A stretch of DNA of 64,000 nucleotides, taken from the NCBI RefSeq assembly GCF_029320955.1, contig NZ_CP119757.1, positions 2,356,001 to 2,420,000 of the forward strand. The letters run 5' to 3'. The notes under the pieces are model-generated. The model was not told the DNA's origin and did no database searches. It saw only the letters and a program-made list of their open reading frames with translations. This document shows, in pieces, positions 1 to 64,000 of this stretch. Both the position numbers and the translations under genes were made by a program. The stretch comes from Flavobacterium sp. YJ01. GTDB lineage: Bacteria > Bacteroidota > Bacteroidia > Flavobacteriales > Flavobacteriaceae. How positions within the stretch are numbered: position 1 is the first letter of the stretch; each line of letters opens with the position of its first letter.

Positions 1-171
1 GTCAGTTGCCAAAGAAAAATCAAGATAATCGTATCCTTTTTGTTTACTGCTTTTTTCGATTGCTTCTATTTTATCAGTCGTCAATGATTTTGTATCGTAC
101 AATAATCTCCCGATCAAAGTACTTTTTCCGTCATCTACACTTCCTGCTGTTGCTATTTTTAAAACTTCCAT
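1..171 (-). CDS. cysN: Sulfate adenylyltransferase subunit 1, N-terminal part (cut by window edge)
   Basis: The reverse strand from 171 reads 57 codons beginning [18 protein letters not shown] and running off the window. GSVDDGKST (residues 10-18) is the P-loop of the EF-Tu-like GTPase CysN. CysN drives ATP sulfurylase, which with CysD activates sulfate to adenylyl sulfate using GTP hydrolysis. It lies directly downstream of cysD on the same strand, so it is the last visible gene of the leftward sulfate operon that starts near 3060. Only the G1 region is visible; whether a CysC kinase domain is fused at the C-terminus cannot be judged. Confidence 0.93.
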
Positions 172-180
172 TCTTTTTAT

Positions 181-319
181 GTTGTTGGTTGTTGGTTTAT
201 GGTTGTTGGTTTTTCTAAAACATCAACTAAAACCATCAAAATATTTAATCTGCTTTTTTTTGTTATTGTTGTAATTATTGAAGTTTTCAGCTATCAACTA
301 AAAACTATCAACCAACAAC
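181..319. repeat. Phrase-like repeat block in the cysD-cysN gap
   Basis: The 148-base gap holds degenerate copies of GTTGTTGGTTGTTGG on the left (181-209) and reverse-complement copies such as ATCAACCAACAAC on the right (308-320). The two ends could pair in RNA. It carries no ORF of note and no promoter match. It is one member of a window-wide class of intercistronic word repeats (see findings). Confidence 0.6.
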
Positions 320-1219
320 TTAAAAGTATCCTTGTTGTTTTCTCTTTTCCATTGCAGCTTCAGAACGTTTGTCATCGATTCTGGCTCCTCTTTCTGAAAT
401 GGTTGATGATCTGATTTCTCCAACTACCTCTTCGATTGTTGCTGCGTAAGATTCAACAGCTGCTGTACAGCTCATATCTCCAACGGTTCTGAAGCGAACA
501 ATTCTTTCTTCGATTTGTTCGTCTTCTTCTTGGTACACAAAAGGAGAATGCGACCAGATTAAACCGTCTCTCAAAAAAACTTTTCTTTTATGTGAGAAAT
601 AGATTGACGGAATCTCGATTTTTTCTTTCTCGATATAACTCCAAACATCTAATTCTGTCCAGTTTGAAATTGGGAAAACACGAACGTTTTGACCATTTTC
701 AATTTTTCCATTTAAAATATCAAACAACTCTGGTCTTTGATTTTTTTCGTCCCATTGTCCGAAATCATCACGAACAGAAAAAATACGTTCTTTAGCTCTT
801 GCTTTTTCTTCATCACGACGCGCTCCACCAATACAAGCATCAAACTTAAATTCTTCAATTGCATCTAAAAGTGTTGTAGTCTGCAAGCTGTTACGACTTG
901 AATATTTTCCAGTTTCTTCAACTACTTTTCCTTCATCAATAGCATCCTGAACATTACGAACGATCAACTCTAAACCTAATTCTTCTACCAATTTATCTCT
1001 GAAAGCAATTGTTTCAGGGAAATTGTGTCCCGTATCAACGTGTAATAGAGGAAACGGAATCTTAGCAGGGAAAAATGCTTTTTGCGCCAAACGCACTAAT
1101 GTGATAGAATCTTTTCCTCCTGAGAAAAGTAAAACCGGTTTGTCAAACTGTGAAATTACTTCTCTGAAAATGTATATCGCTTCACTCTCTAAAGCGTTTG
1201 TTTTTAATACTGAACTCAT
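320..1219 (-). CDS. cysD: Sulfate adenylyltransferase subunit 2
   Basis: 299 residues, the normal length for CysD, the catalytic ATP-sulfurylase subunit of the N-type PP-loop superfamily. The PP-loop signature SGGKDS is at residues 33-38 (LLFSGGKDSITLVRLA), and the GGARRDEEKARAKERIFS segment typical of CysD follows in the middle. The cytoplasmic CysDN complex makes adenylyl sulfate (APS) from ATP and sulfate. It lies between cysH upstream and cysN downstream, all leftward. The ATG at 1219 agrees with the usual N-terminus of the family. Confidence 0.97.
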   Translation of the reverse strand: MSSVLKTNALESEAIYIFREVISQFDKPVLLFSGGKDSITLVRLAQKAFFPAKIPFPLLHVDTGHNFPETIAFRDKLVEELGLELIVRNVQDAIDEGKVVEETGKYSSRNSLQTTTLLDAIEEFKFDACIGGARRDEEKARAKERIFSVRDDFGQWDEKNQRPELFDILNGKIENGQNVRVFPISNWTELDVWSYIEKEKIEIPSIYFSHKRKVFLRDGLIWSHSPFVYQEEDEQIEERIVRFRTVGDMSCTAAVESYAATIEEVVGEIRSSTISERGARIDDKRSEAAMEKRKQQGYF

Positions 1220-1258
1220 TGTTTTTTTGTTTGATATTTTGTTGTGGAAAATTTTGTT

Positions 1259-1345
1259 TCAGGTTTAAAGTTTAAAGTTTCAAGTTGCCTGATCTAAAAA
1301 TCTCCACTCTTTATTCTATAATCTATTTTCTATTCTCTAAAAAAG
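1259..1345. repeat. Phrase-like repeats in the cysH-cysD gap
   Basis: Degenerate tandem words are visible: GTTTAAAGTTTAAAGTTTCAAG near 1262-1283, then TATTCTATAATCTATTTTCTATTCTC near 1313-1338. The gap (1220-1376) lies within a co-directional operon and shows no terminator or promoter. Confidence 0.55.
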
Positions 1346-1376
1346 TCTTACCTCTTGCTTCTTTCTTCCAAAAAGT

Positions 1377-2087
1377 CTACTCTTTCTTAGCATTATGCAA
1401 ACCACACTCTTTATGACTTGATTCCCACCACCATCTTCCGGCTCTGATATCTTCACCTGGGAAAATTGCTCTTGTACAAGGTGCGCAACCAATACTTACG
1501 AAACCTTGTTTGTGCAATACATTTTGAGGAACATTGTTTTCAGACAAATACGTTTCAACTTCTTCTAAAGTCCATTTTAATAACGGATTGAATTTTATGA
1601 TTTCGAAGTTTCCATCATATTCAAACAAACTTAAATCGTGTCTGTTTTCTGATTGTTCTGCTCTTAAACCAGTAATCCAAACTGAATTTCCCGCTAAAGC
1701 TTTTCTTAACGGAACCACTTTTCGAATAAAACAGCATTCTTTTCTGTTTTCAACCGAATCGTAAAAGCTGTTTGGTCCTTTTGTTTTCAGAAGATTTTCT
1801 ACTGAAGCAGCTTCCGGAAAATAAACCTCGATTGGTCTTTTGTATTTTTTTAATGTTTTATGAAAAACATCGTAAGTTTCCTGAAACAATCTTCCTGTAT
1901 CTAAAGTAAACACCGTAATGTCTGTGTTGCTTTTGGCAATGAAATCTGTAATTACCTGATCTTCCTGACCGAAAGATGTCGAAAAAATTACTTTTCCCGG
2001 AAATTCTTTTGCTAAAAAAACTAAGGTTTCGTCAAGCGAAAGAGCTGCAGTTTTCTCTAATAATTCTTGTACAATAATCGCACTCAT
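1377..2087 (-). CDS. cysH: Adenylyl-sulfate (APS) reductase
   Basis: 236 residues of the CysH family, which reduces activated sulfate to sulfite in assimilation. Two cysteine pairs are visible, CC at residues 118-119 (KECCF) and CAPC at 201-204. These ligate the 4Fe-4S cluster that marks APS-type rather than PAPS-type reductases. The catalytic cysteine lies in the C-terminal HKECGLH (Cys228). The substrate should therefore be APS, which fits the absence of a separate APS kinase among the visible genes. Second gene of the operon, 26 bases after the TauE transporter. Confidence 0.95.
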   Translation of the reverse strand: MSAIIVQELLEKTAALSLDETLVFLAKEFPGKVIFSTSFGQEDQVITDFIAKSNTDITVFTLDTGRLFQETYDVFHKTLKKYKRPIEVYFPEAASVENLLKTKGPNSFYDSVENRKECCFIRKVVPLRKALAGNSVWITGLRAEQSENRHDLSLFEYDGNFEIIKFNPLLKWTLEEVETYLSENNVPQNVLHKQGFVSIGCAPCTRAIFPGEDIRAGRWWWESSHKECGLHNAKKE

Positions 2088-2113
2088 AATATCTTTTCTC
2101 CGTATCTAAAGAA

Positions 2114-3001
2114 TTATAATAATTTAGATAATGTTTTTAAACTCAATAATATAATTAGAACTCCAACCGCAACCATCATTGGTTTTCTTTTGATTTTATT
2201 TACCAAAAATGCTGCTAATGGCGCTGAAATAACTCCTCCTAAAATCAATCCGATGATTACTTGCCAGCCAATGATTCCTCCAAAAAGCATAAAAGTTATA
2301 CCGCTAGCAAACGAAATTGCAAACTCAGCTGCATTTACAGAACCAATAGTATATCTCGGATTTCTACCTCTTCCTAATAATGTTGAAGTTACAATTGGTC
2401 CCCAGCCACCGCCGCCAACAGAATCCATAAATCCTCCGAAAACTGCAAGTGCACTTAACTTTTTAGTTTTCTTTTTTACAATATTCTTTTTTAACGCTTT
2501 TCTAATAATGATAGCCGCTAAAACAATCATATAAACAGCAATAAATGGCTTAATTACATCACCGTCAATTACATCAGACAATAGATAAGCTCCTGTAATA
2601 GATCCTAAAACTCCAGGGATCAATAAATGCTTTACCAGTTTTTTATTGATGTTTCCGAAACGATGGTGAGAAAGTGCCGACGCTCCTGTTGTAAACATTT
2701 CCGACACGTGAACTGCTGTACTGCTCACAACTGGCGGAACTCCATAAGCCAATAAAAATGAAGTTGAAGTCGCTCCATAACCCATTCCTAAAGTTCCATC
2801 AACCAATTGAGCAAAAACTCCGATGGCAAAAAACACTAAAAATTCCTGATTGAATCCTGCTACAAATCCGTCCCAGGAAAATTCAGCGTGATGATTATAT
2901 ATCAAAGTGAATAACAAACCTACTAGTAAAACAACAGGAATTCCAATCCAAAGCTTCTCTTTAAAAGAGGCCGTATTATTTATATTCAGTTCTTTCTCCA
3001 T
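2114..3001 (-). CDS. TauE/SafE-family membrane transporter (probable sulfur-compound permease)
   Basis: 295 residues with about eight hydrophobic segments. It shows the glycine-rich motifs of the TauE/SafE (DUF81) family, e.g. FAQLVDGTLGMGYG near residue 65 and GGFMDSVGGGGWGP in the second half. The family moves sulfite, sulfoacetate or related anions across the inner membrane. As first gene of the cysHDN operon it is most likely a sulfate or sulfite transporter; the substrate is inferred from context. The start at 3001 lies about 60 bases downstream of a well-formed promoter. Confidence 0.88.
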   Translation of the reverse strand: MEKELNINNTASFKEKLWIGIPVVLLVGLLFTLIYNHHAEFSWDGFVAGFNQEFLVFFAIGVFAQLVDGTLGMGYGATSTSFLLAYGVPPVVSSTAVHVSEMFTTGASALSHHRFGNINKKLVKHLLIPGVLGSITGAYLLSDVIDGDVIKPFIAVYMIVLAAIIIRKALKKNIVKKKTKKLSALAVFGGFMDSVGGGGWGPIVTSTLLGRGRNPRYTIGSVNAAEFAISFASGITFMLFGGIIGWQVIIGLILGGVISAPLAAFLVNKIKRKPMMVAVGVLIILLSLKTLSKLL

Positions 3002-3030
3002 GTTAACAAGCTTAAATTTGTTTTAAAAAT

Positions 3031-3053
3031 CTATTACCCTATCGGGTTAGTAG
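3031..3053 (-). promoter_or_regulatory. Operator-like imperfect dyad for the sulfate operon
   Basis: On the minus strand the site reads CTACTAACCCGATAGGGTAA followed by TAG, with ACCC and GGGT as opposed half-sites. It sits just downstream of the -7 box, where a bound repressor would block transcription. The core GATAGGGTAAT recurs upstream of the metY leader promoter (14664-14687). The Rrf2-type regulator at 4189-4599 is the natural candidate to bind it; that link is inferred. Confidence 0.6.
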
Positions 3054-3062
3054 ATTACTTTG

Positions 3063-3092
3063 CAAAAATACTACTTATTTCTAAATTACAAA
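3063..3092 (-). promoter_or_regulatory. Promoter of the tauE-cysHDN operon
   Basis: On the minus strand, TTTG (3089-3092) and TATTTTTG (3063-3070) are separated by 18 bases, a full match to the Bacteroidota housekeeping promoter (-33 TTTG, -7 TAnnTTTG). Transcription would begin near 3057. Confidence 0.8.
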
Positions 3093-3313
3093 GCAATATT
3101 ATTATTTTTTTACGCCCTCAATTAACCTTTTATTAGGTTCTAAAAGAGAGTTTTAAGAATTATGCAGTATAATTTCACAAATAATGATGTATTACAAGAT
3201 ATTTCAACAATTTATACAACAAAAAAATTTGGTTTTTAAATAGATTTTCTAATCTCTATAAAATCGATAGGATTATTATAAAAATATTGTATTTTAGCCC
3301 AAATTTTTTATTT

Positions 3314-4096
3314 ATGGATTTTCAAATAGGTCTTGTAATCGCAGGATTAGTAGTTGGTTTTATTGTGGGATTGACTGGAGTTGGCGGCGGTTCTTTAATG
3401 ACTCCAATTTTATTATATTTCAATATTCCGCCAACAACTGCAGTAGGAACAGATTTACTTTATGCCGCTTTTACCAAAGCCGGAGGTGTTTTTGTTCACA
3501 ATAAAAAAGGAAACATTAACTGGAAAATTACAGGTTGGCTAACTCTTGGCAGCGTTCCTGCTTCTTTACTGACTTTGTGGATTTTAAACAGTATTAAAAC
3601 GGATATTGAAACCATAAATGGCGTTATTAAATACAGTTTAGGTTGGGCATTGCTATTTACCTCTATTGCTATTATATTCAAAAATAAAATTTTAAAGTTC
3701 TCTCAAAAACATGCAGGAGATAAATTTCATACTGAAAGCGCAACACAAAACGCTCTTACAATTGGAATTGGAGTTTTATTAGGCGCAACCGTAACCTTGA
3801 CTTCTATTGGAGCTGGCGCTTTAGGAACTGTAACTTTATTTTTCCTATATCCATTATTACCAACTCCTCGTTTGGTTGGAACCGAAATTGCACACGCTGT
3901 TCCTTTAACCTTAGTTGCTGGAATTGGACATGCAACAATGGGAAATTTAGATTTAGGCTTATTAGGACAATTATTAATGGGTTCGCTTCCTGGAATATAC
4001 ATGGGAAGTATGTTAAGCGGAAAAGTACCTGATCAGTTTCTTAGAAATGCTATTGCTGTGATGCTTTTCTTAGCTGGATATAAATTGATATTCTAG
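3314..4096 (+). CDS. TauE/SafE-family membrane protein, second copy
   Basis: 260 residues from the ATG at 3314 (MDFQIGLVIAGLVVGFIVG). It is a hydrophobic TauE/SafE protein with the motif GLTGVGGGSLMTPIL at about residue 20 and a matching TSIGAGALGTVTLFF in the second half, the internal duplication usual in this family. An in-frame TTG at 3287 would lie upstream of the likely -7 box TATTTTAG (3290-3297), so the ATG is preferred. It runs divergently from the cys operon and convergently to the Rrf2 regulator. A partial GATAGG site (3266-3271) precedes it. A sulfur-compound transporter role is inferred. Confidence 0.85.
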   Translation: MDFQIGLVIAGLVVGFIVGLTGVGGGSLMTPILLYFNIPPTTAVGTDLLYAAFTKAGGVFVHNKKGNINWKITGWLTLGSVPASLLTLWILNSIKTDIETINGVIKYSLGWALLFTSIAIIFKNKILKFSQKHAGDKFHTESATQNALTIGIGVLLGATVTLTSIGAGALGTVTLFFLYPLLPTPRLVGTEIAHAVPLTLVAGIGHATMGNLDLGLLGQLLMGSLPGIYMGSMLSGKVPDQFLRNAIAVMLFLAGYKLIF

Positions 4097-4111
4097 ACAA
4101 GTTTTTAAAAC

Positions 4112-4179
4112 ATATAAGTAATGTAATTTCATTTTAGACTTATCTACAGCTTTTTTAAATGAACTTACATTACTTATAT
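4112..4179. repeat. Long inverted repeat, ATATAAGT family, copy 1
   Basis: Arms of 23 bases at 4112-4134 and 4157-4179 pair with one mismatch, around a 22-base loop. The arm core is ATATAAGTAATGTAA, then TTCATTT. It lies between the convergent tauE copy and the Rrf2 gene and could end both transcripts. A close relative is at 12514-12613. Confidence 0.8.
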
Positions 4180-4188
4180 GGTGAAAAA

Positions 4189-4599
4189 TTAAAAAGCGAT
4201 ATCTGCCAAAGAGTTACTTTCTAATATTTTAAGTGTATTATCACGAACTTCGGTCATTAAACGGCGCGCCGCACAAGTCGCTTCATCATCGCAGTCGTCG
4301 CATCTTTCGTAGAAATTATGACTTGCACATGGCAACAATGCAATTGGTCCTTCCAGAATTCTGTAGACTTTTGCCATACTGATATCTTTCGGATCTTTTA
4401 TTAGATAATAACCACCGCCTTTTCCTTTTTTTGCTCCAAGAAATCCTGAGTTTCTCAACAGAAGCAAAATACTTTCTAAAAATTTTATCGAAATATGTTC
4501 GCTTTTCGCAATTTCGGCAATCTGAACTGGTTCATTATTTTCGCGTCTAGCTAAATAAGTCAAAGCTTTGATTCCGTATTTTGTCTTTTTTGAAAGCAT
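4189..4599 (-). CDS. Rrf2-family transcriptional regulator with cysteine cluster
   Basis: 136 residues. An N-terminal winged helix (MLSKKTKYGIKALTYLA, then AKSEHISIKFLESIL as recognition helix and a GGGYYL wing) is typical of Rrf2 proteins such as IscR and CymR. Four cysteines (91, 100, 103, 109) lie in the C-terminal third, consistent with an Fe-S cluster or thiol sensor. Placed between the cys operon and the met operon, it probably represses sulfur genes in response to cysteine or Fe-S status; targets are inferred. It has its own promoter at 4658-4690. Confidence 0.88.
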   Translation of the reverse strand: MLSKKTKYGIKALTYLARRENNEPVQIAEIAKSEHISIKFLESILLLLRNSGFLGAKKGKGGGYYLIKDPKDISMAKVYRILEGPIALLPCASHNFYERCDDCDDEATCAARRLMTEVRDNTLKILESNSLADIAF

Positions 4600-4657
4600 C
4601 TTTATGTTTTAGAATGTAGTTGTAATGATTATTAAACTTCTACAAATTATTAAAGAA

Positions 4658-4690
4658 CAAAAATATGCTTTTTGTTCGAACTATCACAAA
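4658..4690 (-). promoter_or_regulatory. Promoter of the Rrf2 regulator gene
   Basis: Minus strand: TTTG (4687-4690), 21-base spacer, TATTTTTG (4658-4665). The start codon is about 60 bases downstream. The spacer contains the palindrome GTTCGAAC, a possible regulator site. Confidence 0.65.
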
Positions 4691-4784
4691 AGAATAAAGT
4701 TAAATTCTACTAATTCTATCAAATTACTTCTTTTATTTTTTTCTAGACGTACAAAAATAGGCTTTTTACACAAGAAAGAATAAA

Positions 4785-4829
4785 AAAGACGATTTTTGAT
4801 AGAAATGTTTGCTATCAAAAATCGTCTTT
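4785..4829 (-). terminator. Intrinsic terminator of the metX-thrA-osmC-metZ operon
   Basis: A perfect 18-bp stem (4785-4802 with 4812-4829, reading AAAGACGATTTTTGATAG) has a 9-base loop. A run of A on the plus strand (4782-4787) becomes the U-tract in leftward transcription. Confidence 0.85.
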
Positions 4830-4837
4830 ATATATTA

Positions 4838-4876
4838 GAAATTGAAAATCTAAAATCTTAAGTCTAAAATCTAAAA
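4838..4876. repeat. Phrase-like repeat after the MetZ-like gene
   Basis: Copies of AAAATCTAAAATC / AGTCTAAAATC words follow the stop codon, between gene end and terminator. It is one of the intercistronic word-repeat blocks. Confidence 0.5.
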
Positions 4877-6049
4877 TTAAGAAAGTGCTTGTTTTAAATC
4901 TGCAATTACATCTTCAACAGTTTCTAAACCAACAGAAACACGAACAAGACCTTGTGTGATTCCAACTGCTAATTGATCTTCTTCAGATAATTTACTATGT
5001 GTTGTAGAAGCTGGATGTGTAACAATGGTTTTTACATCGCCAATATTTGCAGAAAGAGAACATAATTTAATTTTATCTAAAAATTTCCTTCCTGCTTCAA
5101 GACCACCTTTAATTTCGATTGCAATAATGTTTCCGCCTAAACGCATTTGTTTTTTGGCAATTTCATATTTTGGATGTGATTTCAAGAATGGATATTTCAC
5201 ACTTTCAACATTCGGGTGACTTTCTAAAAATTCTGCCACTTTTAAAGCATTTTCACAATGTTTATCTACACGAACAGCCAAAGTTTCTAAACTTTTTGAC
5301 AAAACCCACGCATTAAATGGTGACATTGCTGGTCCTGTATTTCTTGAAAACAAATAAATTTTACGAATCAGTTCTGCTTCTCCAACTGCAACTCCTCCTA
5401 AAACACGACCTTGACCATCAATTAACTTTGTTGCAGAATGCACCACAATATGAGCTCCGTATTTAATAGGCTGCTGAATATATGGCGTAGCAAAACAGTT
5501 ATCAATTATTAAAATCAGATTGTGTTTTTTTGCAATCGCTCCTAATAATTCCAAATCAATTACGTCAACTCCAGGATTTGTTGGTGTTTCTGCGTATAAA
5601 ATTTTAGTATTTGGTTGAATAAAACTTTCAATTGTTTCTGGCTTATTGATATCAAAATAGGTCGTTTCAATATTCCATTTTGGAAAATAAGTCATGAATA
5701 ACGCATGAGTTGATCCAAAAACGCTTCCTGCAGATACAATGTGATCACCAGAATCCAACAATGCAGCAAAAGTAGAATAGATTGCAGCCATTCCTGTTGC
5801 GAAAGCATAACCTGCTTCTGCACCTTCCATTGCGCAAACTTTGTCAACAAATTCAGTTGTATTTGGATTACTGAAACGAGAATAAATATTACGAACTTTT
5901 TCTTCTGTAAAAGAAGCTCTCATATCCTCTGCATCTTCAAATATAAAACTTGAAGATAAGTACAAAGGCGTTGAATGTTCCTGAAATTGTGTTTTTTCTA
6001 AATGTGTTCTGATGGCTTGTGTTTCAAAACCAAATTCTTCTGTATTCAT
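4877..6049 (-). CDS. Trans-sulfuration-type PLP enzyme (O-acyl-homoserine sulfhydrylase or cystathionine synthase, MetZ/MetB-like)
   Basis: 390 residues of the Cys/Met metabolism PLP family (fold type I). The Schiff-base lysine is Lys208 in HSATKLIDG, preceded by IIDNCFATPY with the PLP-binding aspartate. Active-site Tyr/Arg appear in NIYSRFSNPN near residue 56. The family joins activated homoserine to sulfide or cysteine. Length and start (MNTEEFGFETQAIRTHLEKT) resemble MetZ-type sulfhydrylases, but MetB or MetC activity cannot be excluded from sequence alone. It is the last gene of the SAM-I riboswitch operon. A second, MetY-type enzyme lies at 12699-14003. Confidence 0.88.
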   Translation of the reverse strand: MNTEEFGFETQAIRTHLEKTQFQEHSTPLYLSSSFIFEDAEDMRASFTEEKVRNIYSRFSNPNTTEFVDKVCAMEGAEAGYAFATGMAAIYSTFAALLDSGDHIVSAGSVFGSTHALFMTYFPKWNIETTYFDINKPETIESFIQPNTKILYAETPTNPGVDVIDLELLGAIAKKHNLILIIDNCFATPYIQQPIKYGAHIVVHSATKLIDGQGRVLGGVAVGEAELIRKIYLFSRNTGPAMSPFNAWVLSKSLETLAVRVDKHCENALKVAEFLESHPNVESVKYPFLKSHPKYEIAKKQMRLGGNIIAIEIKGGLEAGRKFLDKIKLCSLSANIGDVKTIVTHPASTTHSKLSEEDQLAVGITQGLVRVSVGLETVEDVIADLKQALS

Positions 6050-6063
6050 TGTGTTTTTTTTTG

Positions 6064-6160
6064 TTTTTTGTTTGAAGTTTCAGGTTTAATGTTTCAAGTT
6101 ATCACTAAACCTAAAGTTCAAACTGTCTAAAGAAATTATCTAATTCCTCTAATTGACTAA
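6064..6160. repeat. Phrase-like repeats in the osmC-metZ gap
   Basis: Words such as GAAGTTTCAGGTTTAATGTTTC and ATTATCTAATTCCTC recur in degenerate form across the 120-base gap between co-directional genes. No promoter or terminator is apparent. Confidence 0.5.
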
Positions 6161-6169
6161 TTATCTAAT

Positions 6170-6595
6170 TTACAAAGCTTCGTTGTTCAAGACAACTTTG
6201 TATTTAATTGTTGCTGTTGGCTCAACTGTTTTGGCAACCGAACAGTATTTCTCAAAAGAAAGCTGTGCCGCTTTTTTTGCTTTTTCTGGATTGATTTCTC
6301 CTTCTAAATAAAAAACCACATCGATTTCTTTAAAAGGTTTTGCTTCTTCAATTTGAACTCTCGTTCCTTCAACCTCAGCGTTAAAAGAAGTGATTTCCTG
6401 ACGCTGTTTTTTTAAGATTGAAATCATATCGATAGCGCTGCAACCAGCAACTCCCATTAATACTAATTCCATTGGACTTGCACCTAAATCGCTTCCGCCA
6501 AATTCGGCTCTGCTGTCAACGTCAACTATGTGTCCGCGTTCATTTTTTACTTTAAAATGAAATGCGTCATTTACTCTGTTTAAAGTTACTTTCAT
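6170..6595 (-). CDS. OsmC/Ohr-family protein
   Basis: 141 residues of the OsmC fold (small peroxidases of organic hydroperoxides). Two cysteines sit where the catalytic pair lies in the family: one in GVAGCSAIDM near residue 51 and one in FEKYCSVAKT near 117. The thiol peroxidase role is known for the family. Its place in a methionine operon suggests a link to thiol or sulfide chemistry, which is inference. It is co-directional with thrA, separated by a 198-base gap that holds a long inverted repeat. Confidence 0.85.
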   Translation of the reverse strand: MKVTLNRVNDAFHFKVKNERGHIVDVDSRAEFGGSDLGASPMELVLMGVAGCSAIDMISILKKQRQEITSFNAEVEGTRVQIEEAKPFKEIDVVFYLEGEINPEKAKKAAQLSFEKYCSVAKTVEPTATIKYKVVLNNEAL

Positions 6596-6638
6596 TGTGT
6601 TGTTATTTTTTTTGTTTTTTTATTCGATTTCCTCAATC

Positions 6639-6740
6639 TTGTCATTTCGACGAAGGAGAAATCTTCGTTGATAAATCGACAAAGATTGACATCACTTTGT
6701 CGAGCTACTTGCGGAGATTTCTCCTTCGTCGAAATGACAA
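6639..6740. repeat. Composite palindromic repeat (GTCATTTCGACGAAGG family)
   Basis: Perfect 26-base arms lie at 6639-6664 and 6715-6740 (outer core GTCATTTCGACGAAGGAG), enclosing a second perfect inverted pair CGACAAAG / CTTTGTCG. The RNA could form a long two-tier hairpin. It lies between thrA and osmC inside an operon and looks like a REP/BIME-type interspersed element; I recall this word as common in flavobacterial intergenic DNA. Confidence 0.85.
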
Positions 6741-6793
6741 ACTAGGCTTACAAATCTTAAATCTAAACTCTAAAATCTGCAATCTAAAATCAA
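6741..6793. repeat. Phrase-like repeat upstream of osmC, after thrA
   Basis: Degenerate words AAATCTTAAATCTAAACTC, AAAATCTGCAATC and TAAAATC follow the thrA stop codon. Same class as the block at 35475-35612. Confidence 0.5.
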
Positions 6794-9208
6794 TTACCCT
6801 TTATCAGACAATCTCAAAATATCTCCAAAAACTCCTCTTGCTGTTACCGCAGAACCTGCACCAGCTCCTTGAATAACTATTGGACGATCTCCGTAAGATT
6901 CTGTGTAAATTTCGAAGAAAGAATCAGAACCTTTTAATCCGCCTAACGCAGTATCTTTTGGCACTGAAACTAGTTTTACTTCTAGATTTCCTTTATCATT
7001 TTGCAAATCTCCAGACAATTCACCGATATATCTTAAAACGTGATTTGGCTGTTGATCTGCTTTTATTTTAGCATAAATTGGATCAAATTCTTTCAGTTTA
7101 GTCAAGAAATCGGTAGCGCTTCCTTCACGCAAGTGCTCTGGAATTAAATTCTGAATTGAGATTTCTTCAAACTCATTTTGTAAATCTAATTCTCTTGCCA
7201 AAATCAATAATTTTCTACCAACATCATTTCCGCATAAATCTTCACGCGGATCTGGTTCTGTGTATCCGTTGTCAATTGCTTCTTGCAAGATTTCGCTGAA
7301 AGGCGCATCTTTCGCAGAGAAATTATTGAATAAATAACTTAATGTTCCTGAGAAAACTCCTTTAATTTTTGTGATATTTTCTCCTGAAAGGTGCAATAAT
7401 TTAATCGTGTCAATTAATGGTAAACCTGCACCAACGTTAGTTTCATATAAATAATTCTTTTGGTTTTCTTCTAAAGCGCTTCTCAATTCTTTATAAAAAC
7501 CATAGCTTAATGTATTCGCTACTTTATTCGAAGAAATCAAATCGAAACTGTTTTCTACAAGCGGAATATAGTTTTCAACAAAAGTTGCACTTGCAGTATT
7601 ATCAATCGCAATTAAGTTTTCTAAATGATGTTCATTCGCGTAAGCAATAATATCTTTAATAGTGTAAGCTTCGCCTTTGGTTTCAATTTCATTTTTCCAA
7701 TTGCCATTAACACCGTATTTGTTTAAAAGCAGTTTTTTAGAATTCGCTATAGCGAAAACATTCAGCTTAATGTCTTTACGTTTTTCGATTGCCGCAGCCG
7801 ATTCTAAAATCTGATTGATTAAAGTTCCGCCCACTAATCCGTGACCAAAAATTGCAATGTTGATCTTTTTAGAAACTCCAAAAATCTCTCCGTGAATAAC
7901 GTTCAAGGCTTTGTTTAGTTCTTCTTTTTTAACAACTAAACTCACGTTTTTACCTGTTACAGTGTTGTTGAACAAAATTGGAACAATTTTATTTTTGATT
8001 AAAGCTGTATATGGCTTGTGGAAAGTGCTCAAATCCTGACCAATAATCGAAATTACAGATACATTGTCTGTTACCGTAATCTGATTTACGTCTTTAGAAT
8101 AAAAGTCATTTTCGAATTCTTTTTCTAATTCCACTACAGCGGTTGTTGCTTTATCAGTTGCCACAACCAATCCGATTCCTCTTTCTGAAGAACCTTGCGA
8201 AATAATGCTCACACTGATATTGTGATCTCCCATTACTTTAAAAATTCGAGCATCAACTCCGGCTTTTCCAAGTAATCCACGTCCTTCAAGATTTACAAGA
8301 GAGACATTTTCTAAAACAGAAAGCGTTTTAATTCCTTCTTTTGAAGAATCTGAAGTGATTAAAGTTCCGCGATTTTCGTGGTTGAAAGTATTTAAAATAC
8401 GAAGCGGAATATTCTTTTCCAACAAAGGAATGATCGTTTTAGCATGCAAAATTGTCGCTCCAAAATTTGCCAGCTCATTTGCTTCATTGAATGACAAATA
8501 TTCAATTTTCTTAGCATCAGCAACTAAATCTGGATTTGCCGTGTAAATTCCGTCTACGTGCGTGAAGTTTTGTAATTCTTCAGCATTCAAATAATTAGCG
8601 ATTAACGAAGCGGTATAGTTACTGCCATTTCTACCTAAAGTAGTTGTGTCGTTGTTGTTGTTGGAACCAATGAAGCCTGTAACTATATTAACCGTTTCGC
8701 CGTTATGTGTTTTGAAATAATTAACTACATTTTTCTTAGAAAGCTGCTCTAAAGGCTGCGCATCACCAAATTTAGAATCGGTTTTCAACAATTCTCTTGT
8801 ATCAACAAAGTTTGCTGGAATTCCTTTTTCTAACAAAATCGCTGTCAATAATTTAGCCGAAAGCAATTCTCCTTTTGACAAAATCTGATCTTTGATTTTT
8901 TTGCTGTAATCCCCAATTAAGCTTACTCCTTCAAAAAGTTTATCTAAGACATTAAATTCTTCAGACAAATCAACTTGTGGATAATCTGATATTTGATATT
9001 TTTTGAAATTTTCTAATAATTCTTTGTAACTGCCGTTTTTAGCAGCAATGCTTAAGATAAATTCTAATTCGTCAGTAGCATTTCCGCGTGCAGAAACTAC
9101 AACGGCAATTTTTTCACCTTGACTTACTTTATCAGAAATGATAGAAACAACTTTGTTAAGTCCTTCTCCGTTTGCTAACGATTTACCTCCAAATTTTAAT
9201 ACTTTCAT
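6794..9208 (-). CDS. thrA: Bifunctional aspartate kinase / homoserine dehydrogenase
   Basis: 804 residues. An aspartokinase domain (about 1-440) opens with KFGGKS at residues 5-10 (KFGGTS in most relatives) and includes ACT-type regulatory repeats. A homoserine dehydrogenase domain follows, with the nucleotide loop FGHGLVGG near 455 and the catalytic signature YTEPDPREDLCGNDVGRK, which keeps the Glu, Asp and Lys used by the family. The C-terminal GAGAG motif is intact. It feeds homoserine to the adjacent MetX one base upstream, and to threonine. It lies under the SAM-I riboswitch, so methionine/SAM should repress it. Confidence 0.96.
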   Translation of the reverse strand: MKVLKFGGKSLANGEGLNKVVSIISDKVSQGEKIAVVVSARGNATDELEFILSIAAKNGSYKELLENFKKYQISDYPQVDLSEEFNVLDKLFEGVSLIGDYSKKIKDQILSKGELLSAKLLTAILLEKGIPANFVDTRELLKTDSKFGDAQPLEQLSKKNVVNYFKTHNGETVNIVTGFIGSNNNNDTTTLGRNGSNYTASLIANYLNAEELQNFTHVDGIYTANPDLVADAKKIEYLSFNEANELANFGATILHAKTIIPLLEKNIPLRILNTFNHENRGTLITSDSSKEGIKTLSVLENVSLVNLEGRGLLGKAGVDARIFKVMGDHNISVSIISQGSSERGIGLVVATDKATTAVVELEKEFENDFYSKDVNQITVTDNVSVISIIGQDLSTFHKPYTALIKNKIVPILFNNTVTGKNVSLVVKKEELNKALNVIHGEIFGVSKKINIAIFGHGLVGGTLINQILESAAAIEKRKDIKLNVFAIANSKKLLLNKYGVNGNWKNEIETKGEAYTIKDIIAYANEHHLENLIAIDNTASATFVENYIPLVENSFDLISSNKVANTLSYGFYKELRSALEENQKNYLYETNVGAGLPLIDTIKLLHLSGENITKIKGVFSGTLSYLFNNFSAKDAPFSEILQEAIDNGYTEPDPREDLCGNDVGRKLLILARELDLQNEFEEISIQNLIPEHLREGSATDFLTKLKEFDPIYAKIKADQQPNHVLRYIGELSGDLQNDKGNLEVKLVSVPKDTALGGLKGSDSFFEIYTESYGDRPIVIQGAGAGSAVTARGVFGDILRLSDKG

Positions 9209-9209
9209 T

Positions 9210-10199
9210 TTATTTCTTTATTGTTTCTGCCTTAAAAATGTCGGCAAGTAAATGATCTAATTGTTTGTACTCGATTAAAAAAGCGTCATGTCCGTGAACC
9301 GAAACAATTTCGCTGTAGAAAACATTGTCTTTAAATTTCTTTAATTCTTCGTAGGTTTCGACATTTTCTTTGGCCGTAAAAAATAAGTCAGAATTGATTC
9401 CTACAATATGAATTGAAGCTTTTGTTTTGGACAATAAGTTTTCAAAACTTTCACTATTTCTAGTAATATCAATTGTTTTAAGCAACTGATTCATTAATTT
9501 ATAAGAAGACAATTGAAATCTTTGCTGTAGTTTTTTCCCGTGATGTGCGAGCCAGCTTTCGATATTAAAAATCAAAAGATCTTGGTTAACGGTACGCTGA
9601 AATTTCTCTTTGAATGATTCTGGCGAACGGTAACAAAGCATCGCATGAATTCTGGCATCTTCAATTGGTTTTGAAGAATTATTCAAGATTTGTTCTTGCA
9701 GAAAACAGTTTGCAATAAGCCAGTCTGTAGATTTCCAGTCGCTCGCAATCGGAATAAGATTTTCTGTGATGTTTGGTTCTAAAGCTAAAATTTCCCATGC
9801 AATTCCGCCGCCAACAGAACCTCCGATAATGGCAAAAAGTTTTTCAATTTGTAAAGCTTTAATTCCTTCAACAAAAATTCTAGCTACATCTCTAGCTGTA
9901 AAATCAAGATAATTTTCGATTAAAAAAGAATTTGTTCCGTTTCCTGGAACATCAAAAGCTAAAATGGTATAAACAGAAGTATCTATCGTTTTACCTTCGC
10001 CAATTAAATTATTCCACCAACCATTCTCACCAGTAACTTCAGCGTTTCCCGTTAGGGCATGATTAACCAAAACAATAGGCGCGCTGTGCAAAGATTGCCC
10101 TGCCAGCGTAAAATGTAAAGGTATAGAATGATAAGTTGCACCACTTTCTGTGATGAAATCTTGAATTATAATAGGGTTTGGTATATTTTCCAATTTCAA
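9210..10199 (-). CDS. metX: Homoserine O-acetyltransferase-like alpha/beta hydrolase
   Basis: 329 residues, MetX-type alpha/beta hydrolase fold. The nucleophile elbow GGSVGG puts Ser128 at the catalytic position. The acid lies in GINSDLFF and the histidine in VHGHDAF near the end. NHALTGNAE near residue 46 resembles the oxyanion loop of MetX. The reaction is acylation of homoserine with acetyl-CoA (or succinyl-CoA in some members), committing it to methionine. It is shorter than many MetX proteins (about 350-380), so the assignment rests on motifs plus context: directly behind a SAM-I riboswitch and ahead of thrA. Confidence 0.9.
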   Translation of the reverse strand: MKLENIPNPIIIQDFITESGATYHSIPLHFTLAGQSLHSAPIVLVNHALTGNAEVTGENGWWNNLIGEGKTIDTSVYTILAFDVPGNGTNSFLIENYLDFTARDVARIFVEGIKALQIEKLFAIIGGSVGGGIAWEILALEPNITENLIPIASDWKSTDWLIANCFLQEQILNNSSKPIEDARIHAMLCYRSPESFKEKFQRTVNQDLLIFNIESWLAHHGKKLQQRFQLSSYKLMNQLLKTIDITRNSESFENLLSKTKASIHIVGINSDLFFTAKENVETYEELKKFKDNVFYSEIVSVHGHDAFLIEYKQLDHLLADIFKAETIKK

Positions 10200-10276
10200 A
10201 TCTGTTGTATTATCTGATTTGTATTATGGAAATATTAGAAAGAAAAAACTAGAGTAAACTAGAAAAAATTCTTGTT

Positions 10277-10380
10277 GTTATCTTTCCACGTTGGGCGTGG
10301 TAGAATGTAGCACCTTCTTCGTTTTACCGAAGGGTTGCTAAGGATTCATCGGGTCTAATCCCTCGTCCTTTCTTTATAAC
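10277..10380 (-). ncRNA. SAM-I (S-box) riboswitch
   Basis: The minus strand has the S-box landmarks in order: P1 strand GTTAT, AGAAAGG, GAGGGATT.GACCCGATGA, AGCAACC, a hairpin CTTCGGTAAAACGAAG, GGTGCTACATTC, a terminal hairpin CCACGCCCAACGTGG, then GAAAGATAAC closing P1. It controls metX-thrA-osmC-metZ. About 77 bases separate it from the metX start. I see only a weak CTAG hairpin plus U-run there, so the output mechanism (termination or translation) is uncertain. Confidence 0.95.
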
Positions 10381-10409
10381 ATTTCAATACGTTTTTGAAC
10401 TTAATGGTG

Positions 10410-10440
10410 CAAATTAACTACTATTTTCTTAAACAAACAA
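10410..10440 (-). promoter_or_regulatory. Probable promoter of the SAM-I riboswitch operon
   Basis: Minus strand TTGTTTG (10434-10440) followed by TTAATTTG (10410-10417), one mismatch to TAnnTTTG. Predicted start near 10403, about 20 bases before the riboswitch P1. Confidence 0.55.
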
Positions 10441-10571
10441 ATTTTATCTAAAAGTGTTTGTTAAATTTCTGAGTCTTACTTTAGCAAAAACTATTATACG
10501 CAAAAATTTACCGAACATAAATGCCCAGTAAAATTAAGCAGGTTTTAACCTAGTTTATGTCGCTTTTCTGT

Positions 10572-10775
10572 TTAGATAAAAAGCGTTTCATTCTCTTTTG
10601 AATACATTAAAAACAATAAAGAATTTGGTACTTTTTTCGTTGTACTTTTTCCTTCTTCCGTAATTCCGAATCTTGGGTGAGCCAATTCGTTTGTTGGCAG
10701 CGGCGGATTATTTTTTCTTGTCCTTCTGTTTTTCAAATTTGAAATTTTTTCTGCTAAGTAGTTCAATGTGCTCAT
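10572..10775 (-). CDS. Small protein of unknown function downstream of tandem leader ORFs (locus B)
   Basis: 67 residues, basic in the middle (LKNRRTRKN), with no signal peptide or membrane segment. I do not recognise a family. The C-terminal SLLFLMYSKENETLFI resembles SLLFHLYDLEEEAENLF in the 61-residue protein at 14078-14263. Both genes occupy the same place, right after two leader ORF plus terminator units. The resemblance suggests homologues belonging to one regulatory cassette. A non-coding 190 bases then separates it from the riboswitch operon. It could alternatively be a chance ORF, but the shared position and C-terminus argue against that. Confidence 0.55.
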   Translation of the reverse strand: MSTLNYLAEKISNLKNRRTRKNNPPLPTNELAHPRFGITEEGKSTTKKVPNSLLFLMYSKENETLFI

Positions 10776-10853
10776 GATATTAAGTTTTAGTTCAGTTTGC
10801 GTTTTATAATCTTTATTTCTCGTTTATGTTTGTGTTAAATCGTTTAAAAGAAT

Positions 10854-10892
10854 AAAAAAACCCTTTTGGATTCTTAGATACCAAAAGGGTTT
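10854..10892 (-). terminator. Attenuator terminator B2
   Basis: The stem AAACCCTTTTGG / CCAAAAGGGTTT (10858-10869 with 10881-10892) has an 11-base loop and a U-tract in leftward transcription. The minus-strand segment at 10877-10887, which includes part of this terminator, is complementary to 10914-10925 just after leader ORF B2. Confidence 0.85.
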
Positions 10893-10923
10893 AAGTTTTT
10901 AAACTCATTTATACTTTTTAGTA

Positions 10924-10992
10924 TCAACAGACCAGCACGCAAATAAGCGCGACAGTAAACATCTTATTGTTCACCTGTAAGGATTTATTCAT
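10924..10992 (-). CDS. Leader peptide ORF B2 (22 codons)
   Basis: Reads MNKSLQVNNKM then FTVALICVLVC, ending TGA. The ORF finishes with two Cys codons among Val/Leu/Ile. The RNA starting at its stop codon (GATACTAAAAAG, 10925-10914) can pair with CTTTTGGTATC in the following terminator with one wobble and one bulge. A ribosome at the stop would cover this antiterminator strand. No Shine-Dalgarno is visible, normal for the phylum. Function as a leader peptide is inferred from layout and likeness to the other three ORFs. Confidence 0.6.
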   Translation of the reverse strand: MNKSLQVNNKMFTVALICVLVC

Positions 10993-11035
10993 CTGTGATT
11001 TATATTTTATTTTTAAATTCTGCATTTGTGTAAAA

Positions 11036-11070
11036 TTAAAAAGCCTCCCAAAATTTTTCGGGAGGCTTTT
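11036..11070 (-). terminator. Attenuator terminator B1
   Basis: The stem AAAGCCTCCC / GGGAGGCTTT (11040-11049 with 11060-11069) has a 10-base loop and a U-tract on the minus strand (AATTTTA). A complementary GAGGCT lies upstream at 11117-11122 within leader ORF B1. Confidence 0.8.
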
Positions 11071-11071
11071 A

Positions 11072-11170
11072 CTATATATTGTGTTTTCTTACAATTTTTA
11101 AGCAATAGACAACCCAGCCTCGGTAATAACCGAAATGGCACAAAACATTTTGTTGACTTTTAAGTTCATT
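11072..11170 (-). CDS. Leader peptide ORF B1 (32 codons)
   Basis: Begins MNLKVNKMFCAISVITEA, then GLSIALKIVRKHNI and TAG. The VNKMFC start resembles MNLVAKNMCC of A1 and TVNKMMMCC of A2. The ORF stop abuts the terminator, unlike the other three, so full translation might disturb rather than allow the hairpin. Either the real reading frame ends differently or this unit works another way. Codons 14-17 lie in a small hairpin (CGGTTATTACCG) like one in A1. Confidence 0.45.
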   Translation of the reverse strand, partial: NELKSQQNVLCHFGYYRGWVVYCLKIVRKHNI

Positions 11171-11197
11171 TGATTTCTAGTAGTTTTTGGGTATAAC

Positions 11198-11228
11198 AAA
11201 TATGCAACTATTTTTTTTATTACACAAA
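11198..11228 (-). promoter_or_regulatory. Probable promoter of leader locus B
   Basis: Minus strand TTTG (11225-11228), 19-base spacer, CATATTTG (11198-11205). Only the first base deviates from TAnnTTTG. Locus A has the matching form TTTG-N20-CAAATTTG, which supports a shared ancestry. The rest of the gap to 11409 holds nothing recognisable. Confidence 0.55.
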
Positions 11229-11409
11229 TGAAAATCAAGAATTTAATTACAAAATTCGTTAAAATTGTGTTTTTTTACGACAAATACCGTCTTACAAAAA
11301 CAAACAGAGTAAAAAACCTACAAAAATATTGACTTTTCTCACTAATTTCGCTTGACAAATCAGCTTATCAAAGAACTTTAAACTTTTTCTTTCCTACTTT
11401 TAAAAAAAA

Positions 11410-12498
11410 TTACAGCCAGACCGCTTCTTTATTTCTAATTTTTTCGGCAATTTTCAAAATATCACTTATAATTCCCCTCGAAATAGCTTGTTTACACGGC
11501 GGTGCGCTTTGAATTACAATCGGAACATTAGCGTACGATTTTGTATAAATTTCAAAAATAGTATCCGAACCTTTCAATTGTCCGATAGCAGAATCTATGG
11601 GCTCAGAAATCAATTTGACTTCTAAATTGCCGCTTTCGACATCAAATTCGCCAACATATCTTAAAACATGATTTTCTGCCTGAGTAATTTTGGCAATTTT
11701 GAATGCTTTATCGACCGCATCTTTATTTAGTACGCCATTCTTTTCGAGATGCTGTTCTGTAATAAAAGGTCTAATTTTAATATCTGAAAACTCAAAATCT
11801 TTTCCAATTTCTCGGGCAAGAATCAAGAGTTTCCTAGCGGTATCATTTCCAGACAAATCTTCTTTAAAAGTAGATTTCATTAAACCTAAAAGACTCGCAT
11901 CTTTTAAGACAGAAGAGAATGTCACATCTTCTGATGAAAAACGATTAAAAACATAACTCAAATTATCTGAGAATACACCTCGAATTTTGGTGATTTTTTC
12001 TCCCGAATAATACAAATCTCTTAAAGTTTGCAAAACTGGAATGCCAGTATCGACCGAAGTTTCATACAAAAACTCTTTGTCATGCTTTTTGAGATTTACT
12101 CGCAAGTCTTTATACAGATCTATTGGTAACGTATTTGCTTTTTTATTTACTGCTACAATATTAAATCCGTTTTCGATCAGAGTTTTATAATGTTTCACCA
12201 ATTCGTCACTAGCGGTTGCGTCTACAGCAATAAGATTTTCAAATTCGTTTTCTTTGGCAAATTCAATAACATCTTCGACTTTAAAAGGAACAGCCAATTG
12301 TCTAAAATTGGTTTCCCAAGAATAACCAACTCCTTCTTTTTCAAAAAAAGCAACTGTCGAATTGGTAATAATCGGAAAATGAAAATCGACATTTTTACTT
12401 TCCAGAAAAAACTCCTGACTTTCGATTATCTGATTAATCAAAGTACTTCCGATATTTCCAATTCCAAAAAGGATAATGTTTATTTTAAGCTTTGACAT
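11410..12498 (-). CDS. Homoserine dehydrogenase-like paralogue with altered active site
   Basis: 362 residues aligning end to end with the dehydrogenase half of ThrA in this window. The nucleotide loop FGIGNIG (residues 11-17) is kept, as are Asp209 and Lys213 in KEDLSGNDTARK. Other conserved segments are changed. ThrA YTEPDP is LMKSTF here, so the substrate Glu (equivalent to yeast Hom6 Glu208) is Lys198. NVGAGLP is SVDTGIP, FSGTLS is FSDNLS, and QGAGAG is QSAPPC. The reading frame is long and intact, so it is retained, but normal dehydrogenase activity is doubtful. It lies between metY and leader locus B. Confidence 0.85.
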   Translation of the reverse strand: MSKLKINIILFGIGNIGSTLINQIIESQEFFLESKNVDFHFPIITNSTVAFFEKEGVGYSWETNFRQLAVPFKVEDVIEFAKENEFENLIAVDATASDELVKHYKTLIENGFNIVAVNKKANTLPIDLYKDLRVNLKKHDKEFLYETSVDTGIPVLQTLRDLYYSGEKITKIRGVFSDNLSYVFNRFSSEDVTFSSVLKDASLLGLMKSTFKEDLSGNDTARKLLILAREIGKDFEFSDIKIRPFITEQHLEKNGVLNKDAVDKAFKIAKITQAENHVLRYVGEFDVESGNLEVKLISEPIDSAIGQLKGSDTIFEIYTKSYANVPIVIQSAPPCKQAISRGIISDILKIAEKIRNKEAVWL

Positions 12499-12513
12499 AA
12501 TTTTTGTTTTTTA

Positions 12514-12613
12514 ACCATACAAGTGATATAAGTTCATTTAAAATATTTTTATTTAAAAGTTTAAACGTGTTGTATGCGTCTTTACTAAAATGAACTTATA
12601 TCACTTATATGGT
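12514..12613. repeat. Long inverted repeat, ATATAAGT family, copy 2
   Basis: 26-base arms at 12514-12539 and 12588-12613 pair with one mismatch (core AAGTGATATAAGTTCATTT). A 48-base loop separates them. The arms match those of copy 1 at 4112-4179 apart from a few bases. It occupies nearly the whole gap upstream of the homoserine dehydrogenase paralogue, leaving little room for an independent promoter. Confidence 0.8.
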
Positions 12614-12640
12614 TTAATTTTTATAATAATGCTTTTCACA

Positions 12641-12670
12641 AAAAATTACCTTTAGCACATTGACTAAAGG
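12641..12670 (-). terminator. Terminator downstream of metY
   Basis: The stem CCTTTAG / CTAAAGG (12649-12655 with 12664-12670) has an 8-base loop. AAAAATT on the plus strand gives a U-rich tail in leftward transcription. Confidence 0.65.
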
Positions 12671-12698
12671 CAATCTTTCAAACAAAAAACAAAAAAAC

Positions 12699-14003
12699 CT
12701 AGTTTTTATTTATGCTGTATTGAGAAAGTGCAACACTTTGAAAAACAGCTTGAAGATCTGCAATCAAATCTTCTATATCTTCAATTCCGACAGACAAACG
12801 AATCAAATCTTTAGAAACTCCAGTTTCAGCTTGTTCTGCTTCTGTTAATTGCTGATGCGTAGTACTTGCAGGATGAATAATTAATGATTTTGTGTCTCCA
12901 ATATTTGCTAATAATGAGAATAATTTAGTTTCGTCTACTACTTTTTTTGCCGCATCAAAACCGCCTTTTAATCCAAAAGTGATAATTCCGCTTTGACCTT
13001 CTGGCAAGTATTCTTTAGCTAAATCATTGTATTTACTTGATTTTAAACCTGGATAATTTACCCAAACCACCTCATCTTGTTTCTCCAACCATTCGGCCAA
13101 AGCCAAAGCATTCTCACTATGTTTCTTGATTCGGATTGGAAGTGTTTCTAATCCCTGAATAATTTGAAAAGCATTAAACGGACTCAAAGCAGAACCGAAA
13201 TCACGCAAACCTTCTATTCGAGCTTTTGCAATAAAAGCAGCATTTCCTAAAGCTTCGTGATAAACCAATCCGTGATATCCAGCAGATGGTTCGGTAAATT
13301 CTGGGAATTTTCCGTTTGACCAATCAAAATTACCCGCATCGATGATAACGCCTCCTAACGAAGTTCCGTTTCCTGCGATATATTTAGTTAAGGAATGAAT
13401 TACAATATCGGCACCATATTTAATTGGGTTTAATAAATAAGGTGTCGCAACTGTATTATCTACTATAAATGGCACTTTGAATGCTTTGGCTTCTGCCGAG
13501 ATTGCTTTTAAATCCAAAACGTCTAATTTTGGGTTTCCAAGAGATTCAACAAAAAAAGCTCTAGTATTTTCTTTAGCTGCTTTGGTGAAATTTTCTGGTT
13601 TTGAAGGATCTACAAATGTTGTTGTAATTCCTAATCTTGGCAGAGTAACTTTCAATAAGTTATAAGTTCCGCCATATAAACTGTTTGATGCAACAATATG
13701 ATCTCCAGCTTTTAGCAAAGTCAACAAAGTTGTAGAAATTGCCGACGCTCCAGAAGCCGTTACTACAGCTCCAATTCCGCCTTCAAGCGCAGCAAGTCTT
13801 TGTTCTAAAACATCATTTGTTGGATTATTTAATCTCGTATAAATAAATCCTGCTTCGGCAAGACCAAATAAATTGGCCGCATGATCGGCATTATTAAATA
13901 CATATGAAGATGTTTGATAAATAGGCACGGCTATAGTTGATCCATTTTTTGTAACGTCGTGTCCTGCGTGTAGTGCGTTTGTTGCAAATTTTTGTGTGCT
14001 CAT
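12699..14003 (-). CDS. metY: O-acetylhomoserine sulfhydrylase
   Basis: 434 residues, the length of MetY rather than of MetB/MetZ (about 390). The PLP lysine is Lys207 in HSLTKYIAGNG, preceded by FIVDNTVATPYL. ETGVSKDLIRLSVGIED closes the conserved core. It condenses O-acetylhomoserine with sulfide to homocysteine. It is the main enzyme gene behind leader locus A, with only the 61-residue small protein between, so Met/Cys-dependent attenuation would act on it. About 15 residues after AVFQSVA look like a variable tail. Confidence 0.94.
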   Translation of the reverse strand: MSTQKFATNALHAGHDVTKNGSTIAVPIYQTSSYVFNNADHAANLFGLAEAGFIYTRLNNPTNDVLEQRLAALEGGIGAVVTASGASAISTTLLTLLKAGDHIVASNSLYGGTYNLLKVTLPRLGITTTFVDPSKPENFTKAAKENTRAFFVESLGNPKLDVLDLKAISAEAKAFKVPFIVDNTVATPYLLNPIKYGADIVIHSLTKYIAGNGTSLGGVIIDAGNFDWSNGKFPEFTEPSAGYHGLVYHEALGNAAFIAKARIEGLRDFGSALSPFNAFQIIQGLETLPIRIKKHSENALALAEWLEKQDEVVWVNYPGLKSSKYNDLAKEYLPEGQSGIITFGLKGGFDAAKKVVDETKLFSLLANIGDTKSLIIHPASTTHQQLTEAEQAETGVSKDLIRLSVGIEDIEDLIADLQAVFQSVALSQYSINKN

Positions 14004-14077
14004 GATTTCTTAGTTTTTTAGGTATTGTTAATACGTTTATATTGTAATTGATTTTTGAAATTGTAATTGAATTTGAT

Positions 14078-14263
14078 TTAAGCAAAAAGATTTTCTGCTT
14101 CTTCTTCAAGGTCATACAAATGAAACAGCAATGATTTTTGAGTTTTAATACGCTGTTCAGGATTATATTTTTCAGCTTCTGCTGCTTCTTCAGAATTATT
14201 ATTTAAAGAATTATTTCTTAACAAATATTGAAATGCGATTGTATTTATATCTAATGTTTTCAT
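14078..14263 (-). CDS. Small protein of unknown function downstream of tandem leader ORFs (locus A)
   Basis: 61 residues, acidic (EEAAEAEKYNPEQ), with no signal peptide. I do not recognise a family. It starts about 25 bases after attenuator terminator A2 and ends 74 bases before metY, so it is the first structural gene of the attenuated transcript. Its C-terminus (KSLLFHLYDLEEEAENLFA) resembles that of the 67-residue protein in the matching place of locus B. A role in sensing or binding within methionine or cysteine synthesis is possible but unsupported by any motif. Confidence 0.65.
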   Translation of the reverse strand: MKTLDINTIAFQYLLRNNSLNNNSEEAAEAEKYNPEQRIKTQKSLLFHLYDLEEEAENLFA

Positions 14264-14288
14264 GGTTTAAATTTTTAAGAGATTGAAA

Positions 14289-14327
14289 TAAAAAAAAGCC
14301 CTTTCGGATGGCTTACCAAAAGGGCTT
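14289..14327 (-). terminator. Attenuator terminator A2
   Basis: The stem AAGCCCTTTCGG / CCAAAAGGGCTT (14296-14307 with 14316-14327) has one weak pair, then an eight-base U-tract in leftward transcription. Its upstream arm contains CTTTTGG (minus strand, 14322-14316), the exact complement of CCAAAAG at 14368-14362, codons 24-26 of leader ORF A2. Confidence 0.88.
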
Positions 14328-14358
14328 ATAGTTGAAACTATAACAAAGATTCGATCTT

Positions 14359-14439
14359 TCACTTTTGGCAACAGCAACTTTGGATACACATTGGCATCTT
14401 ACAACACATCATCATTTTATTTACTGTTGAATTTTTCAT
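14359..14439 (-). CDS. Met/Cys-rich leader peptide ORF A2 (26 codons)
   Basis: Reads MKNSTVNKMMMCCKMPMC then IQSCCCQK and TGA: six Met and six Cys out of 26. Codons 24-26 (TGC CAA AAG) carry the antiterminator CCAAAAG. A ribosome paused at the early MMMCC run would leave CCAAAAG free to open terminator A2. One that reaches the stop would cover it and let the terminator form. This is the classical logic of amino-acid attenuation; Cys/Met sensing is inferred from codon content. Confidence 0.78.
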   Translation of the reverse strand: MKNSTVNKMMMCCKMPMCIQSCCCQK

Positions 14440-14470
14440 TTCTTATTCTTTTACTTTTTTTGATTACATA

Positions 14471-14502
14471 AAAAAACCTCTGCTGTTTGGCAGAGGTTTT
14501 TA
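14471..14502 (-). terminator. Attenuator terminator A1
   Basis: A perfect CCTCTGC / GCAGAGG stem (14477-14483 with 14490-14496), extended by A-U pairs, ends in a U-tract in leftward transcription. GCAGAG in leader ORF A1 (14545-14540) can pair with its upstream arm. Confidence 0.88.
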
Positions 14503-14536
14503 TTGTATTTGTAGACTTAGTTACTAAACAATAGAG

Positions 14537-14593
14537 TTACTCTGCGGATAATTCCGACATCATGCAACACATATTTTTAGCTACTAAATTCAT
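14537..14593 (-). CDS. Met/Cys-rich leader peptide ORF A1 (18 codons)
   Basis: Reads MNLVAKNMCCMMSELSAE then TAA, with an MCCMM run at residues 8-12. The last two sense codons (GCA GAG) form the six-base antiterminator strand complementary to CTCTGC in terminator A1. The ribosome at the stop would hide it. First of two consecutive leader units before the small protein and metY. A promoter lies about 20 bases upstream. Confidence 0.75.
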   Translation of the reverse strand: MNLVAKNMCCMMSELSAE

Positions 14594-14613
14594 TTTCTTT
14601 TTGTTTAATAAGG

Positions 14614-14645
14614 CAAATTTGAGAACTTTTTTTGAAACCACCAAA
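14614..14645 (-). promoter_or_regulatory. Probable promoter of leader locus A / metY
   Basis: Minus strand TTTG (14642-14645), 20-base spacer, CAAATTTG (14614-14621), one mismatch to TAnnTTTG. It drives A1, A2, the small protein and metY. Confidence 0.6.
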
Positions 14646-14663
14646 TAAAAACCAAATTATTTT

Positions 14664-14687
14664 CCATTACCCTATCAAATTAATATG
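14664..14687 (-). promoter_or_regulatory. Operator-like site sharing the sulfate-operon motif
   Basis: Minus strand ATATTAATTTGATAGGGTAA then TGG. It shares GATAGGGTAAT and flanking TA.TAA with the cys operon site at 3031-3053 (17 of 23 positions). Here it lies upstream of the promoter, so an activator or a different repression geometry would be expected. Confidence 0.5.
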
Positions 14688-14734
14688 CTATTGTTAAATT
14701 TCTCCTATAAAAAATAAAAAAAGTTGAACTTTAA

Positions 14735-14764
14735 TTTGCAAATCAAAATGGTTTTATACCTTTG
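14735..14764 (+). promoter_or_regulatory. metK promoter
   Basis: TTTG (14735-14738), 18-base spacer, TACCTTTG (14757-14764): a full consensus match. Transcription should start near 14771, at the edge of the riboswitch. Confidence 0.8.
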
Positions 14765-14772
14765 CACCCGAA

Positions 14773-14875
14773 ACAGAGGAAAAATTTGAACTGATTGCAA
14801 CCTCTTCATAATGAAATGATTTCGTTATGAATGCTGAAAAATTCCTTTCAGTAGTAAAAAATGCTAAAGCAGGAA
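14773..14875 (+). ncRNA. SAM-II riboswitch, long-loop form (probable)
   Basis: P1 is AGAGG (14775-14779) with CCTCT (14801-14805). The loop between reads AATTTGAACTGATTGCAA, matching the SAM-II loop ATTT.AAC...ATTGCAA. The 3' segment AAAAAATGCTAAAGCAGG (14857-14873) matches the SAM-II pseudoknot strand (AAATG..GCTAAA..AGG). Two small hairpins are inserted between, as in the long-loop variant known from Bacteroidota. It precedes metK by about 60 bases, the expected target. Confidence 0.75.
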
Positions 14876-14894
14876 CTCTCCTTTAGCCCTTTTT
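14863..14894 (+). terminator. Terminator-like hairpin built on the riboswitch 3' strand
   Basis: GCTAAA (14863-14868) pairs with TTTAGC (14882-14887) and GGA (14872-14874) with TCC (14879-14881), followed by CCTTTTT. The GCTAAA strand is also the aptamer pseudoknot strand, so the two folds compete. Confidence 0.55.
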
Positions 14895-14937
14895 AGCAAT
14901 TATTTTTCTCGATTAATTTTAAATTTAATACATTATT

Positions 14938-16188
14938 ATGGCTTATTTATTTACGTCAGAATCTGTTAGTGAAGGGCATCCAGACAAAGTTGCAGATCAA
15001 ATTTCGGATGCATTAATTGACAACTTTTTGGCATTTGATGCTGACTCAAAAGTAGCATGTGAAACTTTAGTTACTACAGGTCAGGTAATTCTGGCTGGTG
15101 AAGTAAAGTCTAATACTTATTTAGATGTACAGCAAATTGCGCGCGAAGTAATCCGTAAAATTGGATATACTAAAAGCGAGTATATGTTTGAAGCAAATTC
15201 TTGCGGGATTCTTTCAGCTATTCACGAACAATCTGCTGATATTAATCAGGGAGTAGACAGAGCAAAGCCAGAAGAGCAAGGAGCTGGAGATCAAGGAATG
15301 ATGTTTGGTTACGCGACAAACGAAACTGAAAACTTCATGCCGTTGGCTCTTGATTTATCTCATAAATTATTACAAGAGTTAGCTATTTTAAGACGCGAGA
15401 ATAAAGAAATCACTTATTTACGTCCAGATGCTAAATCTCAAGTAACTTTAGAATATAGCGATGATAACAAACCAACTCGTATTGACGCGATTGTTATCTC
15501 AACTCAACATGATGATTTTGATGAAGAAGCTGCAATGTTGGCTAAAATCAAAAAAGATATTATCGAAATCTTGATTCCAAGAATTATCGCTAAAAACCCT
15601 GAGCATGCTCATTTATTTAACGATAAAATCAACTACCATATTAACCCAACAGGAAAATTCGTTATTGGAGGTCCTCACGGAGATACTGGTTTAACAGGAA
15701 GAAAAATTATCGTTGATACTTACGGAGGAAAAGGTGCTCACGGTGGTGGTGCATTCTCTGGAAAAGATCCAAGTAAAGTTGATAGAAGTGCTGCTTATGC
15801 AACGCGTCATATTGCTAAAAACTTAGTTGCTGCTGGTGTTGCTGACGAAATCTTAGTTCAGGTTTCTTACGCAATTGGAGTTGCTGAACCAATGGGAATC
15901 TTCATTGAAACTTACGGAACTTCTAAAGTAAATTTAACTAACGGTGAAATCGCTAAAAAAGTAGAAGCTATCTTCGATATGCGTCCTTATTTTATCGAAC
16001 AACGTTTAAAATTAAGAAACCCAATTTATAGCGAAACTGCTGCTTACGGACACATGGGACGTAAACCAGAAACGGTAACTAAAACTTTCTCTGCTCCAGG
16101 CGGAAACGAAAAAACAGTTACTGTTGAATTGTTTACATGGGAAAAACTTGATTTTGTTGACCAAGTAAAAGCTGCATTTGGATTGTAA
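14938..16188 (+). CDS. metK: S-adenosylmethionine synthetase
   Basis: 416 residues. The N-terminal [19 protein letters not shown] is the MetK methionine/ATP-binding signature, and [12 protein letters not shown] (near 122) and [19 protein letters not shown] (near 268) are the other two family motifs. It makes S-adenosylmethionine from methionine and ATP in the cytoplasm. It is monocistronic, with its own promoter and SAM-II-type leader upstream and a terminator at 16212. It is slightly longer than the Escherichia coli enzyme (384) because of insertions in the middle, as in other Bacteroidota. Confidence 0.97.
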
Positions 16189-16211
16189 TTCGATCTGAAA
16201 CATTTACATAC

Positions 16212-16249
16212 AAAAAAGGCTGTCTATTATATTGAACAGCCTTTTTTAT
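16212..16249 (+). terminator. metK terminator
   Basis: AAAGGCTGT / ACAGCCTTT stem (16215-16223 with 16236-16244), 12-base loop, then a T-run. Confidence 0.85.
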
Positions 16250-16257
16250 TTTTACTT

Positions 16258-16470
16258 ATTTATGTGAATGCAACGCAGATGAAACGGATTCGCTATTGCG
16301 AAAACGTGGATTTAAACGGATTTTTTCTTTATTTATAACCTGAAAAGCATAAAAAAAGGCTCTCTAAAATATTAGAGAGCCTTTTTTTTATATACAATTA
16401 AATTTGATTGTAATTTTAAAAATCCGATTTAATTCGCGTCTTTACGAAGTAAATCCGTTTCATCCGCGTC
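16258..16470. repeat. Inverted and phrase-like repeats between metK and the M28 peptidase gene
   Basis: CGCAGATGAAACGGATT (about 16272-16288) recurs in reverse as AATCCGTTTCATCCGCG (about 16451-16467). Shorter words such as GGATTTAAACGGATTT lie inside. A terminator sits at the centre. The whole 294-base gap is non-coding. Confidence 0.6.
16351..16389. terminator. Bidirectional terminator between metK and the M28 peptidase gene
   Basis: AAAGGCTCTCTAA / TTAGAGAGCCTTT is a perfect 13-bp stem with a 4-base loop, A-run before and T-run after. It can end the leftward peptidase transcript and backstop metK. Confidence 0.85.
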
Positions 16471-16482
16471 TTAAATAAAGCT

Positions 16483-17949
16483 TTATCTTTCCAATTGCAC
16501 ATTTGGCAATGTTTTAGGACGGTTAGCATCGTTTGATAAAATCCAACCTGTTCTGTAAATCCATTCGGTCATTTTGTGCAGTTTCACGAAATCAATATTT
16601 TCAGATTCATCCATTGGAGTATGGTATTGACTATGCAGCACACTGGTAAAGAAAACTGCAGGAATTCCTTTTCTTGCATACGGTAAATGGTCAGAACGGA
16701 AGTAAAAATATTCTGGATGTTCTGGTCTGTCCCAAAGTTTATCCAAATCAAATTTCGGACCTTCGTCATTAGCTCTTTTGGCAACTGCCACTAAATCAGA
16801 TGAATTTTCGTGTGGCGAACTCGAACCTAATAAAGCAGCTTGATTTACATTGTTTCTTCCAATCATATCGCCATTTAAAACCGCTATGATATCTTTTTCA
16901 GGAACAGTCGGATGCGATGCATACCATCTTGAACCTAACAAACCACGTTCTTCTGAACCATGAAATACAAATAACGATGTTCTTTTTCCAGGCTGTTTTT
17001 TATAAGCTCTTGCAATCGCTAACATAGCAACACATGTACTGGCGTTATCGTCTGCTCCATTATAGATAGAATCTTGTCCGTATTTTTGGCGTACTCCATC
17101 ATGATCTTGGTGTCCGCTGAAAAGAACGTATTCATTTTTTAGTTTTGCATCAGTTCCAGTAATTGTTCCGACAACATTTACTGAAGGATATTTATAGGTT
17201 TCAGAAACTACTTCTGCCGATAAAACATCTTTAGTCGATTTTAAATATTCTAGCTGATTTCCGTGCACCCAAAAAACAGGCATTGTTGCACCAATTTTAT
17301 CACGAAATCCTTCAATTCCATAAATTCCTCTTGTCATTTGCGGTTCTACTTGAGACCAACTTTGTTCTGCCAATTCATCTGCAACCATAATAAGTGCCAC
17401 AGCACCTTTTTTAACAACAAGATCATAATATTTATTTCTTACCAAACCTGGATAGCGTCTGTCAAATAACGAAATATCATCTGCAATTCCTTCTTTTGAT
17501 GCTAGTAAAACAACTGCTTTTCCTTTTAAATCAGCTTTATCAATTTCTTCTTTAGTTGCCGCACCCAAATACACTAACGAACCTTCAACTTTTATATTAG
17601 TCGTTTCTGCAACCAAAACATCTTTCCATAATTTGTATTCTTTTTGTCCAATTTTGAATTTTGAATTTGGCGTAACTTGATGTCTATACAAATCAAAAAA
17701 CTGGAAATACGTTCCATCATCACCCGCTGGAGCCATTCCGGCTTCTTTAGCTTTATTTTCCAACCACATTGAAACTTTTAGTTCATCTAAAGTTCCTGCT
17801 TCTCGACCATTAAAATGGTCACCAGCCATTTGATACATATCTGTTCTAAGATCTTTATCTGTTATGGCAGAAACTAATGGTTTTTTAACTGCCTGCGCAA
17901 AAGTCAATGCTCCAGATGCAAGTAAAACCAGAATCATTTTGTTTTTCAT
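16483..17949 (-). CDS. Secreted M28-family zinc metallopeptidase
   Basis: 488 residues with a signal peptide (MKNKMILVLLASGALTFAQA). The M28 metal set is present in order: His in SGHQDHDG, Asp in YNGADDNAST, Glu-Glu in HGSEERGLLG, Asp in VLNGDMIGRN, and His in LHSQYHTPMDE. A protease-associated insertion (about 100-230) precedes the catalytic core. These are periplasmic or secreted aminopeptidases with two zinc ions. Peptide specificity cannot be read from sequence. Monocistronic and leftward. Confidence 0.93.
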   Translation of the reverse strand: MKNKMILVLLASGALTFAQAVKKPLVSAITDKDLRTDMYQMAGDHFNGREAGTLDELKVSMWLENKAKEAGMAPAGDDGTYFQFFDLYRHQVTPNSKFKIGQKEYKLWKDVLVAETTNIKVEGSLVYLGAATKEEIDKADLKGKAVVLLASKEGIADDISLFDRRYPGLVRNKYYDLVVKKGAVALIMVADELAEQSWSQVEPQMTRGIYGIEGFRDKIGATMPVFWVHGNQLEYLKSTKDVLSAEVVSETYKYPSVNVVGTITGTDAKLKNEYVLFSGHQDHDGVRQKYGQDSIYNGADDNASTCVAMLAIARAYKKQPGKRTSLFVFHGSEERGLLGSRWYASHPTVPEKDIIAVLNGDMIGRNNVNQAALLGSSSPHENSSDLVAVAKRANDEGPKFDLDKLWDRPEHPEYFYFRSDHLPYARKGIPAVFFTSVLHSQYHTPMDESENIDFVKLHKMTEWIYRTGWILSNDANRPKTLPNVQLER

Positions 17950-18041
17950 AGATTTTAATTTTATGTCATAAAATTAATCATTTCATGGAAAAATTTTATT
18001 TTTTTATCACTTAAAACAGCATTTGAGCATAAAAAATTAAA

Positions 18042-18071
18042 CAAAAATGGCTATCCAAACAGACAGCCATC
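18042..18071 (-). terminator. Terminator of the 746-residue protein gene
   Basis: ATGGCT (18047-18052) pairs with AGCCAT (18065-18070). AAAAA before it gives a U-tract in leftward transcription. Confidence 0.6.
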
Positions 18072-18093
18072 ATATTTATGCGATTACTTTGTT

Positions 18094-20334
18094 TTAATAA
18101 TTTCCGTTTTGCATTTTAGTCAAAACTTCTTTTATTTCCTCCGCTGTTGTTGCATCTGTATTTGCGTCTAAATATTTAACTGCCAAAGTCTGTGTTTCAA
18201 TTGCTTTTTGTTTTTGTCCGTCTTTATAATACAACTGCGCAAGTGTATCTAAATAATATGGATTATTTTTAGTTACGGCCAAACTATATTCAGACCATTT
18301 TATGGCATCTTTTAAATAATTTGCATTCATTTGATTTTCTACAACAGTCCAAGCGGCAGAATTGGCTGTACTAGAATGATATTCTTTAAATGAATTCCAT
18401 CCATCGTAAGAATAACTTGAACTAGAATCTAAACCAGAAAACATTGCATCTAATTTCTCGATTGGGCTTCCGCCTGAAAGAGCTGAATCGAAATAAGCAT
18501 TAAATTCTTTTAAATAAGTTGTATTAGAACCGTCATTTTCTTGAAGCTGACTTAGATAATAAAAGTAATTTCTATAAGCATCAAAGTTTCCTTTTCCAGA
18601 TGCAATGATCTTTTTATAAACAGAATTGATTTTATCCTTATTTACATCTCCCGTTAAACCATCTTGAGAAGCGTAAAGATTTTGCTGTAAAGCATTAGAA
18701 ACTTCAGAAACCGCATTATTAAGAGCGTGAATCTCTCCTGCTTTGGTATTAAATGCGGCGCGATTATTTTCTATTTCTTCAGAATGTTTGAGAATATAAT
18801 CTATAGCCAAGAAATCGGTATCATTTAAAATTCTATCTTCATTAAAAAGCTGTTTAGTAAATCCTAAATTCTTGATTTCTTTAATGATGGTTTCTGCCAA
18901 ATACATATTTACCTGCTTATCTTTTTGATGTGCTTCGATCAATTTTTTCCAAGCTTGTGCAAGTTCTTTTTTGTCTAAAGCCGTTTTTGTAACTACAAAT
19001 TCTGTCGAAATGCTATTATCAACATTATATTCATAATCATAAGATGATTCTAATGCAGCAGCTTTATTAAAAGCATAAATTAAATCGGCATCTGAAGCTT
19101 TTTTACTTTTTAAAACATTATCTAAAGAAACAAAAGCATCGGCTCTGAGAAGTTTACGATAGAAATCGCCATAATAATTAAACTGATATTTCTGTGTTTC
19201 TAAATCAGATTTTGCGATAGCCAATATATTTCCTTGTCCGTTTAAAACAACAATACTAGGATCGCTGGTTATTTTATTATTTTTCAGCCATTTTTTATCA
19301 TCGGCTCCAGCCAAATAATAATTAAAAACATCATAAAGAGCATTGTATCCATCGTACATGCTGTAACCAGTTTGCGTTTCTTGATCTTTTACAAAAAAAT
19401 CAAAACTTTCTTTTGCTGTTTTTTTACTGTCTACATAAACTCCTAAAAACTTATTATTATTTGAATTTTTAGTTTCGGAAATCGCCTTGTTTAAGCTATT
19501 TTCAATCTTTAGTTTAAAATTATATTGATTGTAAACTGGCGGAGCTACTGTTAAATCTGTCGCAGCGACAGCAGTATCTACAGCTACTCCTGCTCCATAA
19601 TCGTAACTTGAAACATCTTCTTTTCCTGGATAAGTCCAATTTGAAACAGATGTACTTTCTAACGGAATTACTTTTGAAGTTTTCTTAACTGGCTGCGGAT
19701 CTTTTGCATTAGTAAAAACCAATGGATTAACTCCAGATTTCTCTGAAATTCTTAATTCGTTAGTAGTTTTATCAAAAAAGCCGAAAATTTTTAAATCACC
19801 TAAAACCGCTAATTCATAAGTTATGGTAATTTCTGAAACATCTTTAGGAAGTTCGTATTTAAAAACATCGCTTTTTCCGTCGTATTCTTCGTAAACTAAA
19901 TATAGAAAGTCTGTTTTTTCAATTTCAAACTCTAAATTATTTTTAGTCCAATTGGGGTCTTGTTTAGAACGAATATCAGAAAGTCTTTGATATTTAACTT
20001 CTTCTTTTCCTTTTTGTGTTCCTATATAAAAAGAATAATAGGAAGGATCTATAAAGTTTACTTTTATATTTTTAGCTTTTTTATCGATTTTAAAATCAAG
20101 ATCGAAGCTATTTCCCGATGGAGTATTTTTGACAAATAATAACGAATCGCCTTTTATTGCATATTCGCCCGAATAAAATACTAACTCATATTTATTATCA
20201 TCTAATAAGTTCAGTTTAATTTTTTGGCCTTTATTGTTTGATATATAAGTTCCTTTTTCAATCTCTTTTGTTTGAGAAAAAGACGTAAAAACTGTCGAAG
20301 TAAATAGCAGTAAACTCCAAATAAAATTGCGCAT
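18094..20334 (-). CDS. Exported TPR-containing protein of unknown function
   Basis: 746 residues with a signal peptide (MRNFIWSLLLFTSTVFTSFSQ). The N-terminal 200 residues look beta-rich. A central stretch (ITSDPSIVVLNGQGNILAIA) resembles a thioredoxin-fold strand pair but I see no CxxC. The C-terminus has at least one tetratricopeptide repeat (NPYYLDTLAQLYYKDGQKQK, near residue 700). It probably faces the periplasm and binds protein partners. It lies downstream of a TonB-type barrel gene on the same strand, about 90 bases away. No specific function can be assigned. Confidence 0.8.
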   Translation of the reverse strand: MRNFIWSLLLFTSTVFTSFSQTKEIEKGTYISNNKGQKIKLNLLDDNKYELVFYSGEYAIKGDSLLFVKNTPSGNSFDLDFKIDKKAKNIKVNFIDPSYYSFYIGTQKGKEEVKYQRLSDIRSKQDPNWTKNNLEFEIEKTDFLYLVYEEYDGKSDVFKYELPKDVSEITITYELAVLGDLKIFGFFDKTTNELRISEKSGVNPLVFTNAKDPQPVKKTSKVIPLESTSVSNWTYPGKEDVSSYDYGAGVAVDTAVAATDLTVAPPVYNQYNFKLKIENSLNKAISETKNSNNNKFLGVYVDSKKTAKESFDFFVKDQETQTGYSMYDGYNALYDVFNYYLAGADDKKWLKNNKITSDPSIVVLNGQGNILAIAKSDLETQKYQFNYYGDFYRKLLRADAFVSLDNVLKSKKASDADLIYAFNKAAALESSYDYEYNVDNSISTEFVVTKTALDKKELAQAWKKLIEAHQKDKQVNMYLAETIIKEIKNLGFTKQLFNEDRILNDTDFLAIDYILKHSEEIENNRAAFNTKAGEIHALNNAVSEVSNALQQNLYASQDGLTGDVNKDKINSVYKKIIASGKGNFDAYRNYFYYLSQLQENDGSNTTYLKEFNAYFDSALSGGSPIEKLDAMFSGLDSSSSYSYDGWNSFKEYHSSTANSAAWTVVENQMNANYLKDAIKWSEYSLAVTKNNPYYLDTLAQLYYKDGQKQKAIETQTLAVKYLDANTDATTAEEIKEVLTKMQNGNY

Positions 20335-20424
20335 AATATAAAAATTTGGCTGTTAATATTGATGTAAAGATATTCCATTCCTTTTAAAATTAAATGTCTT
20401 GACTTCAAAATTCAGCCAAATGTC

Positions 20425-23121
20425 TTATAAATTGTATTTCATCGAAAAGATAATGTAGCGCGGCTGAACCGTATATTGCGAAACTCGTGTAGAGAATTGC
20501 GTAAAATTATCATCGTTAAGATATCTTGTATTTAACAAATTGGTTGCCGAGACTTTATATTCCCATTTGCTGTTTTTCTTTTGATAAATTAAACTAGCAC
20601 TTAAAAAATCGTATTCATTATCTACCGATTTATCTCCGTTGTAATAATGATAAAATTCGTATTCAGATACAAAAGAAAAACTGTCTAAGAAATAATAATC
20701 TAATTTGGCAAATGGCTTATCGGTATAAAAAGTAGATCCGCTGTATTTATTAATCAAAAGATTGTATCCAAATTCAATATTTGGAAGTTTTTTGTAATTT
20801 GTCGAAGCTCTTACTGTATAACTCTGCACAAAACTTTCTGTTGTTCTTTGTTCACTATCTTGAATGTTGTTGAATTTTGACCAGTTCAAACTTGCGTTTG
20901 CAGAAGCTTTATAGTTTTTTAAAAATGAACGTCCGTAAGCTCCCATTCCAGAAAAAGTTTCATCTGCTAAATTTGAATTATAAGGAACTGAAGACTGGTT
21001 AATTCCATCAAAATCTGCTTTTGTTTTAATTGCATCCACTTTTTTGGTATAAGTTGCATTGGCAAAAATGTTCTCAAAATTGAACATATTATATTTGAAA
21101 TAACGAAGCGAATGAACCTGAGAAGTTGCATTTTCTAAATAACGATCTCCACGAAACAAACTACTGTAATTAGACAAAACATAACCCGCTGCCAACTGGT
21201 TAATATCGGTAAAATCATTCGTTAAAGAGAAATTATAAGTCAACGTCTCTGATTTTTTGATTTGATATAAAGCGAAGAAATCTGGCAAAACTTTAGTAAA
21301 ACTTTGAGAATAATCGGTTCCCAATTGTCCGTTTGTCATTTGATAAGTATGCAAGCTTACTCCAGGCGTCAGGGTAAATTTTCCTGTTAGAATTTTATAA
21401 TGAAAACCGACGAAAGCATCATTAAATCTGTAATCTACGTCATTATTGTTTTGAGGATCATTCAAATCATTTCTATCTCCATTATCTAACATCTGAAAAA
21501 TATGAGAATTGAAATTCTGATACGAATATGTATTTCCTAATGTAATATTGAAATTACTTTTTGGAGTTACCATATAATAGTAATCCAATTTTGCATCCAA
21601 CTTATTCGTTTTCACAAAACGATTCTGATTGTAATCATTTCTATTTTGATTTGGAGTAAACCCAGTTAAAACATCCTCATCAAAAGGAGCTGTTTGTAAA
21701 TTGGCATTATAAAATGGATTTTCGTCCTGATACAAATGCTGCGCTTCAAATGCAAAAATATTTTTAGTGCTTTGCGTATAATACAAACTCAAATTCTGAT
21801 TAACAGAAGTTGGATCTTGCTTTTTTGTTGTAAAAATATCTTCTGAAGTCGCAACATTCTTCACAATCTGTTCTCTAAACAAATCAGAATATTCTTCTTG
21901 TTTGGTCAATTTGGTTAAGATATCATAATCAAACTGAAATTTGTCGCTTGGCTTATAAGTTGAACTTAATTTAAAAAGTCCCAAATTATTTTTCTGGCTT
22001 GTATTTTCGTTACGATTGTCCTTATTTCCAGAATCCAAAATTGTGGTCTGCGATTTAGTTTCTAATTCTGTTTTTGATGTTGAAAGAATTCCGAAACCGC
22101 TCAAATTCCAAGCTTTGTTAATCGAATAAGCAAAGTTTGTTGCGCCAAATTTGGTCTCAATTTCTTTGGCTCTATTATTTCTTAAAAGTGAAATTCCTAA
22201 GTCATTAGAAGAAACATTAAAACTGCTTCCGCCTTTTTTCATCATGTTTTTAAATCCGCCCGTGAACTTAAAATAATCTTGTGCTGTTAAAGGCAATTCA
22301 CCAATATTATTAAAATTGGTAATTAAATTAATGCTGTATTTCGGACTATAATAAAAGAGTTTTGGGTTAATAATATAACGACTGTCTAATTCTGCAACGC
22401 CAATTCCTGCCGTAACATCTCCAAACCAAAAGTTCTTTTTTCCTTCTTTCAATTTAATATTCATAGCCACATTATCCTGATCATTTTCAAGACCTTTTAA
22501 TTGGCTTACTTCGTTATAATTTCGTAAAACCTGAACTTTATCAATAGCATCTGCCGGAATATTTTTAACGCCTAATTTGGTATCTCCATCAAAAAAATCT
22601 TTGCCTTCTACCATTAATTTGCTCACTTTCTTTCCTTCAACCTCAATTTCTCCATCAGCATTTACCTCAACACCTGGAAGTTTTTTCAATACATCTTCTA
22701 GCTTTTTTTCTGTTCCAGATTTAAAAGAATCGGCATTGTAAACAATTGTATCTCCTTTGATTGAAACTGGCATTTCGCGAACAATTTCAACACCTTCTAA
22801 TTCAATTCCTGCTCCATCCAAAACAATATTTTGAGTCATATTTTCAGATTTTGTTGCAACTGGAATTTCTTTAGATTTCATTCCGAGATAACTTACTTTT
22901 ATGGTATAAGCAGTATTTGGTTTTAAAGTAAGCTGAAATTTTCCTTTGTCATTGGTAATTCCGTACGAATCCATTGCTTTTGTGCCGTTGTTAATTGCCA
23001 TAATATTGGCCATTTCAAGCGGATTTTTCTGTTCATCTTGAATTAAACCATCAAAACGAACACTTTGCGAAAAGCATACAGAAGTAAAAAGTAAGGCAAA
23101 AACAAAAAGTATTTTATTCAT
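20425..23121 (-). CDS. Outer-membrane TonB-dependent-type beta-barrel with carboxypeptidase-like N-domain
   Basis: 898 residues. A signal peptide (MNKILFVFALLFTSVCFS) is followed by a CarboxypepD_reg-like Ig domain (about 20-100). Next is a plug-like segment (IVYNADSFKSGTEKKLEDVLKKLPGVEV, near 125-155), then a long barrel ending in an aromatic-rich strand (YIIFSMKYNL). The family forms gated outer-membrane channels. The partner GLPGLI protein gene lies directly upstream. Cargo is unknown. The plug resembles that of barrels usually found beside GLPGLI proteins rather than siderophore receptors. Confidence 0.88.
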   Translation of the reverse strand: MNKILFVFALLFTSVCFSQSVRFDGLIQDEQKNPLEMANIMAINNGTKAMDSYGITNDKGKFQLTLKPNTAYTIKVSYLGMKSKEIPVATKSENMTQNIVLDGAGIELEGVEIVREMPVSIKGDTIVYNADSFKSGTEKKLEDVLKKLPGVEVNADGEIEVEGKKVSKLMVEGKDFFDGDTKLGVKNIPADAIDKVQVLRNYNEVSQLKGLENDQDNVAMNIKLKEGKKNFWFGDVTAGIGVAELDSRYIINPKLFYYSPKYSINLITNFNNIGELPLTAQDYFKFTGGFKNMMKKGGSSFNVSSNDLGISLLRNNRAKEIETKFGATNFAYSINKAWNLSGFGILSTSKTELETKSQTTILDSGNKDNRNENTSQKNNLGLFKLSSTYKPSDKFQFDYDILTKLTKQEEYSDLFREQIVKNVATSEDIFTTKKQDPTSVNQNLSLYYTQSTKNIFAFEAQHLYQDENPFYNANLQTAPFDEDVLTGFTPNQNRNDYNQNRFVKTNKLDAKLDYYYMVTPKSNFNITLGNTYSYQNFNSHIFQMLDNGDRNDLNDPQNNNDVDYRFNDAFVGFHYKILTGKFTLTPGVSLHTYQMTNGQLGTDYSQSFTKVLPDFFALYQIKKSETLTYNFSLTNDFTDINQLAAGYVLSNYSSLFRGDRYLENATSQVHSLRYFKYNMFNFENIFANATYTKKVDAIKTKADFDGINQSSVPYNSNLADETFSGMGAYGRSFLKNYKASANASLNWSKFNNIQDSEQRTTESFVQSYTVRASTNYKKLPNIEFGYNLLINKYSGSTFYTDKPFAKLDYYFLDSFSFVSEYEFYHYYNGDKSVDNEYDFLSASLIYQKKNSKWEYKVSATNLLNTRYLNDDNFTQFSTRVSQYTVQPRYIIFSMKYNL

Positions 23122-23199
23122 TATAAGAATATTGAAATTTGCACCTGAACGTAACGTATAGGCGAAATAATGTTTTAAACTATCGGAATTTTATAAATT

Positions 23200-24090
23200 T
23201 TATCTTCCCATAGGAGGTGGTGGTCCGCCTGCACGACCACGATTCATTTCTCTAAATTCCTCCATTTTTTTAATTACCGTTTCATCGTATTCTTTCTGAG
23301 AGATTACTTTTCCTTTTTTAGATGGCTTCATTTCTACTTTTTCTTTGGCATTTAGAACAATTTTCGAACATAGAATTGTTGTCGTTCCGTCGTTGATTTC
23401 TAAAATTAAACCGGGAAGTCCCCAATAATTTTCTGGGCCTTGATTCACCGGAATTTCTGGTGTATACCAAGCCGTAACCACAATTTCTTTTGGTATTTCG
23501 AAGTTATCCGCAAAGTTCGTCTTTGTTTCTCCAGAAGTTTTTTTAGTTTCCTCTTTTTTAGAATCGTCGTTGTTCTTAGGTCTGAAGTTTCTAAAATCGG
23601 TTTTACTAGCCGCTTTTACAGCTGTAGCTTTGAAACAGTTATAACCGCCAATTTGTTTGGTTTCTTGTTCTAATTTCCAGTTTAATTTTGGAAGAGAATC
23701 TACAACAAGAAATTCCTTGCCCATAAATTCTTTATCAACTGTATATGATTTTGCTTTCACATCTTTATAGAAAGTGCCTCCACCGCCTGTCAATGAACCA
23801 AACATTACACGAAAACCGCCTTGCTGCCCTGGCGCTTCTAGTTTTTCTTCTTCTTTATAGATTGAAGCCGATTTATCGAAATTTAAAATAAAGGTTTTTT
23901 CTAACATTTTCTTCATACGCTCTTCCATGCTTTTTTGCATTTCTGGCGTAATGTCTCTGTTTCCGCGCATTCCTTCAAATTTCGGGGCTTGAGTTTTTGA
24001 CTCATAAACAGCCATTCCTTGAAAATCTTTTTGAGCCTGAATTTGTACAGAAACAAGCATTAGTGTCATGTAAAAAAATAATTTCTTCAT
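23200..24090 (-). CDS. GLPGLI-family exported protein
   Basis: 296 residues with a signal peptide (MKKLFFYMTLMLVSVQIQA). The diagnostic WGLPGLILEI motif is at about residue 222, and the protein ends in a Gly/Pro/Arg tail (GRAGGPPPPMGR). The family is restricted to Bacteroidota, has no known activity, and often sits next to a TonB-type barrel, as here (78 bases upstream of it). The middle (about 175-200) is a low-complexity charged stretch. It has its own promoter upstream. Confidence 0.92.
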   Translation of the reverse strand: MKKLFFYMTLMLVSVQIQAQKDFQGMAVYESKTQAPKFEGMRGNRDITPEMQKSMEERMKKMLEKTFILNFDKSASIYKEEEKLEAPGQQGGFRVMFGSLTGGGGTFYKDVKAKSYTVDKEFMGKEFLVVDSLPKLNWKLEQETKQIGGYNCFKATAVKAASKTDFRNFRPKNNDDSKKEETKKTSGETKTNFADNFEIPKEIVVTAWYTPEIPVNQGPENYWGLPGLILEINDGTTTILCSKIVLNAKEKVEMKPSKKGKVISQKEYDETVIKKMEEFREMNRGRAGGPPPPMGR

Positions 24091-24133
24091 TTTATTTTCT
24101 TTAAAGTTGGGTAAATCCGATAAAACTTACATT

Positions 24134-24162
24134 CAAATGTATTACTAATTTTAAAATCCAAA
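24134..24162 (-). promoter_or_regulatory. Promoter of the GLPGLI-barrel operon
   Basis: Minus strand TTTG (24159-24162), 17-base spacer, TACATTTG (24134-24141). The start codon is about 40 bases downstream of the expected start point. Confidence 0.75.
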
Positions 24163-24305
24163 AAATTAAATATATTAACGGCTATAGGACATAGATAGAA
24201 CCGCTTATTTTTTAGACTATTAGAATAAAAAAAGGTTTAAGCACCAAAAGTGGTTTTCTAACGAAGGTTTTTTGTAATTTGGTACTCTTGTAAATCAATT
24301 TTCTC

Positions 24306-25121
24306 ATGTCAAAAAAGGTGCAAAAAATTATATTTTCTTTTCTTGCTTTCTGCACTATAAATGCGGTTTCTGCCCAGAATTCAAGCATAAACCCTACTTT
24401 ACTTTCGCATTTTAAAAATAATTCAGATCAGTTTTTAGGATTTGACGCTTTTGGATATTCTTATCAAATTAAAAACAATGTTTTTAGCAAAGTAAAGGGA
24501 AATGAACTTTTTGAATATAAAAATGTTTCATTGGGAAAAATCACCAAAGTCGATTTACAAAATCCGTTGAAAATAGTATTGTTTTACGAAGATTTTAATA
24601 GTGTTGTTTTGTTAGATAATCAACTAAATAAAATGACTGAAATTAATTTTTCTCAAAATCCGTCACCAATTGTAGTTACGGCAGTCGGAATGTCAACACA
24701 AAATCAGCTTTGGATTTACAATGCCTTAAACCAACAAGTTAGTCTTTTTGATTATTTAAAAAACGAATACAAAACCGTTTCTATTCCGTTAACAGAGCCA
24801 ATTAAGTATTATCAAACTGATTTTAATACTTTTATTTGGATTGATAAAAAAAACAATTGGTATTCTTGCGATATTTTTGGCAAAATAACTTTATTGGGCA
24901 AAATAGCTGATTTTGATAAAATTGCCATAGTTAGTTCTTCACAATATCTTTTCACTAAAGATAATTTATTGTTTTTTAAAGGAATTGACAAATCAAATCC
25001 TGATGCTGTTTCTGAGATTAAAATTTTAGAAAAAACCTTTGACAATTTTTATTACAAAGAACAAATTTTATCTATTTTTACAGCTACAGATATATCAAAT
25101 TATAAAATCGTAACACCGTAA
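24306..25121 (+). CDS. Exported hypothetical protein, beta-propeller-like
   Basis: 271 residues with a signal peptide ending AVSAQ. The rest alternates short strands with repeated forms such as GKITKVDLQNPLKIVLFY and GKITLLGKIADFDKIAIV, which suggests a small beta-propeller facing the periplasm. I do not recognise a named family. Its stop codon overlaps the start of the deoxynucleoside kinase gene (TAATG), so the two are probably translated together. A functional link to nucleotide salvage is not evident. Confidence 0.75.
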   Translation: MSKKVQKIIFSFLAFCTINAVSAQNSSINPTLLSHFKNNSDQFLGFDAFGYSYQIKNNVFSKVKGNELFEYKNVSLGKITKVDLQNPLKIVLFYEDFNSVVLLDNQLNKMTEINFSQNPSPIVVTAVGMSTQNQLWIYNALNQQVSLFDYLKNEYKTVSIPLTEPIKYYQTDFNTFIWIDKKNNWYSCDIFGKITLLGKIADFDKIAIVSSSQYLFTKDNLLFFKGIDKSNPDAVSEIKILEKTFDNFYYKEQILSIFTATDISNYKIVTP

Positions 25122-25735
25122 TGCACATAGCAATAGCAGGAAACATAGGCGCAGGAAAGACCACTCTAACCAAATTATTAGCGAAACATTTCAAATGGGA
25201 ACCTCATTATGAAGATGTAGTTGATAATCCGTATTTGGATGATTTTTACCATCAAATGGAGCGCTGGTCGTTTAATCTTCAGATTTATTTCCTAAACAGC
25301 CGTTTTCGTCAAGTGCAGCAAATTCGCGAAAGCGGAAAAAAAATCATTCAAGACAGAACGATTTATGAAGATGCGCATATTTTCGCTCCCAACTTATATG
25401 CAATGGGATTAATGACAAGTCGTGATTTTGAAAATTACACGTCTTTGTTTGAATTAATGGAATCGTTGGTTAAAGCTCCAGATTTATTGATTTATTTAAG
25501 AAGTTCTATTCCGAATTTGGTTGGACAGATTCACAAACGCGGACGCGAATATGAAAACTCTATTTCTATCGATTATTTAAGCCGTTTGAATGAAAGATAC
25601 GAAGCTTGGATTCAGACTTATGCTAAAGGAAAATTATTGATTATTGATGTTGACAATATTAATTTTGTTGACAATCCTGAAGATTTAGGAGATATCATTA
25701 ACAGAATTGATGCTGAATTGAATGGGTTGTTTTAA
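25121..25735 (+). CDS. Deoxynucleoside kinase
   Basis: 204 residues of the dNK/dGK family. The P-loop GNIGAGKTT is at residues 7-15, and the DRTIYEDAHIFA segment (near 84) carries the substrate Asp-Arg pair and catalytic Glu region. A lid RGREYENSIS follows. It phosphorylates deoxynucleosides in salvage; base preference (dA/dG or dC) cannot be told from sequence. Its start overlaps the preceding gene by one base and a strong terminator follows. Confidence 0.9.
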   Translation: MHIAIAGNIGAGKTTLTKLLAKHFKWEPHYEDVVDNPYLDDFYHQMERWSFNLQIYFLNSRFRQVQQIRESGKKIIQDRTIYEDAHIFAPNLYAMGLMTSRDFENYTSLFELMESLVKAPDLLIYLRSSIPNLVGQIHKRGREYENSISIDYLSRLNERYEAWIQTYAKGKLLIIDVDNINFVDNPEDLGDIINRIDAELNGLF

Positions 25736-25764
25736 AACACGAATTACACAGATTTACACGAAAT

Positions 25765-25800
25765 AAAAAATGCCTCTAAATAATTTGAGAGGCATTTTTT
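25765..25800. terminator. Terminator after the deoxynucleoside kinase gene
   Basis: AAAAAATGCCTCT / AGAGGCATTTTTT is a perfect 13-bp symmetrical stem with an 11-base loop. Nearly the same hairpin recurs at 26565-26599 after the toxin-antitoxin pair. Confidence 0.9.
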
Positions 25801-25856
25801 GTTTTTTCGAACAAAATTATTTATAATTATTTTCTTACTTTTGTTTGTCGAATAAA

Positions 25857-25888
25857 ATTTCCCGTATTGGGAAAATTCATTATCTTTG
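25857..25888 (+). promoter_or_regulatory. higBA operator and promoter
   Basis: A palindrome TTTCCC (25858-25863) / GGGAAA (25869-25874) with a 5-base centre lies just upstream of a perfect -7 box TATCTTTG (25881-25888). It replaces the usual -33 region, as expected for an autorepressor site bound by the antitoxin. Confidence 0.7.
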
Positions 25889-25899
25889 TCAAACTAAGT

Positions 25900-26196
25900 A
25901 TGAGAATAATAGCAAAAAGAACATTGCAAAATTTTTGGGAAAGATTTCCAAATTCAAAACAACAATTGTTAGCTTGGTATCAAGTATTTGATAAAAATAA
26001 TTTTGATAATTCAAATGCCATAAAATCATTTTTTGGGACAGCAGATTTCGTAGGTAACAATAAAGTAGTTTTCAATATTTGCGGAAATCATTATCGCTTA
26101 ATTGTAAAAATCAATTACGAAACTCAAATTGTCTATATTCTTTTTGTTGGAACACATAACGAATATGATGATTTAAAAGATATTAAAAATTTGTAA
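25900..26196 (+). CDS. higB: HigB-type toxin
   Basis: 98 residues, HigB family (mRNA interferase of the RelE fold). MRIIAKRTLQNFWERFP at the start and the C-terminal NHYRLIVKINYETQIVYILFVGTHNEYD are typical, the latter with the conserved His and Tyr. The ATG at 25900 is only about 12 bases after the -7 box, so the leader is very short. A TTG-started longer form would begin inside the operator and is rejected. The toxin gene comes first and the antitoxin second, the usual order for HigBA. Confidence 0.88.
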   Translation: MRIIAKRTLQNFWERFPNSKQQLLAWYQVFDKNNFDNSNAIKSFFGTADFVGNNKVVFNICGNHYRLIVKINYETQIVYILFVGTHNEYDDLKDIKNL

Positions 26197-26197
26197 A

Positions 26198-26566
26198 ATG
26201 AATATAAAACCAATAAAAACAGAGGAAGATTACAGTTTGGCTTTAGAAAAAGTTAATTCTCTTTTTGATGCAAAGCCTGACACTATCGAAGGTGACGAGT
26301 TAGATATTCTAGTTACACTGATAGAGAAATACGAACAGATACATTACCCAATTCCAGAACCCGATCCAATTGAAGCAATTCGGTTCATGATGGAACAAAA
26401 TGGATTAACTGATTCCGATTTAGGGATTATTTTAAACAGCAGATCAAGAGTCTCTGAATTATTTAATCGAAAAAGAGCATTGACAATAAAGCAAATCAGA
26501 GTGTTAAATGAAAAACTTCATATTCCAGCATCAACTTTAATAAAAGAATATGCTTTAAACCTATAA
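26198..26566 (+). CDS. higA: HigA-type antitoxin with XRE helix-turn-helix
   Basis: 122 residues, COG5499-like. The N-terminal half (KTEEDYSLALEKVNSLFDA) binds toxin. The C-terminal XRE domain (MMEQNGLTDSDLGIILNSRS, then RVSELFNRKRALT, about residues 65-105) should bind the palindrome at 25857. One base separates it from higB. It neutralises the toxin and represses the operon, as known for the family. Confidence 0.9.
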   Translation: MNIKPIKTEEDYSLALEKVNSLFDAKPDTIEGDELDILVTLIEKYEQIHYPIPEPDPIEAIRFMMEQNGLTDSDLGIILNSRSRVSELFNRKRALTIKQIRVLNEKLHIPASTLIKEYALNL

Positions 26567-26599
26567 AAAATGCCTCTAAAATTATTTAGAGGCATTTTT
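26565..26599. terminator. Terminator after higA
   Basis: AAAAAATGCCTCTAAA / TTTAGAGGCATTTTT, 16-base arms identical on the left with those at 25765. It can stop transcription from both higBA and the leftward hppA gene. Confidence 0.9.
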
Positions 26600-26623
26600 G
26601 TTTAAGAAACTTTGTTAAAGTTA

Positions 26624-29173
26624 TTATTTAGCAGCTTCAACTTTCGCTAAAACTTCTTCTTCTGTTCCTTCAAAAACTTCAGTTGTTGTTTTACCATTTT
26701 CTGTTTTAGTAACAGTTCCAGTCGTTTTTCCGTTTATATTTTTAACTTCCACTTTCACAGATGATTTCTCATATTTGCTAGTGTCAAAGCAATCCGTTTT
26801 TTTATAAGGATTTCCATTTTCATCAAAATGAGCTAAACATTTAGCTGTTTCTTCTGGCGAACAACCTTTTTCTTTACACATTTTAATGCACTCTTCTTTT
26901 GTCATTTTAGACAAATCACCACATTTAGAAACTCCGCCAGCGTGTAGTTCTGTTTTAGCACAGCAAGAAGCTTTTCCTGCAATGTCAGAATGTGCATTTC
27001 CTTCGCCCAAAATTGGCGCAATTACCAACCCTATTAAACAAGTTAATTTGATTAAAATATTCATTGAAGGTCCAGAAGTATCTTTAAACGGATCTCCAAC
27101 AGTATCTCCAGTCACGGCTGCTTTATGCGCATCTGAACCTTTATAAGTCATTTCGCCGTTGATCATAACTCCAGCTTCGAAAGATTTCTTAGCGTTGTCC
27201 CAAGCACCTCCTGCATTGTTTTGGAAAACTGCCCAAAGAACACCAGAAACGGTAACTCCAGCCATATATCCTCCTAACATTTCAGCAATTAACTGATTAT
27301 TGTCTGAATAAACTAACTTACCTAAAAGAACAATTAAAATAGGAAAACCAATTGTTAGAATTCCTGGCAGCATCATTTCGCGAAGAGCGGCTTTTGTAGA
27401 AATTTCAACGCATTTTCCATATTCAGGTTTTCCTGTTCCTTCCATAATTCCAGCAATTTCCTTGAACTGGCGGCGAACTTCGTACACCATATCCATTGCT
27501 GCTTTTCCAACAGAATTCATTGCCAAAGCAGAGAAAACCACAGGAATCATTCCTCCGACAAATAACATTGCTAAAACAGGTGCTTTAAAAATATTGATTC
27601 CGTCAATTCCTGTAAAGGTTACATAAGCCGCAAATAAAGCCAATGAAGTTAAAGCTGCAGAAGCAATTGCAAAACCTTTTCCAGTTGCTGCTGTCGTATT
27701 TCCTACTGAATCTAAAATATCTGTTCTTGTACGAACTTCTTTTGGCAATTCGCTCATTTCTGCTATTCCACCCGCATTATCAGAAATTGGTCCGAAAGCA
27801 TCAATTGCTAATTGCATTGCTGTTGTTGCCATCATTGCTGAAGCAGCCAGTGCCACTCCATAAAATCCTGCCAAAGCATACGAGATCCAGATTGCTACAG
27901 CAAATAAAATTACAGTTGGAAAAGTAGAAATCATTCCTGTCGCCAAACCTGCAATTACGTTTGTTCCTGCACCAGTTGATGATTTTTGAACAATTGCCAA
28001 AACGGGTTTTGTACCTAATCCTGTATAATATTCTGTTACTGATGAGATTGCTCCACCAACAACTAATCCAACTAGAGTTGCGTAGAAAACTCTCATTGAT
28101 GAAATCGCTTTAGAGCCTTCACCAAAGAAACTCATCTGCATGGTTTCTGGTAACATATATTGTACTAAAAAGAAACAAGCCACCGCTGTTAAAATAATAG
28201 AAACCCAGTTTCCTACATTTAATGCTTTCTGTACTTGAGCTTCTCTTGCGTTATCGTCTGAAATTTTCACTAAAAGTGTTCCTATAATAGAAAATATGAT
28301 TCCGAAACCAGCAATTGCCATTGGAAGCAATATTGGTCCAATTCCGCCAAAAGCATCATTGATACTTCCGCCCATATCTTTTATCACATAGTTTCCTAGC
28401 ACCATTGCGGCTAAAACCGTTGCTACATACGAACCAAATAAATCAGCTCCCATCCCCGCAACGTCACCAACATTATCTCCTACGTTATCAGCAATTGTTG
28501 CCGGATTACGCGGATCATCTTCTGGAATTCCTGCTTCTACTTTACCCACTAAATCGGCACCAACGTCAGCAGCTTTTGTATAGATTCCACCTCCAACTCT
28601 GGCAAACAATGCAATAGATTCTGCACCAAGCGAAAAACCTGCTAAAGTTTCTAAAACAACTGTCATTGTATCGGTATCTTTCCAAACTCCGTCAGAAAAA
28701 AGATTAAAGAAAATTATAAAGAAAGCTGTCAAACCTAAAACAGCCAAACCTGCAACACCTAAACCCATTACGGTTCCGCCTCCAAAAGAAACTTTTAAGG
28801 CCTGCGGTAAACTGGTACGTGCTGCCTGAGTGGTTCTAACGTTTGTTTTTGTTGCTATTTTCATTCCAATATTTCCTGCATAAGCAGAAAATAATGCACC
28901 AAAAATAAAGGCAATTACGATTAATAAATGTGTTTTAACTCCTGGGATAAAAGTAATTCCTGCCAAAGCTAAACTGGCAATAATTACGAAAATCGTTAGT
29001 AATTTATATTCTGCTTTCAGGAAGGCTAAAGCTCCTTCGTAGATGTAATCTGAAATCTCTTTCATCTTACCATCTCCGGCGTCTTGTTTTAAAACCCAAC
29101 TCCTTTTTATTCCCATGAAAAGTAATCCTAAAACTGCCATGACAATAGGCAGGTAAATCATAAATGCATTCAT
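26624..29173 (-). CDS. hppA: Membrane-bound ion-translocating pyrophosphatase with cysteine-rich C-terminal extension
   Basis: 849 residues with about 16 membrane segments. EDDPRNPATIADNVGDNVGD is the PPi-binding loop region (near 220-240). GNTTAATGKG has Ala at the position that marks K+-dependent members. The core (to about 725) couples PPi hydrolysis to Na+ and/or H+ export. Residues 726-849 are extra: eight cysteines in short spacings (SCC, KCG, EECIKMCKEKGC, KC, DC), then a Lys/Thr-rich beta-like tail. This extension is unusual; it could bind metal. It ends at a shared terminator. Confidence 0.95.
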   Translation of the reverse strand: MNAFMIYLPIVMAVLGLLFMGIKRSWVLKQDAGDGKMKEISDYIYEGALAFLKAEYKLLTIFVIIASLALAGITFIPGVKTHLLIVIAFIFGALFSAYAGNIGMKIATKTNVRTTQAARTSLPQALKVSFGGGTVMGLGVAGLAVLGLTAFFIIFFNLFSDGVWKDTDTMTVVLETLAGFSLGAESIALFARVGGGIYTKAADVGADLVGKVEAGIPEDDPRNPATIADNVGDNVGDVAGMGADLFGSYVATVLAAMVLGNYVIKDMGGSINDAFGGIGPILLPMAIAGFGIIFSIIGTLLVKISDDNAREAQVQKALNVGNWVSIILTAVACFFLVQYMLPETMQMSFFGEGSKAISSMRVFYATLVGLVVGGAISSVTEYYTGLGTKPVLAIVQKSSTGAGTNVIAGLATGMISTFPTVILFAVAIWISYALAGFYGVALAASAMMATTAMQLAIDAFGPISDNAGGIAEMSELPKEVRTRTDILDSVGNTTAATGKGFAIASAALTSLALFAAYVTFTGIDGINIFKAPVLAMLFVGGMIPVVFSALAMNSVGKAAMDMVYEVRRQFKEIAGIMEGTGKPEYGKCVEISTKAALREMMLPGILTIGFPILIVLLGKLVYSDNNQLIAEMLGGYMAGVTVSGVLWAVFQNNAGGAWDNAKKSFEAGVMINGEMTYKGSDAHKAAVTGDTVGDPFKDTSGPSMNILIKLTCLIGLVIAPILGEGNAHSDIAGKASCCAKTELHAGGVSKCGDLSKMTKEECIKMCKEKGCSPEETAKCLAHFDENGNPYKKTDCFDTSKYEKSSVKVEVKNINGKTTGTVTKTENGKTTTEVFEGTEEEVLAKVEAAK

Positions 29174-29226
29174 AATATATTAATGGTTTTGGTTAATAGT
29201 CAACAATCTAACTAAAACGAATTTAA

Positions 29227-29266
29227 ACAAAAAAGCAATACTCCTGACGGCAGTATTGCTTTTTTT
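29227..29266 (-). terminator. ppa terminator
   Basis: AAAAGCAATACT / AGTATTGCTTTT is a perfect 12-bp stem (29231-29242 with 29252-29263) with U-runs on either side. Confidence 0.85.
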
Positions 29267-29286
29267 ATATTAGAATACGGTTAAAA

Positions 29287-29817
29287 TTATTTAATACTAA
29301 ATAATCCCTCTGGTTTATTTTCAATATCATCAAAACGCTTAGTACATTCTGCAATAATGTCAAATGCTTCTTTAACGTCTCCCCATCCTTCTACGTCTAC
29401 TTTTTTGTTTTCAAGATCTTTGTAAACTTGGAAAAAGTGCTCGATTTCTTTTAATAAGTGTCCGTTAATATCTGAAAGGTCATTTAATGAATTCCAGATT
29501 GGATCTGAAACTGGTACACAAATAATTTTTTCGTCTGGTCCTTTATCATCTGCCATGTGGAAAACTCCAATTGGCTTTACTTCAATTACACATCCAGGAA
29601 AAGTTGGTTCGTTAATTAAAACTAATACATCAAGAGGATCTCCGTCTAAAGCTAAAGTTTCTGGAATAAATCCGTAATCTGCTGGGTACATCATTGAAGA
29701 GAATAACATTCTATCAAAACGCATTCTTTTAATTTCAAAATCGTACTCGTATTTATTTCTGCTTCCTCTCGGTATTTCGATTAATACATCGAAAGTCGTT
29801 AATTTGTCTGCGGTCAT
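29287..29817 (-). CDS. ppa: Inorganic pyrophosphatase
   Basis: 176 residues, family I soluble pyrophosphatase. The metal-binding signature DGDPLDVLVL lies near residues 58-67, with EIPRGSRNKYEYD at the start and YPADYGFIPETLA before it. It hydrolyses cytoplasmic PPi. Its neighbour hppA uses the same substrate to pump ions, so the pair controls how PPi energy is spent. A consensus promoter lies at 29851-29880. Confidence 0.96.
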   Translation of the reverse strand: MTADKLTTFDVLIEIPRGSRNKYEYDFEIKRMRFDRMLFSSMMYPADYGFIPETLALDGDPLDVLVLINEPTFPGCVIEVKPIGVFHMADDKGPDEKIICVPVSDPIWNSLNDLSDINGHLLKEIEHFFQVYKDLENKKVDVEGWGDVKEAFDIIAECTKRFDDIENKPEGLFSIK

Positions 29818-29850
29818 TTTCGTTTTTTATTGTTTCTATAATTTCGGTTG

Positions 29851-29880
29851 CAAAAATAACTAAAGAATCTAGTTTTACAA
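29851..29880 (-). promoter_or_regulatory. ppa promoter
   Basis: Minus strand TTG (29878-29880), 19-base spacer, TATTTTTG (29851-29858). About 30 bases of leader follow. Confidence 0.75.
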
Positions 29881-29928
29881 TAAAAAACAAGGTTAAATTA
29901 TCCGCATTAGAGTTTAAAAAACAAGCAT

Positions 29929-30528
29929 TTAATAAGTAATTGTTCGATTTCTTTTTTTCAGGTAATAATGCCAAAGCAAATAAGTGGCATAAGAACGATA
30001 AGGACTCCATTGTTGAGCATGAATTTCCATTTCTTGCTTATCGTGAATATTTAATAATTCTTTTATGGTATTAATGACGGCAATATCTCCCAACGGAATC
30101 AAATCGGGCTCTTGAAGACAGAACATTAAATAGATATCAATGGTCCAATTTCCGATTCCTTTTAGTTTAATTAATTCTTCACGAACTTGCTTTGCTGATT
30201 TTAATGCTAAACTTTCAACATCTAATTCTTTACTTAAAATGGCCCTGGCTAAAATCTTAATGTATTTTGTTTTTTGACGGCTTACTCCAAAATTTCTAAA
30301 TTCTTCATCTGAAAGAACAGCCATTGTCTCAGGATTGCAAGTGGTATACGATTTAATTTTTAAAAATGTAGCTTTCGCAGAATCGATAGAAACCTGCTGT
30401 TCTAAAATTAATAACACTAAAGTTTCAAAACCCTGAGGACGCTTTGGAATTTGAGGTAATCCGTATTTCTCAATAATTTCTAGAAATATTGGGTTTTTAG
30501 CTGAAAGAAAATCAATAGCTTCTTGCAT
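29929..30528 (-). CDS. HhH-GPD DNA glycosylase (3-methyladenine glycosylase type)
   Basis: 199 residues. The helix-hairpin-helix is LIKLKGIGNWTIDIYLM (near 128-145), followed by the catalytic Asp in LIPLGDIAV (near 158). No Fe-S cysteine motif is present, so it resembles AlkA/Mag rather than MutY/Nth. It removes alkylated bases in base excision repair. The gene is single and leftward, separated from ppa by 111 bases. Confidence 0.88.
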   Translation of the reverse strand: MQEAIDFLSAKNPIFLEIIEKYGLPQIPKRPQGFETLVLLILEQQVSIDSAKATFLKIKSYTTCNPETMAVLSDEEFRNFGVSRQKTKYIKILARAILSKELDVESLALKSAKQVREELIKLKGIGNWTIDIYLMFCLQEPDLIPLGDIAVINTIKELLNIHDKQEMEIHAQQWSPYRSYATYLLWHYYLKKRNRTITY

Positions 30529-30578
30529 AATTTTGGATTTCTAAAGTAAATCAAAAATAAGAAAAATGAAATTAGTTC

Positions 30579-30665
30579 TCGCAAAGCCTCAAAGCCGCAG
30601 AGTTTTTGCATAAAAAAGCCGCAAAGAATAGAAACCTTTGCGACTTTGTAACTTTGAATCTTTGT
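30579..30665. repeat. Phrase-like repeat upstream of the glycosylase gene
   Basis: Degenerate words built on GCAAAG/CTTTGC: CGCAAAGCCTCAAAGCCGC, AGCCGCAAAG, then the complement CCTTTGCGACTTTGTAAC and TTTGAATCTTTG. The two halves could pair. Confidence 0.6.
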
Positions 30666-30676
30666 CCCTTCTTAAG

Positions 30677-33178
30677 CTAGAAATAAAACCCAAAAGATCC
30701 TTTTATGGCAAATTTATGTGCATCTGGCATATCTAAATAATTTCCTCTCCATGAAAAATCAAGGCGGAAAACTTTAAAGATATTTCCAATTCCTGCATTG
30801 TATTCCCAGTATACTTTTTCTGGAGCATTATATGGCAATCCCGAAGCATTAATGGCACGGTTAGCATCAGAAATAGTTCCATGAACTGCTCTAACCCCAA
30901 TAAATTCTCTCCAATTTAATTTTCTCATAAATGGAATTCTAGCGAACAATCTTCCACCAAAATCATGATTCCATTGCAAAGTTGTATATTGATCGGTTAC
31001 GAATTCGTAAAAATTCAAGTTACTAAACGTATTTTCTATTGTAAAATAAGTTTGGTTACCCGGAATTACACTCATTAATCCTAACGGAATTGTTCCGAAT
31101 GTTTTTCCTGTTTCAATTGTAATATTTGTTCTTCCTAAAGGTCCAATAATAATTGGCTGTCTATAGAAAAGTTGAATTTTTTCGTAAGCAAAATCACTAT
31201 CAAAAACACCTTTAAGTCCGTAACTAAAGTTTACGAAGAAATGGCTAAAAGGACTGTCTACTAAATCTCTTTCTACACCATAACCAATAGTTTTTCTATT
31301 TGGCATATATTCAAACTGAATATTCGCTTCTGATTGTTTTACCATACTCTGAACAACTCCCGTCGGATTTGCAGTGCTTGGCAAAGTTGTATAATAATCT
31401 AAACTAAAGGTTTTTGAAGCAGATTCTAATGTTCGATACGAAAGTCCCGCAGAAACAATAAAGTTCTTTTTGGCTTCCATTTCGATAGAAACATTACTCA
31501 AATTAATATTGGTTAATTTTCCATTACTTCCTGTTGTAAACAAAGCAGAAGATGCAAAACTTCGACCTAAAACATCATTTGTTGTAGTTAAACTAGCTCC
31601 AATTTGTTCGATGTCACGCCTATTTCCACCAGAAATAATAACTCGATTTTTCTTATCGACCATCCATTTTCCAGAAACTCCATATTTGAATTTATTATCA
31701 TCAAATCCGTAAGCTGTATAAGCTTGTATACGCCAAGGATCGTTTGGTCCGAAATAGGTTCTTCCTCCTGCTCTTAATCGCAAACCTTCAACTTCATTGT
31801 AACCAAAAGTAGAGAAAATTGGCCCGAAATCGAAGTTTTTAAATTCGACATAACCACTACCTAAAATGGAGACGAGATTATACAGCTGCTTAAATCGCTT
31901 GACAGTTTGCAATGTGTCGAGCATTTTATAAATACCCGCTTCGTCTTTATTTAATTTCTCAAAACGATTTTCTTCCCAGAATTCGGGAGGTCGCTCATAA
32001 ACCGCGTTATCAATAAAATTGACTTCTTCTTTATAAAACTTCTCTGGTTTCTGAATATTGAATTTATGGTTACGATACAATGTCGTTCGTTTTCCGTAAA
32101 CTCCTTTTGATTTTTCTTTTTTATTTAAAGCAAAATCAGACATCATGTAATCGCGCGTTAAAAGAAAAACTGAATCGTTTTCTACTTCAAATTCTTGTTC
32201 GATGTAAATATCTTTTACCCAGTTAATATTGGCACTTTTAGTAACCCCCATATTAATTTTCTTGATGGCAAAAGTGGTATCATTTACCCAGAAATCTCCT
32301 TTGAAGGTTAATTCGTTTTTACGTCTCGGATAAAAAACAATATTAAAACACCACTTTTTATCGATATAAGCGCTGTCTTTTAATACATAGTTATAGACAT
32401 CAATTCCAGTTTTAGAAAGCGGACTTGTAAAACTTTTATCAAAAAACTTAAGGTGATTATCGTAAATATTATAGTCGGAATAAAGGTCTTTTACAAAAGA
32501 TAAAATCTGCTGATTCCCATTAAATCCAGACATTTTATTTCCCGTCAAATTCTCTTTAACCTTTTTCAATTTATTATCTCCGTAAACATCGTAAACCGAT
32601 TCGTTGATAAAAATTGGAAGATACGTTTTTCCCGTAACATCAGAAGTATCAACATGATTGAAGACAAACTCCATTCCTTTAAAAAGTTTATTTTTCATGA
32701 ATGCACTATCAATCGTGTTCATGTCAAACTCTACTTTTTCATACTTCTGCATTTGATATTGATTGAATTGGTAAAGTCCGTTTTTACGTTTTCTTTCCCA
32801 AATTTTCCTCAAAATATCCAATGCTGGATTATTTTTCTTAGAAGTTTTTCCTGTATAAATTACAACCTCATTTAGTGCTTCGGCTTCGCCTAAAACAATT
32901 TTGAAATTATAATTAACTGCTTTTTCTAAAGGAACTTCTTTATCTGAAAATCCTGCCGAAGTAACTAATAATGCTGTATAAGTATTTGGTGATTCCAAAT
33001 AAAAACGTCCGTCTTCATTAGAAACAATTCCGGTATTAGAACCTTTAAAAACCACATTGGCAAAAGGTATCGGCTGGTTAGACTTGTCCAAAACAATTCC
33101 ACTCACTTTCGTTTGTGCAGTAGCAATAGCCGCAAATGCGAATACAAAAAATAGGCTGAGTAAAATTATTCTTTTCAT
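30677..33178 (-). CDS. DUF5686 outer-membrane protein with carboxypeptidase-like domain
   Basis: 833 residues from the ATG at 33178 (MKRIILLSLFFVFAFAAIATAQ, a clear signal peptide). A CarboxypepD_reg-like Ig domain follows (KVSGIVLDKSNQPIPFANVV, about 24-100). The DUF5686 body and a C-terminal beta-barrel ending FAIKGSFGFYF come next. A start nine codons upstream is possible on paper but would sit inside the pdhB terminator hairpin, so it is rejected. The role is unknown; the architecture suggests an outer-membrane channel or assembly protein. Confidence 0.88.
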   Translation of the reverse strand: MKRIILLSLFFVFAFAAIATAQTKVSGIVLDKSNQPIPFANVVFKGSNTGIVSNEDGRFYLESPNTYTALLVTSAGFSDKEVPLEKAVNYNFKIVLGEAEALNEVVIYTGKTSKKNNPALDILRKIWERKRKNGLYQFNQYQMQKYEKVEFDMNTIDSAFMKNKLFKGMEFVFNHVDTSDVTGKTYLPIFINESVYDVYGDNKLKKVKENLTGNKMSGFNGNQQILSFVKDLYSDYNIYDNHLKFFDKSFTSPLSKTGIDVYNYVLKDSAYIDKKWCFNIVFYPRRKNELTFKGDFWVNDTTFAIKKINMGVTKSANINWVKDIYIEQEFEVENDSVFLLTRDYMMSDFALNKKEKSKGVYGKRTTLYRNHKFNIQKPEKFYKEEVNFIDNAVYERPPEFWEENRFEKLNKDEAGIYKMLDTLQTVKRFKQLYNLVSILGSGYVEFKNFDFGPIFSTFGYNEVEGLRLRAGGRTYFGPNDPWRIQAYTAYGFDDNKFKYGVSGKWMVDKKNRVIISGGNRRDIEQIGASLTTTNDVLGRSFASSALFTTGSNGKLTNINLSNVSIEMEAKKNFIVSAGLSYRTLESASKTFSLDYYTTLPSTANPTGVVQSMVKQSEANIQFEYMPNRKTIGYGVERDLVDSPFSHFFVNFSYGLKGVFDSDFAYEKIQLFYRQPIIIGPLGRTNITIETGKTFGTIPLGLMSVIPGNQTYFTIENTFSNLNFYEFVTDQYTTLQWNHDFGGRLFARIPFMRKLNWREFIGVRAVHGTISDANRAINASGLPYNAPEKVYWEYNAGIGNIFKVFRLDFSWRGNYLDMPDAHKFAIKGSFGFYF

Positions 33179-33187
33179 TGTCTGGGC

Positions 33188-33228
33188 AAAAAAAAACTTC
33201 ATCAATTAACTATGAATGATGAAGTTTT
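33188..33228 (-). terminator. pdhB terminator
   Basis: AACTTCATCA / TGATGAAGTT (33195-33204 with 33217-33226), then nine U in leftward transcription. It overlaps the longer possible start of the DUF5686 gene. Confidence 0.85.
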
Positions 33229-33248
33229 GTGAGTATTTTAAATATGTA

Positions 33249-34226
33249 TTATTTGTATAATACTTTCTTTACTGCTTTTACTACATCACCAGCATTTGGC
33301 AACCAGTCTTTTAGCAATACTGGCGAGTAAGGCGCTGGAGTATCTGCAGTTGTAATACGTTGAATTGGTGCATCAAGAAAATCGAATGCTTGTTCTTGAA
33401 CAATATATGTAATCTCAGAAGAAACACTTGCAAATGGCCAAGCTTCTTCAAGAATTACTAAACGGTTTGTTTTTTTAACAGATTTAAGAATTGCATCTTT
33501 ATCCATAGGACGAACCGTTCTTAAATCGATAATTTCACAAGAAATTCCTTCTTTAGCTAATTCATCAGCAGCAATAAAAGCTTCCTTGATGATTTTTCCA
33601 AAAGAAACGATTGTTACATCTGTACCTTCACGTTTAATATCAGCAACTCCTAATGGAATAGTATATTCTCCGTCTGGCACTTCACCTTTATCACCATACA
33701 TTTGCTCAGATTCCATGAAAATTACAGGATCGTTATCGCGAATTGCAGATTTTAAAAGTCCTTTTGCATCGTAAGGAGTTGAAGGAACTACAACTTTAAG
33801 ACCTGGAGTATTAGCAAACCAGTTTTCTAAAGCTTGAGAGTGAGTAGCTCCTAATTGACCAGCAGAAGCTGTTGGTCCGCGGAAAACGATAGGCACATTA
33901 AATTGTCCACCAGTCATTTGACGCATTTTAGCAGCATTATTTATAATTTGATCAATACCAACTAAACAGAAGTTGAAAGTCATATATTCTACAATCGGTC
34001 GGTTTCCATTCATTGCAGAACCTACTGCAATTCCTGTAAAACCAAGCTCAGCAATTGGAGTATCGATTACTCTTTTTTCTCCAAACTCAGCAAGCATTCC
34101 TTTTGAAGCTTTGTATGCTCCATTATATTCTGCAACCTCTTCGCCCATTAAATATATGGATTCATCGTGACGCATTTCTTCGCTCATCGCTTCACAAATG
34201 GCCTCTCTAAATTGTATTGTTCTCAT
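33249..34226 (-). CDS. pdhB: Pyruvate dehydrogenase E1 component, beta subunit
   Basis: 325 residues of the transketolase-like beta family. MGEEVAEYNGAYKASKG at about residues 27-43 carries the conserved glutamate that contacts thiamine diphosphate. RGPTASAGQLGATHSQALE and FMESEQMYG are further family segments. With E1 alpha it decarboxylates pyruvate and hands acetyl to E2. Neither E1 alpha nor E2 is adjacent, so the gene stands alone between a terminator and a divergent promoter region. Branched-chain 2-oxoacid dehydrogenase is the alternative, less likely by the GATHSQ segment. Confidence 0.9.
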   Translation of the reverse strand: MRTIQFREAICEAMSEEMRHDESIYLMGEEVAEYNGAYKASKGMLAEFGEKRVIDTPIAELGFTGIAVGSAMNGNRPIVEYMTFNFCLVGIDQIINNAAKMRQMTGGQFNVPIVFRGPTASAGQLGATHSQALENWFANTPGLKVVVPSTPYDAKGLLKSAIRDNDPVIFMESEQMYGDKGEVPDGEYTIPLGVADIKREGTDVTIVSFGKIIKEAFIAADELAKEGISCEIIDLRTVRPMDKDAILKSVKKTNRLVILEEAWPFASVSSEITYIVQEQAFDFLDAPIQRITTADTPAPYSPVLLKDWLPNAGDVVKAVKKVLYK

Positions 34227-34727
34227 ATTTTATTTTGTATGTTGAATTTTCTGAAGAGCAAAAATAAATATTTTAAATAACTTAAAAGCAAAAATTGAAT
34301 TTAAAATCGCACTAACTTCTCACCATCTTTAGCATTTAACTTTTTAAACTTAATTGTAATAGTAACGAAAACGATATAATAGCGTATAATTCACACTTCT
34401 TCTGCCCTAATCATTTTTTTTACAAACTTTAATTTATTTGTTTAATTCTTGTTTCTTCTAAATTCATTCACTAAAACGTAAAAAACCAAAATTTAGTATT
34501 AATCAGACAAAAAATAAATATGCAGCATGCCTTCAAAAATTGCAAAATTCCTAACAATCAGCCAAAATGAATGATTTTTTACTTTTAGATTCCGATTAAA
34601 TTCATCCAAAATAACGTAATTCACGAAATCGTAATAGTTTTAAAAAATATTATGCGTGCATAGTATAATTATTCCAAATAATATTCTAAATTTGTAAAAG
34701 CATATTATAAATTCAAAATATATACTT
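34227..34727. promoter_or_regulatory. Divergent promoter region pdhB / etfB
   Basis: A 501-base A+T-rich gap with no convincing ORF. Leftward -7 box TATTTTTG on the minus strand (34259-34266) serves pdhB. Rightward TAAATTTG (34687-34694) serves etfB, with a start near 34701. Nothing else in the roughly 400 bases between them is recognisable. Confidence 0.65.
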
Positions 34728-35474
34728 ATGAAAATACTAGTTTGCATCAGCCATGTGCCTGATACTACTTCAAAAATTAACTTTACAAACGGCGATTCAG
34801 AATTTGATACAGCCGGCGTACAATATGTAATTAATCCTAACGACGAATTCGGTCTTACGCGTGCAATCTGGTTCCAAGAACAACAAGGTGCAAATGTAAC
34901 GGTTGTAAACGTTGGTGGTCCAGATACAGAACCAACATTGCGTAAAGCTTTGGCAATTGGTGCTAATGAAGCTATTCGTGTAAACGCAAATCCAACTGAC
35001 GGATTTTTTGTTGCAAAACAATTAGCAGAAGTAATTAAAAACGGTGGTTACGATCTTGTAATTGCAGGAAAAGAATCTTTAGATTATAATGGCGGAATGG
35101 TTCCTGGAATGATTGCAGGAATTTTAGGATCAAACTTTTTAAACTCTTGCACATCTCTAACTGTTGACGGAACTAACGTAAAAGCAGTTCGTGAAATTGA
35201 TGGAGGAAAAGAAACTGTAAGCACTACTCTACCATTAATTATTGGAGCTCAAAAAGGTCTTGTTGAAGAAAAAGATTTACGTATTCCGAATATGAGAGGA
35301 ATTATGACTGCAAGAACTAAAGCTTTAACTATTCTTGAGCCAGTTGACGCTCCTGCAAATACAAAAGCAGTGAAATTTGAAAAACCAGCTCCAAAATCAG
35401 CAGTAAAATTAGTTTCTCCTGATAATTTAGATGAGTTAATCAATTTATTACACAACGAGGCTAAAGTGATTTAA
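34728..35474 (+). CDS. etfB: Electron transfer flavoprotein beta subunit
   Basis: 248 residues, ETF beta (MKILVCISHVPDTTSKINF). VVNVGGPDTEPTLRKALAIGA is the nucleotide-site region and VREIDGGKETVSTTLPLIIG the conserved core. The AMP-binding beta subunit pairs with EtfA to carry electrons from acyl-CoA dehydrogenases to ETF-quinone oxidoreductase. It is followed by etfA after a 138-base repeat-filled gap. Confidence 0.96.
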   Translation: MKILVCISHVPDTTSKINFTNGDSEFDTAGVQYVINPNDEFGLTRAIWFQEQQGANVTVVNVGGPDTEPTLRKALAIGANEAIRVNANPTDGFFVAKQLAEVIKNGGYDLVIAGKESLDYNGGMVPGMIAGILGSNFLNSCTSLTVDGTNVKAVREIDGGKETVSTTLPLIIGAQKGLVEEKDLRIPNMRGIMTARTKALTILEPVDAPANTKAVKFEKPAPKSAVKLVSPDNLDELINLLHNEAKVI

Positions 35475-35612
35475 GATTGTAGATTTTAGATTGCAGATCG
35501 CAATACTAAATCTAAAATCAACATTTGATTCACTTCAAAATCTAAAATCAATAATCTTTTTAGATTTCAATTTTAAAAATCTGAAATCTAAAATCTAAAA
35601 TCTAAAATTATT
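35475..35612. repeat. Phrase-like repeat block in the etfB-etfA gap
   Basis: The gap is almost wholly made of degenerate words GATTTTAGATTGCAGATC, AAATCTAAAATC and AAATCTGAAATC, with the last run (AATCTAAAATCTAAAATC) ending 11 bases before the etfA ATG. It splits two subunits normally found adjacent. Confidence 0.75.
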
Positions 35613-36581
35613 ATGTCAATATTAATATATGCAGAATCTGCAGAAGGAAAATTTAAAAAAGTAGCTTTCGAATTAGCTTCTTACGCAAAAAAAGTAGCCG
35701 AAAGTTTAGGAACAACTGTTACAGCTTTAACTGTAAACATTAGTGACGTAAGCGAATTGGGCAAATACGGAGTTGATAAAGTTCTAAAAGTAAACAACGA
35801 CAAATTAGCTGGTTTTACTGCCAAAGCTTACGCCGACGTAATTAAACAAGCTGCTCAAAAAGAAGGAACTAAATTAGTTTTACTTTCCTCAACAACAGAC
35901 AGCATTTATCTTTCATCATTAGTAGCCGTTTCTTTAGAAGCTGGTTTCGCTTCAAATGTTGTAGGATTACCTGTTAGCACTTCTCCTTTCCAAGTAAAAA
36001 GAAATGCTTTCTCAAACAAAGCTTTTAATATTACACAAATTGATACCGATGTAAAAGTTCTTGGTCTAGCTAAAAACTCTTACGGAATTTTCGAAAGTGC
36101 AGGATCTGCAACTGAAGAAGATTTTAACCCAACAATCGGAGATAACGATTTTGGTGTAAAAGTAGAATCTGTAGAAAAAGTTTCTGGAAAAGTTTCTATC
36201 GCCGATGCTGATATTGTAGTTTCTGGCGGACGTGGATTAAAAGGTCCAGAAAATTGGGGGTTAATTGAAGATCTTGCTGCTGTTTTAGGCGCTGCAACTG
36301 CATGTTCTAAACCAGTTTCAGATTTAGGATGGAGACCTCATAGCGAGCACGTTGGACAAACAGGAAAACCAGTTGCAACTAACTTATATATTGCAGTTGG
36401 AATCTCTGGAGCTATCCAGCACATTGCGGGTATTAACTCATCTAAAGTAAAAGTTGTAATCAATAATGATCCTGAAGCTCCATTCTTTAAAGTTGCTGAT
36501 TATGGCGTTGTTGGCGATGCTTTTGAAATTATACCGCAATTAACAGAGAAATTAAAAGCTTTTAAAGCTCAGCATTCTTAA
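35613..36581 (+). CDS. etfA: Electron transfer flavoprotein alpha subunit
   Basis: 322 residues. The C-terminal FAD domain holds DIVVSGGRGLKGPENWGLIE, PVSDLGWRPHSEHVGQTGK and LYIAVGISGAIQHIAGI, the ETF alpha signature (about 200-275). It binds FAD and docks with EtfB. A large hairpin terminator follows, so the etf operon ends here. Confidence 0.96.
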   Translation: MSILIYAESAEGKFKKVAFELASYAKKVAESLGTTVTALTVNISDVSELGKYGVDKVLKVNNDKLAGFTAKAYADVIKQAAQKEGTKLVLLSSTTDSIYLSSLVAVSLEAGFASNVVGLPVSTSPFQVKRNAFSNKAFNITQIDTDVKVLGLAKNSYGIFESAGSATEEDFNPTIGDNDFGVKVESVEKVSGKVSIADADIVVSGGRGLKGPENWGLIEDLAAVLGAATACSKPVSDLGWRPHSEHVGQTGKPVATNLYIAVGISGAIQHIAGINSSKVKVVINNDPEAPFFKVADYGVVGDAFEIIPQLTEKLKAFKAQHS

Positions 36582-36606
36582 TTCAAGAATTCTCTTCAAA
36601 ATATTT

Positions 36607-36655
36607 GCTGCCTAAAAACAAGATATTGTATCTTTGTTTATAGGCAGCTTTTTTG
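36607..36655 (+). terminator. etf operon terminator
   Basis: GCTGCCTA / TAGGCAGC is extended by AAAACAAGATA / TATCTTTGTTT, about 19 pairs in all, followed by TTTTTT. Confidence 0.85.
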
Positions 36656-36745
36656 TTCCATATTTTTTGACTAAAATTGCAGCTTTATTTTTCAAACACA
36701 AAAAGCATTAAAATGCGGTGCTAAGTGCCCGTTTTACAAACATAT

Positions 36746-37369
36746 ATGAGTCTAGTAAAATTATCTATAAAAGGAATTTCATACAGTCAAACTCAAAATG
36801 GCGCTTATGCCTTAATTTTGAATGAAGTTGATGGTGAAAGAAAATTACCTATTGTAATTGGCGCTTTCGAAGCCCAGTCAATCGCTATTGCTTTAGAAAA
36901 AGAGATAAAACCACCTCGTCCATTAACACACGATTTATTCAAAAATTTTGCTGAAAGATTTGACATAGTAGTAAAACAAGTTATTATTCATAAACTTGTT
37001 GATGGTGTTTTTTATTCTAGTTTAATTTGCGAAAGAGATAAAATCGAAGAAATTATTGATGCGAGAACTTCTGATGCCATTGCGTTAGCATTGCGATTTA
37101 ATGCTCCGATTTTCACCTATAAAAACATCTTGGATAAAGCCGGAATTTATTTAAAATCGAATACTGCCGAAACAGATTCTGGAGCTCAAGAAATTGACGA
37201 TGTTCTTTCTAACCCTGAAACTTTCGGGCGTGAAGAAGAAAGCAACCAATCTGGTGACGTATATTCTAAACACAGTTTACAAGAATTAAATGACCTTCTT
37301 GACCAAGCAGTTTCTCAAGAAGATTACGAAAAAGCAGCAAAAATTAGAGACGAAATCTCGAAACGTTAG
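36746..37369 (+). CDS. Bifunctional nuclease family (DUF151) protein with UvrB/C motif
   Basis: 207 residues from the ATG at 36746 (MSLVKLSIKGISYSQTQNGA). The DUF151 domain spans about 1-130 (RKLPIVIGAFEAQSIAIALE; DARTSDAIALALRFNAPIF). The C-terminal 40 residues (LQELNDLLDQAVSQEDYEKA, then AKIRDEI) form a UvrB/UvrC interaction motif. Plant members show DNase/RNase activity; bacterial function is unproved. A GTG seven codons upstream is possible but the ATG gives the usual N-terminus. Confidence 0.88.
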   Translation: MSLVKLSIKGISYSQTQNGAYALILNEVDGERKLPIVIGAFEAQSIAIALEKEIKPPRPLTHDLFKNFAERFDIVVKQVIIHKLVDGVFYSSLICERDKIEEIIDARTSDAIALALRFNAPIFTYKNILDKAGIYLKSNTAETDSGAQEIDDVLSNPETFGREEESNQSGDVYSKHSLQELNDLLDQAVSQEDYEKAAKIRDEISKR

Positions 37370-37487
37370 GCATTACGCTACAAGCTTTAGGCAATAAGCG
37401 TAAAGCATGAAGCAAAAAAGAAATTAATGATCAAACGTAAGCGTTAGGCAAAAGCTTAAAGCCTACAGCATAAAGCTTAAAGCAATT
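37370..37487. repeat. Phrase-like repeat block before thyA
   Basis: Words such as GGCATTACGCTACAAGC, TTTAGGCAATAAGCG, TAAAGC, AAGCTTAAAGC and CTACAGCATAAAGC fill the whole gap. The word differs from those at the other loci, but the layout is the same. Confidence 0.7.
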
Positions 37488-38339
37488 ATGAAACAATACT
37501 TAGATTTAGTAAAACACGTTTTAGAAAACGGCAATCAAAAAGGAGATCGTACAGGGACTGGAACAAAAAGCGTTTTCGGATATCAAATGCGTTTTGATTT
37601 AAGTGAAGGTTTCCCAATGGTTACGACCAAAAAATTACATTTAAAATCGATTATTTACGAATTGCTTTGGTTTTTAAAAGGCGATACGAATATCAAATAT
37701 CTTCAGGAAAACGGAGTTAAAATCTGGGATGAATGGGCAGATTCTAACGGTGATTTAGGTCCTGTTTATGGACATCAATGGAGAAATTGGAATAGTGAAG
37801 AAATAGATCAGATTTCTGAATTAATTACCGAATTAAAGACAAATCCTAACAGCCGAAGAATGTTGGTTTCTGCTTGGAATCCTTCGGTTTTACCAGATAC
37901 TAAAAAGTCTTTTGAGGAAAATGTTGCAAACAATAAAGCAGCATTACCTCCATGTCATGCATTTTTTCAGTTTTATGTTGCCGCTCCAGATTTAGAAAAA
38001 GGCGAAACTAAAGGGAAACTTTCTTGTCAATTATACCAAAGAAGTGCTGATATCTTTTTAGGCGTTCCTTTTAATATTGCTTCTTATGCATTATTGACGA
38101 TGATGATTGCTCAGGTTTGCGATTTAGAAGCAGGAGATTTTATCCACACTTTTGGTGATGCACATATTTACAATAATCATTTTGAACAATTGAAATTGCA
38201 ATTAACACGCGAACCAAAACCATTACCAAAAATGATTTTAAATCCAGAGATTAAAAACATTTTCGATTTTGATTTCAATGATTTTACCTTAGTTGACTAT
38301 GATCCACATCCTGCTATTAAAGGAAGTGTTGCTGTATAA
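37488..38339 (+). CDS. thyA: Thymidylate synthase
   Basis: 283 residues. The catalytic cysteine lies in [11 protein letters not shown] (near 159), and [18 protein letters not shown] and HIYNNHFEQ are family motifs. It methylates dUMP with methylenetetrahydrofolate. It is about 19 residues longer than the Escherichia coli enzyme because of insertions around the catalytic loop ([14 protein letters not shown] and DLEKGETKG). folA, which regenerates tetrahydrofolate, lies 0.9 kb downstream. Confidence 0.97.
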
Positions 38340-38342
38340 AAT

Positions 38343-38372
38343 AAAAAATCCGCTTACTAAGCGGATTTTTTT
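38343..38372. terminator. Bidirectional terminator between thyA and the CBM48-like gene
   Basis: AAAAAATCCGCTTA / TAAGCGGATTTTTT around a 1-2 base loop centre (CTTACTAAG), symmetrical, overlapping the stop codon of the convergent gene by two bases. Confidence 0.85.
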
Positions 38373-38667
38373 ATACAACTAATACACTGTTTTCGCTACC
38401 AGCGTAATCATTCCATTTGTAAAAATCTGCTTCAGGATCATTTACATAGATGCCGTCAATTACGTACTTAAATTCATAAATCGCATCTTTAACCAAATCA
38501 TAAGTAGCTTTAAAAGTACCATTTTTCAGCTTACTTAAAGTTCCTTCCTCAACATTCCAATTATTAAAATCTCCAACGACCGCTGCCGAATCAGCATCTT
38601 TGGCATCTATAGAAAATGTAACTTTACATACGGGTTTCGTTTTTACGAATTGCTTCTTTAAAGACAT
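38371..38667 (-). CDS. Isoamylase-N/CBM48-like glycogen-binding domain protein
   Basis: 98 residues. KVTFSIDAKDADSAAVVGDF then NNWNVEEGTLSKLKNGTFKA is the E-set/AMPK-type carbohydrate-binding module, with GDFNNW and the later YEFKYVIDGIYVNDPEA as hallmarks. The domain makes up the whole protein, with no enzyme attached. It may bind glycogen or starch and act through partners; that role is inference. Confidence 0.85.
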   Translation of the reverse strand: MSLKKQFVKTKPVCKVTFSIDAKDADSAAVVGDFNNWNVEEGTLSKLKNGTFKATYDLVKDAIYEFKYVIDGIYVNDPEADFYKWNDYAGSENSVLVV

Positions 38668-38906
38668 AACTATTTAGTTTTTAGATTTATATAACTAAAA
38701 TTAATCAAAATCGACGAAACCTTCACCACTACACTATTCGATTTATCATAATATTAAAAAGAGCAACTTATTTTAGCTTTATCTGTAATTTAAAGTGCTT
38801 AAAATTTTGTATTTCAAATTCACTGCGTTTTTAAAGACAAATATTCTGTAGTCAAAATATTGACTTTCAAAAATAAATTTTAACTTTATAATCTCATTTT
38901 TATCTT

Positions 38907-39251
38907 ATGGAAAAAGAAGTGCACGAACAATACGAATACGCTAGACGACGATTAAGACAAAAAAAAGTTTTATATCTTCATTTTGTTCTTTTCCTACTTG
39001 GAAGTTTATTTTTATTTATTGCCAATAGATTTTTTGGTTTTGGAGAAGGAACAACCCAAAATTGGTGTATTTGGGGTATAACAATCTGGCTTTTTATTTT
39101 TATCCTGCATTTTATTAAAGTATATATCACTGATCGCTTTATGAATAAAAAATGGGAAAGAGAACAAATTGACAGATTAGTTGCTTTACAGCAAAAAAGA
39201 ATTAGTCAGCTTGAATCTTCAATTGACCAAGAAAATCAGAATAAAATTTAG
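38907..39251 (+). CDS. 2TM domain-containing protein
   Basis: 114 residues with two membrane segments (VLYLHFVLFLLGSLFLFIA and WCIWGITIWLFIFILHFI) and charged ends: the 2TM family of Bacteroidota, seen alone or fused to LytTR and histidine kinase proteins. The C-terminal 25 residues are helical and polar (QIDRLVALQQKRISQLESSI). Function is unknown. It ends 12 bases before folA and is probably co-transcribed with it. Confidence 0.82.
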   Translation: MEKEVHEQYEYARRRLRQKKVLYLHFVLFLLGSLFLFIANRFFGFGEGTTQNWCIWGITIWLFIFILHFIKVYITDRFMNKKWEREQIDRLVALQQKRISQLESSIDQENQNKI

Positions 39252-39263
39252 TAAACACCTACC

Positions 39264-39746
39264 ATGATTATAATGATAGCGGCAGCTGCCGAAAATAATG
39301 CGCTTGGAAAAAATAATGAATTAGTATGGCACTTGCCAAATGATTTCAAAAGATTCAAATCTCTTACTACTGGTCATTATATTATTATGGGTAGAAAAAC
39401 TTTTGAAAGTTTCCCAAAACCATTGCCTAATCGCACGCATGTTGTAATAACACGTCAGGAAAACTATAAACCAGAAGGCTGTATTGTTGTTGATAGTATT
39501 GAAAAAGCAATCGCAATATGTCCTGAAAATGAAGATAATTATATTATAGGCGGAGGTGAAATTTACAATTTAGCGCTTCCTTTTACAGATATAATTGAAC
39601 TTACAAAAGTTCATCATACTTTTGAAGCAGATGCTTTCTTTCCTAAATTGAATAAAAACGAATGGATTTTGGTAGAATCTGAAGAAAACTTTAAAGATGA
39701 AAAACATCTTTTCGATTATACTTACGAAACATATATTAGAAAATAA
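39264..39746 (+). CDS. folA: Dihydrofolate reductase
   Basis: 160 residues. NNALGKNNELVWHLPNDFKR (residues 11-30) has the Met20-like loop and the substrate acid (Asp27). MGRKTFESFP and ITRQ follow for NADPH, and YIIGGGEIYNLAL is the C-terminal signature. It reduces dihydrofolate produced by ThyA, whose gene is nearby. A clear terminator follows. Confidence 0.96.
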   Translation: MIIMIAAAAENNALGKNNELVWHLPNDFKRFKSLTTGHYIIMGRKTFESFPKPLPNRTHVVITRQENYKPEGCIVVDSIEKAIAICPENEDNYIIGGGEIYNLALPFTDIIELTKVHHTFEADAFFPKLNKNEWILVESEENFKDEKHLFDYTYETYIRK

Positions 39747-39775
39747 AAAACATCCTCTTTTCAGAGGATGTTTTT
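39745..39775 (+). terminator. folA terminator
   Basis: ACATCCTCT / AGAGGATGT (39750-39758 with 39763-39771), short loop, then TTTTT. Confidence 0.85.
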
Positions 39776-40309
39776 AAAATGATCGATTTTTCTAACCGGA
39801 CTCGTTCAAGAATTAGCTTTGTTAAAAATCACAAATGTTTAAAACATTTGATAAACTGAATAACATTTAATGTTAATTTGAGACCTAAATCTCAAAAAGC
39901 CTTTAATAACAAATACCACTAAGATATTAAAGGCAGAAAATTAAAATTTCCAAAAACAAATTTAATCCTAAGAACGTATTTTGCGCTTCAAAATTAGTAT
40001 ATCCCCCCAAAGAATAATACTATTCAAAACTTTTTCAAGAACAGATAAAATACCAGCACAAAAAAGTATTTATCTGATTTAAGTCATTGTTGGTTTATCA
40101 ATCATTTAAAACTTAATCATTTTTACTTCAGCAAAGTTGTTCAAAATAGGAACAATGCACAATACCAACTTTTAGTGATTTTAGCAAAATACCTAGATTT
40201 AGGGATGCTTTTAAAAGCTTAAAACAAATCCTTTTAAAACATTTAATTACTAAGCAAAAAACTCAATTACAGTTTAACTAGATTGTTTATATTTGCCTAA
40301 ATAAAAAAA
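39776..40309. other. Non-coding gap folA to menG
   Basis: About 530 bases without a convincing ORF. It holds a perfect 10-bp inverted repeat GCCTTTAATA (39899-39908) / TATTAAAGGC (39925-39934) without a T-run, and at its end the menG -7 box TATATTTG (40288-40295). Nothing else is recognisable. Confidence 0.5.
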
Positions 40310-41041
40310 ATGTCTGAAAAAATAACTCCGTATAAAGACTCTTCTTTAGGTAAAAAAGAGCAAGTAACCCAAATGTTCGACACCATTTCTGGGAACTACG
40401 ATAATTTAAATCGTGTCATCTCGTTTGGAATTGATGTAAAGTGGCGTAAAAAAGTATTAAAAATAGTCTCAGACAAAAAACCAAAAATCGTTTTAGACAT
40501 TGCAACTGGAACAGGTGATTTAGCTATTTTATTGACACAAACTAAAGCTGAAAAAATTATCGGTCTTGATATTTCTGCTGGAATGCTGGAAGTTGGAAAA
40601 AAGAAAGTTGAAGAAAAAAATCTCTCTAATATAATTGAATTAGTTTTAGGCGATTCTGAAAATATGCCTTTTGAAGACAATTATTTTGATGCTATCACTG
40701 TTGGTTTTGGAGTTAGAAACTTTGAACATCTTGAAAAAGGTTTTGCCGAAATTTTAAGAGTTCTAAAACCTGGAGGTGTTTTTGTAATCTTAGAAACTTC
40801 TGTGCCAGACAAATTTCCGTACAAACAAGGTTACAATTTTTACAGCAAAAATATATTGCCTTTAATTGGAAAATTATTTTCTAAGGATAATGACGCTTAT
40901 GGTTATTTATCTGAATCTGCTGCTGCTTTTCCATATGGAGAAGCCTTAAACAATATTTTGAGAAAAACTGGGTTTATAGATGTTGTGGCAATGCCTCAAA
41001 CTTTTGGTGTCGCAACAATTTATTCTGCATCTAAAAAATAG
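40310..41041 (+). CDS. menG: Demethylmenaquinone methyltransferase
   Basis: 243 residues of the UbiE/MenG class I SAM methyltransferases. Motif I is [15 protein letters not shown] (near 61-75), with [19 protein letters not shown] and [14 protein letters not shown] following. It makes the last step of menaquinone, the only respiratory quinone expected in aerobic flavobacteria, so menG is preferred over ubiE. The ATG is about 15 bases after the -7 box. porT follows after one base. Confidence 0.95.
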
Positions 41042-41042
41042 T

Positions 41043-41753
41043 ATGAAAAAAGCTGTAATCTTATTTTTATTAGTCTTAACTACAAAAGGATATTCGCAAT
41101 TTGCTAAAAATCTATTTAGCAAAGACCCTATTATTAATCTTGAAAACTGGCAAAAGCAGCGTGTCTACTTTGGCTATTATTTAGGCTTTAACAGTTTTGA
41201 CTTTAAATTTGATTACAAAACCCCAGTTCCCGATGATATTCAGGTAAAAAAAACTACGGGGTTTAATGTTGGTGTTGTAGCCGATTTGAGATTGCAGGAA
41301 TATATTAATCTTCGTTTTGAACCTGGATTATATTATACAAAACGTGATTTATACTTTCCTGGTGTAGGAACATCAGAGAATGATTATTTAAGAGAGGTAA
41401 ATAGTACATATATTCATTTTCCATTATTATTAAAATTCTCGGCTTTGCGCACAGGAAACGTTAGACCTTATTTAGTGGGCGGTATGTCTACAACTTTAAA
41501 TTTATCTAGTAATTCCAAATCTCAGGACGATAATTACCAGCAGAAATTTAGAGTAAAACAATGGACAGCTGCTTATGAAGTTGGTTTTGGAATTGACATT
41601 TTTACCGAATATTTCATCTTTTCTCCTTCAGTAAGAGGAATGTTCGGCATAACAGACGAATTAATTCGAGACAACACCTCGCCTAGCGCTTACACAGACA
41701 ATATCGATTCAATGAAATCTAGAGCGATTTTAATAAATTTCACTTTTCATTAA
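41043..41753 (+). CDS. porT: PorT-family outer-membrane protein of the type IX secretion/gliding system
   Basis: 236 residues from the ATG at 41043 (MKKAVILFLLVLTTKGYSQF, signal peptide). The rest is a small beta-barrel (FGYYLGFNSFDFKFDY; FNVGVVADLRLQEYINLRFE; PYLVGGMSTTL). The place right after menG is the known position of porT/sprT in flavobacteria, where it is needed for type IX secretion. A longer in-frame start would lie within menG and is rejected. It ends 9 bases from the convergent TrmH gene. Confidence 0.85.
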   Translation: MKKAVILFLLVLTTKGYSQFAKNLFSKDPIINLENWQKQRVYFGYYLGFNSFDFKFDYKTPVPDDIQVKKTTGFNVGVVADLRLQEYINLRFEPGLYYTKRDLYFPGVGTSENDYLREVNSTYIHFPLLLKFSALRTGNVRPYLVGGMSTTLNLSSNSKSQDDNYQQKFRVKQWTAAYEVGFGIDIFTEYFIFSPSVRGMFGITDELIRDNTSPSAYTDNIDSMKSRAILINFTFH

Positions 41754-41762
41754 AACAAAATC

Positions 41763-42491
41763 TTAACTATTTCGTTTAAATTCACTAAGAATAATTGCTG
41801 TTGCGGTAGCTACATTTAAACTTTCGGTTTTTTGCAGGTCTCCAAATCTAGGAATTGTTAGACGAGAAGTTACTAATTTTTCAATTTCAGATGATATCCC
41901 ATTGGCTTCATTACCCATTATAATGATTCCGTCATGAGGTAAATTAGATTGATAAATATTTTCTCCGTCCATAAAAGTTCCAAAAACAGGCAGTTTGGTT
42001 TGCGTTAGGAAAACATTCAAATCAAGATAGTTAACATTTACTCTAGAAATAGATCCCATTGTAGCTTGTACCACTTTTGGATTGTAAATATCTACTGTTT
42101 CTTTTGAACAAATTACCTGTTTAATGCCAAACCAATCGCACAGACGTAAAATAGTTCCAAGATTTCCAGGATCTCGAATATCGTCTAAAGCTAAAATCAG
42201 ACCTGAATCGATAATTTTCTTTTCGGCTGGAATTTTAAAAACTGCTAAACAAGAATTTGGAGTTGACAAAGCACTTATTTTCTTAAGTTCTTGCTCATTA
42301 ATTATAGTTCGTTTTGAAGACTGAACGGCTTCAAAATCATTTAACGTCGTGTATAAATGTTCTAATTCAAAATTGGATTGCAGCAATTCTTGAATTACTT
42401 TTACTCCTTCGGCAAAAAATAATTGATTAACAAAACGCTGCTTTTTTTGATGTAAGCCTGAGATAAGCTTTATTTGGTTTTTACTAACCAT
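41763..42491 (-). CDS. TrmH/SpoU-family RNA 2'-O-methyltransferase
   Basis: 242 residues, SPOUT knot fold. The N-terminal substrate-binding part (MVSKNQIKLISGLHQKKQRF) is followed by the three SPOUT motifs: ALDDIRDPGNLGTILRLCDWF near 110, IIMGNEANGIS near 190 and IPRFGDLQKTESLNVATATA near 212. It methylates ribose in rRNA or tRNA with SAM; the exact target is not readable from sequence. It is divergent from tamL with only 37 bases between the starts. Confidence 0.9.
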   Translation of the reverse strand: MVSKNQIKLISGLHQKKQRFVNQLFFAEGVKVIQELLQSNFELEHLYTTLNDFEAVQSSKRTIINEQELKKISALSTPNSCLAVFKIPAEKKIIDSGLILALDDIRDPGNLGTILRLCDWFGIKQVICSKETVDIYNPKVVQATMGSISRVNVNYLDLNVFLTQTKLPVFGTFMDGENIYQSNLPHDGIIIMGNEANGISSEIEKLVTSRLTIPRFGDLQKTESLNVATATAIILSEFKRNS

Positions 42492-42528
42492 AAAATAATG
42501 TACTTTTGAATTAAATATTTAACAACAC

Positions 42529-45102
42529 TTGAAAAATAATTCCACAAAAATAATAGCATTTATTCTAATTGCAATATTAATTTGCGCTTGTAATGCCGTA
42601 AAAAGAGTTCCCGATGGAAAAAACCTTCTTGTAAAAAACAATATTTTGGTAAATGGAAAGTCGACAAATGATGAAACGGCTTCTAATCAAATGTATCAAA
42701 AACCTAACGGAAAACTATTAGGTTATAAACTTCGTTTGAATTTATACAATTTAGCCAATTTAAATCCAGATTCGACTTATCAGGCAAAATTCAAAAACAA
42801 TCCTGGAAAATATGAGCGTATGTCTAAAATATTTTCAGCAAAACAGGTTGATCGTCTTGGGCAATCTTTTTATTATAAAGGAATTCATGAGTTTTTAAAA
42901 AGCACTGGTGAACCACCGGTAATTGTTGATACAGCAAAAACTAAAAAGTCATTATTACGTTTAAAATATTATTATTTCAATAATGGTTATTTTAACGTTA
43001 TAACAGATTATACCATTGATACTGTAGGTCGTAAAAGAGCTGCAATAAATTATAACATTACAACAGGACCTGCGTATAAATTAGACACTATTAGAACAAG
43101 CATTAAAACTCCGGCGTTAGATTCTTTGTATACAACTAATCCAGAGCCTTCTTTATTAAAATCTGGAAATCAATACAAAACAACGGATTTTGAAGATGAA
43201 AAAAATCGTATCACAACTTATTTTAGAAATCACGGAGCTTATTATTTTCAGCCAACTTATGTAACTTTCGACATTGATACTATTGGAAAAAAAGCAAAAG
43301 CAGATGTAACTCTAAAAATTAGCGACAATACTATTCAAGGAAGAGATTCTAGCCGTACAGAACCTTTTAAACTGTATACCATTAGCGATGTAAATATCTA
43401 CACAGATTATTCGGCTGCAAATGCAAAGAAGAAACCAACGGATAGTACAACTTACAATAATTTCAATCTTTACAGTTATAATAAACTGAAATACAAACCG
43501 CGCGCTATTACAGACGCTATTTTCATCACAAAAGGAAGCACTTTTGCTGACTTTAGAACGACATTATCTTCAAGATATTTAAACAATTTAAGGGTTTTTA
43601 ATTATCCTTCTATTCAGTATGAAGTTGACAAAAGAGATTCTACTGCACAATCTCTTATTGCAAATGTTTATTTAACGCCAAGAAAAAAATACAGTTTTGG
43701 AGCTACTCTTGATTTAACACATTCCAATATTCAAGATTTTGGTATTGGTGCCAGTGTTTCAGAAACTATTCGAAACGTATTTAATCGTGCAGAAACTTTG
43801 GAGATTTCAGCTCGTTTAAATGTCGGTTCTTCTAGAGATATGGCGAATCCTAACGATAATTTCTTTAATGTTTCAGAATATGGTTTGGATTTGAAACTGA
43901 ATTTTCCAAGAATTTTGCTCCCTTTTGGAACAGAGAAAATCATTCCTAAAAGTATGATTCCTTATACTTCTATAACATCTGGTTTTTCTAAACAGCGAAA
44001 TATTGGTTTGGACAAAGAAAATTTCACAGGAGGTATTTCATACAACTGGACACCAAAACGTCATAATACGGCAAAACTGGAATTATTAAACGCGCAATTT
44101 GTACGTAACTTAAATCCAGATAATTATTTTAGAGTTTACACTTCGTCTTATGATGATTTGAATAATATTGGTAAAGATTACAATCAAACACCTGGAAACT
44201 GGGGAGAAACAGAAGAAGAAAGAGCTAAAAAAAACCTAGTTATACCAACAGGAACCGCAGGATTTACCAACGATGTTTTAACAAATACCACGGCTTTACA
44301 ACCCGGCGACGCACAATATAAAGAAGTAGAAAGCATTGAAGAAAGAAGAGTTCGTTTGACCGAAAATGACTTTATCTTAGCGACTAGTTATACTTTTACA
44401 AAAACAACTAAAAAAGATCTTGCCGACAATAACTTTTATCAATTTAGAACAAAAATTGAATCTGCGGGAACCTTATTGACACTTGTTTCTGAAATTGGAA
44501 ATCTTCAAAAAAACACGAGAGGAAATTACGAGATTTTCAACTTAGAATATTCCGAATATATTAAAACTGAGTTTGATTATATTAAACACTGGGATTTTGG
44601 AAAAGAAAAAGTTTTGGCAGTTAGAAGTTTCTTCGGGATTGCAATTCCTTTTGGAAATTCAAATTACATTCCGTTTTCTCGAAGTTATTATGGCGGAGGT
44701 TCAAATGACAACAGAGCGTGGCAACCTTATGCATTAGGACCTGGAAGCACAAATGCGGTAAATGATTTTAATGAAGCCAATATGAAAATTGCGGCGAGTA
44801 TAGAATATCGTTTCAAAATTTTTGGAGATGTTAAAGGAGCACTCTTTGCAGATGCCGGAAATATCTGGAATGTGCTCGATAATGTGGTAGATCCAAAAGC
44901 GAAATTTGACAACTTAAACGATTTAGAAGAAATTGCTCTGGGTACAGGATTCGGTTTAAGATACGATTTAAGCTTTTTTGTGATTCGATTAGATTTAGGC
45001 TTCAAGACCTATAATCCGGCGCATGACAAGGGGGACAGATGGTTTAAAGAATACAATTTTGGCCATTCGGTTTTAAATTTTGGGATAAATTATCCATTCT
45101 AA
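42529..45102 (+). CDS. tamL: TamL-like outer-membrane lipoprotein (BamA/TamA family)
   Basis: 857 residues with a lipoprotein signal (IIAFILIAILICACNAVKR, lipobox Cys near residue 20), POTRA-like repeats (about 30-330) and a 16-strand barrel with GGSNDNRAWQPY near the VRGF-type motif and a C-terminal GINYPF. TamA homologues that carry a lipid anchor are called TamL in Bacteroidota. The start must be TTG: a stop codon lies in frame three codons upstream and no ATG occurs before the signal peptide. A -7 box TACTTTTG (42501-42508) is close upstream. No tamB lies nearby. Confidence 0.85.
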   Translation: MKNNSTKIIAFILIAILICACNAVKRVPDGKNLLVKNNILVNGKSTNDETASNQMYQKPNGKLLGYKLRLNLYNLANLNPDSTYQAKFKNNPGKYERMSKIFSAKQVDRLGQSFYYKGIHEFLKSTGEPPVIVDTAKTKKSLLRLKYYYFNNGYFNVITDYTIDTVGRKRAAINYNITTGPAYKLDTIRTSIKTPALDSLYTTNPEPSLLKSGNQYKTTDFEDEKNRITTYFRNHGAYYFQPTYVTFDIDTIGKKAKADVTLKISDNTIQGRDSSRTEPFKLYTISDVNIYTDYSAANAKKKPTDSTTYNNFNLYSYNKLKYKPRAITDAIFITKGSTFADFRTTLSSRYLNNLRVFNYPSIQYEVDKRDSTAQSLIANVYLTPRKKYSFGATLDLTHSNIQDFGIGASVSETIRNVFNRAETLEISARLNVGSSRDMANPNDNFFNVSEYGLDLKLNFPRILLPFGTEKIIPKSMIPYTSITSGFSKQRNIGLDKENFTGGISYNWTPKRHNTAKLELLNAQFVRNLNPDNYFRVYTSSYDDLNNIGKDYNQTPGNWGETEEERAKKNLVIPTGTAGFTNDVLTNTTALQPGDAQYKEVESIEERRVRLTENDFILATSYTFTKTTKKDLADNNFYQFRTKIESAGTLLTLVSEIGNLQKNTRGNYEIFNLEYSEYIKTEFDYIKHWDFGKEKVLAVRSFFGIAIPFGNSNYIPFSRSYYGGGSNDNRAWQPYALGPGSTNAVNDFNEANMKIAASIEYRFKIFGDVKGALFADAGNIWNVLDNVVDPKAKFDNLNDLEEIALGTGFGLRYDLSFFVIRLDLGFKTYNPAHDKGDRWFKEYNFGHSVLNFGINYPF

Positions 45103-45116
45103 TGCTAATTAATTCT

Positions 45117-45124
45117 TATTTTTG
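45117..45124 (+). promoter_or_regulatory. fbaA promoter -7 box
   Basis: TATTTTTG matches TAnnTTTG. It lies just after the tamL stop and about 40 bases before the fbaA start. No clear -33 element is seen. Confidence 0.55.
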
Positions 45125-45162
45125 CAACCTAAAAACTAAAAACAACTATAAAAAAAATTACA

Positions 45163-46230
45163 ATGGCACACAACATTAAACCAGGAGTAGCTACAGGAGA
45201 TCAAGTACAAGAGATCTTTAATTATGCTAAAGAGAAAGGTTTTGCCCTTCCAGCAGTAAACGTTACTGGATCAAGCACAATTAATGGAGTTCTTGAAACT
45301 GCAGCAAAACTAAACGCGCCAGTTATCATTCAATTTTCTAACGGAGGAGCACAATTCAACGCTGGAAAAGGATTATCAAATGCAGGTGAAAAAGCAGCAA
45401 TCGCGGGAGGAATCGCAGGAGCAAAACATATTCACACTTTGGCAGAAGCTTACGGAGCAACTGTAATTCTTCATACTGACCACTGTGCAAAAAAACTTTT
45501 ACCTTGGATTGATGGTTTATTAGATGCTTCTGAAAAACACTTCGCAGAAACAGGAAAACCATTATTCAGTTCTCACATGATCGATTTGTCTGAGGAGCCA
45601 ATCGAAGAAAACATCGAGATCTGTAAAGAATATTTAGCTAGAATGAGCAAAATGGGCATGACATTGGAAATCGAACTTGGTATTACAGGTGGTGAAGAAG
45701 ATGGTGTTGACAACTCTGATGTTGATAGCTCAAAATTATACACACAACCAGAAGAAGTAGCTTATGCTTACGAAGAATTATCTAAAGTAAGCCCTAAATT
45801 TACAATTGCTGCTGCTTTCGGAAACGTTCACGGTGTTTACAAACCAGGAAACGTAAAATTAACTCCAAAAATCTTAAAAAATTCTCAAGATTTCGTACAA
45901 AACAAATTCAACACAGGACACAATCCAGTTGATTTCGTTTTCCACGGAGGTTCAGGTTCTACACTTGAAGAAATCAGAGAAGGAATTAGCTACGGAGTTA
46001 TCAAAATGAACATCGATACAGATTTACAATTTGCATACACTGAAGGAATCCGTGATTATATGGTTAAAAACCTTGACTATTTAAAATCTCAAATTGGTAA
46101 CCCAGAAGGTGCTGATGTTCCTAACAAAAAATATTATGACCCAAGAAGATGGGTTCGTGAAAGCGAAGTAACATTCAACGCAAGACTTGAACAAGCTTTT
46201 GCAGATTTAAATAACGTAAATACACTTTAA
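45163..46230 (+). CDS. fbaA: Class II fructose-bisphosphate aldolase
   Basis: 355 residues. HTDHCAKKLLPW (near 104-115) contains the catalytic Asp and zinc His. ELGITGGEEDGVDN, AAFGNVHGVYKPGN and FVFHGGSGSTLEEI give the remaining zinc and phosphate sites. It cleaves fructose 1,6-bisphosphate in glycolysis and runs in reverse in gluconeogenesis. It is co-directional with accD after a 111-base repeat-filled gap. Confidence 0.96.
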   Translation: MAHNIKPGVATGDQVQEIFNYAKEKGFALPAVNVTGSSTINGVLETAAKLNAPVIIQFSNGGAQFNAGKGLSNAGEKAAIAGGIAGAKHIHTLAEAYGATVILHTDHCAKKLLPWIDGLLDASEKHFAETGKPLFSSHMIDLSEEPIEENIEICKEYLARMSKMGMTLEIELGITGGEEDGVDNSDVDSSKLYTQPEEVAYAYEELSKVSPKFTIAAAFGNVHGVYKPGNVKLTPKILKNSQDFVQNKFNTGHNPVDFVFHGGSGSTLEEIREGISYGVIKMNIDTDLQFAYTEGIRDYMVKNLDYLKSQIGNPEGADVPNKKYYDPRRWVRESEVTFNARLEQAFADLNNVNTL

Positions 46231-46341
46231 ATTTTAGATTTTTGAATTTAGATTTCAGATTTCTAATGAAGCCTGAAATTTAAATTTTGAATTCAGATTG
46301 AAAAATCTAAAATTTAAAATCTACATTCTAAAATTAAAAAA
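46231..46341. repeat. Phrase-like repeat block in the fbaA-accD gap
   Basis: Degenerate words ATTTTAGATTTTTGAATTTAG, ATTTCAGATTTC, then AAATCTAAAATTTAAAATC and ATTCTAAAATT up to the accD start. Same word family as at 35475. Confidence 0.7.
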
Positions 46342-47199
46342 ATGGCTTGGTTTAAAAGACAAGAAAAAGGGATTACGACCGCGACAGAAGACAAGATGGA
46401 CGTTCCGAAAGGATTGTGGTACAAATCTCCTACTGGAAAAATTATTGATGCTGACGAATTAGCGAGAAATTTATTCGTTAGCCCTGAAGATGATTTTCAC
46501 GTTCGAATTGGAAGCGCAACCTATTTTGAAATTTTATTCGACAACAACGAATTTGTTGAGTTAGATAAAAACATGACATCAAAAGATCCTTTGCACTTTG
46601 TAGACACAAAGAAATATGCAGACAGATTGAAAGATGTAATGGAAAAAACTCATCTTAAAGACGCTGTACGCACGGGAGTAGGAAAATCTAAAGGAAGAGA
46701 ACTTGTAATTTGCTGTATGGATTTCGCTTTTATCGGTGGATCTATGGGAGCAGTTGTAGGTGAAAAAATTGCAAGAGGTATTGATCATGCTATCAAAAAC
46801 AAATTGCCTTTTGTAATGATTTCTAAATCTGGTGGAGCACGTATGATGGAAGCTGCTTATTCTTTAATGCAATTAGCAAAAACTTCTGTAAAATTGGCTC
46901 AATTAGCGGAAGCTAAATTACCATACATCTCTCTTTGTACAGATCCAACAACTGGAGGAACAACTGCATCTTACGCAATGTTAGGAGACATTAACATCTC
47001 TGAGCCGGGCGCTTTGATTGGTTTTGCTGGACCTCGTGTTGTTCGTGACACTACAGGAAAAGATTTACCAGAAGGTTTCCAAACTGCTGAGTTCTTATTA
47101 GAGCACGGTTTCTTAGACTTTATCACGCCAAGAAAAGAATTGAAAGATAAGATCAACTTATATATCGATTTGATTCAAAATAATGATATCAGAAAATAG
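46342..47199 (+). CDS. accD: Acetyl-CoA carboxylase carboxyltransferase subunit beta, zinc ribbon lost
   Basis: 285 residues, AccD crotonase-like fold with [38 protein letters not shown] and [18 protein letters not shown] intact. The N-terminal zinc ribbon of most AccD proteins is present in outline ([20 protein letters not shown], then [13 protein letters not shown]), but the four cysteines are replaced by Ser, Gly, Ser and Asp-type residues. It pairs with AccA in malonyl-CoA synthesis. I believe this loss is shared by related Bacteroidota. Confidence 0.95.
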
Positions 47200-47220
47200 T
47201 TTTAAGACTATTTAAAACGC

Positions 47221-47253
47221 AAAATCCCAAGAAATTACTTCTTGGGATTTTTT
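47221..47253 (+). terminator. accD terminator
   Basis: AAAATCCCAAGAA / TTCTTGGGATTTT with a 5-base loop, followed by T. Confidence 0.85.
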
Positions 47254-47280
47254 TATATCTTTATTTTAAATCTTACTTCT

Positions 47281-47862
47281 ATGACGAGAATTTTTATCGG
47301 TTTTATAATTTGTTTTCTTTTTTTGAATTGTGACAAGAAAAAAAACACCCCTTATTTAATTTCGGTTGAAAAAATCAAATTCTTAAATGAATTAAAAAAG
47401 AAAAATATTCCACCGCCACCTTCAGGATTTTACTCCTACAACAATCTCATCATAGATCAAAAAGGCGATTTTTATTTTTATCAGAGAAATTATACTCCTT
47501 GGCATTGTATTCCATCAGAAAAAGATACGATTCCAGATTTCTTTGACATCAAACCAATTGAAATTACAAAAGTCCCAAATAACAGTATTGTCGATTTCAT
47601 TAAGCAAAATGTCACAAATAAAAATGAGATGAAACGTATCTTAATTATAGCATCACAAAATGATACAATTAAAGATAACATTTTGATTTCTTATTTAAAC
47701 GAAAATGAATTACGAGCTTTTTCTATAAGAAGAACAACACAAGAAGAGGATACGGTTTTAAAATACAAGAAAAACGATGAATACTATAATTATGAAGATA
47801 TTAAATGGAATAAAAACAGAATTACACTTCCTTTCATAAAACCAATATTAAATCACAACTAA
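47281..47862 (+). CDS. Hypothetical lipoprotein
   Basis: 193 residues from the ATG at 47281 (MTRIFIGFIICFLFLNC). The lipobox LFLNC puts the lipidated Cys at residue 17. The mature protein is hydrophilic, with a proline-rich stretch (NIPPPPSGFYSYNN) near 50. An in-frame TTG at 47242 would lie inside the accD terminator and is rejected. No family is recognised. It stands alone between terminators. Confidence 0.7.
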   Translation: MTRIFIGFIICFLFLNCDKKKNTPYLISVEKIKFLNELKKKNIPPPPSGFYSYNNLIIDQKGDFYFYQRNYTPWHCIPSEKDTIPDFFDIKPIEITKVPNNSIVDFIKQNVTNKNEMKRILIIASQNDTIKDNILISYLNENELRAFSIRRTTQEEDTVLKYKKNDEYYNYEDIKWNKNRITLPFIKPILNHN

Positions 47863-47865
47863 AAA

Positions 47866-48005
47866 TTGCCCGTTCCTACGGAACTCATACATCCTGTTTT
47901 TTCATTTCTCAACGGAATAAATTCCGTTGCTACAAAATGATTCATTTCTTCGGAATTTTATTTAAAAAAACTTAGCAACTCAGAACCTCAGCAACTTTAA
48001 AAAAA
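47866..48005. repeat. Palindromic and phrase-like repeats after the lipoprotein gene
   Basis: ACGGAATAAATTCCGTTGCTAC (about 47914-47935) is an imperfect palindrome with partial copies CCTACGGAAC and TTCGGAATTTT on either side. Words CTTAGCAACTCAG and CCTCAGCAACTTT follow (47970-47998). Confidence 0.55.
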
Positions 48006-48007
48006 AA

Positions 48008-49255
48008 CTACATCCCCGTTCTAATTGCCTCTACAGGATCAAGTTTTGCTGCAGAAACTGCGGGAAGAATTCCAGAAACCAAACCAATAAAAGCAGCCAA
48101 ACCAGTTCCTAAAAGAATATTTCCTAAACTTAGAACAAATTCAAAGTCCAGTAACTTTGTTAGCAGAAAAGCAATTCCCCAAACCATTAAAAGACCAATT
48201 ATCCCTCCAATAACAGACAATATTACTGCTTCAAACAAAAATTGGAATAAGATAAATTTATTTTTTGCGCCAAGCGATTTTTGAATTCCGATAAGATTGG
48301 TTCTTTCTTTAACAGAAACAAACATAATATTTGCAATTCCGAAACCACCAACAAGAAGAGAAAATCCGCTGATGATCCATCCTACTACATTCATCTGACC
48401 TAAAATACCGTCGATAAAATCGGTAAATCCAGAAAGAACATTGATAAAGAAATTATCCATTTCTCCTGCTTTCATTCCGCGAATTGCTCTTAATTTTTGT
48501 GCAACTTCGGCTTTATAAGCTTCCATATCCACGCCTTTTTCTGGCTTTAATACAATTACAGGCGTCATTGCATCGCTGTCGCCATACATTCTTCTTAAAA
48601 AATTAGCAGGAAGATAAACAGAAGTATCATTACTGTCTCCAAAGAAACCTGCACCCTGCTTTGCCATTACACCAATTACAGTAAAACGCTGTCCGTATAA
48701 ACGAATATTTTTTCCAAGAGGATCACTTGTCCCGAAAAGTCCATCAGCTATATCATATCCTAAGACAATAACTGGAGTTCCCGAATTAGATTCAGATTCA
48801 TTATAAAATCTTCCTTTATCAAAACTTAACCCATCGATATCGACCATTTCGTTTGAAGACGGAATAATATTTACATCGCTAACCGTTTTAGAATCGTATT
48901 TTAAACTTTCTCTATTTACAAAAAGCTGGTATCCGACTTGATCGGTATTATTCATCGAATTTTTCAAGCCTATATATTCGTCGTACTTCACATTTGGAAA
49001 TTGTTCGCGTTTCCATTGCGGAATATTAGATGGTCCGAAGCAGAACTTCATTAAATAAATTGTATTTTTATCTAAACTGCTTAAATCTTTCGAAATCTTT
49101 TTATCTAAAGAATCAACCGCCGCCAAGACCGCAATAATTGAAAAAATACCAATAGTCACGCCTAATAAAGACAACAAAGTTCTCAATTTATTATTTCGCA
49201 AAGCATTAATGGCGAAACTCAAACTTTCTTTTAATAATCTAAGATAAACAAGCAT
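48008..49255 (-). CDS. ABC transporter permease (MacB/FtsX type)
   Basis: 415 residues: one N-terminal membrane segment (LRTLLSLLGVTIGIFSIIAVLA), a periplasmic MacB-core domain (about 45-280) and three C-terminal segments with the FtsX domain (FGIANIMFVSVKERTNLIGI; PAVSAAKLDPVEAIR). Such permeases act as mechanotransmission or export units with an ATPase and a periplasmic adaptor. Neither partner gene is in view, so the substrate is unknown. Confidence 0.9.
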   Translation of the reverse strand: MLVYLRLLKESLSFAINALRNNKLRTLLSLLGVTIGIFSIIAVLAAVDSLDKKISKDLSSLDKNTIYLMKFCFGPSNIPQWKREQFPNVKYDEYIGLKNSMNNTDQVGYQLFVNRESLKYDSKTVSDVNIIPSSNEMVDIDGLSFDKGRFYNESESNSGTPVIVLGYDIADGLFGTSDPLGKNIRLYGQRFTVIGVMAKQGAGFFGDSNDTSVYLPANFLRRMYGDSDAMTPVIVLKPEKGVDMEAYKAEVAQKLRAIRGMKAGEMDNFFINVLSGFTDFIDGILGQMNVVGWIISGFSLLVGGFGIANIMFVSVKERTNLIGIQKSLGAKNKFILFQFLFEAVILSVIGGIIGLLMVWGIAFLLTKLLDFEFVLSLGNILLGTGLAAFIGLVSGILPAVSAAKLDPVEAIRTGM

Positions 49256-49387
49256 ATTTTCGTATTTTTCAATAAAGTAAAATTCAATAATTTAAAATCA
49301 AAAACCTAATAAAAGTTAACTTACTCATCAGTAGATTTTTTTAGCATAATGTTACATTAATTTCTTTAAAATAATATATAAAAAAAC

Positions 49388-49395
49388 TACTTTTG
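49388..49395 (+). promoter_or_regulatory. purH promoter -7 box
   Basis: TACTTTTG matches TAnnTTTG. It overlaps the TTG at 49393, which would begin a longer purH frame and is thereby excluded as a start. Confidence 0.65.
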
Positions 49396-49419
49396 CAGTC
49401 TCAAAATCATAACTACACA

Positions 49420-50946
49420 ATGAGCACAACAAAAAAAATACAATCAGCATTAATTTCTGTTTTTTCTAAAGATGGATTAGAACCAATTGTTAGAAAATTA
49501 CACGAACAAAATGTAACACTTTATTCAACTGGAGGAACAGAAGATTTCATTAAAAATCTTGGAATTCCGGTAGTTCCTGTTGAAGATATTACTTCATTTC
49601 CTGAAATTCTTGGAGGAAGAGTAAAAACTTTACATCCAAAAATTTTTGGTGGAATTTTAAATCGTCAGGACAATGAGAGCGATGTGCAGCAAATGAAAGA
49701 ATTTGACATTCCTCAAATTGATTTGGTAATTGTTGATTTGTATCCTTTTGAAAAAACAGTTGCTTCTGGTGCAAGTGAACAAGATATTATTGAAAAAATT
49801 GACATTGGCGGAATTTCATTAATTCGTGCTGGTGCAAAAAATTTCAAAGACACTGTAATTGTTGCTTCTGTTAATGAGTACAGCTTGCTTTTAGATTTAA
49901 TCACAGAACAAGACGGAGCAACAACTCTAGAAAACAGAAGATTGTTGGCTACTAAAGCATTCCACGTTTCATCTCACTATGATGGAGCTATTTTTAATTA
50001 TTTCAATACAGACGAAACTATCTACAAAGAAAGTATTGCAGATGGTCAAGTTTTAAGATATGGTGAAAATCCTCATCAAAAAGGATTCTTCTTTGGAGAT
50101 TTTGACGCGATGTTCAACAAACTTCACGGAAAAGAATTATCATACAATAATTTACTTGATGTTGATGCTGCAGTAAATTTAATTGCTGAGTTTAAAACAG
50201 ACGGACCAACATTCGCGATTTTAAAACACAATAATGCTTGCGGATTGGCTTCTAGAAAAACAATTAGCGAGGCTTATTTAGCAGCTTTAGCTTGTGATCC
50301 AACTTCTGCTTTTGGCGGAGTGTTAATTTCTAACACAAAAATTGATTTAGAAACTGCACAAGAAATCAACAAATTATTCTGCGAAGTGGTTATCGCTCCT
50401 GCGTATGATGACGAGGCTGTAGCGGTTTTACAAGAGAAAAAGAACAGAATTATTCTAGTTCAAAATGAAGTTGAATTACCAGCTCGCCAAGTAAGAACTT
50501 GTCTTAATGGTTTGTTAATTCAGGACAGAAATAATATTACGGATAATAAAGAGCATTTAAAAACCGTTACAATAACAGAACCTACTGCGCAAGAGATCGA
50601 AGATTTGATCTTTGCTTCTAAAATCTGCAAGAATACAAAATCAAACACTATTGTATTTGCTAAAAACGGAACATTGATTTCTTCTGGTACAGGTCAGACT
50701 TCAAGAGTTGACGCTTTAATTCAAGCTGTTGATAAAGCAAAAGCTTTTGGATTTGATTTGAATGGAGCTTCGATGGCAAGTGATGCATTTTTCCCGTTTC
50801 CGGATTGTGTAGAATTAGCTAAAAAAGCAGGAATTACAGCAGTAATTCAGCCAGGAGGTTCGATAAAAGACGAATTAAGTATAAATTATTGCAATGAAAA
50901 TAATCTTGCAATGGTATTTACAGGAACTCGTCATTTTAAACATTAA
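49420..50946 (+). CDS. purH: Bifunctional AICAR formyltransferase / IMP cyclohydrolase
   Basis: 508 residues. The N-terminal cyclohydrolase domain (MSTTKKIQSALISVFSKDGL; STGGTEDFIKNLGIPVVPVE) covers about 1-195. The formyltransferase domain carries LRYGENPHQKGFFFG, LKHNNACGLA (Lys-His of the active site), and DAFFPFPDCVELA near the end. It makes the last two steps of IMP synthesis using formyl-tetrahydrofolate. The ATG is about 25 bases after the -7 box. mreB follows after 54 bases. Confidence 0.96.
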   Translation: MSTTKKIQSALISVFSKDGLEPIVRKLHEQNVTLYSTGGTEDFIKNLGIPVVPVEDITSFPEILGGRVKTLHPKIFGGILNRQDNESDVQQMKEFDIPQIDLVIVDLYPFEKTVASGASEQDIIEKIDIGGISLIRAGAKNFKDTVIVASVNEYSLLLDLITEQDGATTLENRRLLATKAFHVSSHYDGAIFNYFNTDETIYKESIADGQVLRYGENPHQKGFFFGDFDAMFNKLHGKELSYNNLLDVDAAVNLIAEFKTDGPTFAILKHNNACGLASRKTISEAYLAALACDPTSAFGGVLISNTKIDLETAQEINKLFCEVVIAPAYDDEAVAVLQEKKNRIILVQNEVELPARQVRTCLNGLLIQDRNNITDNKEHLKTVTITEPTAQEIEDLIFASKICKNTKSNTIVFAKNGTLISSGTGQTSRVDALIQAVDKAKAFGFDLNGASMASDAFFPFPDCVELAKKAGITAVIQPGGSIKDELSINYCNENNLAMVFTGTRHFKH

Positions 50947-50952
50947 TTTGTT

Positions 50953-50960
50953 TAACTTTG
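50953..50960 (+). promoter_or_regulatory. mreB promoter -7 box
   Basis: TAACTTTG matches TAnnTTTG, placed between the purH stop and the mreB start with about 34 bases of leader. Confidence 0.5.
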
Positions 50961-51000
50961 TTCAAAATAATTTATAACATTTTAAACCCCTAAAAAACTT

Positions 51001-52029
51001 ATGGGATTTTTTGATTTCATGACTGAGGATATTGCAATAGACCTTGGTACCGCAAACACTTTAATCATTCACAATGATAAAGTTGTTATTGACAGCCCCT
51101 CTATCGTAGCACGCGACAGAGTATCAGGCAAAATCATCGCTGTTGGTAAAGAAGCCAACATGATGCAAGGTAAAACGCATGAAAACATCAAGACCATAAG
51201 GCCTTTGAAAGATGGTGTAATTGCCGATTTTGACGCGTCAGAAAAAATGATCAATATGTTCATTAAAAGCATTCCTGCATTAAAAAAGAGAATGTTTACT
51301 CCAGCTTTAAGAATGGTAGTTTGTATTCCGTCTGGAATTACTGAGGTTGAAATGCGTGCAGTAAAAGAATCTTGTGAAAGAGTAAACGGAAAAGAAGTTT
51401 ATCTTATTCACGAACCAATGGCCGCTGCAATCGGTATTGGAATCGACATCATGCAACCAAAAGGAAACATGATTGTTGATATCGGAGGTGGTACAACTGA
51501 AATTGCTGTAATCGCATTAGGCGGAATTGTATGTGACAAATCTGTAAAAATTGCAGGTGACGTTTTCACGAATGATATCGTTTATTACATGCGTACACAA
51601 CATAACCTTTTCGTAGGAGAAAGTACTGCTGAAAAAATTAAAATTCAAATTGGAGCGGCAATCGAAGATTTAGACGGACCGCCAGAAGATATGTCTGTTC
51701 AAGGTAGAGATTTACTTACTGGAAAACCAAAACAAGTTGATGTTTCTTACCGCGAAATTGCAAAAGCATTAGACAAATCGATTCAGCGTATCGAGGATGC
51801 GGTAATGGAAACATTATCTCAAACTCCGCCAGAATTAGCAGCAGATATCTACAATACTGGTATTTATTTAGCAGGTGGAGGATCTATGTTAAGAGGTCTT
51901 GACAAACGTATCTCTCAAAAAACAGATTTACCTGTTTACATCGCAGAAGATCCGTTAAGAGCTGTTGTTCGCGGTACAGGAATGGCACTTAAAAATATTG
52001 CAAAATTTAAAAGTATCTTAATTAAATAA
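51001..52029 (+). CDS. mreB: Rod-shape actin homologue MreB
   Basis: 342 residues. AIDLGTANTLI is phosphate loop 1, IHEPMAAAIGIG and MIVDIGGGTTEIAVI are phosphate loop 2 and connecting segments, and IYLAGGGSMLRGLD closes the adenosine site. It forms membrane-bound filaments that steer wall synthesis by the MreCD-PBP2-RodA complex encoded downstream. Confidence 0.98.
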   Translation: MGFFDFMTEDIAIDLGTANTLIIHNDKVVIDSPSIVARDRVSGKIIAVGKEANMMQGKTHENIKTIRPLKDGVIADFDASEKMINMFIKSIPALKKRMFTPALRMVVCIPSGITEVEMRAVKESCERVNGKEVYLIHEPMAAAIGIGIDIMQPKGNMIVDIGGGTTEIAVIALGGIVCDKSVKIAGDVFTNDIVYYMRTQHNLFVGESTAEKIKIQIGAAIEDLDGPPEDMSVQGRDLLTGKPKQVDVSYREIAKALDKSIQRIEDAVMETLSQTPPELAADIYNTGIYLAGGGSMLRGLDKRISQKTDLPVYIAEDPLRAVVRGTGMALKNIAKFKSILIK

Positions 52030-52060
52030 GATTCAAAATAACAATCAATTTACTTTTATG

Positions 52061-52087
52061 AGGGTTAAATTTTCAATATTTAACCCT
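52061..52087 (+). other. Intercistronic hairpin mreB-mreC
   Basis: A perfect 10-bp stem AGGGTTAAAT / ATTTAACCCT has a 7-base loop. It is followed by TGTAAAAC, not a T-run, so it may trim or partly stop transcripts and give more MreB than MreC. Confidence 0.5.
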
Positions 52088-52140
52088 TGTAAAACTTGAA
52101 ACCTTAAAGCATATCCTGAAACAAAATAACCAGACAAGAA

Positions 52141-52965
52141 ATGCAGCAAATATTTAATTTCATTATAAGAAACAGTAATCGATTGCTGTTTTTGCTGCTT
52201 TTAGGTATTTCGTTAGGACTCACTATTCAGTCCCATTCCTTTCACAGAAGCAGAGTAATAAATTCAGCCAATTTTTTAAGCGGCGGTGTTTATGAAAAAA
52301 TCAATCGTGTTAATGAATATTTGAATTTAAGAGCTGAAAACGACGAACTTGTACTTGAGAACGCAAGATTAAAAAGTCTTTTATTCAATAAAGAAGACAC
52401 TTCAAAATTACCTTTACCAGATACTATCAAAGGTGTAAAACCTGCTGATATTATTGTTTCAAAAGTAATTCACAACACATACAGCACTCACGAAAACTTT
52501 ATTACTTTAAATTCTGGAGCTAACGAAGGCGTAAAACCAGATATGGGAGTAATAAACAGTTTAGGAATTGTTGGTATTGTTGACAATACTTCACCAAGAT
52601 ATTCTACTGTGATCAGTATTCTGAACATGAAATCTCAGATTAATGCCAAGCTGAAAAAATCAAATCATTTCGGTTCTTTAACATGGGATGGAAAAAGCAC
52701 TGGTTTTGTCCAACTGAAAGATGTTCCGAGATTAGCTTCAGTTAGAAAAGGAGATACCATTGTAACTGGTGGCCAATCTGTAATTTTCCCTGAAGGGATC
52801 AATATCGGAACTGTCGAAACCATTTATAGAGAAACGCAAACAAGTTTTTATGTTATAAAAGTGAAACTATTTAATGACATGACTAACTTAGGACACGTCT
52901 ATATTATTAAAAGCAAGGACAGAGAAGAACTTATTAATTTAGAAAAAAAGGAAAAAGATGAATAG
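52141..52965 (+). CDS. mreC: Rod-shape protein MreC
   Basis: 274 residues: a short cytoplasmic start, one membrane segment (LLFLLLLGISLGLTIQS), a coiled coil (about 60-90, VNEYLNLRAENDELVLENAR), then the periplasmic beta domains (FITLNSGANEGVKPDMGVIN). It links the cytoplasmic filament to wall enzymes. It overlaps mreD by eight bases, so the two are translationally coupled. Confidence 0.95.
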   Translation: MQQIFNFIIRNSNRLLFLLLLGISLGLTIQSHSFHRSRVINSANFLSGGVYEKINRVNEYLNLRAENDELVLENARLKSLLFNKEDTSKLPLPDTIKGVKPADIIVSKVIHNTYSTHENFITLNSGANEGVKPDMGVINSLGIVGIVDNTSPRYSTVISILNMKSQINAKLKKSNHFGSLTWDGKSTGFVQLKDVPRLASVRKGDTIVTGGQSVIFPEGINIGTVETIYRETQTSFYVIKVKLFNDMTNLGHVYIIKSKDREELINLEKKEKDE

Positions 52966-53464
52966 CGCAGTGTTAGGCAATATTTTTCGATTTATTATAC
53001 TGCTGGCGATTCAGATTGTTATTTTCAACAATATGAATTTCTTAGGATACATAAGTCCTTTTCCGTATATTTTATACATAATTCTTTATCCTGTAAACAG
53101 CAATAAAGCAGGCCTGATTATTTCGAGTTTCTTACTTGGATTAACTATGGATATGTTTTGTAATTCTGGCGGAATACATGCCACTGCCTGTGTTATTTTA
53201 GCATATTACAGGCCCTATATTTTTAAATTTTCATTTGGACTGAGTTACGAATATCAAACTATTAAACTAAATGAATCTTTAACACCAGAACGTTTTTCAT
53301 TTATATTGGTTTCGGTTTTAATGCATCATATTGTATTATTTGTTCTAGAAGCATTCCAGTTCAAATTTATCTGGGACATTTTACTCCGAACCTTATTTAG
53401 TTCTATTTTCACGATAATTACTTCCATAATAATAATTTATCTTATTAAGCCCAATAAACGATGA
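52958..53464 (+). CDS. mreD: Rod-shape protein MreD
   Basis: 168 residues, almost wholly membrane-embedded (about five or six segments), with LGYISPFPYILYIILYPVN near 28-46 as the conserved periplasmic loop of MreD. It belongs to the elongasome. It overlaps mreC by eight bases and the PBP2 gene by four (ATGA). Confidence 0.92.
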   Translation: MNSAVLGNIFRFIILLAIQIVIFNNMNFLGYISPFPYILYIILYPVNSNKAGLIISSFLLGLTMDMFCNSGGIHATACVILAYYRPYIFKFSFGLSYEYQTIKLNESLTPERFSFILVSVLMHHIVLFVLEAFQFKFIWDILLRTLFSSIFTIITSIIIIYLIKPNKR

Positions 53465-55434
53465 GAAAAGTTCTGCTGCCCACTATAATTATTATTGCAG
53501 CATCTTTGCTAGTGATCAGAATCTTTTATCTTCAAGTTATCGATGATTCTTTCAAACTGAAATCAGAAAATAATGCGATAAAAAAAGTTTATGACTATCC
53601 CGAAAGAGGTTATATTTACGATCGTAACGGCAAACTTCTTGTTGCAAATCAGGCTTCTTACGATATTATGGTTATTCCGAGAGAGATTAAAGAAGACCTT
53701 AATATAGCTGAATTCTGCGCACTTTTAAATATTACTCAAGAGGAATATCACAAACGTATTGAAAAAGCAAAAGTTTACAGCCCTAGACTTCCTTCTGTTT
53801 TTTTATCTCAGTTGAATAAAAATGAATTCGCTGCTTTTCAAGAAAAAATCAGAAAATACGAAGGTTTTTATTTCCAAAAAAGATCTCTACGTGATTACGA
53901 AGTAGATTATGGAGCAAATATTTTTGGTTTTATCACTCAAGTAAACGAAAAACAGATTGCAAAAAATCCATACTATAATAGTGGTGATTTAATTGGAAAA
54001 CAAGGGGTAGAACAAAGCTACGAAGAAACTTTACGCGGAATTAAAGGCGTAAAATATATTCAAAAAGACAAATATAACCGAGAAATTGGTCCCTATAAAG
54101 AAGGAAAATACGATACTATTGCTGTAGCTGGAGAAGATATTAATCTAACGATTGATGCGGAACTTCAAAAATATGGTGAAGAACTAATGATCAACAAAAG
54201 AGGTGGAATTGTTGCTATTGAACCTAAATCGGGTGAAATTTTAGCACTTGTTACCGCTCCTTCTTACGATCCTGGAATTCTAGTTGGACGTCAGAGATCT
54301 AAAAATTATACGCTTTTATATTACGATTCGATTGCTAAACCATTATACGACAGAGGACTATTAGCAGAATATCCTCCAGGTTCGCCTTTTAAAATTTTAA
54401 CTGGTTTGGTTGCGCTTCAAGAAGGCGTTGTAAACGAACAAACGACTTTCATGTGCCATCATGGTTTTAGTTATGGTGGTGGTCGATTCATGAAATGTCA
54501 CGGTTTTGGACCTCATCAATTGCATAACGGAATTTACAACTCTTGTAACACCTATTTTGGACAAGCCTATATGCTTACCATCAATAAGTATAAAGATCCA
54601 GGCAAAGCCGTTGATGTTTGGAGTGATCACGTAAAAAGTTTTGGTTTAGGACAATTTATGGGTTATGATTTACCTATTGGAAAGAGAGGTAATATTCCAA
54701 CTTCAAAAACATATAAGAGAATTTATCCTAACGGAGGATGGAGAAGCTCCACCATTGTATCGAATGCAATTGGTCAGGGAGAGGTTTTAATGACTCCTAT
54801 TCAGTTAGCCAATATGATGGCAACAGTTGCCAATCAAGGATATTATTATACTCCTCATATCATTAAGAAGATTGAAGGAGAAAAAATAGACGAAAAGTTC
54901 ACTACAAAACATGTGACCTCAATTGATCAAAAATATTTCCCGCCCGTTATCAGCGGACTATTTGATGTATATAATAAAGGTACCGCTTACGCACTTAGAG
55001 TAGAAGGAATTGATATTTGCGGAAAAACAGGAACGGCCGAGAACTACGCTAAAATAAACGGAAAAAGAGAGAAGCTAAAAGATCACTCCATTTTCGTAGC
55101 TTTCGCACCAAAAGACAATCCAAAAATTGCAATTGCAGTTATGATTGAAAATGGAGGTTTTGGAGCAACAGTCGCTGGTCCGATTGCAAGTTTAATGATC
55201 GAAAAATATTTAAGAAAGAAAATCACAAGAACTGATTTAGAAGTAAGGGTATTAAACAAAAGCTTACTTTCTGAATATGCTAAATTGGGCGGAATAAGCG
55301 CGGCTCTTAAAATTGAATCTGTACCAAAAGACTCTGCTTTACAGGCCAAAATTGTAAAACCAAAAGCACCAATTACAACCGCACCAAAAACTGAAGTTAA
55401 AAAAACAGCAGTAGACACTACTAAGAAAAACTAA
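53461..55434 (+). CDS. mrdA: Penicillin-binding protein 2
   Basis: 657 residues. One N-terminal membrane segment, a pedestal domain (GYIYDRNGKLLVANQASYDI near 46), and a transpeptidase domain with SPFK (in PPGSPFKIL; SxxK, normally STFK), SCN (YNSCNTYF) and KTG (CGKTGTAEN). It crosslinks peptidoglycan during lateral growth, working with RodA encoded next. The C-terminal 35 residues are a Lys/Pro/Thr-rich tail. It overlaps mreD by four bases. Confidence 0.96.
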   Translation: MRKVLLPTIIIIAASLLVIRIFYLQVIDDSFKLKSENNAIKKVYDYPERGYIYDRNGKLLVANQASYDIMVIPREIKEDLNIAEFCALLNITQEEYHKRIEKAKVYSPRLPSVFLSQLNKNEFAAFQEKIRKYEGFYFQKRSLRDYEVDYGANIFGFITQVNEKQIAKNPYYNSGDLIGKQGVEQSYEETLRGIKGVKYIQKDKYNREIGPYKEGKYDTIAVAGEDINLTIDAELQKYGEELMINKRGGIVAIEPKSGEILALVTAPSYDPGILVGRQRSKNYTLLYYDSIAKPLYDRGLLAEYPPGSPFKILTGLVALQEGVVNEQTTFMCHHGFSYGGGRFMKCHGFGPHQLHNGIYNSCNTYFGQAYMLTINKYKDPGKAVDVWSDHVKSFGLGQFMGYDLPIGKRGNIPTSKTYKRIYPNGGWRSSTIVSNAIGQGEVLMTPIQLANMMATVANQGYYYTPHIIKKIEGEKIDEKFTTKHVTSIDQKYFPPVISGLFDVYNKGTAYALRVEGIDICGKTGTAENYAKINGKREKLKDHSIFVAFAPKDNPKIAIAVMIENGGFGATVAGPIASLMIEKYLRKKITRTDLEVRVLNKSLLSEYAKLGGISAALKIESVPKDSALQAKIVKPKAPITTAPKTEVKKTAVDTTKKN

Positions 55435-55449
55435 GAAAGATTATTTCAA

Positions 55450-56685
55450 ATGAAGAATCAAAGTGTAAAAAATAATATTGATTGGATAAGTGTCTTTATC
55501 TACATTGCGTTGGTAACTTTAGGCTGGCTGAATATCTATTCGTCTTCTTTACTGTCAACAGATGGAACTTATCAAAAGCAATTAATCTTTATTTGCTGTA
55601 CAATTCCTTTGATATTTGTCGTGCTTTTTGTTGATGGTAAATTTTACGAAAAATATGCCAGCATCATATTTGGTGTTTCTTTACTTTCTCTTGCGGGATT
55701 ATTTCTCTTTGGAAAAACAATTGCCGGACAGCGTTGCTGGTATGCTATCGGAAGTTTTACTTTACAGCCATCTGAATTTGCTAAAGCGGCAACTTCTTTA
55801 GCTTTGGCTAAATATTTAAGCGACACACAGATTAATTTAAAAGAAACCAATAGACAGATTCAGGCATTAGCAATTATGCTTTTACCTGTAATGCTTATTT
55901 TACCTCAACCCGATCCTGGAAGTGCCTTAATTTACAGCGTTTTCATCTTAGTTCTATACAGAGAAGGTTTACCTTCTTGGTATGTATGGACTGCTTTTAT
56001 AACTATTGTGCTTTTCGTTCTTACATTAGTATTAGAACCGTATGTAGTTATCGGAATCGCTTTTATTGTTTTAGCAATTATTCATTTTAAGGGAAGAGTT
56101 GTTGATCGAAACTTATTATTAAGTGCAATTTTACTGGCTTTAATGTCTGGTTTTGTATTTTCTGTTGATTATGTATTTGATAATGTTTTCAAGCAACACC
56201 ATAGAGACCGTTTCAATATTTTACTAGGTAAAACAGTAGACATGAAAGGTATTGGATACAATACTAATCAGTCTGAAATTGCGATTGGATCTGGTGGATG
56301 GATTGGAAAGGGTTTTCTTGAAGGGACACAAACAAAAGGTGGTTTCGTTCCGGAACAGCATACCGATTATATCTTTACAACTGTCGGTGAAGAATGGGGA
56401 TTTGCTGGTTCATTAACCGTTATTGCTCTTTTCGTAGGACTATTGCTAAGAGTAATTTATTTAGCGGAAAGACAAAAAACAAAATTCAGCCGAGTTTACG
56501 GGTATTGTGTCGCTGGAATTCTCTTTATACACTTCTTTGTAAACATTGCGATGGTAATTGGAATTTTCCCAACTATTGGAGTTCCACTGCCCTTCTTTTC
56601 TTACGGAGGTTCTGGACTTTGGGGCTTTACAATATTGCTGTTTATTTTCCTTAAAATGGACGCCAATAAAGTGAATGAATGGTAA
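55450..56685 (+). CDS. rodA: Rod-shape SEDS glycosyltransferase RodA
   Basis: 411 residues, ten hydrophobic segments. FTLQPSEFAKAATSLALAKY (near 99-118), PQPDPGSALIY and the C-terminal IGVPLPFFSYGGSGL are SEDS signatures; the Asp of PDPGSA is part of the catalytic region. It polymerises lipid II with PBP2. Last gene of the shape cluster, 15 bases after mrdA. Confidence 0.96.
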   Translation: MKNQSVKNNIDWISVFIYIALVTLGWLNIYSSSLLSTDGTYQKQLIFICCTIPLIFVVLFVDGKFYEKYASIIFGVSLLSLAGLFLFGKTIAGQRCWYAIGSFTLQPSEFAKAATSLALAKYLSDTQINLKETNRQIQALAIMLLPVMLILPQPDPGSALIYSVFILVLYREGLPSWYVWTAFITIVLFVLTLVLEPYVVIGIAFIVLAIIHFKGRVVDRNLLLSAILLALMSGFVFSVDYVFDNVFKQHHRDRFNILLGKTVDMKGIGYNTNQSEIAIGSGGWIGKGFLEGTQTKGGFVPEQHTDYIFTTVGEEWGFAGSLTVIALFVGLLLRVIYLAERQKTKFSRVYGYCVAGILFIHFFVNIAMVIGIFPTIGVPLPFFSYGGSGLWGFTILLFIFLKMDANKVNEW

Positions 56686-56691
56686 GATTTA

Positions 56692-56744
56692 AAATTGTTA
56701 ATTGTTAATTGTTAATTGTTAATTGTTAATTGTTAATTGTTAAT
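56692..56744. repeat. Heptanucleotide tandem repeat (AATTGTT)n
   Basis: About seven and a half near-perfect copies of AATTGTT directly after the rodA stop. It is the cleanest tandem array in the window and may vary in copy number between strains. Confidence 0.9.
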
Positions 56745-56830
56745 TATACTTTTTGAAATTTTTATTCGAATTAAATACAACAAAACCATTCCTAAATAAT
56801 AGAATTTTATTTGAATGAATATATGCAAAT

Positions 56831-56865
56831 AAAAAAGTCCGAAGTTCTAAACTTCGGACTTTTTT
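56831..56865. terminator. Bidirectional terminator rodA / dedA
   Basis: GTCCGAAGTT / AACTTCGGAC, three-base loop, with A-run before and T-run after. Confidence 0.88.
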
Positions 56866-56888
56866 ATTTTAATTTCTATTGATGTTTT

Positions 56889-57569
56889 TTATATCTGCTC
56901 GTTTGGTCTCTTTTTTAACAGCTTTAATAATACTGGGAATGTTGAGATTACGATTATAATTATAATTATGTATTCAATGTGTTTTTTCAAATCTATTCCT
57001 TGCTTTAAGAAAACACCGTACAAATAGTGCCCTGCAAAAATCAATATAAATGACCAAAGGAAGGAACTTAAGATATTATAAAACATAAATTTCTTTTTGT
57101 CCATCGAAACAATTCCTGCAACTATTGGTGCAAATGTTCTAAAAATCGGAAGAAATCTTGCGTAAATAATTGCTTTTCCTCCATACTTTTCGAAGAAATC
57201 TTTCGATTGAAGAAGGTATTTTTTCTTAAACCAAAACGTATCCTCTTTTTTGAACAAATAATAACCGCTTTTTGCTCCAAACCAATAACCTGTCATATTT
57301 CCTAAAACTCCCATTATAGCAACTGCAGTTGCAAGCAAAAAGACATTTATAAAGTCGTTTGGAATAAATAAAACATTTTCGATTAAATCACGACTGTAAA
57401 TCCCTGCTAAAAAAAGCAAACTATCTCCAGGCAGAAAAAAACCTGCAAAAAGTCCTGTCTCAGCAAACACTATAAACAGCACAATAAACAACCCAATCTG
57501 AAAACCTCCAACACTTAAAGTAATATAAAATTCAGGGTTTAATAACTGGGTCCATTCAAAATTATTCAT
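56889..57569 (-). CDS. DedA-family membrane protein
   Basis: 226 residues from the ATG at 57569 (MNNFEWTQLLNPEFYITLSV). FAETGLFAGFFLPGDSLLFLAG and GNMTGYWFGAKSGYYLF are the DedA/VTT signatures, and FLPIFRTFAPIVAG carries the conserved Arg-Thr-Pro type segment. Members flip or recycle lipid carriers such as undecaprenyl phosphate, which would fit the wall cluster next door; that link is inference. A TTG start 14 codons upstream is rejected. Confidence 0.9.
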   Translation of the reverse strand: MNNFEWTQLLNPEFYITLSVGGFQIGLFIVLFIVFAETGLFAGFFLPGDSLLFLAGIYSRDLIENVLFIPNDFINVFLLATAVAIMGVLGNMTGYWFGAKSGYYLFKKEDTFWFKKKYLLQSKDFFEKYGGKAIIYARFLPIFRTFAPIVAGIVSMDKKKFMFYNILSSFLWSFILIFAGHYLYGVFLKQGIDLKKHIEYIIIIIIVISTFPVLLKLLKKRPNEQI

Positions 57570-57663
57570 AAAACGAGATTGGTTATCTTTATAAGTTTGT
57601 GAAAGTAACAATAATTTACCTTAACCGCAATAAAATGCGGTATTTTAAACATAAATTAACTAT

Positions 57664-57696
57664 TAAAAAAAGCCCAAACATTTAGTTTGGGCTTTT
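57664..57696 (-). terminator. Terminator of the HMA protein gene
   Basis: AAGCCCAAAC / GTTTGGGCTT with a 6-base loop and a U-run in leftward transcription. Confidence 0.85.
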
Positions 57697-57703
57697 AGAA
57701 ATA

Positions 57704-58045
57704 TTATTCTCTTACGTACTTACAACAGCTATGCAGATTATCATAATCTTCTGTTGTTGCTTTAACTTCCTTAGTATCATGACCTGCTTTGGCAATTGCT
57801 TTGTTCAAATCTAGAGGAGTGGTCTTTTCTTCATTCAAAATAACAGAAAGCTGATGTGAGCTAATATCCCAACTTGCCGTTTTTACGCCAGGAACCCCAT
57901 ATGCTGCTTTTTCAATTCTTTTTTTGCATTGCTCGCAGTTACCGTTTACTTCTGTTGTATATTTTAAGTTTTTATTCTTTTTAGTTTGAGCTTGAGCAGA
58001 GAACCCAAAAAGAACTACCATCATGATTAAAATTATCTTTTTCAT
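57704..58045 (-). CDS. Exported heavy-metal-associated (HMA) domain protein
   Basis: 113 residues: signal peptide (MKKIILIMMVVLFGFSAQAQ), then an HMA ferredoxin-like domain with GNCEQCKKRIEKAAYGVPGV (metal CxxC at about 37-40). A further CC near the end (HSCCKY) may add ligands. It probably binds Cu(I) in the periplasm. The TonB receptor and HYC_CC_PP genes upstream are co-directional, so it may accept metal brought in by the receptor (inferred). Confidence 0.9.
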   Translation of the reverse strand: MKKIILIMMVVLFGFSAQAQTKKNKNLKYTTEVNGNCEQCKKRIEKAAYGVPGVKTASWDISSHQLSVILNEEKTTPLDLNKAIAKAGHDTKEVKATTEDYDNLHSCCKYVRE

Positions 58046-58087
58046 ATTATTAATTTTTATTGTTGTTGAAATTGATTTTTGTAATTG

Positions 58088-60094
58088 TTATTTGATTTTA
58101 AAACGCAATCCCGCATAATACATTTGACCAAAAATTGGCGCATACGCAATAGACGCATCAAAATTAGGTCCAAAAGGATTATCTGCACCTAAAATTGCTT
58201 TTTCTTGTTTATAATTTCCAATATTTTCTCCTCCAATATAAACTTCAAAAACAGAAGAAAAAACACGTGTTACTTGTGCATTCATAACCGCATATGCTGG
58301 TGAAAAATCAGGAAATTGATCTTCTGCAGGATTTGAGGCAGTATATGGCAATTGCTGTTTTCCTGACCAATTGTAGGTAAAATCAAACCTCCATTGTTTA
58401 TCATCATTTAAAGTTGTTTCATACTCTAAATTTCCTAAAAAACGATGTTTTGCCTGCAACGGACGCTGAAAAGAACCTCTTAAATAATCTGTTTGAATAT
58501 CGTAATATTTGTAAGCTGTTCTTAAATTCAAATTATGGATCAACTCATAATTAAATTCAATTTGAAGACTATTTGCAAACGAACTACCTTTTAAATCATA
58601 AAACAAAACTTGTTGCGGACTTTGCATTACATCTACAATAGCTTGATTTTGAAAATCCGTTCGGTACAAATCAAAACCTGCATCGGCGTTTCTGTTAAAA
58701 ATTCGAAATTTTTGAGAAAAACTTACACCATAATTCCAAGCAATTTCTGGATTTAAACCGTAAACTTTTCCGTTAGAATCTAAAATTGAAAACCTTCTTG
58801 AACTAGCGAAAAGCTGTTGGTTTTCTGCGAAAATATTTGCAGAACGTTTTCCTCTACCTGCTGAGAAACGAACAACACCATTTTTCCAAGGATTATATCT
58901 CATGTGCAATCTCGGAGTAACAAAAAATCCTAATCTATTGTGATTATCAACTCTTCCACCTAAAATTAAACTAAAATTATCGGTATTATCGTAAGTATAT
59001 TCGAAGAAAGCTCCAACCGAATTATCGATTCGGCTTACGTCTGTTAAGTTTACAAATTCTTGATATTGATCGTAGCTAAAATTCAATCCCGTGGTAAACT
59101 TATGCATCGTATTGTTTATAATCGAATTGAAAATCAAATTAGAATAAAAACTATTTTGTTTGATATCGTATTGATTTAAACCAAAATAAGAATCTTGTTT
59201 ATGACTATTAAATGCATTTTGAAATCCGATACTCTGATAAGGCATATCTTTAAACACATATCCAATTTTAGTCGAAACATCAAAACGTTCTGTATTAATT
59301 TCTGAACCCCAATAATTTGTTGTTCCGCGATCGCGATCTTTATCAAAATCAAGTTCTCCAGTTTGTTTTTTATCATTCATATATCTGAAATTGATAAAAC
59401 TTACTAAACCGCTTTCTGGATTGTAATATTGGTAACGGTTTAAAACATTGATTTGCTTTCCTAACGGATTATCTAAAAATCCATCATTATTCATATCGTT
59501 TTTTGCTACGCGTGTATTTCCGTGAACAAATAAACTTGTCGCCCATTTGTCAGACAACTTTTTATTGAAATGAGTATTTAATTCAAATCTAGAATCGGTT
59601 GAACCGTAAGCATTCAGAAAAAATGGAATATCACTCAACGGCTTTAAAAGTTCTGTGTTAATTTGACCAGAAATACTTTCGTAGCCATTAATTACACTCC
59701 CCGCTCCTTTTGTAATCTGAACACTTTCAATCCAGGTTCCAGGCGTAAAAGACAAACCATAAGCTTGAGATGCTCCACGAACAGAAGGAATATTTTCTTC
59801 TGTTATCATTAAATAAGGGCTTGTTAAACCAAGCATTTTAATTTGTTTGGTTCCCGTTAAGGCATCCGAAAAATTGACATCAATTGATGGATTTGTTTCA
59901 AAACTTTCGGCAAGATTACAACAAGCTGCTTTTAGCAATTCTTTGCTGGTAATTAAAGATGTATTGGCGGTTACTGTAAAGGATTTTTTAATTCCTTTTT
60001 GCTTTTTATTGATTTTTACTTCCTCTAAATCTTCTTGTGAAAACATAGAAACAGAAAGCAAAAACGCTGCAAAAAGCATTATTTTTTTTTGCAT
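58088..60094 (-). CDS. TonB-dependent outer-membrane receptor (probable metal uptake)
   Basis: 668 residues from the ATG at 60094 (MQKKIMLFAAFLLSVSMFSQ, signal peptide). No CarboxypepD domain precedes the plug. The plug holds AACCNLAESFETNPSIDVNF, then TKQIKMLGLTSPYLMITEE, and the barrel follows, ending YAGLRFKIK. The paired cysteines at the plug start are characteristic of receptors found beside HMA proteins. Copper is the likely cargo from context. A longer start 21 codons upstream would give no signal peptide and is rejected. Confidence 0.88.
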   Translation of the reverse strand: MQKKIMLFAAFLLSVSMFSQEDLEEVKINKKQKGIKKSFTVTANTSLITSKELLKAACCNLAESFETNPSIDVNFSDALTGTKQIKMLGLTSPYLMITEENIPSVRGASQAYGLSFTPGTWIESVQITKGAGSVINGYESISGQINTELLKPLSDIPFFLNAYGSTDSRFELNTHFNKKLSDKWATSLFVHGNTRVAKNDMNNDGFLDNPLGKQINVLNRYQYYNPESGLVSFINFRYMNDKKQTGELDFDKDRDRGTTNYWGSEINTERFDVSTKIGYVFKDMPYQSIGFQNAFNSHKQDSYFGLNQYDIKQNSFYSNLIFNSIINNTMHKFTTGLNFSYDQYQEFVNLTDVSRIDNSVGAFFEYTYDNTDNFSLILGGRVDNHNRLGFFVTPRLHMRYNPWKNGVVRFSAGRGKRSANIFAENQQLFASSRRFSILDSNGKVYGLNPEIAWNYGVSFSQKFRIFNRNADAGFDLYRTDFQNQAIVDVMQSPQQVLFYDLKGSSFANSLQIEFNYELIHNLNLRTAYKYYDIQTDYLRGSFQRPLQAKHRFLGNLEYETTLNDDKQWRFDFTYNWSGKQQLPYTASNPAEDQFPDFSPAYAVMNAQVTRVFSSVFEVYIGGENIGNYKQEKAILGADNPFGPNFDASIAYAPIFGQMYYAGLRFKIK

Positions 60095-60213
60095 AAAAAA
60101 TGATTTTAATGTTGAAATAGAATTACATTCTTGATGTTCTTTCGCAAGAAAAAACAATCAAAATGTATACGCAAAGTCTTAACTAAGACTTGCATAGCAT
60201 CTTAACATTAAAA

Positions 60214-60612
60214 TCAGGAATAGAAAATATACTGATGGTATAATTTGAATAAGGGGGGCGCATTCGCATCAGAATAATACGAAAGGACTTCTTTCTTTTT
60301 AAAATTAGGAAGCGCTAAAAAAGCTAAAGGTTTGTATTCTTGCAATACAGCAGGAAAATCAAATTGAAAGAAGAAAAACTTAAGTGTTGCGTTATCCGAC
60401 TTTTTCTCAATCTGAACGTGTTTGTCTTTACAGCAAGAGTTCTTTTTTTCTTTAGAACCGCAACATTTTTTTTCAACTACAGGTTTCGAAGCCGTATTTA
60501 AAGATATAGAGGCAATTTTTCCTCCGCAATAGTGCACATCAAGAGCAAACCCAATATTGGAAACCAATAAAAGGATAGCTAAAAATAGACCTGTACACTT
60601 TTTAATATTCAT
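60214..60612 (-). CDS. HYC_CC_PP-family protein
   Basis: 132 residues with a signal peptide (MNIKKCTGLFLAILLLVSNI). The three name-giving motifs are present: HYCGGK near residue 27, CC...CC clusters (KKCCGSKEKKNSCCKDK) near 50-66, and NAPP near 117. Function is unknown, but the Cys/His content implies metal binding. It begins the transcript with the TonB receptor and HMA genes. Its -7 box TAATTTTG (minus strand, 60617-60624) ends five bases before the ATG, so the mRNA should be leaderless or nearly so. Confidence 0.85.
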   Translation of the reverse strand: MNIKKCTGLFLAILLLVSNIGFALDVHYCGGKIASISLNTASKPVVEKKCCGSKEKKNSCCKDKHVQIEKKSDNATLKFFFFQFDFPAVLQEYKPLAFLALPNFKKKEVLSYYSDANAPPLFKLYHQYIFYS

Positions 60613-60659
60613 ACCGCAAAATTATTCAAAAAGGATTTATAAAAAAACTTAAACAAATG

Positions 60660-61106
60660 TTATTTTTTGGAATTTTGAAGTTGATAATAAAATCCGGGAA
60701 TAAACAGCAAAACTAAAATAGGCTGAATTATAAATCGTCTCACATAAAAAAGAAGCCAGCTTGCAGTTGGAAAAAAGTCTAAAACAATAAAAAATGCCGT
60801 TAATAGCACTATTAAAAACAAGCTGTACATTATTATACTAAACTTTAAAATATCTCGGTTTTTGAACAAAACATAAATCAAACTTAATGACAAAGCCGAA
60901 TTGATTATGTATCTGAAAAACAGACTATAGAAAAGTTTTAATTTATCAACCTGAGGATAGGGCAAATTCTTAAAGTCATTCTGAAAATAATTTATAAATG
61001 GATCATAAAACAACTTCAATTCAAACATTCTTACCAATGCCAGACCAAGCACAATAAGTACTGCTGCAATCAGTTTAAATTTATTTTCGAGTAATTTATT
61101 TAGCAT
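60660..61106 (-). CDS. Exosortase F system-associated membrane protein
   Basis: 148 residues from the ATG at 61106 (MLNKLLENKFKLIAAVLIVL), with four hydrophobic segments and FFPTASWLLFYVRRFIIQP near the end. It matches the small membrane protein always found next to XrtF in flavobacteria. Its start lies within the last codons of xrtF (11-base overlap), so translation is coupled. Its activity is unknown. Confidence 0.85.
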   Translation of the reverse strand: MLNKLLENKFKLIAAVLIVLGLALVRMFELKLFYDPFINYFQNDFKNLPYPQVDKLKLFYSLFFRYIINSALSLSLIYVLFKNRDILKFSIIMYSLFLIVLLTAFFIVLDFFPTASWLLFYVRRFIIQPILVLLFIPGFYYQLQNSKK

Positions 61107-61632
61107 ATTTTGAAAATCTATTGATCCAAAAAATCCATAAAAGAAAGACATACCCATAAATAATTAATGGAAAAATAATGTCATGAACTAATTTGTTGCT
61201 TTCTGGAAAATTATATAAAAGAACTACCAACAAAGCAATTCGAAATATATTTAAAATATAAATAGATACAACTCCAAATACTATAAATAAAAGGGTGTTT
61301 TTTAATTTTCCAGAAAAAGCCGCAATAAAAGAAACAAAGAGAATCATTACACTCACGGCATTGCATCCTTCAATTATTCTTGCTAGAAATAAATTATTAA
61401 AAATGATTTCTAGCCACGGATTTTGAGAACTTTTTTGAATGATGATATTATAATCAAAAATCTTTAATAATGATTCAGCGTTTTTGCCAACAAACAATGA
61501 AACATCGTCAATATCATTGACTTCATAACCATTTAAATACAATTTATAAAGAATCGTCAAGACAATATAAGTCAGAAAAAAGATGCTTACAAAAATCAAG
61601 AAAGGCTTAAATTGAAGGAAATATTTTTTCAA
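61096..61632 (-). CDS. xrtF: Exosortase family protein XrtF
   Basis: 178 residues with about five membrane segments. The catalytic triad of exosortases is visible: Cys in RIIEGCNAVSVM, Arg in ILNIFRIALLVV and His in KLVHDIIFPLI. It is a membrane transpeptidase that should process proteins with a C-terminal sorting tag; the substrate is not in this window. The start is TTG (61632), placed about 14 bases after the -7 box TAAATTTG (minus strand, 61646-61653); no ATG gives a better N-terminus. Confidence 0.9.
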   Translation of the reverse strand: MKKYFLQFKPFLIFVSIFFLTYIVLTILYKLYLNGYEVNDIDDVSLFVGKNAESLLKIFDYNIIIQKSSQNPWLEIIFNNLFLARIIEGCNAVSVMILFVSFIAAFSGKLKNTLLFIVFGVVSIYILNIFRIALLVVLLYNFPESNKLVHDIIFPLIIYGYVFLLWIFWINRFSKYAK

Positions 61633-61678
61633 GAGATTTTTTTTTCAAATTTATATATTTTTTGAGTTTAGCTTTAAA

Positions 61679-61686
61679 TACTTTTG
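61679..61686 (+). promoter_or_regulatory. Promoter -7 box of the GAF protein gene
   Basis: TACTTTTG matches TAnnTTTG, about 17 bases before the ATG at 61703. It is back to back with the xrtF promoter. Confidence 0.6.
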
Positions 61687-61702
61687 TATAAAATTTTGTA
61701 TT

Positions 61703-62158
61703 ATGACATTTCAAGAATTACAACCAAAAATAAGCAATATTATTGCTGACAATGAAAAGAATAGAGACGAAAAGCTATTAGCAGTTTGTCAACTTCTAAA
61801 CGAAAATGTGGATTATTACAACTGGGTTGGTTTTTATTTCGCTAATCACGACGCTAAGACACTACATCTTGGTCCGTATGTTGGAGCAGAAACAGATCAT
61901 ACCGTTATTCCTTTTGGAAAGGGAATTTGCGGGCAAGTAGCTGAAAGCAATGCTAATTTTGTAGTGCCAGATGTTAAAGCACAAGACAATTATATCGCTT
62001 GCAGTTTGACCGTAAAATCTGAAATTGTAGTGCCTCTTTTTGTGAATGGTGTAAATATCGGGCAAATCGATATTGACAGCCATGTTATAGATCCGTTTAC
62101 AGAAGCTGACGAAAGATTTTTAGAATTTGTGAATCAAGAAGTTGCCAAATTATTCTAG
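61703..62158 (+). CDS. GAF-domain free methionine-(R)-sulfoxide reductase-like protein
   Basis: 151 residues, a single GAF domain. FGKGICGQVAESN (Cys near 77) and NYIACSLTVKSEIVVPL (Cys near 101) match the cysteines of fRMsr enzymes (YebR/MsrC type), and WVGFYF is the usual N-terminal segment. It should reduce free methionine-(R)-sulfoxide to methionine with thioredoxin. Methionine repair fits the sulfur theme of the left end, but the genes are 45 kb apart. Confidence 0.85.
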   Translation: MTFQELQPKISNIIADNEKNRDEKLLAVCQLLNENVDYYNWVGFYFANHDAKTLHLGPYVGAETDHTVIPFGKGICGQVAESNANFVVPDVKAQDNYIACSLTVKSEIVVPLFVNGVNIGQIDIDSHVIDPFTEADERFLEFVNQEVAKLF

Positions 62159-62192
62159 AAAAATTATCTTTAAGAATAAAAAACAGAACTGA

Positions 62193-62888
62193 ATGAAAGG
62201 AAACAGCTTACTCTTTTTGCTTCTGATTATTTCAGTTCAACTTTCTGCGCAAATTAACATGGTTTCTAAAAAAATCTTTTTAGACTCGTTAAATCAAGAA
62301 TGCAAACCCGAAAATCACACTTACACGAGAATTATTACCAATTATTCTCAAAAAAGCGTCCGTTACGTTGTAACAGATTATTACAAAAACGGAAGAAAAA
62401 AAATGACGGGCTCTACACTAGATCGTGATATTTTGAAAAAAGATGGAGAGTTTATTTATTATTTCAAAAACGGCGCAAAAGAATCGGTTATAAACTATTC
62501 TGATGATCACAAAAACGGCAAAGAAATTAATTGGTACGAAAATCAAAATAAGAAGTCGGAGAAACAGAATTTATGGGATTCTAAAACAAAAAAATCTCAA
62601 ACTTTGATTCTTAATTGTTGGGAAACAGATAAAACACAAACCGTAACCGACGGAAATGGAGAGTATGAAGAAACAGAAGGTTTTGTAACTCAAAAAGGCG
62701 AAATAAAAAATGGCTTAAAACAAGGCGTTTGGCAAGGAAATGATATTGTTAGAAAAATTTCATTTGTTGATAATTACGACAAAGGAATTTTAATTTCTGG
62801 AGTAAGCGTTGATCAAAATAATATAAAGACTTCTTATTCTTCTTTAACAGAGAAACAAACTGGCAAAAAAGTTGTAAAATCAAAATAA
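62193..62888 (+). CDS. Exported MORN-like (YwqK-type) repeat protein
   Basis: 231 residues: signal peptide (MKGNSLLFLLLIISVQLSAQ), then short antiparallel repeats of the MORN-variant form (DYYKNGRKKMTGS, DGEFIYYFKNGAKES, NGKEINWYENQNKKS). It is paralogous to the first 200 residues of the protein encoded next but lacks its TonB C-terminal domain. The family is sometimes auto-labelled YwqK antitoxin; no toxin is present here. Function is unknown. Confidence 0.8.
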   Translation: MKGNSLLFLLLIISVQLSAQINMVSKKIFLDSLNQECKPENHTYTRIITNYSQKSVRYVVTDYYKNGRKKMTGSTLDRDILKKDGEFIYYFKNGAKESVINYSDDHKNGKEINWYENQNKKSEKQNLWDSKTKKSQTLILNCWETDKTQTVTDGNGEYEETEGFVTQKGEIKNGLKQGVWQGNDIVRKISFVDNYDKGILISGVSVDQNNIKTSYSSLTEKQTGKKVVKSK

Positions 62889-62939
62889 TTTTATTGAGAT
62901 AGTAATTCACAAAACACTATTTTTACTACAAAAACATCA

Positions 62940-63875
62940 ATGAGAAAAACCTTTTATTTACTGCTAGTATTGCTTCCGGCATTCGTTTTTTCACAAAACA
63001 CATCAGACAAAATCATCTATTTTGATTCTATTGGAAAAGATGCTTCAAAAGAAAATTATGTCTTTTACAGAATTATAAAAGATTTTAGCAAAGAGAAAGA
63101 TTATTATCAAGTTAAAGATTATTACAAATCTGGGGCTTTAAAAATGGAAGGGAATTCCAAAACAAAAAATGGTCTATCTAAAGATGGTGAATACGTTTAC
63201 TATTTTGAAAATGGCAAAAAGAAAAAAACTGAAAATTATATTAAAGCAAGATTAAACGGAGATTTTTCTGAGTGGTATGAAAGCGGTAATCCTAAATTAA
63301 AAGGAGAATACGTTGATTCCCAATCAGGAATTGATTCGGATGTGAAAATTTATGATTTTTGGAATTCTAAAAATGAACATACCGTTGTAAACGGGAATGG
63401 CTGGTATGAAGATGAAGGAGAAAATTTTCTAGCTCAGGGAAATGTAAAGAATGGATTTAAAGATGGTGAATGGAAAGGCCTCTTTAAAGATTCAAAATAT
63501 CAATACATAGACATTTATAAGGAAGGAAAGTTTGTCTCCGGAAAAAGCAAAAACTCTAAAGGTATAGTAACAGAATATACCCAACTAGAATCAAGACCAT
63601 TACCAAAAAAAGGAATAAACGATTTCTACCAATTTATTGGGGCAAACTTTGTTCTACCAAAAGAAGCTGTAAAAAATAAAATATCAGGAAAACTGATAAT
63701 TCAATTTATAATTGAAAAAGACGGAAAAATAACAGAGCCTAAAATACTCAAATCATTAGGATATGGTTTAGACGAAGAAGCTGTGAGAGTTATTACCAGA
63801 TATGAAAACTGGATTCCTGGAAAACAAAGAGGCGTACCTGTTCGTGTACAATATTCTATACCGTTGACAATATAA
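62940..63875 (+). CDS. MORN-like repeat protein fused to a TonB C-terminal domain
   Basis: 311 residues: signal peptide (MRKTFYLLLVLLPAFVFSQ), YwqK-type repeats (DYYKSGALKMEGN; DGEYVYYFENGKKK; NGDFSEWYESGNPKLKGEY), then a TonB_C domain (about 225-311, SGKLIIQFIIEKDGKITEPK, ending VRVQYSIPLTI). It has a cleavable signal, so it is not an inner-membrane TonB; such proteins may act in the periplasm on outer-membrane partners. Paralogue of the preceding gene, 51 bases away. Confidence 0.82.
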   Translation: MRKTFYLLLVLLPAFVFSQNTSDKIIYFDSIGKDASKENYVFYRIIKDFSKEKDYYQVKDYYKSGALKMEGNSKTKNGLSKDGEYVYYFENGKKKKTENYIKARLNGDFSEWYESGNPKLKGEYVDSQSGIDSDVKIYDFWNSKNEHTVVNGNGWYEDEGENFLAQGNVKNGFKDGEWKGLFKDSKYQYIDIYKEGKFVSGKSKNSKGIVTEYTQLESRPLPKKGINDFYQFIGANFVLPKEAVKNKISGKLIIQFIIEKDGKITEPKILKSLGYGLDEEAVRVITRYENWIPGKQRGVPVRVQYSIPLTI

Positions 63876-63953
63876 AATTAAGTGAACTAATAAGACGCCA
63901 GATTACTCAAAAAACAAAAATCGATATTCTATTTTAAGATTCTTTTATTTTTG

Positions 63954-63985
63954 TTTGATTTTTTTGTTTTTTTAATCTAATTTTG
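63954..63985 (+). promoter_or_regulatory. Promoter for a gene beyond the window
   Basis: TTTG (63954-63957), 20-base spacer, TAATTTTG (63978-63985), followed by CACCCG: a strong consensus match with no gene start left in the window. Confidence 0.65.
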
Positions 63986-64000
63986 CACCCGTCTTACAAA

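Follow-up and report, generated by a model that had tools for sequence, protein, structure and literature searches.

The window analysed here, a 64 kb stretch of DNA from Flavobacterium sp. YJ01, carries on its minus strand a metY gene with 97% identity to the metY of named Flavobacterium records. Two short open reading frames (ORFs) rich in Met and Cys codons, here called leader ORFs 1 and 2, lie upstream of the gene, each before an intrinsic terminator. The features of this region are as follows:

14614..14645, minus strand: promoter-like pair TTTGG...TTTGC, 5' of leader 1, read directly from the sequence
14537..14593, minus strand: leader ORF 1, MNLVAKNMCCMMSELSAE, from the sequence
14543..14559, minus strand: putative protector hairpin (1:2) within leader 1, its 3' side overlapping the antiterminator tail
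14540..14545, minus strand: putative antiterminator 5' strand GCAGAG, which is the tail of leader 1
about 14472..14501, minus strand: intrinsic terminator 1, with the 5' arm CTCTGC (14495-14490) as antiterminator partner
14359..14439, minus strand: leader ORF 2, MKNSTVNKMMMCCKMPMCIQSCCCQK, from the sequence
14362..14371, minus strand: putative antiterminator 5' strand TTGCCAAAAG, which is the tail of leader 2
about 14296..14327, minus strand: intrinsic terminator 2, with CTTTTGGTAA (14322-14313) as antiterminator partner
14078..14263, minus strand: 61-aa small protein, the first gene after the putative attenuators, no Pfam match
12699..14003, minus strand: metY, O-acetylhomoserine sulfhydrylase family (PF01053; TIGR01326, 644.9 bits against a cut-off of 495.1)

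The 5' to 3' order is promoter-like pair, leader ORF 1, terminator 1, leader ORF 2, terminator 2, 61-aa ORF and metY, and a T run follows each of the two terminators. Two features expected of an attenuator, a short ORF with pathway codons and an intrinsic terminator before the structural gene, are present ahead of metY. The small protein gene and metY probably form one transcription unit. A sequence-only reading of this DNA had reported the two ORFs and their terminators with coordinates and peptides that proved right, and had counted six Met and six Cys in ORF 2, as we did. It had also paired GCAGAG (14545-14540) with CTCTGC (14495-14490) over 6 bp, which we recovered, and CCAAAAG with CTTTTGG over 7 bp; the latter helix in fact reaches 10 pairs, including one G-U (TTGCCAAAAG:CTTTTGGTAA).

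The window contains 365 ATG-started ORFs of 15–40 codons, only five of which reach at least 5 Met/Cys per 12 residues, and the two most Met/Cys-dense of the 365 are leader ORFs 1 and 2. When positions 14264-14620 were shuffled with dinucleotide content preserved (n = 3,000), at least one such dense ORF arose in 23 shuffles and two in none. Conservation, described below, is a stronger argument for the reality of the ORF pair than these chance counts. In 24 of 36 sequences, the promoter-like pattern TTTGG-N18-26-TTTG lies no more than 75 nt 5' of leader 1, where 0.03 would be expected from mononucleotide shuffling. (A stricter promoter consensus matched 7 of 36, with 0.7 expected, and missed the window's own pair; this pattern was too strict.) A promoter-like TTTGG...ATTACATTTA-type stretch was also seen immediately 5' of leader 2 in five loci (L001, L010, L011, L017 and L024), which may mean that this clade transcribes the two units separately or has no leader 1.

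A second tandem pair of leaders, overlooked in the sequence-only reading, as was the hairpin within ORF 1, lies further along the same strand. The sulphur-related features that surround metY are:

11098..11169, minus strand: leader A of the second pair, MNLKVNKMFCAISVITEAGLSIA, terminator at 11070-11037
10924..10992, minus strand: leader B of the second pair, MNKSLQVNNKMFTVALICVLVC, terminator at about 10892-10858
10572..10775, minus strand: small protein of 67 aa, downstream of the second pair
10275..10382, minus strand: SAM-I riboswitch (RF00162, 78.4 bits) before a metX-like gene
14770..14877, plus strand: SAM-II riboswitch (RF01726, 47.7 bits) before metK

The second pair (11169-10858) sits between a homoserine dehydrogenase gene and the 67-aa ORF, which is followed by the SAM-I riboswitch and the metX-like gene; the best NCBIfam match of the latter is MetX, at 182 bits, below the 500-bit cut-off. 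It has fewer Met/Cys codons than the metY pair, and its two tail/arm pairings are predicted to form in unfinished RNA with P of 0.79 and 1.0. The 61-aa (14263-14078) and 67-aa (10775-10572) proteins are similar at their C-termini, where both carry a motif like SLLFxxYxxExExLFx, and neither has a Pfam match. Among the best 120 of 178 homologues of the 67-aa protein, those with names are called "hypothetical" or "uncharacterized", and the named organisms are Flavobacterium or metagenomes. Three kinds of RNA sensor for sulphur metabolism (SAM-I, tandem leaders and, on the opposite strand, SAM-II) occur within 7 kb of the window (9210-16188).

We examined 80 metY loci, the best 80 of at least 565 confirmed relatives. 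In 66 of them, metY is preceded by one or more short, Met/Cys-dense ORFs with a terminator. Both elements were found in 30 of these loci, the first only in 9 and the second only in 27, so that 36 of the 66 have a single element; the upstream sequence of L045, L055, L058 and L061 is short, and the absence of a first element there means little. Terminator 2 is absent in nine loci (L043, L047, L048, L051, L052, L054, L056, L057 and L059). Met and Cys make up a fraction of 0.26 of the 49 distinct leader-1 peptides and 0.36 of the 43 distinct leader-2 peptides. Six of the 49 leader-1 peptides have no Cys, every one of the 49 has at least one Met in addition to the start, and all 43 leader-2 peptides used have both Cys and a Met beyond the start.

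A model, R1, was built from leader-1 sequences; it models the terminator pairs and no antiterminator pair, and its matches resemble leader 1 by construction. A search of 149 genomes of the family (148 genera) gave matches in 16 genomes from 15 genera. At E ≤ 1e-5 there were matches in 15 genomes besides the window's own, 14 of them from other genera of the family. The leader adjoins metY in 12 of these 15 genomes and metX in two (L104 and L116); for L112, neither gene was found within its 2.5 kb. The ORFs, the terminators and the tail/arm complementarity persist in relatives, with compensatory changes in other genera; this is the opposite of the lack of conservation that the sequence-only reading had named as refuting it. 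Within the window's own genome, a search with the pattern TGYTGYATGATG matched leader 1 alone. Several Flavobacterium genomes have two strong leader-1 matches each, and in one genome (G399, L136) a copy of leader 1 precedes a gene resembling Cys/Met enzymes, with 33% identity to metY.

The tail/arm pairing was assessed by exchanging tails and arms between loci. The sets comprised 36 of 40 element-1 and 43 of 58 element-2 sequences, with the window included and mostly near-copies dropped; a wrong or early-ending ORF was taken for L033 (element 1) and for L026 and L040 (element 2), and these rows were counted. The duplex of a tail with its own arm was stronger than with the arms of others for both element 1 (−13.9 vs −12.6 kcal/mol, n = 36) and element 2 (−13.6 vs −12.1 kcal/mol, n = 43), and 0 of 5,000 permutations were as strong in either case, a count that overstates independence because both sets contain relatives. 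Taken singly, 21 of 36 loci (element 1) and 31 of 43 (element 2) had an own pairing stronger than the average of the others. A cleaner set, mostly one sequence per genus, consisted of the 14 other genera, for which the values were −14.3 vs −10.7 (0 of 10,000 permutations; own pairing stronger than the average of the others in 11 of 14). Second leaders in 7 of 15 genomes, one of them of the window's own genus, gave −15.7 vs −11.7 (6 of 10,000 permutations). This set came from nine second ORFs picked by eye from the 15 loci, seven of which had a terminator, leaving out other short ORFs, such as those in L104, L114 and L117; the script found no terminator for the second Met/Cys ORFs of L106 and L115.

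Among the other genera, the pairing has been fully replaced in cases such as GCAGAGG:CCTCTGC, GCAGCG:CGCTGC and GCAAGGGC:GCCCTTGC; further examples of matching tails and arms are GCAGAG:CTCTGC, TGTGGG:CCCACA (L040) and GCGGTATTGCC:GGCAATACCGC (L055). Column-based covariation of the antiterminators was modest. In MAFFT alignments, the columns of antiterminator 1 were 98.4% paired and those of antiterminator 2 were 87.8% paired, each with two two-sided pairs, a level reached by 8 and 17 of 500 shuffles, respectively. The terminator columns were 99.1% (terminator 1) and 100% (terminator 2) paired; for terminator 2, further pair types were not above shuffles (391 of 500). The tail CCGCAGAG is read in the S-A-E frame in most leaders and in a P-Q-R, P-Q-S or T-Q-R frame in 13 of 51, and it is thus the nucleotides that are kept and not the peptide. 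Together, these comparisons argue that the tail/arm pairing is under selection.

Within leader 1, a hairpin extends from the last Met codon to the first bases of the tail (e.g., GTGGAA..TTCCGC, GTGTA..TACAC or CAGGA..TCCTG). It was present in all 56 leader-1 segments (L131 was left out, its tail not having been found). Shuffled segments also reach 4 bp in 60% of cases, but their mean is −1.9 kcal/mol, compared to −6.0 kcal/mol for the real ones. When the halves of the hairpin were swapped between loci, they were as good as the loci's own in 0 of 10,000 permutations for all sequences and in 1 of 10,000 for the 14 other genera. By this modelling, the hairpin would serve as a protector (1:2), giving leader 1 the classical three-hairpin layout. 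There is no apparent protector in leader 2.

In leader 1, the last in-frame Met/Cys codon lies at a distance of 15 nt from the tail in 31 of 51 leaders and of 14 nt in 11 of 51. (Of the exceptions, the 4 nt of L107 is a regex artefact, being 15 by eye, and the 5 nt of L117 is counted from a Cys, the last Met being at 14 by eye.) Toeprinting has shown that a ribosome with a codon in its A site covers about 12–13 nt past the first base of that codon. With this footprint, a spacing of 14–15 nt means that a ribosome stalled at the last Met/Cys codon would just free the tail of leader 1.

Folding of unfinished RNA was consistent with such a switch (L033 was left out of the element 1 set). With a ribosome at the stop codon, the terminator was predicted to form in 35 of 35 leader-1 and 43 of 43 leader-2 sequences. 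With the ribosome placed so that the tail was free, tail and arm paired in 35 of 35 and 43 of 43, respectively; the stall position was picked by rule, and this result says no more than that the arm is taken by a tail that is free. When no ribosome was present, the tail paired with the arm in 14 of 35 leader-1 and 41 of 43 leader-2 sequences, the leader 1 tail thus being predicted to be kept off the arm in only 21 of 35. Finished RNA at equilibrium favoured the terminator even with a stalled ribosome (P = 0.996 for leader 1 and 0.622 for leader 2), and the switch would therefore have to act during transcription, as classical attenuation assumes. This predicted equilibrium preference genuinely limits what the folding can show. 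Covariation and the folding of unfinished RNA point to an antiterminator that is mutually exclusive with the terminator, with the caveat of the terminator preference in finished RNA.

Leaders of the same layout were found before genes of other amino acid pathways. In the window's own genome, a His leader, MISIQLHHHHLHYCSQAMC, and a terminator precede hisG, and CTCAAGCG in this ORF was judged by eye to be able to pair with CGTTTGAG in the terminator (the folding script masked part of it and did not confirm the pairing). An Ile leader, MKNFNNIIIAIISIIAIKQ, is found before ilvA (L090, E = 0.07), and a tandem Ile pair, MKNLITIICSINTIIGDNREECLFN and MKNLNSIIISAIIITCLF, before the gene for the acetolactate synthase small subunit (L084). 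This branched-chain gene with two serial Ile-rich leaders (L084, 1501-1800) indicates that the doubling is not confined to Met/Cys leaders. In other genomes, Met/Cys leaders precede cysH (L129 and L138; PF01507), Met leaders precede metX (L131) and metY (L132), and in another family of the phylum a His leader precedes hisG (L130). This match between codon run and pathway is the best argument for aminoacyl-tRNA supply as the signal, in a sample that consists of what one model happened to match and is not a survey of all amino acid operons. Of the weaker R1 and R2 matches examined in the window's own genome (L085-L094 and L099-L102), L090 alone looked genuine, and the others resembled ordinary terminators or gene ends. 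Four of the 12 loci from the order and phylum (L133, L134, L135 and L139 of L128-L139) likewise look like ordinary gene-end terminators.

The window's own cysH (1377-2087) has no leader in front of it, being preceded by a permease gene. An inverted-repeat-like CTACTAACCCGATAGGGTAATAG lies upstream of the permease-cysH genes (about 3053-3031, minus strand), and a gene for an Rrf2-family regulator (PF02082) lies near them (4599-4189, minus strand). The cysteine genes of the window may use a repressor; a genome of the same genus (G203) has a Met/Cys leader before cysH (L138).

We conclude that the region 14593-14296 on the minus strand very probably comprises two serial ribosome-mediated transcription attenuators that control the small protein gene and metY. 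From sequence comparison, they are most likely attenuators that read the supply of Met, plus Cys. RNA polymerase would reach leader 1 first and leader 2 next. With ample charged tRNA-Met (and perhaps tRNA-Cys), a ribosome would proceed to the stop codon of leader 1 and cover GCAGAG, and the terminator would form. If Met were short, the ribosome would stall with the ATGATG run of leader 1 in its A site, its leading edge would open the protector hairpin, and the freed GCAGAG would take the 5' arm of terminator 1 before the 3' arm is made, allowing transcription to continue. If leader 1 were not translated, the protector hairpin would hide the tail and termination would be the default. Leader 2 would work in the same way through its Met and Cys run, with read-through as the predicted default in the absence of translation, there being no apparent protector. 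The terminators in series would multiply repression, and metY would be fully on only with both relieved.

Leader 1 looks like mainly a Met sensor, as Cys is absent from some of its peptides and an extra Met from none. The last Cys codons of leader 2 fall within the antiterminator strand, which a ribosome stalled there would hide; a more likely sensor is the MMMCC...MC run further upstream. Stalling, co-transcriptional switching and relief by shortage of Met and Cys are what we infer from these features. The attenuation logic of the sequence-only reading, supported by conservation and covariation, can stand, while its two-hairpin picture of leader 1 was incomplete, there being three alternative hairpins.

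Other explanations were weighed against this one. The nascent Met/Cys-rich peptide might itself stall the ribosome by binding a ligand in the exit tunnel, be it methionine, SAM, cysteine, a metal or an oxidant, in which case codon supply would not be the signal. Cys/Met-rich peptides bind metals in general, and the constant presence of Cys and additional Met in the leader-2 peptides would fit such an arrest. An arrest peptide of the TnaC/SecM type would be expected to be conserved at the stall site, however, and by eye the leader peptides keep their composition while their sequence varies: the Met/Cys content stays high and the spacing and RNA pairing are retained, the peptide sequence only poorly. 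The tail is read in two frames, moreover, and his and ilv genes have leaders of the same layout with His or Ile runs. We regard peptide arrest as improbable.

Still less likely is that the ORFs are translated but act by RNA protection or re-initiation (translational coupling), the terminators being constitutive tuners and the tail/arm pairing incidental. The equilibrium folding of the finished leader RNAs, which favours termination, speaks for this, but tail and arm co-vary across genera, as does the protector hairpin, and the spacing of 14–15 nt is nearly fixed. Least credible of all is a riboswitch or T-box sensing the signal at metY in this genome. It gains some plausibility from the SAM-I riboswitch, which is found at the same place, 112–288 nt before metY, in 14 of the 80 loci (L063-L065 and L070-L080). 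Rfam scans of all 80 loci showed that these are exactly the 14 leaderless ones, and SAM-I was found upstream of metY in 0 of the 66 leader-bearing loci (the sequence before metY spans only 167 nt in L061 and at least 406 nt elsewhere). At positions 14289-14593 there was no Rfam hit at the gathering score, SAM riboswitch classes and T-box included, and a riboswitch at this site was rejected. SAM-I (RF00162) senses SAM by its aptamer, and it was absent upstream of metY in the leader-bearing loci. In a metY tree built from 60 representatives, the distribution of leaders and SAM-I requires a minimum of one change, and a single change has weak support (67/45).

The reading as serial attenuators places the metY leaders beside the classical ribosome-mediated attenuators, trp, his, thr, leu and ilv of the enterobacteria. 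Leader 1 shares with them a short ORF containing codons for the product and protector, antiterminator and terminator hairpins. The metY leaders differ from them in that the ORF's own tail is the 5' strand of the antiterminator, in the two serial units, in the combination of Met and Cys codons, in a leader 2 without an apparent protector and in the host, a member of the Flavobacteriales. A protector hairpin is not found in every attenuator. A study of attenuation in proteobacteria reportedly mentions Bacteroidetes/Chlorobi cases and a Met-responsive thrA leader. The principle of ribosome-mediated attenuation is described in PMC1183508.

According to a transcriptome study of F. psychrophilum, there are strong clues for leader-peptide attenuation upstream of amino acid biosynthesis operons, with hisG and pheA among the conserved 5' elements (PMC9723704). 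The word "methionine" does not occur in its main text, and its leader-peptide section names neither metY nor tandem units. Cys leader peptides upstream of cys operons have been reported in Actinobacteria, without a conserved terminator hairpin and with Rho-dependent termination weakly suggested (PMC1262725); as described there, they resemble the metY leaders in their run of Cys codons and differ from them in having no such hairpin. The cysteine-responsive polycysteine ORFs reported in mycobacteria likewise have a Cys codon run upstream of cys operons. A leader peptide, metL (MSTTSDRTPATEATTTPGARCMCRRMCAF), has been proposed before metNIQ in Streptomyces lividans; it has Met and Cys near the peptide end and precedes a Met import operon but, as reported, is a single leader, unlike the metY pair (PMC8079986). 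The tandem attenuators described for Salmonella mgtCBR belong to another operon and do not concern sulphur amino acids (PMC3641672). A 2010 survey states that, before its own finding in Firmicutes, no cases of leader-peptide attenuation were known outside Proteobacteria and Actinobacteria (PMC2965389). Among the open-access papers listed, no title or abstract gave a description of a Met/Cys tandem leader in Bacteroidota, which is weak evidence of absence. The earlier suggestion that a doubled Cys/Met attenuator is not known to be described accordingly holds for the literature searched, while flavobacterial leader-peptide attenuation in general is already in print (PMC9723704).

We see an even chance that a broader scheme applies, in which the Flavobacteriales share a widespread design with the ORF tail as the antiterminator strand and a codon run retargeted to Met, Cys, His or Ile. 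The metY pair would then be a two-input gate for sulphur amino acids, with untranslated defaults of off for the first unit and on for the second, that substitutes for SAM-I, control having moved between SAM and charged tRNA. Leader-peptide attenuation is best known from Proteobacteria, and the metY leaders would represent a version for sulphur amino acids in Bacteroidota that is well conserved and covaries. They offer a clean natural experiment at one gene, before which relatives have a SAM riboswitch or leader peptides and never both among the 80 loci examined. This makes it testable why charged tRNA would be read instead of SAM, and why there are two serial terminators. A further suggestion is that short ORFs rich in Met/Cys, His or Ile should be annotated as regulators in such genomes.
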